In this document: positions 1-52,775 of the stretch, one piece after another
Layout: each line of letters starts with the position of its first letter
Numbering within the stretch: the first letter of the stretch is position 1
DNA from: a bacterium
Lineage (GTDB): Bacteria; Sysuimicrobiota; Sysuimicrobiia; Sysuimicrobiales; Segetimicrobiaceae
Assembly (NCBI GenBank): GCA_035945995.1
Contig: DASYZR010000023.1
Span: forward strand, 1-52,775
Length of the DNA: 52,775 nucleotides
Reading direction: 5' to 3'
Notes under the pieces: generated by a model
What the model was told of the DNA's origin: nothing
Seen by the model: only the letters and a program-made list of their open reading frames with translations
The model's database searches: none
Made by a program: the position numbers and the translations under genes

Positions 1-1
1 T

Positions 2-142
2 GCGCGCGTTGACCGTGTCGAGGGACGCGTAGACCACCTCGAGGGGCGTGTGGGTCGCGTTGACGCGCGTGTCGACATGGCTCTCTATGGTCTTGTCGTC
101 GCGATCCTGGTGCCGATCTTCCTGCGGGTGTTCTTCCATTAG
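2..142 (+). CDS. C-terminal end of a coiled-coil protein with a membrane-anchoring tail (5' partial)
   Basis: The reading frame is open from the left edge and ends at the TAG at 140-142, leaving 46 visible residues. The first ~25 residues form heptads with Val or Leu at regular spacing and charged Arg/Asp/Glu between (units such as RVDRVEG, RVDHLEG, RVGRVDA), which reads as a coiled coil. A hydrophobic segment (ALYGLVVAILVPIFLRVFF) follows and would span the membrane at the very C-terminus. The upstream part is outside the window, so the family cannot be named. An ATG at 77 could give a 21-residue membrane peptide, but the repeat upstream in the same frame makes a partial gene more likely. 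Confidence 0.5.
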   Translation, partial: ARVDRVEGRVDHLEGRVGRVDARVDMALYGLVVAILVPIFLRVFFH

Positions 143-228
143 CGCCGGGCCCGCCCGTTAACGCGCGCGGCCGGGGGAGACACAGACCACCGTACACTAC
201 CTGTTTCAGTGCGCGGCCATCCCCCTAC

Positions 229-247
229 ATAGCATCTATGCTATACT
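229..247 (+). promoter_or_regulatory. Promoter -10 overlapped by a perfect 7-bp inverted repeat
   Basis: ATAGCAT (229-235) and ATGCTAT (238-244) form a perfect inverted repeat with a 2-bp spacer. Its right arm overlaps a -10-like hexamer TATACT (242-247). No good -35 is visible. The gene downstream at 263 encodes an XRE-type DNA-binding antitoxin, so autorepression through this site is the natural inference. The predicted transcription start lies only ~10 nt before the GTG-free ATG start, giving a very short leader. Confidence 0.5.
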
Positions 248-262
248 GAAGACGGGATAATT

Positions 263-838
263 ATGGGGCACGGACGCAGCCGAACGACGACAGCATCGAC
301 GGAGACAGCCCGGACCGGTTCGAGGTTGCGTGACTCCTTTCGTCGTGCACTCGCCGAGGCGCGCCGCGCGGCCGGTCTGACACAAGCTGAGCTCGCCGCC
401 AGGCTCGGCACCACGCAGTCGGCCATCGCCCGGCTTGAGCGCGGCGAAGTGGTCCCGAGTGTCACAACCCTCGCGAAACTCGCGGACGCTCTCGGCATCG
501 AATTCGAAGTCCGTCCCCGGTCCGGTGTCGTCATTCGCGAGCCGTCATCGGCGTTGAGGCTCGTCGACCTCCGCGCCCGCCGAGAAGAGCTGCTTGCCAT
601 AGCGGCAAGATACGGAGCACGGAACGTTCGAGTGTTTGGTTCGGTGGCCCGAGGAGACGCACGGCCCGATAGCGATGTTGACTTTCTCGTCGAGCTGGAA
701 CCCGACCGGACGGTCCTTGATCTCAGCGGTCTCGTCCTCGATCTCGAGGAAGCACTGGGTCGCAAGGTCCATGTGGTCGAGGTACACCGCCCATCAGATG
801 CCGCCCAGCGAATCGACCATGAGGCCGTTTCTTTGTGA
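263..838 (+). CDS. XRE-MNT fusion antitoxin (MntA-type nucleotidyltransferase with N-terminal helix-turn-helix)
   Basis: This 191-residue protein joins two domains. Residues ~27-82 are an XRE/Cro helix-turn-helix (LTQAELAARLGTTQSAIARL). Residues ~98-190 are a minimal nucleotidyltransferase with the antitoxin signature GS-x10-DxD (Gly126-Ser127, Asp138, Asp140). Family knowledge: MntA antitoxins neutralise HepT by transferring AMP to a tyrosine near its active site. The next gene is such a HepT, overlapping by 4 bp. The added HTH suggests the antitoxin also represses its own promoter, where a palindrome sits at 229-244. Most MntA proteins lack this domain. Start ATG 263 is the first in frame after the promoter. 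Confidence 0.85.
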   Translation: MGHGRSRTTTASTETARTGSRLRDSFRRALAEARRAAGLTQAELAARLGTTQSAIARLERGEVVPSVTTLAKLADALGIEFEVRPRSGVVIREPSSALRLVDLRARREELLAIAARYGARNVRVFGSVARGDARPDSDVDFLVELEPDRTVLDLSGLVLDLEEALGRKVHVVEVHRPSDAAQRIDHEAVSL

Positions 839-1176
839 TTCATGATTCACGGGAGCACGCTCGGCTCCGGTACATTCGCGAGTGCATCACCCTTATCGAA
901 CAGTACACACGCGGCGGTCGCAGGGCGTTCTTCGCCGAGACAATTATTCAGGACGCTGTGCTCCGTCGCCTCGAGACGCTGACGGACGCCATCGGTAAGC
1001 TCTCCAACACCCTCAGGGCGCGGCATCCGACGATTCCATGGCGGCAGGTCTACGGCTTTCGAAACATCGCGGCCCACGCGTATGCGGAGATTGACCTGAC
1101 ACGGGTGTGGGAGATTGTTGAGGACTATGCGCCGATGCTCAAATCGGTTGTCGACCGGGAACTCGACACCCGGTAG
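835..1176 (+). CDS. HepT-like HEPN-domain toxin (DUF86 family RNase)
   Basis: This is a 113-residue, mostly helical HEPN protein. The catalytic motif R-x4-H-x-Y is intact (Arg76, His81, Tyr83 within RNIAAHAY). It is the RNase site of HepT toxins, and the Tyr is the residue AMPylated by MntA in characterised systems. The GTG start at 835 overlaps the TGA of the XRE-MNT gene, so antitoxin and toxin are translationally coupled in the usual order. Base composition is a little less GC-rich than the downstream ribosomal genes, which fits a mobile accessory module, though no transposase or attachment site is visible. Confidence 0.85.
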   Translation: MIHDSREHARLRYIRECITLIEQYTRGGRRAFFAETIIQDAVLRRLETLTDAIGKLSNTLRARHPTIPWRQVYGFRNIAAHAYAEIDLTRVWEIVEDYAPMLKSVVDRELDTR

Positions 1177-1192
1177 TGGGTCAGTGGACCCA
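1177..1192 (+). terminator. Small hairpin after the toxin gene
   Basis: TGGGTC and GACCCA form a 6-bp stem with an AGTG loop immediately after the HepT stop codon. There is no T-tract, so it is at best a weak terminator or an RNA 3' end stabiliser. It separates the toxin module from the ribosomal promoter at 1213. Confidence 0.3.
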
Positions 1193-1212
1193 GTGCCCGA
1201 CACCCCGGGCCG

Positions 1213-1242
1213 TTGACGGGTCGCTCCCGCGCCCCGTATAAT
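1213..1242 (+). promoter_or_regulatory. Sigma-A-type promoter of rplM-rpsI
   Basis: TTGACG (1213-1218) and TATAAT (1237-1242) are separated by 18 bp. Predicted transcription starts near 1249, about 25 nt before the rplM ATG, with a GAGGAGGG ribosome binding site between. The leader is too short to hold a Bacillus-type L13 autoregulatory structure. Confidence 0.7.
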
Positions 1243-1273
1243 GAACCCCTGCCTTGCTCGAGGAGGGCATTGA

Positions 1274-1726
1274 ATGCGCACCGAGGTGGTTATTTCCGGC
1301 GTCCCGAAGCGGTGGTTTCTGGTTGACGCCAAAGGCCAGGTGCTGGGCCGCCTGGCGAGCCAGGTGGCGGCCGTGCTCAAGGGCAAGAACCGGCCGACGT
1401 ACGCGCCGTCGACGACAGGGGACTACGTCGTGATCGTGAACGCCGACAAGATCCGGCTGACCGGCCGCAAGGCGCAACAGAAGATCTATTACCGGCACTC
1501 CGGCTATCCGGGAGGCCTCCGGGCCACGGCGGCCGGCACGATGCTGCAGCGGCGTCCGGAGTACGTGATCCGCGAAGCGGTGCGGGGCATGCTGCCCAAG
1601 AACGTGCTGGGGCGCGCGTGCCTGCGCAAGCTCCGGATCTACCGCGGCGACGGGCACCGGCACGCGGGGCAACAGCCGGCGGCGCTCGCGCTCGCCGGAC
1701 GCACAGCGAAGGGACGTGACGCGTGA
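1274..1726 (+). CDS. rplM: 50S ribosomal protein L13
   Basis: This 150-residue protein matches the length and sequence of bacterial L13. It has the N-terminal [16 protein letters not shown] block, the central [12 protein letters not shown] segment, and the RGMLPKN(V)LGR motif near residues 104-114. It is an early-assembling large-subunit protein that binds 23S rRNA. Start ATG 1274 lies 8-9 nt after a strong GAGGAGG site. It is directly coupled to rpsI, the universal L13-S9 pair, through a TGATG stop/start overlap. The C-terminal tail past residue ~120 ([16 protein letters not shown]) is family-typical: L13 binds the rRNA here. Confidence 0.97.
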
Positions 1727-2124
1727 TGATGCAGACAGGCCCCGCGGTCATGGCGTCCGGAGGGCGAAAGACGTCGGAGGCTCGGGTGCGTCTCGTGCCG
1801 GGGACCGGCGCGATTACCGTCAACGACCGGCCGCTCGAGCAGCACCTTCCCAGGGGACCGTTGCTGACCATCGTCCGCCAGCCCCTGGCCGTCGCCAGCG
1901 CCGAGGGGCGGTTCGACGTGATCGTGAGCGTCACGGGCGGCGGCGTCGTCGGTCAGGCCGGCGCGATCCGGCTCGGCATCGCGCGGGCGCTCGTCGCGAT
2001 CGACCCGGAACTGCGCTCGCCCATGCGGAAGGCCGGGTTTCTCACCCGTGACCCGCGGAAGAAGGAACGGAAGAAGTACGGCCACAAGCGGGCCCGGAAG
2101 GGCTTCCAGTACTCCAAGCGTTAG
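1726..2124 (+). CDS. rpsI: 30S ribosomal protein S9
   Basis: S9 is a small-subunit protein whose C-terminal tail reaches the P-site tRNA. The protein is ~132 residues and ends in the diagnostic basic tail ([19 protein letters not shown]), with the final Lys-Arg that contacts tRNA. The core [19 protein letters not shown] is also family-typical. ATG 1726 shares one base with the rplM stop (TGATG); a GTG at 1723 and an ATG at 1729 are also in frame, so the start is uncertain by one codon either way. It is cotranscribed with rplM from the promoter at 1213. Confidence 0.97.
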
Positions 2125-2143
2125 ATCGGCGCACCGGGTAGGC

Positions 2144-2167
2144 CGCGCCGGCCGGGAGGCCGGCGCG
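2144..2167 (+). terminator. Strong GC hairpin downstream of rpsI
   Basis: A perfect 10-bp stem (CGCGCCGGCC / GGCCGGCGCG) has a GGGA loop and starts 20 nt after the rpsI stop. It is followed by ACGCAACTCTTAC rather than a T-run. In such a GC-rich genome it may still end the rplM-rpsI transcript, or it may simply protect the mRNA 3' end. Confidence 0.5.
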
Positions 2168-2239
2168 ACGCAACTCTTACCGTAGGCACAGCACGGGTCG
2201 TCGCAGCAGAGGTCGTCGTAGCGCGGCTCCAGTCTGAAG

Positions 2240-2283
2240 GGCGTTTCTCCCGGGCATACAGTCTGTCGCCTGAGTGAAACGCC
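2240..2283 (+). promoter_or_regulatory. Long-loop inverted repeat in the leader of the LysM-NlpC/P60 gene
   Basis: GGCGTTTC (2240-2247) and GAAACGCC (2276-2283) are perfectly complementary with a 28-nt loop. The right arm abuts the G-rich ribosome binding site at 2284-2295, so an RNA stem here could affect access to the GTG start at 2297. The sequence does not resemble the c-di-AMP (ydaO) riboswitch that often precedes such cell-wall hydrolase genes. Function is unknown. Confidence 0.35.
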
Positions 2284-2296
2284 GGGGGGGCGGAGC

Positions 2297-3343
2297 GTGC
2301 ACCTCGTCGGAGCAATTGTCGTCGCATTGATGCTCGCGCTGGCCGCAGCCGGTCCGGCCGCGGCGGCGGTGCGCTATACCGTGGCGCCGCACGACACCCT
2401 TTACAGCATCGCCCGCCGCTTCGAGGTGCCCCTCGCCCTCCTGGTCCGCGCGAACGGGATTCAGGATCCATGGCACATCCGCGTGGGCGAGGTCCTCGTG
2501 ATCCCCGACCGGCCGGCCGGCACGACGGCGAGGGGAGCCGTGACGAGGCCGGCCGCGCCCCCTGACGCGGGCAGGCCGGCGGCCGCTGCCCCGCCGATGC
2601 CCGCTGCGCCGATGCCCGCCGCACCCCCTGACGAGGGCAGGCCGGCATCCCTTTCGTCCCCGCGGGGGGCCTCCGGCGAGATTGCCTGGGCCGGGGGTGC
2701 GGGCGGGGAGTCGTACATCGTGCAGCCGGGCGACACACTCTACCACCTCGCCCGCGTGCACGGCACGACGGTGGGGGCGCTCCAGGCGGCCAACGGCCTC
2801 GGCTCCACGGCGCTCATCACCGGCCAGGTCCTCCGCTTTCCCGCACCCGGCCCGGGGACGGCGCTCCCCGCGATCCCCCAGTCCGGTGAGAACGCCGTCC
2901 GGGGCCTCCCGGTGCCCGGCCCATGGGCGCCTGCCGCCGGGCGCGACCGCCTCAACGGGGCGACACGCCGCGCAGACCTCGCCGCGCGTATCACGGCCTC
3001 GGCCCTGCGGTACATCGGCACGCCGTACGTGTGGGGCGGTACCAGCGCCTCGGGCGTCGATTGCTCGGGCCTGGTGGTGCTGGTGTACTCGCCGTACGTG
3101 CCCGATCTGCCCCGCCGGTCCTACGATCAGTGGGCGGCCGGCGCGGCGGTCGATGTCGCCGATCTTGCGCCGGGCGATCTCGTCTTCTTCAACACGGACG
3201 GTACCGGCGCATCGCACGTCGGCATCTACATCGGCGACGGCCGGTTCGTGCACCCGGCCGCCGGCGCTCAGCGCGTCACCGTCGATCGCCTCGACGCCCC
3301 GTACTACGCCGCGCACTATCTGGGGGCGCGGCGCGTCTTATAG
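2297..3343 (+). CDS. Secreted LysM-LysM-NlpC/P60 peptidoglycan endopeptidase
   Basis: This 348-residue exported cell-wall hydrolase has a signal peptide at residues 1-24 (hydrophobic core LMLALAAAGPAAAA). LysM repeats at ~26-70 and ~139-182 bind glycan. A Pro/Ala linker (~85-118) joins them. A NlpC/P60 domain at ~228-348 cleaves peptide stems. The catalytic Cys256 (DCSG), His307 (SHVGIY) and His319 are all present. The GTG start is favoured because it places the signal peptide exactly at the N-terminus and follows a G-rich ribosome binding site. Family knowledge predicts gamma-D-Glu-diamino acid endopeptidase activity in daughter-cell separation or wall turnover. Confidence 0.93.
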   Translation: MHLVGAIVVALMLALAAAGPAAAAVRYTVAPHDTLYSIARRFEVPLALLVRANGIQDPWHIRVGEVLVIPDRPAGTTARGAVTRPAAPPDAGRPAAAAPPMPAAPMPAAPPDEGRPASLSSPRGASGEIAWAGGAGGESYIVQPGDTLYHLARVHGTTVGALQAANGLGSTALITGQVLRFPAPGPGTALPAIPQSGENAVRGLPVPGPWAPAAGRDRLNGATRRADLAARITASALRYIGTPYVWGGTSASGVDCSGLVVLVYSPYVPDLPRRSYDQWAAGAAVDVADLAPGDLVFFNTDGTGASHVGIYIGDGRFVHPAAGAQRVTVDRLDAPYYAAHYLGARRVL

Positions 3344-3414
3344 CGCGATCCGCCGCGCCTCTTCTGCGGCCGGCCGCAAGGGGCGGGCCGGCCGGCCCCG
3401 AAGCGTCCTACAGC

Positions 3415-4341
<927 letters not shown>

Positions 4342-4382
4342 AGGCACCCGGTCCGCCGGGTGCGCTTGCCCGAGGTGACGGC

Positions 4383-5258
4383 GTGGCGTGGCCGTTCCCG
4401 TTTAGGATCTGGGATCTCGTCGACATCCTCGTCGTCGCGTTTGTCGTCTATCAGATCCTCATGCTCATCCGCGGAACGCGGGCGGTCCAGCTGGTCACGG
4501 GCCTGGGGCTGCTCTTTCTGGCCTACGTCGTCAGCCGGTGGCTCGGCCTCTACACCCTGCAGTGGCTGTTGAGTTACGTCGGCCTGGTCGTCCCAATCGC
4601 CCTCCTCGTGCTCTTCCAACCGGAGCTCCGCCGGATGCTCGAACAGTTGGGCCGCGGCAGCGTGCTCCTGGTCGGGTTTACGCCGCACGGACTGGACCGC
4701 GAGGCGGCGATCCGGCTCATCAACGACGTCGCCCGGGCGGCCCGGATCCTCGGCTCCCGCAAGATCGGCGCGCTGATCGTGCTGGAGCGCCTCGTCGGGC
4801 TGGAAGATTTCATCGAGACGGGGATCCGGGTCGACGCCGTCGTCACCGTGCAGCTCCTGATCAACGTCTTCTACCCGAACACGCCCCTGCACGACGGGGC
4901 CGTGATCATCCGCGGCAACCGGCTTGTCGCCGCGGGGTGTCTCCTGCCGTTGAGCGAGCGGCCCGGCATCGCCCGGCCGCTCGGAACCCGGCACCGCGCC
5001 GCGATCGGCCTCTCCGAGGTGACGGACGCGCTGGCCGTGGTCGTCTCGGAGGAAACCGGCACGCTCTCGCTCGCGGTGGAAGGCCGCCTGGAGCGCGGGC
5101 TCACGGAGGAAGAGTTGAAGGCCCGGCTGCTCACGCTGGCCGCGCTGCCGGGCGCCGGCGGCCGCAACCTCCACGTGCCGGTGGTTCGGGTGCCGCCGCT
5201 GCGGGTGCCGGCTGCGTGGGCGCGCCGGCCCGCGCCCACCCGAGGGCGCGAGACATGA
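4383..5258 (+). CDS. cdaA: Diadenylate cyclase (CdaA family)
   Basis: It makes cyclic di-AMP from two ATP and is membrane bound. The 291-residue protein has three N-terminal transmembrane helices (~12-30, 38-52, 60-77), then a DAC domain with the DGA motif at 171-173 (LHDGAVIIRG) and RHR at 203-205 (GTRHRAAIGLSE), both essential in the family. Start GTG 4383 follows a GAGGTGA ribosome binding site at 4372-4378. The frame is open further upstream inside argF, but that part does not belong. It overlaps cdaR by 4 bp and glmM follows: this is the conserved cdaA-cdaR-glmM operon, where CdaR and GlmM modulate the cyclase. Confidence 0.95.
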   Translation: MAWPFPFRIWDLVDILVVAFVVYQILMLIRGTRAVQLVTGLGLLFLAYVVSRWLGLYTLQWLLSYVGLVVPIALLVLFQPELRRMLEQLGRGSVLLVGFTPHGLDREAAIRLINDVARAARILGSRKIGALIVLERLVGLEDFIETGIRVDAVVTVQLLINVFYPNTPLHDGAVIIRGNRLVAAGCLLPLSERPGIARPLGTRHRAAIGLSEVTDALAVVVSEETGTLSLAVEGRLERGLTEEELKARLLTLAALPGAGGRNLHVPVVRVPPLRVPAAWARRPAPTRGRET

Positions 5259-6442
5259 ATCCGCGCGAGCGCCTTCTCTACATGATCCTCTCGCTGGCCG
5301 TGGCCGCCGTGGCGTGGCTCTACGTGGCCACCGCGCAGAACCCGGTCGTCGAGCGGTCCATGACCGTCGATCTCCACGTCCGGGGACTCAGCACCAACCA
5401 GGTCCTGGTCCAGCCGCCCCCGTCGCGGGCGCAGGTCCGCCTCTCCGGTCCGCGGTCGGCCGTTGCGCTGCTGTCCCCCGCGCTGCTGGACGCCTCCATC
5501 GACCTGAGCGGCCTCCGTCCGGGCGAGCACCGGGTCCCGGTCGTCGTGGCCGCGCCCCCGGAAGTGCGGGCGGTGGCGCAGACACCGCAGGAAGTGCTGG
5601 TCGTCCTCGACGCCGTGTCGCGTCAACGGCTGCCGGTGGAGGTCAGCCTGATCGGGAACCTCCCCCAGGGCGTGACCGTCGGGACGCCGCATATCACCCC
5701 GCGGTACGTGACCGTCACCGGCGCCGCGACCCAGCTCGACGAGATCCGGCACGCAATCGTGACCGTCGATACAACGAACCTGCGCCAGCAACTCTCGACC
5801 TCGCTGCAGGTCCATCTCGTGGATGCGAACGGCCAGGAGATTCGCGGTCCCACCGTCGAGCCGCCCCTCATCACGGCGGAGCTGGCGGTGCGGGAAGGCG
5901 TCATCACGAAGGTCGTTCCGGTGGTGCCGGCGATCATGGGCACGCCGGCGCCACCGCTGGCCGTCACGGGGATTTCCACGGATCCGGCGACCGCGACGCT
6001 GCGGGGTCCCAGCCTCGCGCTGCAGGACGTCACCGCGGTGCCCACCGCCCCGATCGATTTGCGCCTGGCGCGGGGCGATGTTCAGGAGCAGGTGGCCCTG
6101 CAAATCCCCGCCGGCGTGACGTCGTCCGTCGCCCGCGTCCGCGTGGCGGTGTCGATCGGCGGCGGTTCGTTGAGCACGATCTTTCGCGGGGTGCCGGTGC
6201 ACGTCGTCGGCCTCCGTCCGGGTGTTCGGCCGCGCGTCGAGCCGCCGGCGATCGACGTGCAGATCGAGGGCCCGACGAACGTCGTCGCGCGGCTGACCCC
6301 GCAGTCGATCCACGTGGTCGTGGACGCCGGCGGCCGTGGCGCGGGGCGGTATCAGGTCACGCCGCGGGCACAGCTGCCCAGCGGCGTCCGGATCCTGAAC
6401 TTCCATCCGACGCTGGTCCTCGTGATCCTCACGACCTCGTAG
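5255..6442 (+). CDS. cdaR: YbbR-domain regulator of diadenylate cyclase
   Basis: This 395-residue protein has one N-terminal membrane helix (residues ~8-27, YMILSLAVAAVAWLYVATAQ) and about four extracytoplasmic YbbR repeats of ~80 residues each, rich in valine and proline beta strands. Family knowledge: CdaR binds CdaA and tunes its activity, probably from outside the membrane. Its ATG overlaps the cdaA stop (ATGA), so the two are made in a fixed ratio. It ends 4 bp before glmM. No catalytic motifs are expected or seen. Confidence 0.9.
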   Translation: MNPRERLLYMILSLAVAAVAWLYVATAQNPVVERSMTVDLHVRGLSTNQVLVQPPPSRAQVRLSGPRSAVALLSPALLDASIDLSGLRPGEHRVPVVVAAPPEVRAVAQTPQEVLVVLDAVSRQRLPVEVSLIGNLPQGVTVGTPHITPRYVTVTGAATQLDEIRHAIVTVDTTNLRQQLSTSLQVHLVDANGQEIRGPTVEPPLITAELAVREGVITKVVPVVPAIMGTPAPPLAVTGISTDPATATLRGPSLALQDVTAVPTAPIDLRLARGDVQEQVALQIPAGVTSSVARVRVAVSIGGGSLSTIFRGVPVHVVGLRPGVRPRVEPPAIDVQIEGPTNVVARLTPQSIHVVVDAGGRGAGRYQVTPRAQLPSGVRILNFHPTLVLVILTTS

Positions 6443-6446
6443 CCCC

Positions 6447-7820
6447 GTGGGACGTCTCTTCGGCACCGACGGCATCCGGGGCGTGGCGAACGCCGATCTG
6501 TCGACAGAACTCGTCGACCGCGTCGCCCGCGCCGCCGTGCACGTGCTGGCCCCCGGGCGCCGGGGCCGGATCGCGATCGGCCGGGACCCGCGGATCTCGG
6601 GAGATCTGCTCGAGGCGCAGTTCGCCGCCGGGCTGTGCTCCGCCGGCGCCGACGCGATCCGGCTCGGGGTGCTGCCGACCCCCGGCGTGGCGCTGCTGGC
6701 GCGCCGGCTCGGCGTGGATGCCGGCGTCGTGATCTCCGCCTCCCACAACCCGGTCGAGGACAACGGGATCAAATTCTTCGCGCCGACCGGCTTCAAGCTG
6801 CCCGACGCCGTCGAAGACGAGATCGAACGGCTGATGGAGAGCGCGGCGGGCCTGACGCGGCCCTCGGGGACGGCGGTCGGCCGGATCACCGACGTCCCCG
6901 ACGCGCCGGAGCAGTATCTCGAGTTTCTCGCCGGGCACGCGCACGCCCGTCTGGACGGCTGGCGGGTCGTCGTCGACTGCGCGAACGGCGCGACGAGCGC
7001 GCTCGCGCCCGGCTTATGGGAGCGGCTCGGCGCCACCGTCACGGCCATCTGCGCCCGGCCGGACGGCACCAACATCAACGCGGGCTGCGGCTCGACCCAT
7101 CCCGAGGTCGTGGCGGAGGCGGTGGTGCGGGCCGGCGCGGACCTCGGATTTGCACACGACGGGGACGGGGACCGGGCCATCGCCGCGGACCGTCACGGCC
7201 ACGTCGTGGATGGTGATGCGATCATGGGCATCGCGGCCCTGCATCGCGACGCGCGAGGCGCCCTGCCCGGCCGCGCGATCGTCGCGACCGTGATGACGAA
7301 CCTCGGCCTCGAGGTGGTCCTGCGGGGCGCCGGCATCCGCATCGAACGCGCGCGCGTGGGCGACCGGTACGTCCTCGAGCGGATGCTCGAGACCGGCCTG
7401 ACTCTCGGCGGGGAACAGAGCGGGCACGTCATCTTCCTCGATCATGCGACCACCGGCGACGGGCTGCTCACGGCCGTACAGATCGCCAACGTGATGCTGG
7501 AGACGGGGCGCAGCCTCGACGACCTCGCGGCGCGGTTCCACCGCTACCCCCAGGTGCTCCTCAACGTCCGGGTGCAGGCGCCGGACCGGTGGGTGGACGA
7601 TCCGGAAATCCTCGCCGCCGTCGCGCGCGCGGACCGTCACCTCGGAGAGCGGGGCCGCGTGCTGGTGCGCGCGTCGGGGACCGAACGCCTCGTGCGGGTG
7701 ATGACCGAATGCGAGACCGCGACCGAGGCCGAATCCCTGGCACGGGAACTGGCGGATCTGGTGGCGGCCCGCCTCGGCGGGGCGGTGGTCGTGCGGTCGG
7801 GCGTCCTCGAGGCAAAATGA
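6447..7820 (+). CDS. glmM: Phosphoglucosamine mutase
   Basis: It converts glucosamine-6-P to glucosamine-1-P for UDP-GlcNAc and peptidoglycan synthesis. The 457-residue protein has the family start GRLFGTDGIRGVAN, the phosphoserine loop ISASHNP with catalytic Ser99, the metal-binding DGDGDR, and the sugar-phosphate binding RASGTE near the C-terminus. All four domains appear complete. The GTG start is 4 nt after the cdaR stop and gives the canonical N-terminus. GlmM is a known partner and inhibitor of CdaA in Firmicutes, which explains the conserved gene order. glmS, the preceding step in the pathway, follows after a ribozyme-bearing leader. Confidence 0.96.
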   Translation: MGRLFGTDGIRGVANADLSTELVDRVARAAVHVLAPGRRGRIAIGRDPRISGDLLEAQFAAGLCSAGADAIRLGVLPTPGVALLARRLGVDAGVVISASHNPVEDNGIKFFAPTGFKLPDAVEDEIERLMESAAGLTRPSGTAVGRITDVPDAPEQYLEFLAGHAHARLDGWRVVVDCANGATSALAPGLWERLGATVTAICARPDGTNINAGCGSTHPEVVAEAVVRAGADLGFAHDGDGDRAIAADRHGHVVDGDAIMGIAALHRDARGALPGRAIVATVMTNLGLEVVLRGAGIRIERARVGDRYVLERMLETGLTLGGEQSGHVIFLDHATTGDGLLTAVQIANVMLETGRSLDDLAARFHRYPQVLLNVRVQAPDRWVDDPEILAAVARADRHLGERGRVLVRASGTERLVRVMTECETATEAESLARELADLVAARLGGAVVVRSGVLEAK

Positions 7821-7835
7821 CGCCTGCGGCTCAGG

Positions 7836-7865
7836 CTGGCATGCCCGGGGGCGCTGTGGGATAAT
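7836..7865 (+). promoter_or_regulatory. Probable promoter of the glmS transcript
   Basis: A GATAAT hexamer (7860-7865) lies ~80 bp upstream of the ribozyme, with a weak CTGGCA (7836-7841) 18 bp before it. The placement would start RNA near 7872, so that the whole ribozyme is in the 5' leader. The -35 match is poor, hence moderate confidence. Confidence 0.45.
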
Positions 7866-7873
7866 CCGACACA

Positions 7874-7904
7874 GGCGGCCGGCCCGCAGGCTCGGCCGGC
7901 CGCC
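7874..7904 (+). terminator. Perfect 11-bp hairpin between glmM and the glmS leader
   Basis: GGCGGCCGGCC (7874-7884) pairs perfectly with GGCCGGCCGCC (7894-7904) around a 9-nt loop. There is no T-tract. It could terminate the cdaA-cdaR-glmM transcript or, if the promoter at 7836-7865 is used, form a protective 5' hairpin on the glmS mRNA ahead of the ribozyme. Confidence 0.4.
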
Positions 7905-7946
7905 GGGCTCGCCAAAGGGGGGTGCGGGGGCGCACACGGTACGCGA

Positions 7947-8160
7947 AGCGCCGGAACTCGCCGGCCGGGCGTCACGACACGCGGCGAGTTGACGAGGTAG
8001 GGGATCTCGAGCAGCGGAGCGGGGATGCACGATTCACGGATCCGGTCGGGCGTCGCGCTCCCATTCGGCGGGTGACCCTAGGTCTGGTCCGGACCTGTTT
8101 GAACGCCGCCAAAACCCGGAGGCGACTCGGGGGACAAAAGGCGTTCAGGACGCACACCTC
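7947..8160 (+). promoter_or_regulatory. glmS ribozyme (glucosamine-6-phosphate-activated self-cleaving riboswitch)
   Basis: The conserved cleavage context A|GCGCC is at 7947-7952, with cleavage expected between 7947 and 7948. AACTCGCCG (7955-7963) pairs with CGGCGAGTT (7982-7990) as P2, and runs into the invariant GTTGACGAGG (7988-7997). Further downstream TGAACGCC (8100-8107) pairs with GGCGTTCA (8140-8147) as P4, enclosing AAAACC, the core GGCGAC and ACAAAA, as in known glmS ribozymes. It sits ~175 nt before the glmS start. Known role: binding of GlcN6P triggers cleavage and mRNA decay, giving feedback control of hexosamine synthesis. The 3' boundary is approximate; the remaining leader to 8334 holds GC-rich hairpins and the GGAGG site. 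No gene lies in 7821-8334. Confidence 0.93.
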
Positions 8161-8334
8161 AGGCAGCGGGCGGTACGCGGGGCGCCCCGCCCCCGTACGG
8201 CCGGAGACGCGCGGGCGCGGCCCGCCGCTGTCCGAACCCCGGTCCCGAAGGGTCGTGACAACCCGGTCGCGTCCCCGCGGCGCGTGGCCCCGCGGGCGTC
8301 GCCGCATCCCGACCCGGGACCTCCGGAGGCATGT

Positions 8335-10164
8335 ATGTGCGGGATCATGGGCTATATCGGGGACCGGCCGGCGGTGCCGGTCCTCTTGGACGGGTTACGC
8401 CGGCTCGAGTACCGCGGGTACGATTCCGCCGGCCTTGCCGTGATGAACGGCGGCGGCATCGTCATCCGCAAGGCCGCCGGCAAGATCACGCGGCTGGCGG
8501 AGCTCATCGCGCGCTCGCCCGTCGACGGGATCGTCGGCATCGGCCACACCCGGTGGGCGACGCACGGCCATCCCTCGGATGAAAACGCGCATCCGCACGC
8601 GGACTGCCGCGGCCGGATCGTGGTGATTCACAACGGGATCATCGAAAACTTCCTCGACCTCCGCGCCGCCCTCGCCGCGCGCGGCCACACGTTCCAATCC
8701 GACACCGACACGGAGGTGCTCGCGCACCTGATCGAGGAGGCGTACGAGGGCGACCTGCCGGCGGCGGTCGAGCGCGCCGTGTCGCAGGCCACCGGCGCCT
8801 ACGCACTGGTGGTGCTGGCCGCGGACGAGCCCGACAAGATCGTGGCGGTACGGATGATCAGCCCCCTCGTCGTCGGGTTGGGACAGAACGAGATGCTCCT
8901 CGCCTCGGACGTAACGGCGCTGCTTCCGTACACGCGGGACGTCGTGATCGTGGAGGACGGCGAGCTCGCCGTGATCACGCGCGGCGGCGTGCGGCTCGCG
9001 CGGATCGGCGGCGGGGCCGTCGCGCGGGCGCCCATGCGCATCACGTGGGACGCCGCGGCCGCGGAGAAGGGCGGCTACACCCACTTCATGCTGAAGGAGA
9101 TCCACGAGCAGCCCCGGGCGCTGCAGGAAACGATGATGGGCCGGCTGCCCGACCACCGGCACATCGTGCTCGACGGGGTTGCGCTCACGCCGGAGGCCGC
9201 CGGCGCGGTCGACAAGGTATGGCTCCTCGCCTGCGGCACCGCCTATCACGCCGGGCTGGTCGGCCGGATCCTGATCGAGCAGCTCGCGCGCGTCCCCGCG
9301 GAGGCGGATCTCGCGAGCGAGTTCCGGTACCGCGACCCGCTCGCCGGCCCTCGCACGCTCGCGCTGGCCGTCAGCCAGTCGGGCGAGACCGCGGACACGA
9401 TCGCGGCGGCGCGCGAAGCCGCGGCCCGCGGCGCCCCGACCGTGGCCGTCGCGAACGTCGTCGGCAGCACGCTGGCCCGCGAGGCGTCGCACGTCCTCTA
9501 CACCCGCGCCGGTCCCGAGATCGCCGTGTGCTCCACGAAGGCGTACGTGACGCAGCTCGCGGCCATGGCGATGTTCGCCGCGGCCCTCGGCGACGCGCGC
9601 GGGACGCTCGCCGCGCCGGCCGTCACGTCGCTCATCCGGGGCCTGCGCGCGCTGCCGGCCCAGGCCCAGGCCGTGCTGCGGCTCGAGCCGGAGCTCATCC
9701 GGCTCGCGGAGCGCCTGCACGCGATCGAGGACGTCTTCTTCATCGGCCGCGGCCTCGACTACCCCGTGGCCATGGAGGGCTCCCTCAAATTCAAGGAGAT
9801 CAGCTACATCCACTCGGAGGCGCTGGCCGGCGGGGAGCTCAAGCACGGCACGCTCGCGCTGGTCGTCCCGGGCGTCCTCATCGTCGCCCTGGCGACGCAG
9901 CCCGCGCTCGTGGACAAGATGGTCAGCAACATCCAGCAGGTGCGGGCCCGCGGGGCCGACGTCGTCGGCGTCGCGACGGCCGCGACGGCCGGTGCGGTGC
10001 GGCCGCACGTCGACACGCTCCTCGAACTGCCGGCGACCGAGCCGCTCCTCGCGCCGGTGTTGAGCGTGATTCCGCTGCAACTCTTCGCCTATCACGTGGC
10101 GCGGCTGCGGGGCAACGACGTCGACCAGCCCCGCAACCTCGCGAAGAGCGTGACCGTCGAGTGA
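8335..10164 (+). CDS. glmS: Glutamine-fructose-6-phosphate aminotransferase (isomerizing)
   Basis: It makes glucosamine-6-phosphate from fructose-6-P and glutamine, the first committed step to UDP-GlcNAc. The 609-residue protein begins MCGIMGYIG, with nucleophile Cys2 exposed after Met removal. The N-terminal Ntn glutaminase domain (~1-225) is followed by two SIS isomerase domains (~285-600; [19 protein letters not shown]). The C-terminal [13 protein letters not shown] is diagnostic. The ATG at 8335 is fixed by Cys2 and by GGAGG at 8325-8329; an upstream in-frame extension is excluded. Expression is controlled by the ribozyme in its leader. It overlaps the next gene by GTGA. Confidence 0.97.
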
Positions 10165-11108
10165 AGATCCTCGTGACCGGCGGCGCCGGGTTCATCGGCT
10201 CGCACGTGGCCGAGACCTACCGCGCCGCCGGGCACGACGTTGCCGTGGTCGATATCGTGACCGGGCTCGATCGCACGCCCCCCGGCATCCGGTGTCACCG
10301 CGTAGACATCGCCCGCCCCGAGCTCGACGCGGTGTTCGCGGGCGAGCACCCCGACGCGGTCTCGCACCATGCCGCGCAGGCGAACGTCCGGCGGTCCCTC
10401 GCCGATCCGGCCGCCGACGCCGCGACGAACGTGCTGGGGACGCTGCGCGTGCTGGAGGCCTCGGTCCGGCACGGGGTCCGCCAGGTCGTCTTCTCCTCGA
10501 CCGCCGGCGCGCTCTACGGCGACCCGCGCCGGCTGCCGGTCCGCGAAGACGATCCCGTGCTGCCGACGTCGCCCTATGGGCTGCACAAGTATCTCGGCGA
10601 GCAGTACATGGCGTACTATCGCCGGATCCACGGGCTCAACACGACGGTGCTGCGCTACGCCAACGTCTACGGACCGCGCCAGGACCCGTCGAGCGAAGCC
10701 GGAGTCGTGGCCATTTTCAGCGAGGCGATGCTCCGGGGCCGGCGGGCCACGATCTTCGGCGACGGGACCCAGGTGCGGGACTTCGTGTACGTGGGCGACG
10801 TCGCGGACGCCAACCTCCGGGTCCTCGGGCGCGCGCTCCAAGAGCCGCTCCACGTCGGCTCGGGGGCGGGCACGTCGGTGAACGACCTCGCGGATCGGCT
10901 CCGGGCGCTCACCGGATCGGACGCGGCACCCGGCTACGGGGCGGCGATTCCCGGCGAAGTCCACCGGATTTTCCTCGACATCGGTCGGATCCGCGAGACG
11001 CTCGGGTGGGAGCCGCGCGTCTCGCTGGAGGACGGGCTCCGGCGTACCGTTGAGTGGTTCCGGGCGCGGGTGCCGGAGGGGGCACCGGCGGACCGTCGAA
11101 CACCGTAG
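10161..11108 (+). CDS. NAD-dependent nucleotide-sugar epimerase (GalE-like extended SDR)
   Basis: This 315-residue extended short-chain dehydrogenase has the Rossmann motif [10 protein letters not shown] at residues 6-15 and the active-site pair Tyr-x3-Lys in [23 protein letters not shown] supplies the catalytic Ser region. Family members act on UDP-glucose, UDP-GlcNAc or related sugars. The 4-bp overlap with glmS suggests an amino-sugar nucleotide substrate such as UDP-GlcNAc, but substrate cannot be read from sequence. It is close to GalE in length and motifs; a dehydratase or reductase role is less likely because no dehydratase-type TDE motif is present. Confidence 0.85.
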
Positions 11109-11120
11109 GAGGCCCACGCC

Positions 11121-11309
11121 ATGCCGCGTCAAGGAGCCGTGCCGATGATCGACCAGGAACTGCTCGACATTCTCGCGTGTCCGGTCTGCAAGACGCCGGT
11201 GCGACAGGAGGGCGACCGGCTCGTCTGCGTACAGTGCGGGCGCCGCTATCCGATCCGGGACGGCATCCCGGTCATGCTCATCGACGAGGCGGAGCCGCGC
11301 CCGGCCTAG
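11121..11309 (+). CDS. Trm112/UPF0434-like zinc-ribbon protein
   Basis: This 62-residue protein has two cysteine pairs (CPVC and CVQC, ~18 residues apart) and the typical run LLDILACPVCKTP ... GRRYPIRDGIPVML. Family knowledge: Trm112/YcaR-type proteins act as small partners of methyltransferases or have unassigned roles in bacteria. Two starts are possible: ATG 11121 with TAGGAGG upstream, or ATG 11145 with AAGGAG upstream. The second gives the more family-typical N-terminus. It lies between the epimerase and acpS in an operon-like arrangement. Confidence 0.8.
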   Translation: MPRQGAVPMIDQELLDILACPVCKTPVRQEGDRLVCVQCGRRYPIRDGIPVMLIDEAEPRPA

Positions 11310-11341
11310 GCGGCGACGGGCGTCTCTTTCCGGCGGGTACG

Positions 11342-11713
11342 ATGATTCGCGGCATCGGCATCGACATCATCGAGGTGGACCGCATCCGGCGCGCCACCGT
11401 CCGGTGGGGTGATGTGTTTCTCTCCCGGGTCTTCACGCCGCGCGAGCGCGGGTACGCTGGCGCGTCGCGCTCCGCCGCGGAACGTCTGGCCGGACGGTTC
11501 GCGGCGAAAGAGGCGGTGATGAAGGCCCTCGGGCTCGGCTTGCGCCGCATGGCGTGGCGCGAAATCGAGATCGAAGGCGATCCCCTCGGACGCCCCGTGG
11601 TCCGGCTGTCGGGTGGAGCGGCCGAGGCCGCGGCCCGGCTCGGGGTCCAGGCGTGGTTCGTGTCGATTTCCCACACGCGAGACCTGGCCGTCGCGCACGC
11701 CGTAGCGGAGTGA
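11342..11713 (+). CDS. acpS: Holo-[acyl-carrier-protein] synthase
   Basis: It transfers 4'-phosphopantetheine from CoA to ACP. The 123-residue length is typical. The Mg-binding residues are present: Asp8 in GIGIDIIEVDRI and Glu57 in RFAAKEAVMKAL. The C-terminal half (WREIEI, SISHTRDLAVAHAVAE) is also characteristic. The ATG at 11342 begins the canonical N-terminus; the frame extends further upstream but without family similarity. It is followed 10 nt later by nnr, then alr: the acpS-nnr-alr order is common in Gram-positive bacteria. Confidence 0.95.
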   Translation: MIRGIGIDIIEVDRIRRATVRWGDVFLSRVFTPRERGYAGASRSAAERLAGRFAAKEAVMKALGLGLRRMAWREIEIEGDPLGRPVVRLSGGAAEAAARLGVQAWFVSISHTRDLAVAHAVAE

Positions 11714-11723
11714 CGCGGGCGGG

Positions 11724-13304
11724 ATGAAACTCCCGACGCCGCAGGAGATGGCGGCGCTCGATCAGCGCACGCAGGAGACCGGCGTGCCCATTGCCGTGCT
11801 GATGGAGCACGCGGGCGCCCGGACGGCCGACGTCGCGCGGCGGCTGCTGGAGGGCCGAGGCGGCCGTCGCGTCGTGGTGCTGGCCGGCAAGGGGAACAAC
11901 GGCGGCGACGGGCTCGTCGCCGCCCGCGATCTCGCCGGGGACACCCGGGTGACCGCGCTCCTCGCCGGGCCCGCCGCCGAGTTCGGCGGCGGGCCCGCGG
12001 CACATCTGGCGTCTCTTCGGCAGCGTCACATCCCGGTCGTCGAGGCCGCGGGTGTGACGCCGTCCGACATCGAGGCCGCCCTTCGCGACTGCGATCTCAT
12101 CGTGGACGCGCTCTTCGGCACGGGCTTTCACGGGCCGGCCCGCGGCGTGCCCGCGGCCCTGATCGACGCGGCGAACCGGTCCGGGACGCCGATCCTCGCG
12201 GTCGACGTGCCGTCGGGCATCGACGCCGCGACGGGCCGCGCCGATCCACCGGTGATCCGGGCGGCGGCGACCGTCACGATGGGACTCCCCAAACTCGGGC
12301 TCGTGCAGTACCCCGCCGCCGCGTGCGCCGGCCGGCTCTTCGTCGCGGACATCGGCATTCCCGAAGCGGTGATCGATGCGGCGCCGATCCGCGCCGAGCT
12401 CATCCGCGCGGCGTGGGTCGACCGGATGGTTCCGCGCCGCGGTCCGGACAGCCACAAGGGCACGCACGGCCACGTCTTTGTCGTGGCCGGCGCGCGAGGG
12501 TTCGCGGGGGCCGCGGTGCTGACCGCCCGGGGCGCGATCCGCGGCGGCGCCGGGCTCGTGACGATCGCGATGCCGTCGTCGCTCGGCGCCGTCCCGACCA
12601 CGTCCCTGCCGGAGGCGATGACGCTGCCGCTGCCGGAGACGGGCGCGGGCGCGCTCGGGGCGGCCGCAGAGGCCGTGATCCGCGACGCGGCCGCGGCGGC
12701 GGGCGGCACGCACACCGTCGTCGCCATCGGCCCGGGCCTCACGACCCATTCCGAGGCGGCCGCAGTCGTGCGGCGTCTCGTGCCGTCGCTGGCCTGTCCC
12801 CTCGTCGCGGACGCGGACGCGCTTAACGCCCTGGCGGAGGACGCCTCCCCCCTGCGCGACGCGCGGGGCCCCGTCGTCATTACGCCGCATCCGGGAGAAC
12901 TGGCCCGGCTGATGGGCTCGTCGGTCGGCGAGATCCAGCGCGATCGCGTCGCGGCGGCGCGGTCCGCGGCGTCGTCGTTTGGGGCGGTGACCGTGCTCAA
13001 GGGCGCCCGGACGGTCGTGGCGGCGCCGGACGGCCGCGCCGGCATTATTCCGAGTGGCAACGGCGCGATGGCGACAGGTGGAATGGGCGACGTGCTGACC
13101 GGTGTGGTGGCGGCGCTCCTCGCACAACATCTGCCGCCGTGGGAGGCCGCGGCGTGCGCGGCATACCTGCACGGTCTGGCCGGCGATCTCGCCGCGCCCG
13201 GGGAGTTGGGATTGCTGGCCCACGAGGTCGCCGACGCGGTTCCTCGGGCGCTCGCGGCGGTCCGCGCCGGGTCGATCGACGACGGCATCGGCTATGTCGG
13301 ATAG
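11724..13304 (+). CDS. nnr: Bifunctional NAD(P)H-hydrate epimerase / ADP-dependent dehydratase
   Basis: It repairs damaged NAD(P)HX. The 526-residue protein has an N-terminal YjeF_N epimerase domain (~1-215) with GKGNNGGDGL at 55-64, and a C-terminal ribokinase-like CARKD dehydratase domain (~235-515) with HKGTHGHVFVVAG, the pyrophosphate-binding and catalytic loop GNGAMATGGMGDVLTG, and Asp in that motif. The fusion of the two activities is normal in bacteria. The gene ends 11 bp inside alr, so the two are tightly coupled. Confidence 0.94.
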   Translation: MKLPTPQEMAALDQRTQETGVPIAVLMEHAGARTADVARRLLEGRGGRRVVVLAGKGNNGGDGLVAARDLAGDTRVTALLAGPAAEFGGGPAAHLASLRQRHIPVVEAAGVTPSDIEAALRDCDLIVDALFGTGFHGPARGVPAALIDAANRSGTPILAVDVPSGIDAATGRADPPVIRAAATVTMGLPKLGLVQYPAAACAGRLFVADIGIPEAVIDAAPIRAELIRAAWVDRMVPRRGPDSHKGTHGHVFVVAGARGFAGAAVLTARGAIRGGAGLVTIAMPSSLGAVPTTSLPEAMTLPLPETGAGALGAAAEAVIRDAAAAAGGTHTVVAIGPGLTTHSEAAAVVRRLVPSLACPLVADADALNALAEDASPLRDARGPVVITPHPGELARLMGSSVGEIQRDRVAAARSAASSFGAVTVLKGARTVVAAPDGRAGIIPSGNGAMATGGMGDVLTGVVAALLAQHLPPWEAAACAAYLHGLAGDLAAPGELGLLAHEVADAVPRALAAVRAGSIDDGIGYVG

Positions 13305-14487
13305 AGGCGCGCTGCGCGCCGGGTGGGCCGAGATCGACCTCGACGCGATTCGCCACAACGTGACCGCGTTGCGCGAGGTGCTGGTGCCGCCGGCGCGGCT
13401 CATGGTGGTGGTCAAGGCCAACGCCTACGGACACGGGGCCCTGGAGATCGCCCGGGCGGCGGCCGAGGCGGGGGCGTGGGGATTCGGCGTCGCCACCGTG
13501 GACGAGGGTGAGGAACTCCGGCGCGCTGGCGTCCGCGAACCGGTGGTCGTGCTCGACCTCACGATGCCCGACGAGGCCGGCCGCGTTCTGGCGTACGACC
13601 TCGCCGCGGGCGTCGCCGACCTTGAAGCCGCGCGGGCGTTGAGTGGTGCGGCGGCGGCCTCGGGGCGCGCGGCGCGGGTGCACCTCAAAATCGACACGGG
13701 GATGGGCCGGGCCGGGTGTTCGGCGGGCGAGGCTCCGTCCCTCGCCCGGGCGATGGCGGCCCTGCCGGGCATCGTGCTCGAAGGCGCCTACACGCACTTC
13801 CCCGCGGCCGATGACCCGGACCTGGAGCCGACGCGCGAGCAACTCCGCGTGTTTGCGGACACGCTCGCGTCGCTGCGCGCGGCCGGGATCACCGTGATGC
13901 TGCGCCATGCCGCCAACAGCGCCGGCGTTCTCGCCCTGCCCGAGGCGCATCTCGATCTCGTCCGGTGCGGGATCGCGGTCTACGGCATTGCGCCGGCGCC
14001 TCACCTTGGGCCCCGCGTGCCGCTGCGCCCGGCGATGCGGCTGTGCGGCCGCCTGGTCCAGACGAAACGCGTGCCCGCCGGCACGGCCGTCGGCTACGGC
14101 CGCGAATACCGCGCCCCGCGTGAGACGACGATTGCGACGGTTCCGCTCGGCTACGCGGACGGCTATCCGCGCGCGGCCTGGCGGCGGGCGGCCGTGCTCC
14201 TGCACGGCCGCCGCGTCCCGATTGCCGGCCGGGTCAGCATGGATCAGTTGACGATCGACGCCGGTGACCTGGACGTGCACAGGGGCGACGAAGCTGAATT
14301 GTGGGGATCGGCCCTGCCCATCGAAGAGGTCGCGGCCGCCGCCGGAACGATTCCCTGGGAGTTGCTCGTGCGGGTCGCCGCGCGCGTGCCGCGGGTGTTC
14401 GTGAGTGGGGGCGCGGTGCGCGCCGTTCGGACGCTGGTCGCCGGATGGGAGACGGCCGGCGAGGTGCAGGGCCGGACCACGTCCTAG
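13294..14487 (+). CDS. alr: Alanine racemase
   Basis: This PLP enzyme makes D-alanine for peptidoglycan. The 397-residue protein has the PLP lysine Lys41 in VVKANAYGHG and the second catalytic base Tyr268 in AVGYGREY. The C-terminal domain block GYADGYPRA ... VSMDQLTIDAG is present. The ATG at 13294 overlaps nnr by 11 bp and gives the expected N-terminus (RAGWAEIDLDAIRHN). It sits with other wall genes, including the NlpC/P60 hydrolase and glmS, so this region serves envelope synthesis. Confidence 0.96.
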   Translation: MSDRGALRAGWAEIDLDAIRHNVTALREVLVPPARLMVVVKANAYGHGALEIARAAAEAGAWGFGVATVDEGEELRRAGVREPVVVLDLTMPDEAGRVLAYDLAAGVADLEAARALSGAAAASGRAARVHLKIDTGMGRAGCSAGEAPSLARAMAALPGIVLEGAYTHFPAADDPDLEPTREQLRVFADTLASLRAAGITVMLRHAANSAGVLALPEAHLDLVRCGIAVYGIAPAPHLGPRVPLRPAMRLCGRLVQTKRVPAGTAVGYGREYRAPRETTIATVPLGYADGYPRAAWRRAAVLLHGRRVPIAGRVSMDQLTIDAGDLDVHRGDEAELWGSALPIEEVAAAAGTIPWELLVRVAARVPRVFVSGGAVRAVRTLVAGWETAGEVQGRTTS

Positions 14488-14560
14488 GAGACGGCCGGCG
14501 CGGTCGTCGTCGCATGCCCGCGGGCGGTTCCACGAACGTGGCGGGGGAGGGGGAGTCGTC

Positions 14561-15388
14561 GTGCGTGTCGCCTTTCAGGGCGAACCGGGGGCCCATAGCG
14601 AGGAGGCCGTCTTCCGTGTCTTCGGCGAGCACGTCGAGCCGGTCCCGTGCCGCGACCTGGTCGAGACGTTCGAGGCGACGGTCTCGGGCCGCGCGGAGAC
14701 GGCGGTGGTCCCCGTGGAGAACTCCCAGGCCGGCAGCATCAACGAAACCTACGACCTGCTGCTCAAGCACGATCTGGTGATCGTGGGCGAGTACGACCTG
14801 CGCGTCCACCAGAATCTTCTCGCGCTGCCCGGCCGCTCCCTCGACGAGATCCGCCAGGCGTACTCGCACCCGCAGGCGCTCGCCCAATGCGACGCGTTTC
14901 TCCGGCACCACCGGATCGAGCCGCTGGTCTACGGCGACACCGCCGGCAGCGCGAAGATGCTGGCCGAGGAGCGCCCGCCCGGGGCGGCGGCGATCGCGTC
15001 CCGGCGGGCCGCGCAGCTCTACGGGCTCGCGGTCCTCGCCGAAGCGATTGAGACGAACCCCAACAACTACACGCGGTTCCTTGCGCTCGACCGGTCCCCG
15101 GCGCCGCGCACCGACCGGAGCAAGACGTCCATCGTCTTCGTGGTCGAGAACCGTCCGGGTACGCTCTATCTCGCGCTCGGCGCGCTCGCGACGCGCGGCA
15201 TCAATCTCGCCAAGATCGAATCCCGGCCGGGCCGCGAGCGGCCCTGGGACTACGTGTTCTACGTGGACGTGGACGGACACGCCGACGACGACGCGATGCG
15301 CGCCGCGCTCGATGAGCTCGGGCGCCATACGTCGTTCCTGCGGGTGCTGGGCTCCTATCCGAAGGCCTCACCGCCGGCGGTCGCGTGA
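14561..15388 (+). CDS. pheA: Prephenate dehydratase
   Basis: It converts prephenate to phenylpyruvate in phenylalanine synthesis. The 275-residue monofunctional protein (no chorismate mutase domain) has a periplasmic-binding-like catalytic domain at ~1-180, with VENSQAGSINETYD and the NNYTRFL motif carrying the catalytic Thr-Arg-Phe. The C-terminal ACT domain (~190-265; VVENRPGTLYLALGAL, KIESRPG) is the phenylalanine sensor. The GTG at 14561 is preceded by GGGGAG and gives the canonical start. It overlaps the next gene by GTGA, although that gene is not in the same pathway. Confidence 0.95.
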   Translation: MRVAFQGEPGAHSEEAVFRVFGEHVEPVPCRDLVETFEATVSGRAETAVVPVENSQAGSINETYDLLLKHDLVIVGEYDLRVHQNLLALPGRSLDEIRQAYSHPQALAQCDAFLRHHRIEPLVYGDTAGSAKMLAEERPPGAAAIASRRAAQLYGLAVLAEAIETNPNNYTRFLALDRSPAPRTDRSKTSIVFVVENRPGTLYLALGALATRGINLAKIESRPGRERPWDYVFYVDVDGHADDDAMRAALDELGRHTSFLRVLGSYPKASPPAVA

Positions 15389-17046
15389 CGGTTCCCACGC
15401 TGCGGCCGCTCGGCGACGCGGGCGTGGTCGCCGAATTCGGCGGCGACGAGATCTCCGACGCGGCGAACGCGGCGGTGCTCGCGTTGCGGCAGGTCATCGA
15501 GGCCGAGCGCCCGCCCGGCGTCGTGGAGGCCATTCCGACGTACCGCTCGCTGCTCGTGGTGTTCGATCCGCTGCGCACGACGGCGGCGGCCGTCCGCCAG
15601 GACATCCTGGGGGCGGCGTCACGGGCCGATCCGTCTCACCTGCCCGCCGGCCGCCTCGTGGAGATCGCGACCGCCTACGGCGGCGTCCACGGTCCGGATC
15701 TCGCCCCGCTCGCCGCCGAGGTGGGACTGTCCGAGCAGGACGTCATCGCGGCGCATGCGAGTCACGAGTATCGCGTCTACATGCTGGGCTTCTCACCGGG
15801 GTTTCCATACATGGGGATCCTGCCCGAGGCGCTGCGCGTGCCGCGGCTGCGATCGCCGCGAACCTACGTGCCGGAGCGCACCGTGGCGCTCGCCGGCCAG
15901 CAGACCGGCGTGTACCCGATCGCCACGCCTGGCGGATGGCGGCTCATCGGACGCACGCCGCTGCGCATCTACGATCCGGCCCGCGAGGCGCCGTTTCTCC
16001 TGGACGCGGGGGACCGCGTGCGCTTCGTCGCGATCGGTCCCGACGAGTATGAGCGGCGGGCGCCTCGCGATGGGCCGCCGCCCGCGCCGCCGCGGGCGGC
16101 GGCGCCGGACCTCGTGGTCGAGCGGGGCGGACTGTGGACCACGGTGCAGGACCTGGGGCGCCCGGGCTACCGCCATTTCGGCCTGCCGCAGAGCGGCGCG
16201 ATGGATCCGCTGTCCCTTCGCATCGCCAATCTGCTGCTCGGCAATCCGCCCGGCGCGGCCGCGCTCGAGCTCACGGCGCCGGGGCCCCGCCTCGTCGTGG
16301 CGCGGCGGACCGCGATCGCCGTGACGGGCGCCGATCTCTCGCCATCGGTGAACGGGCGGCCCGTGGCGGGCTGGAGCGCGCTGTCGATGCGGGAAGGCGA
16401 CGTGCTCGAGTTCGGCGCGCCGCGGTCGGGGCAGTGGGCCTACGTGGCGGTGCCCGGCGGCATCGACGTCCCCCCCGCCCTCGGGAGCCGCGCCACCTAT
16501 GCGCGGGCGGCGTTGGGAGGGTACGGCGGCCGCCGGCTGGCGGACGGCGACGCGCTGGCCTGCGGGCGCCGGGCTCCCGGGGCGCTGCTCCGCCTGGCAG
16601 ACGAAACGCGGCCGTCCGTGGGCGGCGCCCGCACCGTCCGCATCGTCCTTGGGCCGCAGGAATCGTATTTCGCGGAGGCGGCTGTGGCGGCGCTGCTCGA
16701 CGAAGAGTTCTCACCGGGGGTGCACGCCGACCGCGTGGGGTACCGGCTCGACGGTGCGCGGCTCGAGCACCGGTCGGCCGCGGAACTGCTGTCGGACGGC
16801 CTGCTGCCGGGCGCGATCCAGGTGCCGGCCGGCGGCCAGCCGATCGTCATCATGGCGGACGGCCCGACCGCGGGCGGCTATCCGAAGATCGCCGCGGTAG
16901 CGCGGGCGGACCTGCGGCTGGTGGCCCAGGCGCGGCGCGGGGACCCCGTTCGCTTTCGCGCGGTGGCATGGGACGAGGCCCACCTGGCGGCGCGCGAGGC
17001 GGCGGCCGCCGCGGCGAGTCTCCGGTTCGAGCGGGTTGGCGAGTAG
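15385..17046 (+). CDS. Fused 5-oxoprolinase subunits B and C (PxpB-PxpC, KipI-KipA)
   Basis: The 553-residue protein fuses two normally separate proteins. Residues ~5-228 are the PxpB/KipI domain, with the conserved GFSPGFPYMG and TPGGWRLIGRT segments. A Pro/Ala linker (~229-241) follows. Residues ~243-553 are the PxpC/KipA domain, with DLGRPGYRHFGLPQSGAMD and ADGPTAGGYPKIA. Family knowledge: PxpB and PxpC with PxpA form ATP-dependent 5-oxoprolinase; the same fold also occurs in urea amidolyase-type enzymes. No pxpA is visible in this window. The GTG start overlaps the pheA stop. Function as oxoprolinase is inferred; a related allophanate-type activity is possible. Confidence 0.88.
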   Translation: MTVPTLRPLGDAGVVAEFGGDEISDAANAAVLALRQVIEAERPPGVVEAIPTYRSLLVVFDPLRTTAAAVRQDILGAASRADPSHLPAGRLVEIATAYGGVHGPDLAPLAAEVGLSEQDVIAAHASHEYRVYMLGFSPGFPYMGILPEALRVPRLRSPRTYVPERTVALAGQQTGVYPIATPGGWRLIGRTPLRIYDPAREAPFLLDAGDRVRFVAIGPDEYERRAPRDGPPPAPPRAAAPDLVVERGGLWTTVQDLGRPGYRHFGLPQSGAMDPLSLRIANLLLGNPPGAAALELTAPGPRLVVARRTAIAVTGADLSPSVNGRPVAGWSALSMREGDVLEFGAPRSGQWAYVAVPGGIDVPPALGSRATYARAALGGYGGRRLADGDALACGRRAPGALLRLADETRPSVGGARTVRIVLGPQESYFAEAAVAALLDEEFSPGVHADRVGYRLDGARLEHRSAAELLSDGLLPGAIQVPAGGQPIVIMADGPTAGGYPKIAAVARADLRLVAQARRGDPVRFRAVAWDEAHLAAREAAAAAASLRFERVGE

Positions 17047-17107
17047 ACGCGTCTCACCGGCGTCGAGTGTCGCCGCGGAGGCGATGCCCGCGTTGGACGG
17101 CGGCGCC

Positions 17108-17527
17108 TTATGGGATGATCGTGAACGTCTCCTGGCGCCCGATTCGGTAGATTTCGAAGTCGCGGCGGTCAAGCGTGAACACCTGCCGGATGCGCTCCCG
17201 TTCCGCCAGGCGCACAAGCGTGGCATCGGCGAGATCCATCGGCAGCTCGCGGTACTTCCGGATCAGGGCCCGGACCCGTGGGATATCCTCGCGGCTGAGC
17301 TCGGCAATCGCGATCAGCCGGCGCTCCAGCGCGACCAGCAAGGCATCCTGTGACTCAAGAGGATTCGTCGTCTGCCCGAGCAGATACGCGGCCTCGGTGA
17401 TGACGGTCCATGTTGTGAGCGGCGGATCAACCAGCCGTTTCAGCTCGTCGACGCAGCGGCGGTGATCGCCATCGCTCTCATCGATGATGGCGACAAGAGG
17501 CCCGGCGTCAACCAGGATCCGCTTCAC
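17108..17527 (-). CDS. vapC: PIN-domain toxin (VapC family)
   Basis: This 139-residue PIN ribonuclease has acidic metal-site candidates Asp7 (LVDAGPLVAI), Glu45, Asp98 (PMDLADATLV) and Asp120 (FTLDRRDF). VapC toxins cleave tRNA or rRNA. It is coupled to the RHH antitoxin upstream by a 4-bp overlap (17524-17527), in the standard antitoxin-then-toxin order. The pair lies on the strand opposite to both flanking operons. The DNA is less GC-rich than its neighbours, which suggests acquisition by transfer. Confidence 0.85.
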   Translation of the reverse strand: MKRILVDAGPLVAIIDESDGDHRRCVDELKRLVDPPLTTWTVITEAAYLLGQTTNPLESQDALLVALERRLIAIAELSREDIPRVRALIRKYRELPMDLADATLVRLAERERIRQVFTLDRRDFEIYRIGRQETFTIIP

Positions 17528-17787
17528 CGACGTCCTCGCCGGCGCGCGAACAGGCCGCGCAGGATCTCCTCCGACCGGGACGCCAAGTCCGGCGGTCCGC
17601 CGTGTCCGATGCCGATGAGGTCCGCCATCCGATCATACAGGGTACTTCCCGGGTTCGGCTCAGCGTGGTCCTCGGACAGCCTGAGGATCGCTTCGCGAAT
17701 CACGGACGATTTTGTACGGCCGGTCTTCCGGGCGAGGCGCTGCACGATCGCTTCCGTCTCGGGATCCAACCTCACGGTTGTCGGCAC
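17524..17787 (-). CDS. Ribbon-helix-helix antitoxin (VapB-like)
   Basis: This 87-residue protein has an N-terminal ribbon-helix-helix (VPTTVRLDPETEAIVQRLA, then TKSSVIREAILRL), the DNA-binding fold of many VapB antitoxins. The C-terminal half would embrace the PIN toxin. The GTG start at 17787 is preceded on the minus strand by GGGAGA; the frame stays open upstream but that part lacks the RHH pattern. A short palindrome TGTA-N-TACA at 17821-17829 lies just upstream and may be its operator. Confidence 0.8.
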   Translation of the reverse strand: MPTTVRLDPETEAIVQRLARKTGRTKSSVIREAILRLSEDHAEPNPGSTLYDRMADLIGIGHGGPPDLASRSEEILRGLFARRRGRR

Positions 17788-17820
17788 TGCGGTATCTCCC
17801 GGCGATTTGTCATACCAAAC

Positions 17821-17829
17821 TGTACTACA
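17821..17829. promoter_or_regulatory. Candidate operator of the VapBC-like pair
   Basis: TGTACTACA is a 4-bp inverted repeat with a central base, 34 bp upstream of the antitoxin start. The surrounding ~50 bp is AT-richer than the rest of the region. RHH antitoxins usually bind such short palindromes. This is only suggestive. Confidence 0.2.
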
Positions 17830-17969
17830 TGGGCGCCGGCAAAGCAAATCGAAATCGACGCCGCCGGCGTTTTCGGCTACGGACGGATTTTCCGCGGACC
17901 GCAGGACCCTGAGCCCACGGGCCGCGAAGCACGCTGTGCCACAGCGGCTGAAGCCCAAGGAGTGATTCC

Positions 17970-18818
17970 GTGACCGGGGACCGTCCCCGCATCGGCATCG
18001 TCGGCGCGACGCGCAAGGAAACCGAAGAGAAGGCGTTCCAGGCCTATGTCGGGGCCATCGAGGACGCCGGCGGAACGCCCGTGCCGATCCTCCCGGGCAG
18101 CGGCGCAGACGTCCTCGAACGGGTGGACGGTCTCGTCCTGACCGGCGGACTCGATGTCGATCCACAGGCATACGGCCGGGACGTCGACCCTGTGATGTCG
18201 GTCGAGATTGACGCCGAGCGGGACGCCCTCGAACTTCCCCTGGTCCGTGAGGCCGTTCGGCGCGACCTGCCGATCCTGGCGGTCTGCCGCGGGATCCAGG
18301 TGCTCAACGTCGCCCTCGGCGGCACCCTCATCCAGGACGTCGACGTGGCCCGCACGGGCCGGCAGACGTGGAGCCATCAGCAACGGAAGGCTCAGCCGGA
18401 GGCGCCGCTCGACGCGGCGATGCACGAGGTCGACGTGATGCCCGGCAGCCGCCTTCGCGCGATCGCCGGAGCCGACCGCCTCGGCGTCAACACGTTCCAT
18501 CACCAGGCGATCGAGCGCGTCGCGCCGGGTCTCGTCGTGACCGCGCTCGCGGTCGAATCCGGCCTGCCCTCTACCGGGGGCGGGCCGGCGCTGATCGAAG
18601 CCGTCGAGGCCCCGGGCTGCCGGTGGGTGCTCGGCGTGCAGTGGCATCCCGAGCGCATGTGGCACAGCGCGCCGGCGCAGCGGCGTCTCTTCGTCGAGCT
18701 TGTCCGGGCCGCCGGTCGCGGGCGCGACGGTGGTGTCCCGCGTACGCCGGCGGGCGAGCAGCTCGGGGGCGAGGACGCCGCTGCCGGCCACCCTGCGGGC
18801 GGCCTCCGTGCCGGGTAG
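17970..18818 (+). CDS. Gamma-glutamyl hydrolase / class I glutamine amidotransferase-like (peptidase C26, PuuD-like)
   Basis: This 282-residue GATase1-fold hydrolase has nucleophile Cys106 in PILAVCRGIQVLN, and the His-Glu pair in GVQWHPE. GLVLTGGLDVDP is typical of the PuuD/C26 group, which hydrolyses gamma-glutamyl amides such as gamma-glutamyl-GABA. The last ~40 residues are Gly/Ala rich and low complexity. The GTG at 17970 follows AAGGAGTGA. It opens a coupled run of hydrolase genes: the next gene starts 11 bp before its end. The actual substrate is unknown. Confidence 0.85.
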   Translation: MTGDRPRIGIVGATRKETEEKAFQAYVGAIEDAGGTPVPILPGSGADVLERVDGLVLTGGLDVDPQAYGRDVDPVMSVEIDAERDALELPLVREAVRRDLPILAVCRGIQVLNVALGGTLIQDVDVARTGRQTWSHQQRKAQPEAPLDAAMHEVDVMPGSRLRAIAGADRLGVNTFHHQAIERVAPGLVVTALAVESGLPSTGGGPALIEAVEAPGCRWVLGVQWHPERMWHSAPAQRRLFVELVRAAGRGRDGGVPRTPAGEQLGGEDAAAGHPAGGLRAG

Positions 18819-19863
18819 CGTCCCGCTCGCCGCGGTCGAACGGGGCGGGCGGGTGGAGAGCGTCCACCGCGGCGCCGTCGCCGTCGCCGATCGCTTCGGC
18901 CGGGTGCGTTACGCGGCCGGCGATCCCGCGCTGCCGCTCTACTTGCGGTCGGCCTGCAAGCCTCTCCAGGCGCTGCCGTTCGTCGAAGGCGGGGGCGTCG
19001 AGACGTTCGGGTTCACCGGCGCCGAGCTCGCGGTGATCTGTGCGTCGCACGCGGCCGAGCCGGTGCACCTCGACGCGGTCCGGTCGATCTTGTCCAAGAT
19101 CGGCCTCGGCCCGTCCGCGCTGCGGTGCGGTCCCCACATGCCCTTCGACCCGGCGACGGCGGCGGCGCTGGCGCGCGCGGGACGGGCGCCGGAGGCGATC
19201 CACAACAACTGCTCCGGCAAGCACGCCGGGATGCTGGCCTCGTGCCGGCTCTACGAGTGGCCGACCGAGACCTACCTGGAGCCGGCGCATCCGCTGCAGC
19301 GCAGGATCGCTGCGATCATCGGCGAGTTCTGCGCGAACGGCGATTCGCTGCCGCAGGCCACCGACGGATGCGGCGTGCCCACCTTCTACGCCACGGTCGG
19401 AGGGCTCGCCCACGCCTTCGCCCGCCTCGCGGATCCGGGCGATCTGGCGGCTCCGCGCGCCGTCGCGGTCCGCCGCATCGGCGACGCGATGGCCGCGCAC
19501 CCGGTCATGGTCTCGGGCACGGGACGGCTCGCGACGTCCCTGATGGAAGTGCTCGGCAGCCGGCTGTTCTGCAAAGGCGGCGCGGAGGGCGGGTTCGGGA
19601 TCGCGCTCCGCAGCCAGGGGCTCGGCATCGCCGTGAAGATCGACGACGGCAACGCGCGTGCGATGGGGCCGGTGCTGGTGGACGTGCTGCGGCAGCTCGG
19701 CGTCGCCGGTCCGGCGGAGGTCGCGGCCCTCGCCGCGCACGCCCGGCCCGACGTGCGCAATACGCGCGGGCAGGTCGTGGGCGCGATCCGGTCGCTGGTC
19801 CATCTCGAGGAAGTGTCTCTGCACGGCACATCGCGGCAACCGGCCCAAGGGGGGAGCGCATGA
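18808..19863 (+). CDS. L-asparaginase II family protein (Rhizobium-type)
   Basis: This 351-residue protein has the hallmark motifs of the thermolabile asparaginase family: SACKPLQALPF, NNCSGKHAGML and TDGCGVPTF, plus the family N-terminus ERGGRVESVHRGAVAV. It is unrelated in fold to the E. coli AnsA/AnsB type. It hydrolyses asparagine to aspartate and ammonia in characterised members. The start GTG 18808, overlapping the preceding gene by 11 bp, is chosen because the conserved N-terminus begins six residues later. It overlaps the M55 peptidase by ATGA. Confidence 0.9.
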   Translation: MPGSVPLAAVERGGRVESVHRGAVAVADRFGRVRYAAGDPALPLYLRSACKPLQALPFVEGGGVETFGFTGAELAVICASHAAEPVHLDAVRSILSKIGLGPSALRCGPHMPFDPATAAALARAGRAPEAIHNNCSGKHAGMLASCRLYEWPTETYLEPAHPLQRRIAAIIGEFCANGDSLPQATDGCGVPTFYATVGGLAHAFARLADPGDLAAPRAVAVRRIGDAMAAHPVMVSGTGRLATSLMEVLGSRLFCKGGAEGGFGIALRSQGLGIAVKIDDGNARAMGPVLVDVLRQLGVAGPAEVAALAAHARPDVRNTRGQVVGAIRSLVHLEEVSLHGTSRQPAQGGSA

Positions 19864-20681
19864 AGATCTTCATCTCCGCGGACATGGAGGGGACCGCCGG
19901 CGTCACCGATTGGGACCAGGTGCTGGCGGGCCGGCCCGATTACGCGCGGTTTCGCCGGCTCATGACCGAAGAGGTCAACGCCGCGATTCTCGGCGCCCTC
20001 GAAGCCGGCGCCAAGGAAATCGTGGTCAACGACTCGCACGCGACGATGCGCAACCTGCTGATCGAGGAACTCCATCCCCAGGCCCAGCTCATCAGCGGCA
20101 GTCCCAAACCCTACAGCATGATGCAGGGCATCGATGCGTCGTTCGACGCCGTGTTCTTCACCGGGTACCATGCCGCGGCCGGCACGCAGGACGCGGTCCT
20201 GGATCACAGCTACAGCAGCGGATCCGTCCGCCAGATCAAACTCGGCAACCTCGTCGTCGGCGAGGCCGGGCTGAACGCCGCGCTCGCGGGCCAGTTCAAG
20301 GTCCCCGTCGCGCTCGTCACCGGAGACGCGACGGCGGTGGCGCAGCTCCGGAAGCTCGTTCCCCAGGTCGAGGCCGTCGCGGTGAAGGAGGCGATCGGCC
20401 GGCTCGCCGCGCGTTCGTACCAGCCCGTGGAAGCCCGCCGCCGGATCAAGGACGGCGCCGCGCGGGCGCTCAAACGGGCGCGCGATCTCAAGCCGTTCGC
20501 GGTCCCGAAGCCGGTCGCGCTGGAGATCGACTGGCTCTACACTTCGATGGCCGATCGCTGCATGCTGATCCCGGGCATGACCCGGGTGAGTCCCCGGGCC
20601 ACGGCCTTCAAGGCCAAGGACGCGGAGCAGGCCTTCTCGGTCACGGTCGCCTGCCTCGTCCTGGCGCGGTCGGTCGTGTAG
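19860..20681 (+). CDS. M55 family D-aminopeptidase (DppA-like)
   Basis: This 273-residue zinc peptidase has ligands of the DppA family conserved in place: Asp8 and Glu10 (SADMEG), His60 (NDSH), His104 (GYHAAAG) and Glu135 (GEAGLNA), with the catalytic His116 (LDHSY). Bacillus DppA is a decameric D-Ala-D-Ala aminopeptidase that recycles wall peptides. The ATG at 19860 overlaps the asparaginase stop. It sits with two amide hydrolases and upstream of NfeD, suggesting a peptide salvage role, though this is inference. Confidence 0.92.
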   Translation: MKIFISADMEGTAGVTDWDQVLAGRPDYARFRRLMTEEVNAAILGALEAGAKEIVVNDSHATMRNLLIEELHPQAQLISGSPKPYSMMQGIDASFDAVFFTGYHAAAGTQDAVLDHSYSSGSVRQIKLGNLVVGEAGLNAALAGQFKVPVALVTGDATAVAQLRKLVPQVEAVAVKEAIGRLAARSYQPVEARRRIKDGAARALKRARDLKPFAVPKPVALEIDWLYTSMADRCMLIPGMTRVSPRATAFKAKDAEQAFSVTVACLVLARSVV

Positions 20682-20722
20682 GAGGGCACAGGACCCTCTC
20701 GGCAAGCGTAGAACAGCACGCC

Positions 20723-22090
20723 ATGGCATGCGGCCGGCGGAGCCCCGCCGTTTCAATCAGCGCCCGCCTGCTCCTCGCCGTGCTGCTGGCCGCCGCAGCG
20801 GCCGGCGGGACCGTCGTGGCCGGGATGCCCGCGTTCGGCGCGCCGGCGCCGGGTCAAGGCACGCCTCAGGTCGACGTGGTGCAGCTCGACGGTATTATCG
20901 GTCCGGCGACCGCCCGCTACGTGCTCCGCGGCCTTCGGCAGGCCTCCGCCGACGGCGCGGAGGCGCTGATCATCGAGCTCGACACCCCCGGCGGTCTCCT
21001 GACCTCCATGGACCAGATCGCGAAGGCCCTATTGGCCTCGTCCACGCCGACGATCGTCTACGTGTGGCCGAGCGGCGCCCGCGCGGCGTCGGCGGGCGTG
21101 TTTGTGACCTACGCCGCGGACATCGCGACGATGGCGCCAACGACGCACCTCGGGGCCGCGCATCCCGTGAACGTGGCACCGGGCAACAGCCCCGAGGACA
21201 AGACGATGATCGCCAAGGTCACCAACGACGCGGTGGCCGAGATCCGGGGGTTCGCGGCGCGCCGCGGCCGGAACCCCGACTGGGCGGAGCGTGCGGTCCG
21301 CGAGAGCGTCTCGATCACCGACCAGGACGCGCTGCGCCTCCACGTGATCGACCTCGTCGCCGCCGATCCGGAGGCGCTGCTGGCCGCGGTCGACGGCCGC
21401 CGGGTGCAGCTGCCGGCCGGCGCGCGGGTTCTCCACACCCGGAACGCGCGGCTCGTCGGCATTCCGATGGACGTCACCGAGCGGCTCCTGCTGCTGCTCG
21501 GCGACCCGAACATCGGCTTCATCCTCATGACGATGGCGATCTACGGCATCATTTTCGAGCTCAGCAACCCCGGTTCGGTCTTTCCGGGCGTGATCGGCGG
21601 CCTCGCCCTGATCCTCGCGCTGGCCTCCTTTGCTGTCATCGAAGTGAACCTCGCGGGCCTGCTCCTCATCGGATTCGCGCTCATCCTTTTCATCGCGGAC
21701 CTCAAGGTGCCGAGCCACGGCATCCTCACCGCAGGCGGCCTCGCCGCGTTCATCCTCGGGGCGTTGCTGCTCACCGAGCGGCAGGCGCCGTTTCTCCGGA
21801 TTTCGATCACGCTCATTTTGACGATGGCGGGCCTGACGGCGGCGTTCTTCGCGTTCGCCGTGGGCGCCGGGATCCGGGCTCAGGCGCAAAAGGTGCACAC
21901 CGGCCGCGAAGCGTTGCTCGGCGCCACCGGGGTGGCGCGCAGCGACCTCGGACCGTCGGGCACGGTGTTCGTCGAGGGCGAGTTGTGGAGCGCGGAGTCG
22001 GAGGACGGGACGATCCCGGCCGGCCAGCGCGTCCGGGTCGTCCAGGTCCGTGGGCTGCACCTCGTCGTGCGCAAGGAGGAGAGGAAATGA
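20723..22090 (+). CDS. NfeD-type membrane serine protease (STOPP-family partner)
   Basis: This 455-residue full-length NfeD has a signal or anchor helix (~14-37), a ClpP-like serine protease domain (~48-240) with nucleophile Ser123 in ARAASAGVFV and a likely catalytic Lys165 (42 residues on, as in archaeal 1510-N), 4-5 membrane helices (~255-385), and a C-terminal OB-fold (~395-450). The archaeal homologue cleaves the hydrophobic end of its partner stomatin. The partner slipin is encoded immediately downstream with an ATGA overlap. Start ATG 20723 precedes the hydrophobic helix; no strong ribosome binding site is seen. Confidence 0.9.
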   Translation: MACGRRSPAVSISARLLLAVLLAAAAAGGTVVAGMPAFGAPAPGQGTPQVDVVQLDGIIGPATARYVLRGLRQASADGAEALIIELDTPGGLLTSMDQIAKALLASSTPTIVYVWPSGARAASAGVFVTYAADIATMAPTTHLGAAHPVNVAPGNSPEDKTMIAKVTNDAVAEIRGFAARRGRNPDWAERAVRESVSITDQDALRLHVIDLVAADPEALLAAVDGRRVQLPAGARVLHTRNARLVGIPMDVTERLLLLLGDPNIGFILMTMAIYGIIFELSNPGSVFPGVIGGLALILALASFAVIEVNLAGLLLIGFALILFIADLKVPSHGILTAGGLAAFILGALLLTERQAPFLRISITLILTMAGLTAAFFAFAVGAGIRAQAQKVHTGREALLGATGVARSDLGPSGTVFVEGELWSAESEDGTIPAGQRVRVVQVRGLHLVVRKEERK

Positions 22091-22872
22091 TATCGTACAT
22101 CGCGCCGCTGCTCGTGGCTGTGATCCTCGTCGCCTTGTCGCTGCTCGGTTCGACCATCAAGATCGCGCGTGAATACGAGCGGGGCGTGGTGTTCCGCCTC
22201 GGCCGCCTCGTCGGGGCGCGCGGCCCGGGGGTCATCATCCTTATCCCCGTGGTCGACCGCATGATCAAGATCGACCTGCGGGTGGTCACGCTGGACATCC
22301 CGCGGCAGGAGATGATGACGCGCGACAACGTGCCGGTGACGGTCGACGCGGTGGTGTACTTTCGGATCGTCAACCCCGAGGACGCGATCGTCAAGGTCGA
22401 GAACTTCAGCCGCGCGACGTATCTCGTCGCCCAGACGACGTTGCGCAGCACGCTCGGACAGCACGAGCTCGACGACCTCCTCGCCCAGCGCGACAAGATC
22501 AACCAGCAGCTTCAGCGTGTGATCGACGAAACCACCGAGCCGTGGGGCATCAAGGTCACGCTCGTCGAGGTGCGGGACGTCGTCCTGCCGGAGAGCATGA
22601 AGCGCGCGATGGCGCGGCAGGCCGAGGTCGAGCGCGAGCGGCGAGCCAAGGTCATCAACGCCGAAGGCGAATTTCAGGCGGCGGAAAAACTCGTGGAGGC
22701 GGCGGCCAAGATCTCCAAGCAGCCGATCGCCCTTCAGCTGCGGTACCTGCAGGCGCTGACCGAGGTCGCCTCGGAGCAGAACTCGACGACGATCTTTCCG
22801 GTGCCGATCGATCTCCTCACGCCGTTTCTCAAGCGCGGCGGCGGCGACGGCGGCCCCGCCGGCGCTGGCTAG
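22087..22872 (+). CDS. Slipin (stomatin/SPFH-domain membrane protein)
   Basis: This 261-residue protein has an N-terminal membrane hairpin (~3-24), an SPFH domain (~27-195; EYERGVVFRLGRL, RDNVPVTVDAVVYFRI) and a C-terminal helix rich in Ala and Glu. The C-terminus (FPVPIDLLTPF) is the type cleaved by NfeD proteases. Slipins form membrane microdomain scaffolds. The ATG overlaps the nfeD stop, the usual NfeD-slipin pair. It ends 31 nt before the inferred tsaE start. Confidence 0.92.
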   Translation: MISYIAPLLVAVILVALSLLGSTIKIAREYERGVVFRLGRLVGARGPGVIILIPVVDRMIKIDLRVVTLDIPRQEMMTRDNVPVTVDAVVYFRIVNPEDAIVKVENFSRATYLVAQTTLRSTLGQHELDDLLAQRDKINQQLQRVIDETTEPWGIKVTLVEVRDVVLPESMKRAMARQAEVERERRAKVINAEGEFQAAEKLVEAAAKISKQPIALQLRYLQALTEVASEQNSTTIFPVPIDLLTPFLKRGGGDGGPAGAG

Positions 22873-22903
22873 CTCGACCCCCGGCGCGTGCGGCCCCGGC
22901 GCG

Positions 22904-23380
22904 CTGGTCATTCAGACGGGGAGTCCGGAGAAGACGCGGGCGCTCGGTGAGGCGCTCGGCCGCGTGCTTCGCGAATGCGACGCGCGCGGGGCGGTGGTGG
23001 CACTCACCGGACCGCTCGGCTCCGGAAAGACGTGCTTCGTGCAGGGGCTCGCCCGGGGGCTCGGCGCCGGCGGGTACGTCCGCAGCCCGACGTTCATGCT
23101 CGTTCACGAGTACCCGGGCCCGCTGCCCCTTCATCACGTCGACCTGTACCGGATCGGTCCCGCCGAAGTCGACGCGCTCGGCCTCGAGGAGATCCTGGAG
23201 GGCGACGGCGTCACCGCGGTCGAGTGGCCCGGGTCCGAAGGGTTCCTGCCGCCCGACCATGTGTCCGTGGAGATGTCCTATGGGGAGGGCGAGAACGCGC
23301 GGGCCGCGCGCGTCACGGCCCGCGGCGATCGGTCACGTCGGATCGTGGACGGGCTGCGCGGGTGCGTGTCCTCGCAATAG
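22904..23380 (+). CDS. tsaE: tRNA t6A synthesis ATPase TsaE
   Basis: TsaE is a P-loop ATPase needed for t6A37 modification of ANN-decoding tRNAs. The Walker A GPLGSGKT is at residues 36-43, and the family motifs SPTFMLVHEY, HHVDLYRI and VEWP follow. Homology extends upstream of the first standard start (GTG 22964): the codons before it encode SPEKTRALGEALGRVL, the normal N-terminal helix of TsaE. No ATG, GTG or TTG exists in frame back to the stop at 22757, so a CTG at 22904 is proposed. A GTG 22964 start would remove 20 residues including this helix. It overlaps tsaB by 19 bp. Confidence 0.85.
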   Translation: MVIQTGSPEKTRALGEALGRVLRECDARGAVVALTGPLGSGKTCFVQGLARGLGAGGYVRSPTFMLVHEYPGPLPLHHVDLYRIGPAEVDALGLEEILEGDGVTAVEWPGSEGFLPPDHVSVEMSYGEGENARAARVTARGDRSRRIVDGLRGCVSSQ

Positions 23381-24105
23381 AGACCGCGACCCCCGTGGCG
23401 AGCGTCGCGCTCGTGGATGCCGCCGGCGTCGCGGCCTCGCGTACGCTGCGGGCCCCGATGCGGCATCTCGAGTGGGTGGCGGCCGCGATCGACGGCATGC
23501 TGCGGGATCTGGGGTGGGGCCCCGAGGCGGTGGACGCGGTCGCGTCCGGTCGAGGACCGGGCGGCTTCACCGGCCTGCGAATCGGGATCGCGACGGCCGC
23601 GGCCTGGGCCCGTGCGCGCCACACCCCGCTCCTCGGCGTGGACACCCTGGAGACGCTGGCGTGCTCGGCCGCCGCGGGCGGGCTCGTCGTCCCGGTCCTC
23701 GACGCGCACCGGGGCGAGGTGGCGGCCGCGCTCTACCGCTGCGCTCCGCCGTTCGAGCCGGTGTGCCTGCTGCCCGCCGTCGTCGCCGTCCCCGACGTGG
23801 TGGTGGCCGAGATACGGGGGACACTCCAGGCGGAAGGCGCGGTGCCTGACGGACTCGTCGTGGCCGGGGCCGGTCTCGCGCGGTACCGGGAGCAACTCGC
23901 GGCGCTCCTCGGGGCGGCCGGCGTCCGGCAGGTCATCGAGCGGCCCGACGCGCATCCGCGCGCCGAGACCGCGGGGCTTCTCGCGCGGCCGCGCCTGCTT
24001 CGCGGTGTTCGGGACGAGGCGGCCCGGTTGCTGCCGGCGTACGGACGGCGTCCGGTGGCGCGGTTGTGGCAGGAAACATCTCCGCGGCCGGGAAGCGGGG
24101 GATGA
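23362..24105 (+). CDS. tsaB: tRNA t6A synthesis protein TsaB
   Basis: This 247-residue ASKHA-fold protein partners TsaD in t6A synthesis. The N-terminus RVLAIETATPVASVAL and the motif GRGPGGFTGLRIGIATA (residues ~63-79) are diagnostic. It is non-catalytic in the family and bridges TsaD and TsaE. The GTG start overlaps tsaE by 19 bp. It overlaps rimI by ATGA, giving the common tsaE-tsaB-rimI-tsaD operon. Confidence 0.94.
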   Translation: MRVLAIETATPVASVALVDAAGVAASRTLRAPMRHLEWVAAAIDGMLRDLGWGPEAVDAVASGRGPGGFTGLRIGIATAAAWARARHTPLLGVDTLETLACSAAAGGLVVPVLDAHRGEVAAALYRCAPPFEPVCLLPAVVAVPDVVVAEIRGTLQAEGAVPDGLVVAGAGLARYREQLAALLGAAGVRQVIERPDAHPRAETAGLLARPRLLRGVRDEAARLLPAYGRRPVARLWQETSPRPGSGG

Positions 24106-24650
24106 CCATGGTCATCGCGAACGAGCGGCTCTCCATCGGCCCGATGCGCGAGGAAGACATTCCCCGCGTGCTGGAGATCGAGCAGGCGTCGTTCCCGTCG
24201 CCGTGGCCGCGCGACGCGTATCTTCGGGAGTTGCGCGACAACCGTCTGGCCTGCTACCTGGTCGCCCGCGGCGCCGACGCCGTCGTCGGCTACACGGGAA
24301 TGTGGATCATCCTCGACGAGGCGCACGTGACGACGATCGCGGTGGCCCCGGAGAGCCGGCGGAACCGGATCGGCGAGCGGCTGCTGGTCGCCCTCATCGC
24401 CGAGGCGATGCGCCGGGGGGCGCGGTGGATCACGCTCGAGGTCCGCCGCACCAACGGCAACGCGCAGGCGCTGTACCGGAAATACGGCTTCAAGGAGATC
24501 GGCGTCCGCAAAGGCTACTACAGCGACAACCGCGAGGACGCCATCGTCATGTGGACCGGCAACGTGTACGAGCCGGCATTCCAGGAGCGCTTCACGCGCA
24601 ACCGGGGCCTCCTCGACGCGGCCACGGGTGGGACGAATCCCGGCGCGTAG
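24102..24650 (+). CDS. rimI: Ribosomal-protein-alanine N-acetyltransferase RimI-like
   Basis: This 182-residue GNAT protein acetylates the N-terminal Ala of S18 in E. coli. The acetyl-CoA loop is VAPESRRNRIGERLL (residues ~78-92), and the family-specific LEVRRTNGNAQALYRKYGF follows. The ATG at 24102 overlaps the tsaB stop; an in-frame GTG at 24066 would add 12 residues with no family support. Position between tsaB and tsaD is the standard context for rimI. The C-terminal ~30 residues (VYEPAFQERFTRNRG...) extend past the GNAT core. Confidence 0.9.
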   Translation: MTMVIANERLSIGPMREEDIPRVLEIEQASFPSPWPRDAYLRELRDNRLACYLVARGADAVVGYTGMWIILDEAHVTTIAVAPESRRNRIGERLLVALIAEAMRRGARWITLEVRRTNGNAQALYRKYGFKEIGVRKGYYSDNREDAIVMWTGNVYEPAFQERFTRNRGLLDAATGGTNPGA

Positions 24651-24657
24651 CTCCTTC

Positions 24658-25716
24658 GTGCGCATCCTCGGCATCGAGACCTCCTGCGACGAAACCGCCG
24701 CGGCCGTGCTTGACTGGCCCCTGGTCAGGGTGCGCTCGAGCGTCGTGGCGTCCCAGGTGGACCTGCACGCCCGCTACGGGGGCGTCGTCCCCGAACTCGC
24801 CTCGCGCCGGCACCTCGAGCGGCTGGGGCCGGTGATCGACGAGGCGCTCGACCGCGCGGCGACGTCCCTCCAGGAACTGGACGCGATCGCGGTGACGTGC
24901 GGTCCGGGCCTCGTCGGAGCCCTCACGGTGGGCGTCGCGGCGGCCAAGAGCCTGTCGCTGGCGCTTGCCCTCCCGCTGATCGGCGTGAACCACGTCGAAG
25001 GGCACATCTACGCGGCGTTCCTCGATCACCCGGATATCGTGCTGCCGGCCGTCGTCCTCATCGTCTCCGGGGCGCACACGGACCTGCTCGTCATGCACGG
25101 TCGCGGCGCCTACGAAATGCTGGGCCGTACCCGGGACGATGCGGCGGGAGAGGCCTTCGACAAGGCGGCCCGCGCGCTCGGGTTCGCCTATCCGGGGGGC
25201 CCTGCGATCGAGCAGGCCGCGCGCCTGCCCCGCGCGAGCCGGGGCGCAGGCCGGACCGACGCCGTCGCGCTGCCGCTCCCATTTCCCGATGAGGCAAGCT
25301 TCGACTTCTCCTTCAGCGGCCTCAAGACTGCGGTGCTGCGGGCGGCGGGGCGCTCCGCCGGGTCGCCCGCCGACATCGCGGCGGCCTTCCAGGACGCGGT
25401 CACGCGAGTGCTCGTCGACAAGACGATGCGCGCCGCCCGTACCCGGGGCGCGCGCACGATCATCGTCACCGGCGGCGTGGCCGCCAACGCCCTGCTGCGG
25501 TCGCGAATGGCGGAGGCGGCCGGCCGGGCCGGCATTCCGCTCCACGTCCCGCCGCTCGCGCTGTGCACCGACAACGCCGCGATGATCGCGGCGGCCGGGG
25601 CCGATCACCTGAGCCGGGGCGAGTGTTCGAGCCTGCGTCTCGGAGCGTATGCCGACATGGACATTACCGCCCCGATACCCGAGACCCAGGTCGGCGTTCC
25701 GCGGAACGGGGGATAG
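24658..25716 (+). CDS. tsaD: tRNA N6-adenosine threonylcarbamoyltransferase TsaD
   Basis: It transfers the threonylcarbamoyl group to A37 of tRNA. The 352-residue protein has RILGIETSCDET at the start, the metal motif HVEGH and the C-terminal GGVAANALLRSRM and CTDNAAMIAAAG motifs. The usual SGGHT loop reads SGAHT here, a conservative change. GTG 24658 gives the canonical N-terminus; GTG 24628, overlapping rimI, would add 10 residues. It ends the long coupled run that began at 17970 and is followed by a new promoter and CIRCE. Confidence 0.95.
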   Translation: MRILGIETSCDETAAAVLDWPLVRVRSSVVASQVDLHARYGGVVPELASRRHLERLGPVIDEALDRAATSLQELDAIAVTCGPGLVGALTVGVAAAKSLSLALALPLIGVNHVEGHIYAAFLDHPDIVLPAVVLIVSGAHTDLLVMHGRGAYEMLGRTRDDAAGEAFDKAARALGFAYPGGPAIEQAARLPRASRGAGRTDAVALPLPFPDEASFDFSFSGLKTAVLRAAGRSAGSPADIAAAFQDAVTRVLVDKTMRAARTRGARTIIVTGGVAANALLRSRMAEAAGRAGIPLHVPPLALCTDNAAMIAAAGADHLSRGECSSLRLGAYADMDITAPIPETQVGVPRNGG

Positions 25717-25837
25717 TATGGCGGCATGGCACGGAAAATGAAGCAATGTGGCGATATAGCGCGATCCGAAGAGCATTGATAACATAATCACCACTTTTCC
25801 GGTAGATTCGAGATTACCGCCTGCTGCCGAGTTCCCC

Positions 25838-25843
25838 TATAGT
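25838..25843 (+). promoter_or_regulatory. Probable -10 element of groESL
   Basis: TATAGT lies 12 bp before the CIRCE element. A weak TTACCG at 25814-25819 gives an 18-bp spacer. A start near 25850 would place CIRCE at about +6, the usual arrangement for HrcA repression. The region 25717-25850 is markedly AT-richer than the genes around it. Confidence 0.45.
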
Positions 25844-25855
25844 TGACGGTGGTGG

Positions 25856-25882
25856 TTAGCACTCGGCCGAATGGAGTGCTAA
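25856..25882 (+). promoter_or_regulatory. CIRCE operator (HrcA binding site)
   Basis: TTAGCACTC-N9-GAGTGCTAA is a perfect match to the CIRCE consensus, 28 bp upstream of the groES start. Known role: HrcA repressor, itself dependent on GroEL, binds here and releases on heat stress. This predicts an hrcA gene elsewhere in the genome. Confidence 0.97.
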
Positions 25883-25909
25883 GTCCAGAATCTCGCAGGG
25901 AGGGAGCCA

Positions 25910-26221
25910 ATGAACCTGAAGCCGCTTGGGGATCGCATTGTCGTCAAGGTTGTCGAGGAGCTCGAGCGCACGAAGGGCGGTATCGTTCTGCCCGACACTG
26001 CGAAGGAGAAGCCGCAGGAGGCCGAGGTGGCGGCCGTTGGACCGGGCGCGCGCAACGAGAAGGGCGACCGCATCCCGATGGAGGTCAAGGTCGGCGATCG
26101 CGTGGTGTTCCAGAAGTACTCGGGCACGGAGTTCAAGCTGGACGACGAGGAGTACCTGATCCTCCGTGAGAGCGACGTGCTCGCGATCGTGACCAAGGAA
26201 AAGGCCAAGGCGCGCGCGTAA
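25910..26221 (+). CDS. groES: Co-chaperonin GroES
   Basis: This 103-residue GroES forms the heptameric lid of GroEL. It has the conserved start [13 protein letters not shown], a mobile-loop region [18 protein letters not shown] (~residues 19-36) and the C-terminal [14 protein letters not shown] ribosome binding site GGGAGGGAG precedes the ATG. A short Lys/Ala tail (EKAKARA) makes it a few residues longer than typical. It is regulated by the CIRCE at 25856 and is cotranscribed with groEL 21 nt downstream. Confidence 0.97.
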
Positions 26222-27856
<1,635 letters not shown>

Positions 27857-27872
27857 CGGCGGACCGCGTGGC

Positions 27873-27894
27873 GCCGGCGCGCTGGCGCGCCGGC
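27873..27894 (+). repeat. GC-rich hairpin after groEL
   Basis: GCCGGCGCG and CGCGCCGGC form a perfect 9-bp stem with a CTGG loop, 16 nt after the groEL stop. It lacks a T-tract and precedes the real terminator by 14 nt. It may stabilise the groESL mRNA 3' end. Confidence 0.45.
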
Positions 27895-27907
27895 CCGTGA
27901 ACTCAAA

Positions 27908-27941
27908 GGGGGAGGCAGCACCGGCCTCCCCCTGTGCTTTT
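27908..27941 (+). terminator. Intrinsic terminator of groESL
   Basis: A 9-bp stem GGGGGAGGC / GCCTCCCCC (27908-27916, 27924-27932) with a 7-nt loop is followed by TGTGCTTTT. This is the clearest intrinsic terminator in the first half of the window. It argues against a GTG start at 27897 for the next gene, since that start would place the terminator inside coding sequence. Confidence 0.8.
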
Positions 27942-27980
27942 GCGCCGGCGGATTTCGCGGGCCGACGAGAGGGGTGGGGC

Positions 27981-29441
27981 GTGCGCCCGATGTGGACGGA
28001 GGGGAGCAGGTGGGGTCGCACCCCGCGCCGGCTCGCGCTCGTCGTGTTCACGTTCGCTCCGGCCGCCGCCCTCTTCTTTCTGCCGCTCGCGGTGTACAAG
28101 CTCCCCCTGCGCCTGTACCTGTACGACCGCCTCGTGTTCGTGCCGACCGGCGCTGTGTTGACCGCGCTGCTGGCCTGCGGCGCGTGGTTCGCCGTCGCGA
28201 TCGGCGTCGTGCTGTGGCCGGCGACGGCGCGGGCGCCGGCGCGGTCGTGGAGTCCCGGAGCTCTCGCCGCGGCGTTCGCCGGAGGTTCGCTCGCGGGGAG
28301 CGCGGCGACGCTGGCGACCTCGTTCTGCGCCATTCCGAGACCGGTGGCGGAGCTGGTGCACTGGCTCGCCTTTGCGCCGGTCGCGGCGATCGTCCTCGGC
28401 GCATATCTGCTGCGCGGGTGGGCCGGGCAGGGTTGGCCGTTCCGTCCGTGGCTGATCTGGGGTCTGATCGGGCTCGACTTCACGGTGAAGGTGCTGCTGC
28501 CGCTCGGACTCGCCGCGGTCGGCCCGGCGGCGTTTGCCGTGATCGCCCTGCTCTACGGATTCAACGCGATGGGCCTGCCGGCGCGCACGCAGCTGGGTGC
28601 GCTCGCCGTGCTGTGCTGTCTCATCCTGGTGGCGCTGCCGCTCAAGGAGGTTCTGAGAGCGATCATGTACCGCGGGGATGCGTTCGCCGTACGCGCGTGT
28701 GTGGTCACAGGCGGGGCGGGCGGCGCCCCGGCGAAGCCGCCCGCGGGTACACCGGCGTCACGGGAAGGCTACTCCACCGCTCTGCGCGCTTATTCGTCTC
28801 AAGTCGCCACGCACCCGCCGGAAACGTTCGGATTGTGGTGGCCCCGGTTGCCGGGTTCGTGGGGCGTCGTCGAATACATGGCCGCGCGGACGGTGAACCG
28901 TCTCAATCATCTGGGCGACTTCGCGTACGTGGTGGCGACGACGCCCTCGCGCGTACCCTATGCGCATGGCGTCACCTACGCACCGATCGCGGGGCTGCTC
29001 GTCCCGCGGGCCCTGTGGGCCGGGAAAGCGCCCAACGACGGGGGCGGCCAGTTTTACGGGCACCGGTACGGATTCCTGGACCCTGCGGACACCGTGCACA
29101 GCGTGAATCTGCCGATCATCACCGAGGGCTGGCTCAACGACGGATGGCCCGGCGTGCTCCTCTCGGCCGTCGTGGTCGGCGCGGTGCTCCGGGTGATTTG
29201 GTACGGGTGGATCGGCGAGAGTCCCGCCCCGGGCAACGTCGTGATCGGCATGGCGGTAGTGTCCGCCGCGGCCGATCAAGAATCGAGCCTCGCGTTACTG
29301 CTGGGAGGCGTGTTGCACGCGTGGGTGCTCTACGGCCTATTCGACTATCTGATGCGACGCTTTGGAAAGGTCGGAGCGGGGCCGGTCGCCGGCGATGCCC
29401 TGGGGCCGGCCCACGCGCCGCCGGTTTCTACGGCGCGGTAG
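27981..29441 (+). CDS. Polytopic membrane protein resembling O-antigen/exopolysaccharide repeat-unit polymerases
   Basis: This ~486-residue protein has about ten predicted hydrophobic helices (several before residue ~240, and a pair near the C-terminus) and a large hydrophilic loop (~235-390). The segment GLLVPRALWAGKAPN, followed by GFLDPADTVHSVNLPIITEGWLNDGWPGVLL, resembles the loop of Wzy-like polymerases (LIPR-x-LWP-x-KP ... NxPxxxExxxNxG). The GTG at 27981 follows GAGAGGGG; ATG 27990 is an alternative. No glycosyltransferases or flippase lie nearby, so this would be an orphan. The assignment is by motif resemblance only; another polytopic family is possible. Confidence 0.5.
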   Translation: MRPMWTEGSRWGRTPRRLALVVFTFAPAAALFFLPLAVYKLPLRLYLYDRLVFVPTGAVLTALLACGAWFAVAIGVVLWPATARAPARSWSPGALAAAFAGGSLAGSAATLATSFCAIPRPVAELVHWLAFAPVAAIVLGAYLLRGWAGQGWPFRPWLIWGLIGLDFTVKVLLPLGLAAVGPAAFAVIALLYGFNAMGLPARTQLGALAVLCCLILVALPLKEVLRAIMYRGDAFAVRACVVTGGAGGAPAKPPAGTPASREGYSTALRAYSSQVATHPPETFGLWWPRLPGSWGVVEYMAARTVNRLNHLGDFAYVVATTPSRVPYAHGVTYAPIAGLLVPRALWAGKAPNDGGGQFYGHRYGFLDPADTVHSVNLPIITEGWLNDGWPGVLLSAVVVGAVLRVIWYGWIGESPAPGNVVIGMAVVSAAADQESSLALLLGGVLHAWVLYGLFDYLMRRFGKVGAGPVAGDALGPAHAPPVSTAR

Positions 29442-29470
29442 CCTGCGCGGGCGTGCCGAAGACCGACGGG

Positions 29471-29572
29471 ACGATTAGCCCGGGGGGTGACGACGCGACC
29501 GACGATCCGGGGTCGCCTCTTGTGCCTCGCGGACGCCGCGGATCGATCAGCCAGGGGGTGACGACGCGACCG
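29471..29572. repeat. Imperfect direct duplication at the convergent plsX 3' end
   Basis: GGGGGTGACGACGCGACCG occurs at 29483-29501 and again at 29554-29572, 71 bp apart. Similarity extends leftwards (CGATTAGCC versus CGATCAGCC). The right copy encodes the last residues of PlsX; the left copy lies just beyond its stop. This looks like a partial duplication of the gene's end between two convergent genes. The rest of the 105-bp gap shows no clear terminator. Confidence 0.6.
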
Positions 29573-30605
29573 GGCCGCTGAGGCGGGCGCGGGTCTCTGC
29601 GAGCGCCGTCCGCAGCGTGTCGACGAAGCGCGCGCGCACCGCCTGGACCGCCTGGCCGATCGCCGCGTGAATCGCGCGACGGTCCGACGCGCCGTGCGCC
29701 ATGACGACGTTGCCGCGCACGCCGAGGAGCGGTAGGCTGCCGTGCAGCTCGATCGGGTTCGTCCACTCGATCAGGCGGCCCGTCACCGCCGCCAGGCGCG
29801 CGGCCGGAAGGTCGCCGGCCAGTTCGCGCGTGAGCCATCCGGCGATCTCCCGGCCCAGGCCTTCGATGCTCTTCAGCACGGCGTTGCCGACGAAGCCGTC
29901 GCAGACGACGACGTTCGCCGCGCCGGCCACGAACTGGTGCCCCTCGACGAGTCCCACGAAGTTCAGGCCGCTCCGCCCGAGCAACCGCGCGGCCTGCTTC
30001 ACGACGCGGTTGCCCTTTCCGGCCTCGCGGCCGTTGCTGAGCAGCGCGACGGTGGGCTCGGGGATCCGCCCGAAGACCCGCATGTACGTGCTGCCGATCA
30101 CCGCGAACTCGAGGAGGTGCTGCGGCTCGCAGTCCAGCGTCGGGCCGAGATCGATGAGGAACGTCTCCGGGTGCAGACCGACGATGGAGCGGCCGACGCA
30201 CGCCCGGCGAACGCCCTCCAGCATCCCCAACTCGCGGACCGCGGCCAGGAGGGTCGGACCGGTGCTGGCCGCGCTGACGGCCGCGTCGGCCCGGCCCAGG
30301 CGGACCTGCCGCATCGTGATCGTCATCGACGCGTCCGGCCGCGCCCGCAGCGAGGACAACGGCGGGGCGCCCTCCGGGACGGCGGGACCGCTCGGCACGA
30401 CTTCGACCGTGCCGGGTCCGTCCGGGGCTTCCGCGCCGGACGGGAGGAGGGGGCGGAGCGTCTCGGGCACGCCGACGAGGAGCACGTGGAGTGCGAGCGC
30501 GCGCGCCGCGAGCAGCGCTCCGGCGACAGTCTCGGCCGGCGCGTGGTCCCCGCCCATGCAGTCGACGGCGATGCGCAGCGCCGTCCCGTCAGGGTCCGTC
30601 ACCAC
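29547..30605 (-). CDS. plsX: Phosphate acyltransferase PlsX
   Basis: It makes acyl-phosphate from acyl-ACP for phospholipid synthesis via PlsY. The 352-residue protein starts near the diagnostic IAVDCMGGDHAP and contains the conserved IDLGPTLDCEP, LLSNGREAGKGN and CDGFVGNAVLKSIEG segments. The GTG at 30605 (or 30602) follows GAGGAAAG on the minus strand. It is the last gene of the minus-strand lipid operon, 11 bp after the SDR gene. The short C-terminal tail (GPVASSPPG) is encoded by the repeat at 29554-29572. Confidence 0.95.
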   Translation of the reverse strand: MVTDPDGTALRIAVDCMGGDHAPAETVAGALLAARALALHVLLVGVPETLRPLLPSGAEAPDGPGTVEVVPSGPAVPEGAPPLSSLRARPDASMTITMRQVRLGRADAAVSAASTGPTLLAAVRELGMLEGVRRACVGRSIVGLHPETFLIDLGPTLDCEPQHLLEFAVIGSTYMRVFGRIPEPTVALLSNGREAGKGNRVVKQAARLLGRSGLNFVGLVEGHQFVAGAANVVVCDGFVGNAVLKSIEGLGREIAGWLTRELAGDLPAARLAAVTGRLIEWTNPIELHGSLPLLGVRGNVVMAHGASDRRAIHAAIGQAVQAVRARFVDTLRTALAETRARLSGPVASSPPG

Positions 30606-30616
30606 GGGATCTTTCC

Positions 30617-31381
30617 TCACACCATGGTCAACCCGCCGGAGACGCTCAGCACCTGCCCGGTGACATACCGGGACGCGTCGCCGCAGAAGAACGCGATCGC
30701 GTCGGCGATTTCGTCCGGCTGGCCGGTCCGGCGCATCGGGATCAGACGGATCATCCGCTCGATCCGGCCGGCCTGGCCGGGATCGCCGCGATTCTCGGCG
30801 AGCACCTCGGTCTCCGTCGGTCCGGGACACACGCAGTTCACGCGGATGCCGCGGGACGCGACTTCGCGGGCCAGCGAGCGGGTAAACGCGATGACCCCGC
30901 CCTTGGCGGCCGCGTAGACGGTTTCGCCCGAGGTCCCGACCCGCCCGGCGTCGCTCGCGACGTTGACGATGACGCCGCCGCCGTGCTCGGTCATCCACTC
31001 CAGCGCGACGCGGGAGCAGAAGATCGTGCTCCACAGATTGCTGTCGACGACGCGCCGCCAATACTCCTCCGCCTCTTCGAGAAACGGCGACGTGAGGGTC
31101 CACCCCGCGTTGTTGACGAGGATGTCGATGCCGCCGAGCGTCCGGCACACCGCGTCGATCGCCCGGCGGCAGGCGGAGTAGGTCGCCAGGTCGGCCGCGA
31201 CGGCGAGTGCGTGGACACCGTGGCGCTCGATTTCGCCCGCGACCGCGTGGAGTTGGGGGCTCGTGCGGGCGATCACCGCGACGTCCGCGCCGAGTTGGCC
31301 GAGGCGCAGCGCCGTCGCGCGGCCGATGCCCCGCCCCCCGCCGGTGACGGCGGCGCGGCGGCCGGAAAGAACCCTGTTCAC
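30617..31381 (-). CDS. Short-chain dehydrogenase, FabG/BadH-like
   Basis: This 254-residue classical SDR has the cofactor motif TGGGRGIGRA (residues ~13-22), NNAG at 90-93, and catalytic Ser143, Tyr156 and Lys160 (Y-x3-K). The stretch around Ser143, NVASDAGRVGTSGETVYAAAKGG, is cut here by description: SDAGRVG(T/S)SGE is strongly reminiscent of BadH-type 2-hydroxycyclohexanecarboxyl-CoA dehydrogenases rather than of FabG. Gene context with fabF and plsX would favour a 3-oxoacyl-ACP reductase, while the IpdAB-like genes favour an alicyclic CoA substrate. Start GTG 31381 gives the normal N-terminus. Substrate unresolved. Confidence 0.8.
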   Translation of the reverse strand: MNRVLSGRRAAVTGGGRGIGRATALRLGQLGADVAVIARTSPQLHAVAGEIERHGVHALAVAADLATYSACRRAIDAVCRTLGGIDILVNNAGWTLTSPFLEEAEEYWRRVVDSNLWSTIFCSRVALEWMTEHGGGVIVNVASDAGRVGTSGETVYAAAKGGVIAFTRSLAREVASRGIRVNCVCPGPTETEVLAENRGDPGQAGRIERMIRLIPMRRTGQPDEIADAIAFFCGDASRYVTGQVLSVSGGLTMV

Positions 31382-31472
31382 CCGGGGGGCTCGGGGCCCC
31401 CAAGCATTCGCATCACGACAGCGAATTCTTGGGGTGAGCCGGCGGCCCGCCAGACGCTCCCGGCATCGGGGG

Positions 31473-32318
31473 CTAGTGGCGCCGGCGCGGCCACGCCGCG
31501 TGCAGCGCCTGGCGCTCCCGCTCGTAGATCGTCGCGAATTTTTCCGCCGACTCGGGGCCGGCCAGCAGCTCGAGCTTGCGGACCTCGAGCGGATCGGCGG
31601 CACGGATGATCCGGATCTCCTCCTCGGTCGGCGGCGGTGTCGTGCCGATCCCGGAGGGAATCTCGAGGTGAAAGCCGGTCCGCTCCTGGACCTGCTCCGG
31701 CGGCACCCCGGGGTGCAGGGTTCGCGGGACGAGCCGCCCCGCCGCCGGGTCGAAGCCGAACACGCCGAGATCGGTCACCAGCCGCGTCGGCGCGCCGTAG
31801 TGGCCGAGGTACTTCCGGCGTTCCTCCGTGTACCCGGCGCCGCTGACGAAGTCCACCTTGGCCACGACCGCCCGCGGCGTGTGCTGCGTCAGGTAGTAGA
31901 GGCCCTGCGAGAGATGGCTCGTGTCCTCCGGAATCCCGCGCGAGCCGACGAGCGCGACCTTCGGCTTCTCCCAGGCGCCGATGACGGAGATGTTCACGCT
32001 GCCCTGCTCGTCGATCTGCGCGGGGTTGATCCAGATGCGGAACCGGTCGGAGAAGATCGCGTCGAAGATGTCCTCCATCGTCAACGGGATCGCCCGCTGA
32101 TTGTCCGTCAGGAACTGCCCGAGGGTCAGGGTGGGAAGGGCCGCCACGTCCATGCCCGATTCCGGGGTCGCGAGCACCGCGAGCTCCGGCGAGTGCGTGC
32201 TCCGCGCCAGGTGCGCGGCGAGGGCGCCGAACGCCGTGACCGAGCTCACGAGCACCTCGCCGCGGAGCTCCCGGCCCATGCACGTGATGATCAGTTCATC
32301 GATCGTGTAGTCGGGCAT
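31473..32318 (-). CDS. CoA-transferase family subunit beta (IpdB-like)
   Basis: This 281-residue protein has a class I CoA-transferase subunit fold; the pairing with an alpha subunit just upstream is typical. Segments such as GQGLYYLTQHTPRAVVAKVDFVSGAG and SRGIPEDTSHLS fit the IpdB group, whose mycobacterial member opens a steroid-derived ring as a CoA hydrolase. The ATG at 32318 is preferred because GGGGAGG lies 6 nt upstream; ATG 32333 sits before that site. No class I nucleophilic Glu in a typical SENG motif is obvious. Exact reaction is inferred from family resemblance only. Confidence 0.7.
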   Translation of the reverse strand: MPDYTIDELIITCMGRELRGEVLVSSVTAFGALAAHLARSTHSPELAVLATPESGMDVAALPTLTLGQFLTDNQRAIPLTMEDIFDAIFSDRFRIWINPAQIDEQGSVNISVIGAWEKPKVALVGSRGIPEDTSHLSQGLYYLTQHTPRAVVAKVDFVSGAGYTEERRKYLGHYGAPTRLVTDLGVFGFDPAAGRLVPRTLHPGVPPEQVQERTGFHLEIPSGIGTTPPPTEEEIRIIRAADPLEVRKLELLAGPESAEKFATIYERERQALHAAWPRRRH

Positions 32319-32439
32319 CGCGGTCCTCCCCATCTGAATGCGTCGGACGGCTGCGTCTGACGATCCACTGCCGCCGGGACGTACTGGCTCACGCCGTAGG
32401 CGTCAACTGCGCGATCTGTTCCGCTCGTTTGAACGCGTC

Positions 32440-33303
32440 CTACACGCGCAGCCGCTCGCCGAGGGTGTGTTCGCCGCCGAGCCGCCGGGCGTACTCCCGG
32501 TCGTCGACGTACACGTACTTCTCGAGGTACTCGTGCCAGGACGACCGGTCGCGCGCCGCGGTCAGGTATTCGCGGACGTGGTTGAGGTCCGCCCGGTACT
32601 CCGGCGCGCATCCGGTGAAGTGGGCGCCCCACCGCGCCTCCACGACGCCGGTCACGACCGTGCGAAAGATGTGGACGTCGCGGCCGTATGTCTGCAGGCG
32701 TTCGGGGAGCAGGATCTGCTCTGCCGAGAGAAACGTCTGCGCGGCGGCCTTGGCGCACAGTGCGTCCATGTGCCCGTCGCCCAGCACGACGCCGTTGCCC
32801 TGCGGGTCGGCCAGGTTCACGTGCAGCAGCGCGACGTCGGGGCGCAGCGCCGGGACCGCGACGAGCGTCTCGCCGCCGAACGGGTCCTGAAACATCTTGA
32901 ACGCCGGGTTGACCCGGAGCAGATCGGTGGCCAGCCCGGAGCGGGTCGGCAGGAACGGCAGTCGCTTGATCGTCGCGTCGAGGCCCGCCATGATCGTGAA
33001 CTCGGACCATTCCTGGAAGCGGACGGATCCGTCCTGGCGGGCGCGGCGGAAGTGCGGGGCGAGGCCCATCACTTCGAATCCGACGAAGGCGTAGATGACC
33101 TGCGCGACCTTGCCGGTGCCGATCAGGAGGTCCACCTCGGGCCCGCCGACGTTCACGATGAGGCGCAGATCACGGCGGTCGCTGCGCGCCAGCGCGCGGA
33201 CCAGCGCCATCGGTTTGCGGGACAGGGAGGAGCCGCCGATCGCGATGAGCGCGCCGTCGGGGATCCGGGCCACGACGTCGTCGCTGGTGAGAACTTTGCT
33301 CAT
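32440..33303 (-). CDS. CoA-transferase family subunit alpha (IpdA-like)
   Basis: This 287-residue partner of the preceding protein begins with the glycine-rich GALIAIGGSSLSRKPMALVRAL, typical of alpha subunits, and contains GGPEVDLLIGTGKV and FQEWSEFTIMAGLDATIKRLPF, as in the IpdA branch. The ATG at 33303 has AGGAGG 8 nt upstream. After the TAG stop the same frame stays open for 16 more codons (reading DAFKRAEQIAQLTPTA), which looks like plausible protein and may mark a recent stop mutation. 121 bp separate it from the beta gene with no other feature seen. Confidence 0.7.
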   Translation of the reverse strand: MSKVLTSDDVVARIPDGALIAIGGSSLSRKPMALVRALARSDRRDLRLIVNVGGPEVDLLIGTGKVAQVIYAFVGFEVMGLAPHFRRARQDGSVRFQEWSEFTIMAGLDATIKRLPFLPTRSGLATDLLRVNPAFKMFQDPFGGETLVAVPALRPDVALLHVNLADPQGNGVVLGDGHMDALCAKAAAQTFLSAEQILLPERLQTYGRDVHIFRTVVTGVVEARWGAHFTGCAPEYRADLNHVREYLTAARDRSSWHEYLEKYVYVDDREYARRLGGEHTLGERLRV

Positions 33304-33314
33304 GGCCGTGCCTC

Positions 33315-34133
33315 CTAGTCGGAACGACCTTCGCCGCGCTGCCGCCTCCGGAACTGCTCGAACGGCGCGGCGACGAGGCCGAGGCCGCCGTCGACGACCA
33401 CGGTCTGTCCGGTGATGAACCGCGCCGCGGGGCTGCACAGGAACACGACGGCCGCCGCGACGTCCTCCGGCGCGCCCATCCGGCCCGCCGGCGTGTAGTC
33501 CGAGACCAGGCGATCGAACTCGGCGTAGCGGTCCCCGCCGTAGAATCGCGCGGAATCCGTGGCGATCACCCCGGGGCTCACGCAGTTGGCCGTGATCCCC
33601 CGGCCGGCCAGCTCGTACGCGAGGTACCGCGTCCACGTCTCCATCGCGCTCTTCGCCGACGCCAGGATCGCATAGTTGGGCAGGCACTCGACCGTCCCCT
33701 GCCCGCCGATCGTGACGATCGCGCCCGCCCGGCCCGCCATCAGCGGGACCGCGCGCTGCGCGCACAGGGCGAGCGAGCGCACGATCAGGTCGAAGGTCCG
33801 CTGCAGATGGTGCGGCTTCGTCTCCAGGGTCGATTTGAACGCGGTGGCGGCGTGGTTGGCGACGAACGCATCGAGCGCGCCGAACCGCTCGGCCGTCTCG
33901 TCGAAGAGGCGGGTGATGTCCTCGGGCTTCTCGAGATCGGCCGGGATCGCCGCGGCGCGGCGGCCGCGCGCGGCGATCCCGGCCGCGACCTCCTCCGCGG
34001 CCTCGCGGCTGCGGTTGTAGTGCACGACGATGTCCGCGCCGGCGTCCGCGAAGAGCCGCGCGGTCGCGCGGCCGATGCCGCGTCCGGCCCCGGTGACGAG
34101 CGCGACCTTCCCTGTGAACGCTCCCGTGAACAC
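33315..34133 (-). CDS. FabL-like enoyl-ACP reductase (short-chain dehydrogenase with Y-x6-K motif)
   Basis: This 272-residue SDR has the cofactor motif [10 protein letters not shown] and an active-site pair Tyr154-x6-Lys161 ([13 protein letters not shown]). The six-residue spacing marks enoyl reductases (FabI/FabL); ketoreductases have three. Other FabL-like features are [26 protein letters not shown] and DYTPAGRMG. The Ser of the ketoreductase triad is absent (TIGGQG). Family role: NADPH-dependent reduction of enoyl-ACP, the last step of fatty-acid elongation. The start is a GTG at 34133 after a G-rich site. It lies between fabF and the CoA-transferase genes. Confidence 0.8.
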
Positions 34134-34157
34134 CGCCGTCCCCCCTCTGCGCCCGCC

Positions 34158-35435
34158 CTACCGGTCTTCCCCGCGGGGAGGCGCGGCCCGTTCGCGGGCC
34201 CGGGCCGTCGCGCGGACGGCGACCACGCAGTTCTGCCCGCCGAAACCGAAGGCGTTGGCGAGGGCGAGCCGGATGGTCGCGGGGCGTGCCTCGCGCGGCA
34301 CATAATCGAGGTCACACGCCGGATCGGGATGGTCGAGATTGATCGTGGGCGGGATGATGCCGTCCCGGATCGCCAGCACGCCGACCATCGCCGCGAGCGC
34401 GCCCGCCGCCCCGATGAGGTGGCCCACCATGCTCTTCGGCGCAGTGACGGGAATCGCGCGGGCGCGGTCGCCGAGCGCCGCCTTGATGGCGCCGGTCTCC
34501 GCGACGTCGTTGAGCGGTGTGCCGGTCCCGTGCGCCACGACGAGGTCGACGTCGTCCGGCCGGGCGTCCGCCGTCCGAAGGCTCCCCGTGATGGCGCGGG
34601 CCGCCGCGATTCCGTCGGGGTGCGGCGCCGTTTCGTGATACGCGTCGCTCGTGAGCGCCGCGCCGGCGAGCTCGGCATAGATACGCGCCTCGCGCGCGCG
34701 CGCCAGGTCCTCGCGCTCGACGGCGAACACGACCGCGCCTTCGCCGAAGACGAACCCGTCGCGGTCCCGGTCGAACGGGCGGCTGGCCTGCGCGGGCGCC
34801 TCGTTGCGCCGGCTGAGGGCGCCGAGCGAGCAGAGGGCGGTCCAGACCGCGGGGGTGAGGGCCGCTTCGGTGCCGCCGGCGAGGACGCAGTCGGCGTCCC
34901 CGGCCAGGATCCACCGGCGCGCCTCCATGAGCGCGATCGTGCCCGCCGCGCAGGCGCCGACCGACGCGTTGGACGGCCCGCGCGTGCCGAAGCGGATCGT
35001 CACGGCCGACGCCGCCATGTTGCCGATCAGCATCGGCAGTAGAAACGGCGTCACGCGATCCGGGCGGCCGCCGTAGAGATGCGGCGCTTCGCGATCGACC
35101 ATCTCGATGCCGCCGAGCGCGGTCGCGATCGTCACGCCGACGCGGTCGCGGTTGTCGGGGCCGACGTCGAGGCGGGCGTCGAGCAGCGCTTCCTGCGCGG
35201 CGCCGATCGCCAGCTGCGCAAAGCGGGCGGTGCGCCGGGCCTGCTTGCGGCTCATGACGGCGAGGGGGTCGAAGCCCGACACTTCCGCCGCAATCCGGAC
35301 CGGGTAGTTCGACGCGTCGAACCGCGTCACCGGTCCGACGCCGCTCCGGCCGGCCAGGAGGCCGGCCCACGTTTCGGGCGCCGAGAGACCGACCGGGGTG
35401 AGCGCCCCGATTCCGGTGATGACCGCCTTCGTCAC
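34158..35435 (-). CDS. fabF: 3-oxoacyl-[acyl-carrier-protein] synthase II
   Basis: This elongating ketosynthase has 425 residues. The catalytic Cys162 is in NASVGACAAG, with His in VVAHGTGTPLND, the Lys-containing KSMVGH, and the second His in VGHLIGAAGA. The N-terminus TKAVITGIGALTPVG is standard. The GTG at 35435 follows GGAGGG at close spacing; an upstream GTG at 35462 would add nine residues with no similarity. It heads the minus-strand operon. Its promoter must lie in the 250 bp shared with purD, where a 12-bp tandem repeat is seen. No acpP, fabD or fabH is nearby. Confidence 0.94.
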   Translation of the reverse strand: MTKAVITGIGALTPVGLSAPETWAGLLAGRSGVGPVTRFDASNYPVRIAAEVSGFDPLAVMSRKQARRTARFAQLAIGAAQEALLDARLDVGPDNRDRVGVTIATALGGIEMVDREAPHLYGGRPDRVTPFLLPMLIGNMAASAVTIRFGTRGPSNASVGACAAGTIALMEARRWILAGDADCVLAGGTEAALTPAVWTALCSLGALSRRNEAPAQASRPFDRDRDGFVFGEGAVVFAVEREDLARAREARIYAELAGAALTSDAYHETAPHPDGIAAARAITGSLRTADARPDDVDLVVAHGTGTPLNDVAETGAIKAALGDRARAIPVTAPKSMVGHLIGAAGALAAMVGVLAIRDGIIPPTINLDHPDPACDLDYVPREARPATIRLALANAFGFGGQNCVVAVRATARARERAAPPRGEDR

Positions 35436-35463
35436 GAACCCTCCGCCATCGGCATCGAACACC

Positions 35464-35487
35464 TTTCGGCTCTACTTTCGGCTCCAC
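35464..35487. repeat. 12-bp tandem repeat upstream of fabF
   Basis: TTTCGGCTCTAC and TTTCGGCTCCAC are adjacent copies differing at one base. They lie ~30 bp upstream of the fabF start, in the intergenic region shared with purD. A direct repeat spaced at about one helical turn could be a regulator site, but no known consensus matches. Confidence 0.5.
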
Positions 35488-35540
35488 ACTACGTGTTTCC
35501 TTAGCGTCTTCCCTTGGCTGGTGCGCCCGGGAGTCGGCGA

Positions 35541-35553
35541 AAACACGAACATT
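35541..35553 (+). promoter_or_regulatory. PurBox-like site 1
   Basis: AAACACGAACATT matches 11 of 13 positions of the Gram-positive PurR PurBox (AWWWCCGAACWWT). It lies just upstream of the purD -35. The 9-mer CGAACATTC (35546-35554) is repeated exactly at 35641-35649. Confidence 0.4.
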
Positions 35554-35563
35554 CACGTGGCAC

Positions 35564-35592
35564 TTGGCAGATTCTTCCGGGCGTGATACAGT
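35564..35592 (+). promoter_or_regulatory. Promoter of the purine operon
   Basis: TTGGCA (35564-35569) and TACAGT (35587-35592) are separated by 17 bp, with a TG one base before the -10 (extended -10). Predicted start is near 35599, leaving a ~90-nt leader before purD. No guanine-riboswitch-like structure is visible in that leader. Confidence 0.6.
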
Positions 35593-35635
35593 ATCGATGA
35601 AATCATTCGCCGTTTTCTTCGTAGCAGTGACCGCG

Positions 35636-35648
35636 GAATCCGAACATT
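35636..35648 (+). promoter_or_regulatory. PurBox-like site 2
   Basis: GAATCCGAACATT matches 12 of 13 PurBox positions. It also forms part of a small palindrome GGAAT-N6-ATTCC (35635-35650). It lies between the promoter and the purD start, so the two boxes flank the promoter 95 bp apart. Confidence 0.45.
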
Positions 35649-35688
35649 CCAACTCGCCGCGCCGTGATGCGCGACGTGGAGCGCCGGA

Positions 35689-36978
35689 ATGGCCGTCCTG
35701 GTTGTCGGGTCGGGTGGCAGGGAGCACGCGTTGGCGTGGGCCCTCGCGCAAGAAGACCGGACGACCATACCCTATTGCGCTCCGGGAAATCCCGGCATCG
35801 CGTCCGTCGCAACGTGTCTTCCGTGCGCCCCCCTTGATTTTGACGCGCTCGCCGGCGAGGCCGTCCGACACGGCGTCGATATCACCATCGTCGGCCCCGA
35901 GGCGCCGCTGGCCGCCGGACTCGTGGACGCGTTCGCCACGCGCGGGCTTCGGGCGTTCGGCCCGACGCGGGCGGCCGCCGCGATCGAGTCCAGCAAGAGC
36001 TTCATGAAAACATTGTGCCGCCGCTACGAAATCCCGACGGCGCGGGCGCGCACCTTCGATGACCCGTCGGCGGCGCGTGACTATGTCCGCAGCGCCGGCC
36101 GTCCGCTGGTGGTCAAGGCCGACGGGCTCGCCGCGGGCAAGGGGGTCGTGATGGCGCGCTCCGCGGACGAGGCCGTCGCGGCCGTTGAGGACATGATGCG
36201 CGGCGGCCGGTTCGGCGAGGCCGGCGCCCGTGTGGTGGTCGAAGAGTGGCTCGAGGGCGACGAGGTCAGCATCTTTGGCCTGAGCGACGGAGTGCACATC
36301 GTCCCGCTGCTGCCGGCGCGCGATCACAAGCGGTTGTTCGACGGCGATCGCGGTCCCAACACCGGCGGGATGGGCGGGTACGCCCCGGCGCCGTCGGTCG
36401 ACGACGCGCTGCTCGGCCGGATCACCGACGAAATCCTCGAACCGGCGATCTGGGCCATGGCGCAGGAAGGGCGTCCCTATCGCGGGGTGCTGTACGCCGG
36501 GCTGATGCTTACCGGGGACGGGCCGCGCGTGCTCGAGTTCAACGCACGGTTCGGCGACCCTGAAGCCCAGCTCCTGATGCCGCTGCTCGCGTCGGGACTC
36601 CGCGACGCGGCGGACGCCGTCCTGGCCGGGCGCGTCGACCGGTGGCGTCCGCGCTGGCACGAGGGATACGCGGTGGGGGTGGCGCTCTGCGCGGGCGGCT
36701 ATCCCGACCGCCCCGAAGGCGGGATGCCCATCGACGGCATCCCCGCGGCGCGGGCGCTCCCCGGCGTGCTCGTGTTCCATGCCGGCACCGCCCTGCGCGA
36801 CGGCCGGCTTGTGGCCTCGGGCGGCCGCGTGCTCACCGTGGTCGGCCTGGGCTCGACGCTCGGGGAGGCGCGCGATCGCGCATACCGCGCGGCTGATCTC
36901 ATCTCGTTCGAAGGCAAGACGCTCCGGCGCGACATCGCTTGTGCCGCCGGCGCACATCGCGAGGTGACACAGGCATGA
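35689..36978 (+). CDS. purD: Phosphoribosylamine-glycine ligase
   Basis: It makes GAR from phosphoribosylamine, glycine and ATP. The 429-residue ATP-grasp protein starts [18 protein letters not shown]. Family motifs include [25 protein letters not shown] and [13 protein letters not shown], which holds metal ligands. The ATG is the first in frame after the promoter at 35564. It leads the 13.6-kb purine operon, with purE overlapping by ATGA. Confidence 0.96.
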
Positions 36979-37577
36979 CGTCCGCCGCAGGAGGCCGCGC
37001 AGCGGCCGGAGGTCCCGCGCCAGACGGGGGGCCCCGTGTGCTCATCCTGATGGGCAGCGATTCCGATCTGCCGGTGATGCAGGAGGCCGGGCGCGTGCTC
37101 GGCGAGTTCGGCGTCCCCTTTGAGATCACGGTGGCGTCGGCGCACCGCTCTCCCGATCGCGCCGCAACGTACGCCCGCGAGGCCGAGGGCCGCGGCGTCC
37201 GCGTGATCATCGCCGGGGCGGGCGGGGCGGCCCACCTGGCGGGCATCCTGGCGGCCCACACGCCGCTCCCGGTGATCGGCGTGCCGCTCGGCGGCTCCGC
37301 GGTGAATGGGCTCGACGCGCTGCTCGCCACGGTGCAGATGCCGGCCGGCGTGCCGGTCGCCACCGTCGCGATCGGCGGCGCGCGCAACGCGGCGCTGCTC
37401 GCCGTGCAGATCCTTGCGACGGCGGACGACACTCTGCGGGATCGCTACCGCGCGTACAAAGCGCGCCTGGCCCGCGAGGTGGAGGAGAAGGCCGCGCGGA
37501 TCACCACCGCCGCGACGGGCGGGTTCGGCATGGCGCCGCCGCGCGCGGGCGATTCGGCGCGGCCGGAGACGCGCTGA
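36975..37577 (+). CDS. purE: N5-carboxyaminoimidazole ribonucleotide mutase (AIR carboxylase catalytic subunit)
   Basis: This 200-residue protein has the conserved [11 protein letters not shown], the catalytic SAHRSP loop and [10 protein letters not shown], followed by PVIGVPLGG. About 25 low-complexity residues precede the fold and ~30 follow it, making it longer than most PurE (~160-170). Class I PurE needs PurK to supply N5-CAIR; class II uses CO2 and AIR directly. No purK is present in this operon, so which reaction it catalyses is open. It overlaps purD by ATGA. Confidence 0.93.
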
Positions 37578-37578
37578 C

Positions 37579-38865
37579 ATGCCGGTCACCGCCGTGGTCG
37601 GGGCGCAGTGGGGCGACGAAGGGAAGGGCAAGGTCGTCGACACGCTGGCGAACCACGCCGACCTCGTTATCCGCTACAACGGGGGGAACAACGCCGGCCA
37701 TACGATCCAGAACCAGCACGGGACCTTCCGGCTCCACCTGCTGCCGTCCGGCATCTTCCATCCGGCCGCGCAGTGCGTGATCGGCCCCGGCGTCGTGGTC
37801 AACGCGGACGTCCTCCTCGCCGAAATCGCGGAGGTCGAGCGCGTCGGCGTCTCCACCGTCGGCCGCCTCTGGCTCGACGAGCGGGCGCACCTCATCTTCC
37901 CGCACCACATCGTGACCGACGAGCTCGAGGAAGCGGCGCGCGGCGGCCGGCCGCACGGGACGACCAAGCAGGGCATCTGGCCGGTCTACGGCGACAAGGC
38001 GGCGCGCATCGGCATCCGCCTGGGAGATCTCGTGGAAGAGGCGCACCTCGCGGAGCAACTGCAGTTCATCGCCGCGCGCAAGAGCGCGCTGCTGCGCGGC
38101 GTCTACCGCCACGAGCCGGTCGAGCCCGGCACGCTCATCGCCGCCTGCGCGCGGTGGGCCGACCGCCTGCGGCCGTACATCACCGACACCCATCCGATCA
38201 TCCAGGAGGCGCTCCGCGCCGACCGGGCGGTGCTGCTCGAAGGCCAGCTCGGCGTGATGCGCGATCTCGACTGGGGCCTCTATCCGTTCGTCACATCGTC
38301 GACCACGCTGCCCGGCGGCGCGAGCGCCGGCGCCGGCGTCCCCCCGGCGAGGATCACGCGCGTGCTCGGGGTGGCCAAGGCGTACACGACCGCCGTCGGC
38401 GCGGGCCCCATGCCGACGGAGATCGCCGACGAGACCGGCGACCGCCTCCGCGAGCTGGGGCAGGAGTACGGCGCGACGACCCGCCGGCCGCGGCGGTGCG
38501 GCTGGTTCGACGGCGTCGCGGCGCGATTCGCCGCCGAGGTCGCGGGATTCACGCACCTCGCCGTGATGAAGCTCGACGTCTTCGACACCTTCGAGACGGT
38601 GCGGCTGGGCGTCGCCTACCGGCTCGGCGACCGGACCATCCACGGCGTGCCCCACACGGCCGTGATGGCGCGCGTGGCCCCGGTCTACGAAGAGCTGCCG
38701 GGCTGGCGCCGCCCGACGCACGGGGCGCGGCGGCCGACCGACCTGCCGGTCGAGGCGCGGACGTTTCTGCGCCGGATCGAAGAAATCGTCGGCGTGCCGA
38801 TCGCCATGATCGGGGTCGGGCCGGAGCGCTCGGACGTGATCTTCGGTCAGGAGGGCTTCCAGTGA
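37579..38865 (+). CDS. purA: Adenylosuccinate synthetase
   Basis: This GTP-dependent enzyme converts IMP and aspartate to adenylosuccinate. The 428-residue protein begins with the P-loop GAQWGDEGKGKVVD and contains NGGNNAGHT, the GTTKQGIWPVYGDKAAR segment and VAKAYTTAVGAGPMPTE. Active-site residues look intact. Finding purA inside the IMP operon links AMP synthesis to the common pathway. The ATG is 1 nt after the purE stop; it overlaps purB by GTGA. Confidence 0.96.
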   Translation: MPVTAVVGAQWGDEGKGKVVDTLANHADLVIRYNGGNNAGHTIQNQHGTFRLHLLPSGIFHPAAQCVIGPGVVVNADVLLAEIAEVERVGVSTVGRLWLDERAHLIFPHHIVTDELEEAARGGRPHGTTKQGIWPVYGDKAARIGIRLGDLVEEAHLAEQLQFIAARKSALLRGVYRHEPVEPGTLIAACARWADRLRPYITDTHPIIQEALRADRAVLLEGQLGVMRDLDWGLYPFVTSSTTLPGGASAGAGVPPARITRVLGVAKAYTTAVGAGPMPTEIADETGDRLRELGQEYGATTRRPRRCGWFDGVAARFAAEVAGFTHLAVMKLDVFDTFETVRLGVAYRLGDRTIHGVPHTAVMARVAPVYEELPGWRRPTHGARRPTDLPVEARTFLRRIEEIVGVPIAMIGVGPERSDVIFGQEGFQ

Positions 38866-40202
38866 TCCCGCGCTACACCTCGCCGGAGATGGCGGCCCTG
38901 TGGAGTCCCGAGACGAAGTTTGCGACCTGGCTCGAAATCGAGCTGCTGGCGGCTGAGGCTCAGGCCCGGCTCGGAGAGATCCCGGCCGACGTGCCGCCGC
39001 GCCTCCGGGCCCGGGCGGGCGTGCCGAGCGCCGCCCGGATCGACGAGGTCGAGCAGGTCACCCGGCACGACGTCGTCGCGTTTCTGCGCGTCGTCGGCGA
39101 GACGGTGGGCGACGACGCGCGCTATCTCCACCGCGGCCTCGGATCGTCCGACGTGGTGGACACGGCGCAGTGCGTGCTGATGGTCCGCGCGGCGGACCTC
39201 ATCCACGCGGCCCTCGGGCGGCTCCACCAGGCGCTGGCCGTGCTGGCCCGAACCCACAAGCGGACGGTGATGGCCGGCCGGACCCACGGCATCCAGGCCG
39301 AGCCGATCACGCTCGGGCTGAAGGCGGCGCTGTGGTACACGGAGGTGGGCCGGGACCTGGAACGAATCGGGCGCGCGCGCGAGGTGATCGGCGTCGGGAA
39401 GCTCTCCGGCGAAGTCGGCACGTTCGCGCACACGCCGCCGGCCGTCGAAGCCTACGTGTGCGCGCGTCTCGGGCTTCGGCCGGCCCCGGTCTCGTCCCAG
39501 GTCATCCAGCGCGACCGGCACGCGGAGTACCTCGCACATCTCGCGGTCGCCGCGGGGACGCTGGAAAAGATCGCGACGGAGATCCGATCGCTGCAGCGCA
39601 CCGAGATCCGGGAGCTGGAGGAACCCTTCCGGACCGGGCAGACCGGGTCGTCGGCGATGCCGCACAAACGCAACCCGGTGACCTGCGAGCAGATCGCCGG
39701 ACTCGCGCGCGTGGTCCGCGGCTGCGCCGTGGCCGGCCTGGAGGACATCGCGCTGTGGGGCGAGCGTGACATTACCCACTCGTCCGTGGAACGGGTCGTC
39801 GTCCCGGACGCGACGACGGTCCTGGAGTACATGGCGCGCCGGCTCGCCGGGGTGATCGAGGGCCTGCGCGTGTACCCGGAGCAGATGCGCGCGAACATGG
39901 AGCGGACCGGCGGGCTCGTCTTCTCGCACCGCGTGCTGCTCGCGCTCCTCGCGCGGGGACTGAGTCGCGACGAGGCCTACCGCATCGTGCAGACCGCCGC
40001 GATGCAGGCGTGGGACGGCGGCGGGAACTTCCGCGATCTGATTCGCGCCGCGGGTGTGCTCCCGGAGCCGGAGCTGACGGCGTGCTTCGACCCCGCGCCG
40101 GCGCTCCGGTACGTCGACGAGATCTTCGTCCGAGCCGGCCTCGAGCCGGCCCGCGGCGATCCGGCAGCGCGGACGGAGAAGGAGGGGACACGCCATGGAT
40201 GA
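38862..40202 (+). CDS. purB: Adenylosuccinate lyase
   Basis: It acts twice in purine synthesis: on SAICAR and on adenylosuccinate. The 446-residue fumarase-superfamily protein has the flexible signature loop GSSAMPHKRNP carrying the catalytic Ser, HRGLGSSDVVDTAQ and GRTHGIQAEPITLG. The GTG at 38862 overlaps the purA stop. Its last 8 bp overlap purC. Its two substrates come from the neighbouring purC and purA products. Confidence 0.96.
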   Translation: MIPRYTSPEMAALWSPETKFATWLEIELLAAEAQARLGEIPADVPPRLRARAGVPSAARIDEVEQVTRHDVVAFLRVVGETVGDDARYLHRGLGSSDVVDTAQCVLMVRAADLIHAALGRLHQALAVLARTHKRTVMAGRTHGIQAEPITLGLKAALWYTEVGRDLERIGRAREVIGVGKLSGEVGTFAHTPPAVEAYVCARLGLRPAPVSSQVIQRDRHAEYLAHLAVAAGTLEKIATEIRSLQRTEIRELEEPFRTGQTGSSAMPHKRNPVTCEQIAGLARVVRGCAVAGLEDIALWGERDITHSSVERVVVPDATTVLEYMARRLAGVIEGLRVYPEQMRANMERTGGLVFSHRVLLALLARGLSRDEAYRIVQTAAMQAWDGGGNFRDLIRAAGVLPEPELTACFDPAPALRYVDEIFVRAGLEPARGDPAARTEKEGTRHG

Positions 40203-41139
40203 CACGAGCCGCAGCGATACCCGCTCGCCGGCGGTCATGGAGACGCACCTCGACCTGCCGCTCATGGGCCGCGGCAAGGTCCGCGACATGTACGAGGCGG
40301 GCAGGTACCTGCTGATCGTGGCGACCGACCGCCTGTCCGCGTTCGACTGCGTGCTGGCGACCGGGATCCCGGACCGCGGGCGCGTGCTGACCGGGCTCTC
40401 CGCCTTCTGGTTCGAGCGGCTCCGCGGCATCGTCCCGAACCATTTCGTCACGATCGACCCCGCCGCGTTCCCGCCGGAGGCGCAGGCGCACCGGGAGATG
40501 CTGGACGGCCGCGCGATGCTGGTGGAGCGCTGCCGGCGCGTCGACTTCGAGTGCGTCGTCCGCGGCTACCTCGCCGGGTCGGCCTGGAAGGAATACCGTG
40601 ACAGTGGAACGGCGTGCGGGATCCCGCTGCCGGCCGGGCTCGCGCTCGGGAGCCGGTTGCCGCACCCGATCTTCACGCCGGCGACCAAGAACGATCGGGG
40701 CCACGACGAGAACATCACGGCCGCGGCGATGGCGGTCCGCATCGGCGAGCCGCTGGCGCGCCGGCTGGAGGCGGCGAGTCTCGCCCTGTACGGCGAGGCC
40801 GCCGCGGTCGCGGACCGGGCCGGCTTCGTGCTGGTGGATACCAAGTTCGAGTTCGGCATCCCGTCTGCCGCGGGACGAACGGCGCGGGGCGACGAGGTCG
40901 TGCTGATCGACGAAGCCGTGACGCCGGACTCGTCCCGGTTTTGGGACGCGCGCACGTACGCGGCCACCGGGTCGACCGAGAGCTACGACAAGCAGGTGGT
41001 CCGGGATTACCTCGAGCAGAGCGGATGGAACAAGCAACCACCGCCCCCGGCGCTGCCCCCCGACATCGTCGAGGCGGCCCGAAGCCGGTATCTTGACGTG
41101 TACCGGCGTATCACGGGCCGGCGGCTGGAGGAGCGCTGA
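40195..41139 (+). CDS. purC: Phosphoribosylaminoimidazole-succinocarboxamide synthase
   Basis: It joins CAIR and aspartate to give SAICAR. The 314-residue protein has MGRGKVRDMYEAG, VATDRLSAFDC, FECVVRGYLAGSAW and the C-terminal DTKFEFGIP and TPDSSRFWDA motifs. At ~310 residues it belongs to the longer (yeast and Gram-negative-like) subfamily; many Firmicutes have ~240-residue versions. The ATG at 40195 overlaps purB by 8 bp and follows GGAGGGGA. It ends in a TGATG overlap with purS. Confidence 0.96.
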   Translation: MDDTSRSDTRSPAVMETHLDLPLMGRGKVRDMYEAGRYLLIVATDRLSAFDCVLATGIPDRGRVLTGLSAFWFERLRGIVPNHFVTIDPAAFPPEAQAHREMLDGRAMLVERCRRVDFECVVRGYLAGSAWKEYRDSGTACGIPLPAGLALGSRLPHPIFTPATKNDRGHDENITAAAMAVRIGEPLARRLEAASLALYGEAAAVADRAGFVLVDTKFEFGIPSAAGRTARGDEVVLIDEAVTPDSSRFWDARTYAATGSTESYDKQVVRDYLEQSGWNKQPPPPALPPDIVEAARSRYLDVYRRITGRRLEER

Positions 41140-41396
41140 TGGCGCCGACGGCCACGGGGGTGCGCACCGTGCGCGTGACGGTCCAGCTCAAACCCGGCGT
41201 GTTGGACGCGCAGGGCCAGGCGATCCAGAAGGGCCTGGACGCGCTCGGCCACACCGGCGTGCGCGCGGTGCGCGCCGGCCGGTACTTCGAGCTCGAAGTC
41301 GAGGACGGACCGGATTTGGACGCGCGGGTCCGGGCGATGTGCGACGGATTGCTCGCCAACACACTGATCGAGGACTTCCGGTACGACATCGCATGA
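41139..41396 (+). CDS. purS: FGAM synthase subunit PurS
   Basis: This 85-residue small subunit bridges PurQ and PurL in three-part FGAM synthase. The pattern VRVTVQLKPGVLDAQGQAIQKGLDALGH, described here in part, and the ending RYFELEVEDG ... LIEDFRYDIA are typical; separate PurS proteins occur with the short PurL of Gram-positives and archaea. The ATG shares a base with the purC stop (TGATG). A 43-nt gap with no feature separates it from purQ. Confidence 0.95.
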   Translation: MAPTATGVRTVRVTVQLKPGVLDAQGQAIQKGLDALGHTGVRAVRAGRYFELEVEDGPDLDARVRAMCDGLLANTLIEDFRYDIA

Positions 41397-41439
41397 GGGC
41401 CGTCGCACGCTCGACGTCGCATGACGCGGAGGGGCTGAG

Positions 41440-42186
41440 GTGAGGATCGGCATCGTGGTGTTTCCGGGCAGCAACTGCGACGCGGATACGTACCATGCCG
41501 TCCGCGACGTCCTGGGACAGCAGGCGGTCTACGTGTGGCACCGGGAAACCTCCCTCGACGGCCTCGACGCGGTGATTCTCCCGGGCGGCTTCTCCTACGG
41601 GGATTACCTTCGGGCCGGCGCCATCGCGGCCACATCCCCGGTGGTGCGCGCGCTGCCGGCGTACGCGGCGGCCGGCCGGCCGGTGCTCGGGATCTGCAAC
41701 GGGTTCCAGACGCTGGTCGAGACGCGCCTCCTCCCCGGGAGCCTGCTGCTCAACGCGTCCGGCGAGTTCCGATGCCGGGACGTCCACGTCCGGGTCGAAC
41801 GCACGGACACGCCCTTTACATGTGCGATGCGGGAGGGTGAGGTGTTGCGCGCGCCGATCGCCCACGCCGAGGGCCGGTACCACGTGACGGAGCGGGCGCT
41901 GGCGCGGCTCACGCTGGAACGGCAGATCGTGTTCCGCTACTGCGACCCGGCCGGGCAAGTCACCCTGGCCGCCAACCCGAACGGCGCCGTGGACAACATC
42001 GCGGGCGTCGCGAGCGTGTCCGGTACCGTGGTCGGACTCATGCCCCATCCCGAGCGGGCCAGCGAGGCGATCGTGGGGAGCGCGGACGGCCTGCGCGTCT
42101 TCGAATCGCTCATGCGGTGGGTGGCCGCGCCGCCTCGTTCCGAGGCGGCCGCGGCCGCATCTCCCGGGGCGGCGGGGGACCGGTGA
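41440..42186 (+). CDS. purQ: FGAM synthase glutaminase subunit PurQ
   Basis: It supplies ammonia from glutamine to PurL. The 248-residue class I glutamine amidotransferase has nucleophile Cys86 (GICNGFQ), and the His-Glu pair in LMPHPERA. PGSNCD and GGFSYGDYLRAGA are also diagnostic. The GTG follows GGAGGGGCTGA. A ~20-residue Ala-rich tail extends beyond the fold, and the stop overlaps the purL start. Confidence 0.96.
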   Translation: MRIGIVVFPGSNCDADTYHAVRDVLGQQAVYVWHRETSLDGLDAVILPGGFSYGDYLRAGAIAATSPVVRALPAYAAAGRPVLGICNGFQTLVETRLLPGSLLLNASGEFRCRDVHVRVERTDTPFTCAMREGEVLRAPIAHAEGRYHVTERALARLTLERQIVFRYCDPAGQVTLAANPNGAVDNIAGVASVSGTVVGLMPHPERASEAIVGSADGLRVFESLMRWVAAPPRSEAAAAASPGAAGDR

Positions 42187-44399
42187 CGATGGTCGTCGAG
42201 TCGACCGCGACACCGGAGCGGGCGCTCGGCGCGCTCCGGCCCGACGAGTACACCGAGGTATGCCGGCGGTTGGGACGCGATCCCACGCCCGCGGAACTCG
42301 GCATGTTCGGCGTCATGTGGAGCGAGCACTGCGCGTACAAGCACTCTCGCGCGGCGCTGCGCCGGTTGCCGGTGACGGGGCGGGGCGTCCTGCGCGGGCC
42401 CGGGGAGAACGCCGGGGCCGTCGACGCGGGCGAGGGGTGGGCCGCCGTCTTTAAGATCGAGAGCCACAACCACCCGAGCGCGGTGGCGCCGTTCCACGGC
42501 GCCGCCACCGGGGTGGGCGGCATCATCCGGGACATCCTGGCCATGGGCGCGCGTCCGATCGCGCTCCTGGACTCGCTGCGGTTCGGGCCGCTCGACGATC
42601 CGGCGGTCGTCCCGCTCGCCCGCGGCGTCGTCGCGGGGATCGCCGCGTATGGGAACAGCATCGGCGTCCCGACGGTCGGAGGGGAGTTGCGGTGCGCGCC
42701 GTGTTACCGCGGGAATCCGCTCGTCAACGTCGCCTGTCTCGGGCTCGTCCGGGCCGACCGTCTCATGACGTCTCGCGCGGCCGGTCCGGGGAACGCGGTC
42801 GTCTACCTGGGGGCGCGGACGGGGCGGGACGGCATGCAGGGCGCGGCGTTCGCGTCGGCCGAGCTCGCCGGCAATCCGACCGACCGGTCCGCCGTGCAGA
42901 TGGGCGATCCGTTCACCGGGAAGCTGTTGATCGAGGCCACACTGGAGGCCATCGCCACCGGCGCGGTGGTGGCCCTGCAGGATATGGGCGCCGCGGGCCT
43001 GACGTGCGCTCTCTCGGAGATGTCGGCCCGCGGCGGCGTGGGCATGGACGTCGACGTGCGGCTCGTCCCCCGGCGCGAAGAGGGCATGACGCCGGAGGAG
43101 GTCCTGCTGTCCGAATCGCAGGAGCGGATGCTGCTGGTCGTGGCGGCCGGCCGCGAGGACGATGTGCTCGGGGTCGCCCGGCGCTGGGACCTGCCGGCGG
43201 TCGTCATCGGGCGCGTCGTCGCCGAACCGGTCCTGACCGTCCGCGACGGGGAGCGGACCATCGTCCGGCTCGATCCGCGGCACATCACCGATGCCCCGGT
43301 GTACGCGCCGGCGGCGGCGCCGCCCGCCTATCTCGAAGAGGCGCGGCGTCTCGATCTCGAGACGATTCCGGTCGCCGACCCCGCCGCGTCCCTGCTGGCG
43401 CTCCTGCGCGCACCCGGCACGGCGAGCGCCCGGTGGGTGTTCCGGCAGTACGATCACATGATCCAGACCAACACCGTCGTCGCGCCCGGCGCGGACGCGG
43501 CGGTGCTGCGCCTCAAGGGCGCGCCGCCCCGCGGCCTCGCCCTCGCGGTGGACGGGAACGGGCGGTACAGCTACCTCGACCCGTACGCGGGCGGTATGCT
43601 CGCGGTCCTCGAGGCCGCGCAGAACCTCGCGTGCGCCGGCGCGGCGCCGGCCGCGGTCACGGATTGCCTCAACTTTGCGAGTCCGGAGCGGCCCGAGGTC
43701 TTCTGGACGTTCAGCCAGACCGTCGACGGCATCGCGCGGGCCTGCGAAGCGCTCGAGGTGCCCGTCGTCGGCGGGAACGTGAGCTTTTACAATGAGGCCG
43801 GCCAGACGATCTATCCGACTCCAATCGTCGCCATGCTCGGCTGTGTGGAGGACGTGCGCCGGCACGCCACGCCGGGCTGGAAGGCGGAGGGCGACGTCGT
43901 CGTGCTCCTCGGCGACGGCCTGCCCGCCCTCGACGCCTCCGAGTATCTCGAGGTGGTGCACGGCCGTGTCGCGGGCCGCCTGCGGGAGCCGGATGTGCTC
44001 CGCGTGGCGCACACGATCCGGTGCGTGCGGGACGCGATCGCCGCGGGGCTGCTCCGGTCGGCCCACGACTGCGCCGAGGGCGGCATCGCGGTGGCGCTGG
44101 CCGAGTGTTCCGCGTCGGCCGGGCTCGGCGCGCGGGTCGCGCTCCGCGGCGGCCTGCGCGCCGACGCGGCGCTCTTCGGCGAAGCGATCGGGCGCATCGT
44201 CGCGTCGGTCCGCGCCGACCAGATCTCCGATCTGCTGAACCTCGCGCGGCGGTTCGACGTGCCTGTCCAGGTCATCGGCACGGCCGGGGGGGACCGCTTG
44301 ATCGTCGGCGCGGACGGGGTCCCCGAGGGCCGTCCGTGGCTCGATCTGCCGGTGAGGGCGCTCGCGCTGGCCTGGGATTCGACCGACAAGGAGCCGTGA
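42183..44399 (+). CDS. purL: FGAM synthase large subunit PurL (short form)
   Basis: It converts FGAR to FGAM with ATP and ammonia. The 738-residue protein is the small PurL that works with PurS and PurQ. Motifs: MWSEHCAYKHS, FKIESHNHPSAV, GAATGVGGIIRDI, and the second-half GNVSFYNE and AHDCAEGG. The GTG at 42183 overlaps purQ; ATG 42189 is an alternative two codons on. It overlaps purF by GTGA. Confidence 0.96.
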   Translation: MTMVVESTATPERALGALRPDEYTEVCRRLGRDPTPAELGMFGVMWSEHCAYKHSRAALRRLPVTGRGVLRGPGENAGAVDAGEGWAAVFKIESHNHPSAVAPFHGAATGVGGIIRDILAMGARPIALLDSLRFGPLDDPAVVPLARGVVAGIAAYGNSIGVPTVGGELRCAPCYRGNPLVNVACLGLVRADRLMTSRAAGPGNAVVYLGARTGRDGMQGAAFASAELAGNPTDRSAVQMGDPFTGKLLIEATLEAIATGAVVALQDMGAAGLTCALSEMSARGGVGMDVDVRLVPRREEGMTPEEVLLSESQERMLLVVAAGREDDVLGVARRWDLPAVVIGRVVAEPVLTVRDGERTIVRLDPRHITDAPVYAPAAAPPAYLEEARRLDLETIPVADPAASLLALLRAPGTASARWVFRQYDHMIQTNTVVAPGADAAVLRLKGAPPRGLALAVDGNGRYSYLDPYAGGMLAVLEAAQNLACAGAAPAAVTDCLNFASPERPEVFWTFSQTVDGIARACEALEVPVVGGNVSFYNEAGQTIYPTPIVAMLGCVEDVRRHATPGWKAEGDVVVLLGDGLPALDASEYLEVVHGRVAGRLREPDVLRVAHTIRCVRDAIAAGLLRSAHDCAEGGIAVALAECSASAGLGARVALRGGLRADAALFGEAIGRIVASVRADQISDLLNLARRFDVPVQVIGTAGGDRLIVGADGVPEGRPWLDLPVRALALAWDSTDKEP

Positions 44400-45844
44400 G
44401 CGACGTGCTGACGAGTCCCTGGGACAAGCTTCGCGAAGAGTGCGGCGTCTTCGGGATCCGCACGCAGGCCGCCGCGGCGCCGTACGTCCACCTGGGCCTC
44501 TACGCGCTGCAGCACCGCGGCCAGGAGAGCGCCGGTATCGCCACCTGGGACGGGTCGCACACGCATTTGGTCAAGGACATGGGGCTCGTGGCGCAGGTGT
44601 TCACGCCCGAACGGCTGGCCGGGCTGCCCGGCGGCGTCGGCATCGGGCACGTGCGGTACTCGACGATGGGTGGAGCGCGGCTCGAGAACGCCCAGCCGTT
44701 CGTGGAAGAGACGCCGTGGGGGACCTTGGCGCTGGCCCACAACGGCAATCTCGTCAACGCGCCGATGCTGCGGGCCGCGCTCGAGGACGCGGGCTGCCTG
44801 TTCCACGCGACGTCCGACACCGAGGTCATGACCAAACTCATCGCCACGGCGCCGGCGGCCACGATCGAGGAAGCGGTCGCCTACTGCATGGACCTCATCC
44901 TCGGCGCCTACACGACCGTCGCGCTCATCGGCGAGACGCTGATGGCGTTTCGCGACGCCCATGGGATCCGGCCGCTCGCGATGGGGCGTCTCGGGAACGA
45001 CATCGTCTTCGCCTCCGAAAGCTGTGCGTTCGATCACGTCGGGGCCGTGGCCGTGCGGGAGGTCGCGCCGGGTGAGCTGCTGCTGGCCGGGCCCGGCGGG
45101 CTGCGGTCGATCCAGGTGCTGTCCCCTCAGGGACGGGCGTCGTGCGTCTTCGAGTACATCTACTTCGCGCGCCCGGACAGCGTGCTCGAGTCGCAGAACG
45201 TGCACCACGTCCGCCGGCGCATGGGCCGCGTCCTCGCACGCGAGCATCCCGCGGGGGCCGACGCCGTGATCGCCGTCCCGGATTCCGGCACCTCGTCCGC
45301 GATGGGCTACGCGGAAACCGTGGGCGTGCCGCACGAAGTCGGATTGATCAAGAACCGGTACATCGGACGGACGTTCATCCAACCCGATCCGTCGATGCGC
45401 GACTTCGGCGTGCGGGTCAAGCTGAACGCCGTCCGCGAGGTGATCGAAGGCCGGCGCATCGTGCTCGTCGACGACTCGATCGTGCGCGGCACGACGAGCC
45501 GCCAGATCGTGCGGTTGCTGCGGCAGGTGGGGGCGCGGGAGGTGCACGTGCGAATCTCGTCGCCGCCGATCCGGCACGCCTGCTTCTACGGCATCGACAC
45601 CAGCAACCGCGGCGAGCTCGTGGCCTCCCGCCTGTCCGTGGAGGAGATCCGGCGGGAGATCGAAGCCGACACCCTCGGGTACCTCAGCGTCGAGGGACTG
45701 GTCGAGGCGCTCGGCCTGCCGCGGCCGCACTTGTGCCTCGCCTGCCTCACCGGCGCGTATCCGACCGAGACGCCGACCGAAGCGCTGGCCGGACGGCTCG
45801 CGCTCGAGCCGCGGGCGCCGGCGATCGGGACGCCGCACGCGTAG
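44396..45844 (+). CDS. purF: Amidophosphoribosyltransferase (Fe-S, propeptide type)
   Basis: This is the first committed enzyme of purine synthesis. The 482-residue protein carries a 15-residue propeptide before nucleophile Cys16 (EECGVFG), as in Bacillus, so maturation by cleavage is expected. The PRPP loop is IVLVDDSIVRGTTS. Candidate [4Fe-4S] ligands are in SCVFEYIYFARPD, HACFYGID and the CxxC of LCLACLTGAYPTE, which matches the oxygen-sensitive Gram-positive type. Feedback control by nucleotides is known in the family. Confidence 0.96.
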   Translation: MSDVLTSPWDKLREECGVFGIRTQAAAAPYVHLGLYALQHRGQESAGIATWDGSHTHLVKDMGLVAQVFTPERLAGLPGGVGIGHVRYSTMGGARLENAQPFVEETPWGTLALAHNGNLVNAPMLRAALEDAGCLFHATSDTEVMTKLIATAPAATIEEAVAYCMDLILGAYTTVALIGETLMAFRDAHGIRPLAMGRLGNDIVFASESCAFDHVGAVAVREVAPGELLLAGPGGLRSIQVLSPQGRASCVFEYIYFARPDSVLESQNVHHVRRRMGRVLAREHPAGADAVIAVPDSGTSSAMGYAETVGVPHEVGLIKNRYIGRTFIQPDPSMRDFGVRVKLNAVREVIEGRRIVLVDDSIVRGTTSRQIVRLLRQVGAREVHVRISSPPIRHACFYGIDTSNRGELVASRLSVEEIRREIEADTLGYLSVEGLVEALGLPRPHLCLACLTGAYPTETPTEALAGRLALEPRAPAIGTPHA

Positions 45845-45851
45845 TCCCGGC

Positions 45852-46988
45852 ATGCCGGCGCCGCCCGTCAAGCCTGCCCCGCCTGCCCCGCCTGCCCCGC
45901 ACCAGACGGGGCGCCAGACGGGGCCCGCCCCGCGTCAGTCGGGGTCCCGCATCCTAACCTACCGCGAGGCGGGCGTCGACATCGAAGCCAAGGAGGAAAT
46001 CCTGGCCGGCGTGCGGGCCCGCATCCGCGCGACGTACGGCGCGGGCGCGCTCGACGCCGGCGACGGGTTCGGCGGGCTGTTCCGCCTCACGGGGTACCGC
46101 GATCCGGTGATCGTCAGCTCGATCGACGGCGTGGGGACCAAGACGCGCCTGGCGCTCTGGTCCGGGCGGCCGCGGCAGGCCGGCACGGACATCGTGGCCC
46201 ACGGGGCCAACGACGTGCTGTGCCAGGGTGCGGCGCCGCTGTTCATGCTCGACTACGTCGCGTCTGCGGCGCTCGATCCGGCGGTGGTGTCCGAAGTCAT
46301 CGAAGGGATCGCCGACGCCTGCGTGGCCCAGGGCATTGCGCTGCTCGGCGGGGAAACCGCCGAGATGCCCGGCGTCTACGCCCGGAGGGAGCTCGACATC
46401 GTCGGGTGCACGGTCGGCGCCGTGGAGCGTGACGACGTGATTACGGGCGCGCGGATCAGGCCGGGCGACGCGGTCATCGGCCTCGGAAGCGACGGTCTCC
46501 ACACCAACGGCTACACGCTGGCGCGCGCGGTGCTGCTGCCCCGGGGATCGCGCGAGGCGATCCGCCGGGCCCTGGCACGCAAACTTCCGGGACTCGGCGA
46601 GACGGTGGGCGAGGCTCTCCTGCGTCCGCACCGGCCGTACGCCCGCCCCGTGCTCGCGCTGCGCCGGCACCTCGCCCTGCACGGCGTGGCGCACGTGACG
46701 GGCGGCGGCCTCCCCGGCAATCTCGTCCGCATTCTGCCGGACGGCTGCCACGCGGCGCTCGTCCGCGGCCGGTGGCCGGTGCCGCCGATCTTCACCGTCA
46801 TCCAGCGGCGCGGGCGGATCGCCGACGATGAAATGTTCCGCACGTTCAACATGGGCCTCGGGCTCGTGCTCGTCGTGCCGCGCGCGTCCGCGGCCGCGGC
46901 CGTGCGGCTGCTGGAGACCGCCGGGGAGCGCGCGTGGGTGGTCGGCGAGATCACGTCCGGGATCCGAGGGGTCGAGATCCGTGCCTGA
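45852..46988 (+). CDS. purM: Phosphoribosylformylglycinamidine cyclo-ligase
   Basis: It closes the imidazole ring to give AIR. The 378-residue protein contains the family start LTYREAGVDIEAKEE only at residue ~35, plus SIDGVGTKT, AHGANDVLCQGA, GGETAEMPG and HVTGGGLPGN. The first ~33 residues are a Pro/Ala/Gln-rich extension (PAPPAPPAPHQ...), encoded by three 9-bp tandem repeats CCTGCCCCG (45873-45899) and further C- and G-rich runs. No start codon lies between ATG 45852 and the conserved fold, so the extension seems to be translated. Confidence 0.95.
   Translation: MPAPPVKPAPPAPPAPHQTGRQTGPAPRQSGSRILTYREAGVDIEAKEEILAGVRARIRATYGAGALDAGDGFGGLFRLTGYRDPVIVSSIDGVGTKTRLALWSGRPRQAGTDIVAHGANDVLCQGAAPLFMLDYVASAALDPAVVSEVIEGIADACVAQGIALLGGETAEMPGVYARRELDIVGCTVGAVERDDVITGARIRPGDAVIGLGSDGLHTNGYTLARAVLLPRGSREAIRRALARKLPGLGETVGEALLRPHRPYARPVLALRRHLALHGVAHVTGGGLPGNLVRILPDGCHAALVRGRWPVPPIFTVIQRRGRIADDEMFRTFNMGLGLVLVVPRASAAAAVRLLETAGERAWVVGEITSGIRGVEIRA
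45873..45899 (+). repeat. Three 9-bp tandem repeats in the 5' end of purM
   Basis: CCTGCCCCG is repeated three times in frame, coding Pro-Ala-Pro units. The following ~60 bp contain complementary GGGG runs (ACGGGG, TCGGGG), so the RNA may fold locally. Copy number could vary by slippage without breaking the frame. Confidence 0.7.
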
Positions 46989-47691
46989 ACGCGCCCGGCC
47001 CGTCCGCGTCGGGGTGCTCGTGTCCGGAACCGGCACCGTCCTGCAGGCCCTCCTCGACGCGTACGGCCCCGGCGCCGGAGGGCCGGCGCAGGTCGCCGTG
47101 GTGATCAGCAACGTGCCGGGGGCCGTGGCCCTGGAGCGGGCCCGCGCTGCCGGCGTGCCGGCGCTCGTGATCGATCACCGCGAGTTTCCGGGCCGGCCCG
47201 CGTTTGAAGCCGCGCTCCGGGAGGCGCTCGCGGCGGCCCGCGTGGATCTCGTGTGTCTGGCGGGATTCATCCGCATCCTCACACCGGGGTTCGCCGCGGA
47301 CTTCGCGGGGCGCATGATGAACATTCACCCGGCGCTGCTGCCGGCCTTCGGCGGGAAGGGGATGTATGGAGAGCGCGTGCACGAGGCGGTGCTGGCCTCG
47401 GGCGCGCGGGTCAGCGGATGCACGGTGCATTTCGTCACGAGCGAGACGGACGCCGGGCCGATCATCGTGCAGGCCGCGATCCCGGTGGAGGACGACGACA
47501 CGCCCGCCACGCTGGCGGCGCGCGTCCGCCGGGAGGAGCTGCGGCTGTATCCGCTCGCGGTCCGGCTCTTCACCGAGGGGCGGCTGCGCATCGACGGCAA
47601 CCGCGTGCGCCTCCGGCCCCCGGACGGGAGTCCCTCGTCCGGCGCGGGCACGACCGGCGCACCGGCCGTGACGCGGGTGATCACGCCGTGA
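46981..47691 (+). CDS. purN: Phosphoribosylglycinamide formyltransferase
   Basis: It formylates GAR using 10-formyl-THF. The 236-residue protein has the phosphate loop LVSGTGTVLQALL, the catalytic Asn-x-His of MMNIHPALLPAF, and the catalytic Asp in ETDAGPIIVQ. The C-terminal ~25 residues are Pro/Gly/Thr rich and beyond the fold. The GTG overlaps purM by 8 bp; the stop overlaps purH by GTGA. Confidence 0.94.
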   Translation: MPERARPVRVGVLVSGTGTVLQALLDAYGPGAGGPAQVAVVISNVPGAVALERARAAGVPALVIDHREFPGRPAFEAALREALAAARVDLVCLAGFIRILTPGFAADFAGRMMNIHPALLPAFGGKGMYGERVHEAVLASGARVSGCTVHFVTSETDAGPIIVQAAIPVEDDDTPATLAARVRREELRLYPLAVRLFTEGRLRIDGNRVRLRPPDGSPSSGAGTTGAPAVTRVITP

Positions 47692-49295
47692 AGATCCGGC
47701 GGGCCCTGCTGAGCGTCGCCGACAAGACGGGCGTCGTGCCGCTGGCGCGCGGGCTTGTCGAAGCCGGATGCGAGATCATCTCGACCGGCGGAACCGCCCG
47801 TACGCTGCGCGACGCCGGCGTGCCGGTCACCGCGCTCGAGACGGTGACGGGGTTTCCCGAGATCCTGGGAGGACGGGTCAAGACGCTGCATCCGGCCGTC
47901 CACGGCGGCGTGCTCGCCGTGCGCGGCGATGACGCCCACGCGGCGGATCTGTCGCGCCACGGCATCCTGCCGATCGATCTCGTCGCGGTGACGTTGTATC
48001 CGTTCGAGGCCGCGCTCGCGCGTGGCTCCGACGAGGCGACGCTCATCGAAGAGATCGACATCGGCGGGGTTACCCTGCTGCGCGCCGCCGCGAAGAACTT
48101 CCGCGACGTGGTGGTCCTGAGCGATCCCGCGCAGTACGCGGCGGTCCTCGAAGAGATCCGGCGCACACGGACGGTGGGCCCCGACACCCGCCGGCGGCTC
48201 GCCCGGGAGGCATTTGCGCGGACCGGCTCCTACGACCGGGCCATCACCGGCTGGTTCGACGGCGCCGCCGCCTCGGCCGGGGATGGGGAAGGACAGTCGT
48301 TTCCGGCGTCTCTCAGCCTGTCATTCGAGAAAATGGCGGAGTTGCGGTACGGCGAGAATCCGCATCAGCGCGGCGCGTTCTATCGTGAAGCCGGTCCCGG
48401 GCCAAGCGCGTCCGCGGCCCCGGGGTCGGATGGCGGGGTCGTGCCGAGCATCGCTTCGGCGCGGCGGCTCGCGGGCAAGGAGCTCTCGTACAACAACATC
48501 TACGATCTCGACGCGGCGCTCGAGCTCGTCCGGGAGTTCGCGGAGACGGCGGCGGTCGTGGTGAAGCACGGAATTCCCTGCGGCGTCGCGCTGGCCGGAA
48601 CCGTGCGGGAGGCGTATCTGCGCGCGCGCGACGGCGACCCCGTCTCGGCCTTCGGGGGCATCGTGGCGCTCAACCGGCCCGCCGACGCCGAGACGGCCGA
48701 AGCGCTCGGCGAGACGTTTCTCGAGGCCGTGATCGCGCCGGCATTCGACGAAGACGCTCTCGGCGTGCTCTCGCGCAAGAAGTCGGCGCGCGTGCGTCTG
48801 CTCGAGACGGGACCGCTCGGCCCGGCCAGGCCGTACGCCGGCATCGACTGGCGGCGCGTCCGCGGCGGCCTCCTCGTGCAGGATCGCGATGCCCTCGATC
48901 TGGCGGAGGCGGAGCTCAAGGTCGTCACGGCGCGCACCCCCACCGACCGTGAGTGGGCGGATCTCCGGTTTGCCTGGACCGTCTGCCGGCATGTCCGGTC
49001 GAACGCCATCGTCTTCGCGCGCGACAGCCGGGTGGTCGGCGTGGGCGCCGGTCAGCCCAATCGAGTGGAGTCGGTTCGCATCGCCGGCCGTGTGGCGGGC
49101 GATCGTGCCGCGGGGGCCTGCATGGCGTCGGAAGCGTTCTTCCCGTTCGCCGATGGGGTCGAGGCCGCGGCCGCCGTGGGGATCACCGCCGTGATCCAGC
49201 CCGGCGGCTCCCGGCGCGATCCCGAGGTGATCGCCGCCGCGGAGGCCGCGGGAATGGCGATGGTCACGACAGGGATCCGGCACTTCCGGCATTGA
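47688..49295 (+). CDS. purH: Bifunctional AICAR formyltransferase / IMP cyclohydrolase
   Basis: It catalyses the last two steps to IMP. The 535-residue protein has the N-terminal MGS-like cyclohydrolase domain (~1-195; [28 protein letters not shown]) and the C-terminal AICAR transformylase domain (RYGENPHQ, Lys-His motif). The Lys-His motif reads VKHGIPCG; most PurH have KHxNPCG, so the Asn is replaced by Ile. Other conserved segments, such as [13 protein letters not shown] and SNAIVFA, are intact. It is the last gene of the purine operon; no terminator is obvious after it. Confidence 0.95.
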
Positions 49296-49344
49296 CCCGC
49301 GCCGGCGAGGCTGCACGGCCGGAAGCACCCGGACCACGCGTTCT

Positions 49345-49938
49345 GTGAGTGCGCGGCGCCGGGCCGTCTTTCTCGACCGCGACGGTGTCGTGGTCCGCGA
49401 CGTGGACCATTTGACCTCGGCGTCGCAACTCGACATTCTTCCGGGTGTGCCGGAATCACTCCGCCGGTTGCGCGACGCGGGATGGGCTGTCGTGGTCGTG
49501 ACGAACCAGTCCGTGGTGGCGCGTGGGTGGGTGACGGAGGAGGGCCTGCGCGAGATTCATTCGGACCTCGAGGCGCGCCTGCGTGCGCGCGGAGCCGCAT
49601 TGGACGCGATCTATTACTGTCCGCACCATCCCGACGGCGCGGTGGCGGCCTATCGCGTCGCGTGCGACTGCCGGAAACCCCAACCCGGGCTGCTGCTCCG
49701 CGCCGCGGCCGACCTCGGGATCGATCTCGCCGCATCCGTGATGGTGGGCGACGCAGCCTCGGACATGGAAGCGGGCCGCCGGGCGGGGTGTCGCACGGCT
49801 CTGATCCGCTCCGCCTCCCCGGGGCGTATGCCTGTTTCACGCGATCCCGGAGAGGACCGCCCAGCGCCGGACTATGTGGCGGCCACCCTGGCGGATGCCG
49901 TGGAATGGATTTTGCATCTACCCGGTGAGTCGGCTTGA
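49345..49938 (+). CDS. HAD-family bisphosphate phosphatase (GmhB-like)
   Basis: This 197-residue HAD phosphatase has the nucleophile motif FLDRDGVV (Asp-x-Asp), TNQS and [10 protein letters not shown]. The zinc-binding cluster Cys-x-His-His ... Cys-x-Cys (CPHHPDG, CDCRKP) places it in the GmhB/HisB-N group, which dephosphorylates heptose or histidinol phosphates. Heptose synthesis partners are not in the window, so the substrate is unknown. The GTG at 49345 is the only suitable start. It may be cotranscribed with purH, 49 nt upstream. Confidence 0.85.
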
Positions 49939-49970
49939 TGCCTCATCCGCGGGGTACCGGAACGGTAGTA

Positions 49971-49998
49971 TTGACTTTGTGCTGGGTCGTGATAAAAT
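49971..49998 (+). promoter_or_regulatory. Promoter of structured RNA A
   Basis: TTGACT (49971-49976) and TAAAAT (49993-49998) are 16 bp apart. Predicted start is near 50005. No coding start follows before the terminator at 50047-50079, so this promoter appears to drive a short untranslated RNA. Confidence 0.65.
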
Positions 49999-50004
49999 GG
50001 TGGT

Positions 50005-50079
50005 AGCAGAAGCCGACCAGGCGAGTCCAACGGGGCAATGCTGAGTGCCGATTCCGAAGGGGGTCGGCCTTAATTTTTT
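50005..50079 (+). ncRNA. Tandem structured RNA A (~75 nt, undescribed)
   Basis: Between its promoter and terminator this RNA has a closing stem AGCA/TGCT (50005-50008, 50039-50042) and a small hairpin GCC-GACCA-GGC (50012-50022). A conserved AGTCCA...GGGGC segment follows, then the terminator hairpin GCCGATTCC/GGGGTCGGC. RNA B at 50169 shares the loop, the AGTCCA segment and the terminator, but with different closing-stem bases. GCCGACC (50012-50018) is complementary to GGTCGGC (50062-50068) in the terminator's 3' arm, so an alternative antiterminator fold is possible. I do not recognise the class; it could be an sRNA or a riboswitch-like element. Confidence 0.55.
50047..50079 (+). terminator. 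Intrinsic terminator of RNA A
   Basis: GCCGATTCC pairs with GGGGTCGGC (two G-T pairs) around a GAAG loop, followed by CTTAATTTTTT. The sequence is near-identical to the terminator of RNA B at 50210. Confidence 0.8.
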
Positions 50080-50134
50080 GCGCGAAAAGCTGCGCCGGCG
50101 CGGGCGGGAAGGGCTCTTTGCCCGCCAAGTCGGT

Positions 50135-50162
50135 TTGACAGAGCGCCACCCGGTGGTATAAT
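50135..50162 (+). promoter_or_regulatory. Consensus promoter of RNA B
   Basis: TTGACA (50135-50140) and TATAAT (50157-50162) are both perfect consensus hexamers with a 16-bp spacer. It is the strongest-looking promoter in the window besides the rRNA promoters. Start is expected near 50169. Confidence 0.8.
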
Positions 50163-50168
50163 TCGCGT

Positions 50169-50240
50169 GACATTGCTGACCAGGCAAGATAGTCCAGGGG
50201 CGTGTCAGGAGCCGATTCCGAGAGGGGTCGGCTTTTTCTT
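50169..50240 (+). ncRNA. Tandem structured RNA B (~72 nt, undescribed), also in the 5' leader of the GNAT gene
   Basis: TGACA/TGTCA (50168-50172, 50203-50207) closes a domain holding the hairpin GCT-GACCA-GGC (50175-50185) and AGTCCA-GGGGC. A terminator with a GAGA loop follows. Compared with RNA A, the closing stem changes on both sides and still pairs; the hairpin changes C to T opposite G, keeping a wobble pair. GCTGACC (50175-50181) can pair with GGTCGGC (50226-50232) in the terminator, an antiterminator possibility. The GNAT gene begins 58 nt after the terminator, so B may be a cis-acting attenuator, an sRNA, or both. Confidence 0.55.
50210..50240 (+). terminator. Intrinsic terminator of RNA B
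   Basis: AGCCGATTCC (50210-50219) pairs with GGGGTCGGCT (50224-50233) around a GAGA (GNRA) loop, followed by TTTTTCTT. It stands between the consensus promoter and the GNAT gene, so the GNAT gene needs read-through or another promoter. Confidence 0.85.
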
Positions 50241-50297
50241 CTTGTGGCGCTCCGCCGATGCCGGCGGAGTCGGGACGCCCGGCGCCAAGGTGTGAGC

Positions 50298-50834
50298 GTG
50301 TACGAGATCCGCAGCGTTGCCCCGGAACAACTGGACGAGGACCTCGCGGCGTTTGTCGCGCTCCTGCAGGACGCCGTCGACGGCGGGGCGTCGGTGGGAT
50401 TCGTGCCGCCGCTCGACAAGGACGACGCCCGCCGGTACTGGGCCGGCGTGCGGGCCATGGTCGGCGCGGGTACTCGAATCTTGCTTGCGGCCGTGGACGA
50501 GGGCGAGATGTTGGGCTCCGTGCAACTCGACCTCGCGACGATGCCCAACGCGCGGCACCGCGCCGAGGTGATGAAGCTCATGGTGCACGGCGCCGCCCGC
50601 CGTCGCGGCATCGGCCGCGCGTTGATGCTGGCCCTCGAAGACGCGGCGCGCCGGGCGGACCGGCGGTTGCTGGTGCTCGACACGAGAGTGGGGGATCCCG
50701 CGGAGCAACTGTACCTTGCTCTGGGGTACGCGCGGGCCGGGGTGATCCCGCGGTATGCGCTGAGCGCGGCCGGGACGCTCGACGCGACCGTCTACATGTA
50801 CCGTGAACTGGCCGCTGACCGGCGGGACGGGTGA
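50298..50834 (+). CDS. GNAT-family N-acetyltransferase
   Basis: This ~178-residue acetyltransferase has the acetyl-CoA loop (R-x-x-G-x-G/A type) VHGAARRRGIGRALMLALE, the preceding beta strand HRAEVMKLMV, and the C-terminal LYLALGYARAGVIPRYAL. The N-terminal half (ILLAAVDEGEMLGSVQLDLAT) resembles acetyltransferases of antibiotics or small amines, but the substrate is unknown. GTG 50298 is 7 nt after AAGG; GTG 50292 is in frame but too close to that site. Its leader contains RNA B and its terminator. A membrane protein gene follows 36 bp downstream. Confidence 0.85.
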   Translation: MYEIRSVAPEQLDEDLAAFVALLQDAVDGGASVGFVPPLDKDDARRYWAGVRAMVGAGTRILLAAVDEGEMLGSVQLDLATMPNARHRAEVMKLMVHGAARRRGIGRALMLALEDAARRADRRLLVLDTRVGDPAEQLYLALGYARAGVIPRYALSAAGTLDATVYMYRELAADRRDG

Positions 50835-50870
50835 GTCCGTCGAGAGGCGCGCCGGGGGCGCGAGGCGTTC

Positions 50871-51500
50871 ATGAACGAGAGGGCGGCGCACCTTCGGGCG
50901 GGGATTCGGGTCGAATGGTTCACGGTCGGATGGATGCTCCTCGAATCGATCATCGGCATCGGCGCGGGGGTGGGGACGCGAAGCATCGCACTCACCGCGT
51001 TCGGTCTGGACAGCGTCGTCGAGCTCGTGTCCGGGACCGTCGTGCTGGCGAGACTGCGGGCGGAGAGCGGCGCCCCGAACCTGACGGCGGAACAGGTTGA
51101 GCGGATCGAGCGGCGCGCGTCCCGGATCGTCGGCTGGAGCTTGTTTGCCCTCGCGGCCTACGTCGTGATTCAGTCCGCGTACAATTTGCTGACGCACGCC
51201 GCCTCAGAGGCGTCGGCCGCCGGCGCCGCGCTCGCCGTCGCCGCGCTCATCGTGATGCCCGGCCTCGCGACCATCAAGCGGAAGCTTGCGTCGGCGCTCG
51301 ACAGCTCCGCCCTTCGCGGTGATGCCGCCGAGGCGGTGGTCTGCGCGTACATGGCGGCGACCCTGCTGGCGGGGTTGGTGCTTCGGATGGCGTTCGGCTG
51401 GTGGTGGGCCGACCCGGTGGCGGCGTTCGGCATCGTGTACTTCATCGTGCGCGAGGGGCGCGAAGCTCTTGAAGGAGAGGGTGCCGGCTCAGAGTCGTGA
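50871..51500 (+). CDS. Cation-efflux (CDF)-like integral membrane protein
   Basis: This 209-residue protein has about 5-6 membrane helices. TAFGLDSVVELVSG and the later DAAEAVVCAYMAATLLAGLVL and WWWADPVAAFGI have the layout of the transmembrane core of cation diffusion facilitators, but the usual metal-site His residues are missing and the cytoplasmic C-terminal domain is absent. It may transport something other than zinc. The ATG follows GAGG with 5-nt spacing. It is probably cotranscribed with the GNAT gene; its last 12 bp overlap the convergent DUF92 gene. Confidence 0.75.
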   Translation: MNERAAHLRAGIRVEWFTVGWMLLESIIGIGAGVGTRSIALTAFGLDSVVELVSGTVVLARLRAESGAPNLTAEQVERIERRASRIVGWSLFALAAYVVIQSAYNLLTHAASEASAAGAALAVAALIVMPGLATIKRKLASALDSSALRGDAAEAVVCAYMAATLLAGLVLRMAFGWWWADPVAAFGIVYFIVREGREALEGEGAGSES

Positions 51501-52235
51501 CGTGGTGACGTAGAGCATTACCGCGGCACCCGAAGCGGTGGCCGCGACGTTGACCATGTCGTTGTCGAGCCAGCGCCACCGGCCTTCGACCGTCGCGCCG
51601 AGGATGCTGTCGAGAAGGGAGCCGGTGATCCCCGCGACGGTGATCCATGCCGCCCACGCGAAGCGCGGGTGCGTGCCGCCCACGTCCCCGGCAGGCGGCG
51701 TCACGGGCAGGGAGGCGGCGACGGCGGCGATGAGCAACGCGCCGGCGACCGACGCGAGGGTTCCCGTCGGCGTGACGCCTCCCGATGCGCCCGGCGTGAC
51801 CGGCCGTCCGGTCGTGATCAGTCGCGGCCGCGTGCGGCTCCATCGGCCGAGTTCCGTCGCCCACGTGTCGGCGGTGGCGGCCGCGACGGCGCCGGCCGCC
51901 ACCCCGAAGCCCTGCGGCCATCCCGTCGCGGCGTAAAGCACGGCCGCCAGCGTGGCGATGCCGCCGTTCGCGGCGACCTGCTGCCAGCGGCGTCCTACGC
52001 GATCGTGGGAGTGGGGCGCATCGACGCCCGGCGGGTCCAGATGAGTCACGATCGAGGACGTGATGAAGAACACGCCGACCAGTGCGAGCCAATGCCATCC
52101 GGCGAGGACGAGCACTGTGCCGGTCAACGCGGCCGCCCAGGCGCCCGACTCGGTGAGCGCGCCGCGGCGGTGGGCGACGAAGGCGACGCCGGCGCTCAAG
52201 AATCCCCCGGCGATCACACGGATGACCCATTCCAC
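51489..52235 (-). CDS. DUF92 family integral membrane protein
   Basis: This 248-residue protein has about six membrane helices and the family motifs AAATADTWATELG and GGVTPTGTLASVAGALLIA. DUF92 includes plant VTE6, a phytyl-phosphate kinase, and many uncharacterised bacterial proteins, possibly prenyl phosphate kinases. The start is a GTG at 52235 giving MEWVIRVIAGG. It is convergent with the CDF-like gene and divergent from the rRNA promoters. No operon partner is visible. Confidence 0.85.
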   Translation of the reverse strand: MEWVIRVIAGGFLSAGVAFVAHRRGALTESGAWAAALTGTVLVLAGWHWLALVGVFFITSSIVTHLDPPGVDAPHSHDRVGRRWQQVAANGGIATLAAVLYAATGWPQGFGVAAGAVAAATADTWATELGRWSRTRPRLITTGRPVTPGASGGVTPTGTLASVAGALLIAAVAASLPVTPPAGDVGGTHPRFAWAAWITVAGITGSLLDSILGATVEGRWRWLDNDMVNVAATASGAAVMLYVTTSRL

Positions 52236-52304
52236 GCTGGCGTCTTCGAGCGCGAAAGGACGGCGCCTTCCCGGCGGTCGCGGTTTGCGCGCATCTACGA
52301 TCTA

Positions 52305-52333
52305 TTGACAACCATCACGGGCAAGCGTAGAGT
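52305..52333 (+). promoter_or_regulatory. rRNA promoter P1
   Basis: TTGACA (52305-52310) and TAGAGT (52328-52333) have a 17-bp spacer. It lies 155 bp upstream of a second promoter of the same type, the tandem arrangement common for rRNA operons. Nothing else was seen in 52236-52459. Confidence 0.6.
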
Positions 52334-52459
52334 AAGTGAGGTAGTGGAACCGTCCGCAGCACCTTAACAACGCAACGCCTCGATCACCGGCCTCCCTCAT
52401 CGACGCAACGATCGAGTTCATGGCGCACGTGAGGCGCCGGGGCGACGGGTTGCATTGTC

Positions 52460-52488
52460 TTGACAGGTGCGGCAGCGACTGGTATAAG
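52460..52488 (+). promoter_or_regulatory. rRNA promoter P2
   Basis: TTGACA (52460-52465) and TATAAG (52483-52488) have a 17-bp spacer. Predicted start is near 52495, about 145 nt before mature 16S. Confidence 0.8.
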
Positions 52489-52506
52489 TGAGTGTCGTGG
52501 TCGGGC

Positions 52507-52626
52507 GATCCCGCTACGCGGGATCATCCGGCCGCGATGATTCTTACGAACCTTGAAAACTGCATAGTGGCAAGGGGAACGCGACAGTCCGGACGAGTTT
52601 TGGGATCCGAGAGAGCAATCTTTCGG
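52507..52626 (+). promoter_or_regulatory. rRNA leader with hairpins and an antitermination-like box
   Basis: GATCCCGC/GCGGGATC is a perfect 8-bp hairpin with a 3-nt loop (52507-52525). CCTTGAAAACTGCATA (52551-52566) resembles the leader and spacer boxes of Firmicutes rRNA operons. A second hairpin CCGAGAGA-GCAA-TCTTTCGG (52607-52626) with a GNRA loop precedes 16S. These probably guide antitermination and RNase III-type processing. Confidence 0.6.
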
Positions 52627-52638
52627 GACCCGAAAATT

Positions 52639-52775
52639 CCGATGGAGAGTTTGATCCTGGCTCAGGACGAACGCTGGCGGCGTGCCTCAAACATGCAAGT
52701 CGAGCGTGGCTTCATCCTCTCGCAAGAGAGGGTGAAGTCTAGCGGCGAACGGGTGAGTAACACGTGGGAAACCTG
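52639..52775 (+). rRNA. rrs: 16S ribosomal RNA, 5' end (partial)
   Basis: GAGAGTTTGATCCTGGCTCAG and GGACGAACGCTGGCGGCG are universal 16S 5' sequences, followed by ATGCAAGTCGAGCG and GGCGAACGGGTGAGTAACACGTG. By alignment with E. coli numbering, position 1 falls near 52639. The usual CCTAACACATGCAAG reads CCTCAAACATGCAAG here. The gene continues past the right edge. Confidence 0.97.

Follow-up and report, generated by a model that had tools for sequence, protein, structure and literature searches.

The window, by which we mean the whole stretch of 52,775 nucleotides that was analysed, carries two short promoter-RNA-terminator units in tandem on the forward strand (49971-50242). Upstream of the first, RNA A, lies a gene for a HAD-like phosphatase (49345-49938, + strand, Pfam PF13242), and the second, RNA B, is followed by a gene for a GNAT acetyltransferase (50298-50834, + strand, Pfam PF00583), an arrangement that recurs in two other genomes (G001 and G002). 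Both units converge on a gene for a DUF92 membrane protein (51489-52235, - strand, Pfam PF01940), which is a conserved neighbour. Beyond DUF92, both here and in G005 (L005), comes an rRNA operon, of which the window holds the 5′ end of the 16S rRNA gene (52639-52775). At Rfam gathering thresholds, the whole window yields only this rRNA start and a glmS riboswitch/ribozyme (RF00234, 63.6 bits) at 7936-8156.

The predicted promoter of RNA A (49971-49998, + strand) reads TTGACT-16-TAAAAT, agreeing with the sigma-70 consensus at 10 of 12 positions, and that of RNA B (50135-50162, + strand) reads TTGACA-16-TATAAT, agreeing at all 12; in both, a TG precedes the -10 element. The putative transcripts are about 74 nt each, with RNA A at 50005-50078 (+ strand), its start placed 7-8 nt past the -10, and RNA B at 50168-50242 (+ strand). 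Matches to the covariance model described below span 50001-50078 (84.9 bits) and 50164-50242 (76.3 bits). RNA A ends in an intrinsic terminator (50047-50078, + strand, hairpin 50047-50068) of the form GCCGATTCC-GAAG-GGGGTCGGC with a U-rich tail, and RNA B in a near-identical one (50209-50242, + strand, hairpin about 50209-50236), GCCGATTCC-GAGA-GGGGTCGGC, again with a U-rich tail. A scan of 1.6 kb returned exactly two sigma-70-type promoters, against 0.1 expected from shuffled sequence, and exactly two intrinsic terminators, one behind each promoter, against 0.8 in shuffles. These counts bear out the tandem units proposed by the first-pass annotation, and the blocks it had described as shared, GACCAGGC, AGTCCA..GGGGC and the terminators, are present.

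Homologues were sought by DNA comparison and then with a covariance model (R1), a search that the first-pass annotation had recommended. Twelve strong copies (59-85 bits) were obtained from nine of the 12 genomes of the same bacterial family, spread over four genera and keeping promoter, core, pairing of the closing stem P1 and terminator. The window's genus, with three genomes, has two copies per genome, and six other genomes have one apiece. Eleven of the copies went into building the model, which by construction raises their scores; the twelfth (G008, 58.8 bits) lay outside it. By sequence match, all 12 have a predicted sigma-70 promoter at the equivalent place and a predicted intrinsic terminator, (G/A)CCGA(U/C)UC... 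The terminator 5′ arm, CCGAUUC (in the 50209-50236 hairpin and its homologues), is conserved beyond what a terminator needs.

Outside the family, the signal falls away. The next-best match in the 43-genome phylum scores 23 bits, and the covariance model found no strong copy in the phylum's other 31 genomes or in about 340 genomes elsewhere. Across all 386 genomes, nothing further matched except sequences of 28-32 bits in other phyla, which proved to be ordinary terminators at gene ends that lack the core. A sequence model of the core alone gave no convincing copy in the phylum's other families, and its best two matches (20.0 and 18.6 bits) have neither promoter nor terminator. The 18.6-bit match is a core-like stretch, GCTGACCAGGCAGAGATCCAAAGGGG, that has an intergenic position in a different family of this phylum (L263, G017:C181:9432-9463) and is probably due to chance. 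When a loose DNA pattern was run against a collection of genome contigs, the model score was at most 21 bits among the 80 matches listed; viral contigs approached in the same way gave the same picture, and plasmids and phages gave no match. On these searches, the RNA family is so far found in one family of uncultured bacteria only. Three of the 12 genomes of that family have no copy, two of them being only 64-68% complete. In G003 and G011, other genes come after purH and there is no RNA copy; the RNA is therefore either dispensable or lost there.

The RNA has the same surroundings in most of the nine genomes: the pur operon (purH, often with the HAD gene) ends before it and the convergent DUF92 gene follows; this was confirmed on the purH and HAD side alone in G001, and in G004 and G009 the DUF92 side alone was checked. 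At the G001 locus (L017), a run of N, masked or unassembled, begins after about the first 50 GNAT codons. Where the neighbour in a single-copy genome was resolved, the RNA and DUF92 are convergent and no gene follows the RNA on its own strand. Because the next gene runs in the opposite direction, the term free-standing is right for RNA A and most copies, as the first-pass annotation had suggested for at least one copy, but it is less secure for copy B, which in each of its three genomes precedes GNAT by about 55-60 nt. No other promoter was seen between B and GNAT in these three genomes, and B, so placed, may have a role in cis. The duplication into A and B is confined to the window's genus; at one locus (L018, G002), an extra ~500 bases of protein-coding appearance separate the two copies. 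In several genomes of other families (L183, L193 and L194), purH and DUF92 converge and almost touch with no RNA between them. These empty sites mean that the RNA gene arose in this family or disappeared from the others, and gain is the simpler reading.

The closing stem P1 provides comparative evidence for structure. RNA A pairs UAGCA (50004-50008, + strand) with UGCUG (50039-50043, + strand), and RNA B pairs UGACAU (50168-50173, + strand) with GUGUCA (50202-50207, + strand). That these stems differ in letters and still pair had been pointed out from the two copies, and the same is true of the 10 further homologous copies: P1 is present in 12 of 12, its letters varying and its pairing kept, with the compensatory types AGCA/UGCU, (U)GACAU/GUGUC(A), AACAU/AUGUU and UAGCG/CGCUA. 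Summed over the copies, P1 strands paired with their own partners reach -80.5 kcal/mol, whereas strands exchanged between copies average -54.5, and none of 20000 swap permutations equalled the true pairing, a test in which relatedness is only partly corrected for. With six representatives only, the true pairing ranks 6th of 720. Automatic pair counts agree on P1, with the A-type copies' P1 standing out of register in the alignment. Judged by this covariation, the pairing of P1 is under selection and its letters are free. The suggestion of selection on RNA structure thus stands for P1 and the terminator, which covariation backs, and not for the inner hairpin, where the C-to-T change opposite G that had been read as compensatory is actually a one-sided wobble change.

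Enclosed by P1 is a core that is nearly invariant in the 12 copies, located at 50012-50036 (+ strand, GCCGACCAGGCGAGUCCAACGGGGC) in RNA A and at 50175-50201 (+ strand, GCUGACCAGGC-AAGATA-GUCCAGGGGC) in RNA B. Its consensus, GCYGACCAGGC-(1-8 nt)-GUCCA-(0-2 nt)-GGGGC, hardly changes across four genera, and the core is better conserved than the terminator loop. Two candidate inner folds can be drawn, one with two hairpins (GCY-GACCA-GGC and GUCC-..-GGGC) and the other a single extended hairpin with a GA bulge. The two-hairpin fold is favoured by about 0-3 kcal/mol in four A-type copies and two others, and the extended hairpin by 2.5-4 kcal/mol in G005 and two of the three B copies, the remaining copies being nearly tied. 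The core is so invariant that the choice between them lies beyond the reach of covariation. Taken by itself, neither core fold beats shuffled sequence in stability (z about 0 to -0.7), and the case for structure is therefore comparative and not energetic.

No known RNA class accounts for the locus. Rfam 15 returned no family match here or at the homologous loci at E up to 5 or 1, the sole match among the latter being 16S rRNA at the edge of one locus, and the earlier statement that no known class could be recognised thus holds even at E up to 5. A limited literature search gave nothing on this lineage. A housekeeping RNA in unusual dress, either SRP RNA or 6S RNA, would suit the strong promoters, and the ACCAGG..GUCC of the core recalls the sequence of SRP RNA helix 8. 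However, 11 of the 12 family genomes have an ordinary SRP RNA (RF00169) at another place, and eight have 6S RNA (RF00013) at another place; with separate genes for both and no Rfam match at this locus at E up to 5, we rejected these identities and give the housekeeping reading a negligible chance. A short encoded peptide was rejected as well. In 11 of 12 copies, GGGGC is followed at 0-2 nt by an ATG or GTG, with a frame x-D-S common to 10, but the frames end differently between copies, that of G006 is another one and G008 lacks a start codon. The start codon in that position is a consequence of P1 pairing, and the GGGG is too near it to serve as a ribosome site. An antisense relation to DUF92 was also set aside, as the RNA remains conserved in the window despite a distance of 1.2 kb from that gene.

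Regarding helper proteins, CsrA was found in none of the 12 family genomes, which speaks against a CsrA-sequestering RNA. Hfq-like domains occur in some of them (G003, G004, G006, G007 and G009), where, in contrast to ordinary Hfq, they are embedded in long open frames (367-495 aa), and Hfq was not found in G000, G001 and G005, all of which carry the RNA. With CsrA absent and Hfq doubtful, the common helpers of sRNAs are not to be assumed. The units do have, as far as their letters tell, the marks of a free-standing sRNA: each has its own promoter and its own intrinsic terminator, and RNA A and the single copies with a resolved neighbour are followed by no co-transcribed gene, copy B being the one that precedes a gene (GNAT). 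A riboswitch would be expected to have a controlled gene downstream in most of its occurrences, and copy B alone does.

Collectively, these observations point to a real, new and narrowly distributed sRNA family. We consider it reasonably probable that RNA A and RNA B are paralogous genes of this uncatalogued, family-restricted family of free-standing sRNAs, and that its members act in trans via the core. Each unit would be transcribed from its own strong sigma-70 promoter and end at its own intrinsic terminator, both predicted from sequence, and the RNA would fold so that P1 holds up the nearly invariant core with the terminator hairpin next to it. The free letters of the stem and the fixed letters of the core suggest that the core is the working part. 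The RNA most likely acts as a discrete molecule, its core being bound by a protein, which we slightly prefer, or paired with another RNA. In the window's genus, the gene was duplicated, and copy B, just upstream of GNAT, may have gained a role for that gene.

Pairing with another RNA could take the form of antisense regulation of mRNAs through GACCAGG or GUCCA..GGGG, a possible but clearly less probable account. Size, own promoter, intrinsic terminator and U-rich tail all match classical base-pairing sRNAs, the seeds of which are typically conserved, and the Hfq-like domains in some family genomes would fit; those domains, however, sit in the long open frames described above, and the RNA carriers G000, G001 and G005 yielded no Hfq. 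Further, in the family's genomes, neither near matches nor complementary sites to the 18-letter core exceed the reversed pattern, so that a pairing target using that stretch gains no support, although a real seed may be shorter. An attenuator or orphan riboswitch, with the core as aptamer and the terminator as expression platform, would explain why a compact conserved domain stands immediately before a terminator, and for copy B the short distance to GNAT in all three genomes and the lack of another visible promoter between them favour control of that gene. In its support, the core GCYGACC resembles the terminator 5′ arm CCGAUUC, so that both can pair with the terminator 3′ arm, GGUCGGC; for the core, this holds in most copies. 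However, about half of the copies have a core-terminator pairing that is broken or cut down to 5-6 pairs, forbidding the terminator does not bring the pairing about, and only in G006 does the minimum-energy fold contain it. The single copies, moreover, precede a convergent gene and have nothing to control in cis. The attenuator reading is possible for copy B only and unlikely as an account of the RNAs. It is also rather improbable that the core constitutes a new motif, an aptamer or a protein-binding one, acting in trans as part of a free RNA, with its duplicate captured as the GNAT leader in one genus; if this were true, the passage from a trans-acting sRNA to a cis-regulator would have been caught.

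Very little probability falls to a boundary element, that is, a strong and possibly two-way terminator between the pur operon and DUF92 whose transcript is functionless. The fixed place between convergent genes and the conserved terminator are what it would predict, but such an element would need neither a promoter nor a conserved core, let alone one conserved more than the terminator loop. Further, the RNA gene persists where GNAT and cation-efflux genes lie between it and DUF92, and the duplication took the promoter along.

With the sRNA family as we read it, an uncultured lineage contributes a well-delimited RNA that has a promoter, a core, a covarying stem and a terminator and that matches nothing in Rfam. 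Empty sites in sister families and a duplication within one genus place its likely gain and copying, offering a small, tractable example of the birth of new sRNA genes. Until its expression and binding are demonstrated, the family carries modest practical weight.

Among known systems, bacterial small SRP RNA (RF00169) shares a short run of letters, ACCAGG..GUCC, and differs in that its covariance model does not match here and in that these genomes have a separate SRP RNA gene. Orphan riboswitch or attenuator leaders share the compact conserved domain directly before an intrinsic terminator and, in copy B, the gene that follows; unlike them, most copies have no same-strand downstream gene, and no conserved switching fold was found. 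Terminated trans-acting bacterial sRNAs share more than one trait with this RNA, namely a sigma-70 promoter, a length of 70-80 nt, an intrinsic terminator with a U-rich tail, restriction to a lineage and tandem paralogues. Set against them, the RNA came with no target and no dependable Hfq, and it is further distinguished by its core, which is enclosed by a stem and hardly varies along more than 20 nt.
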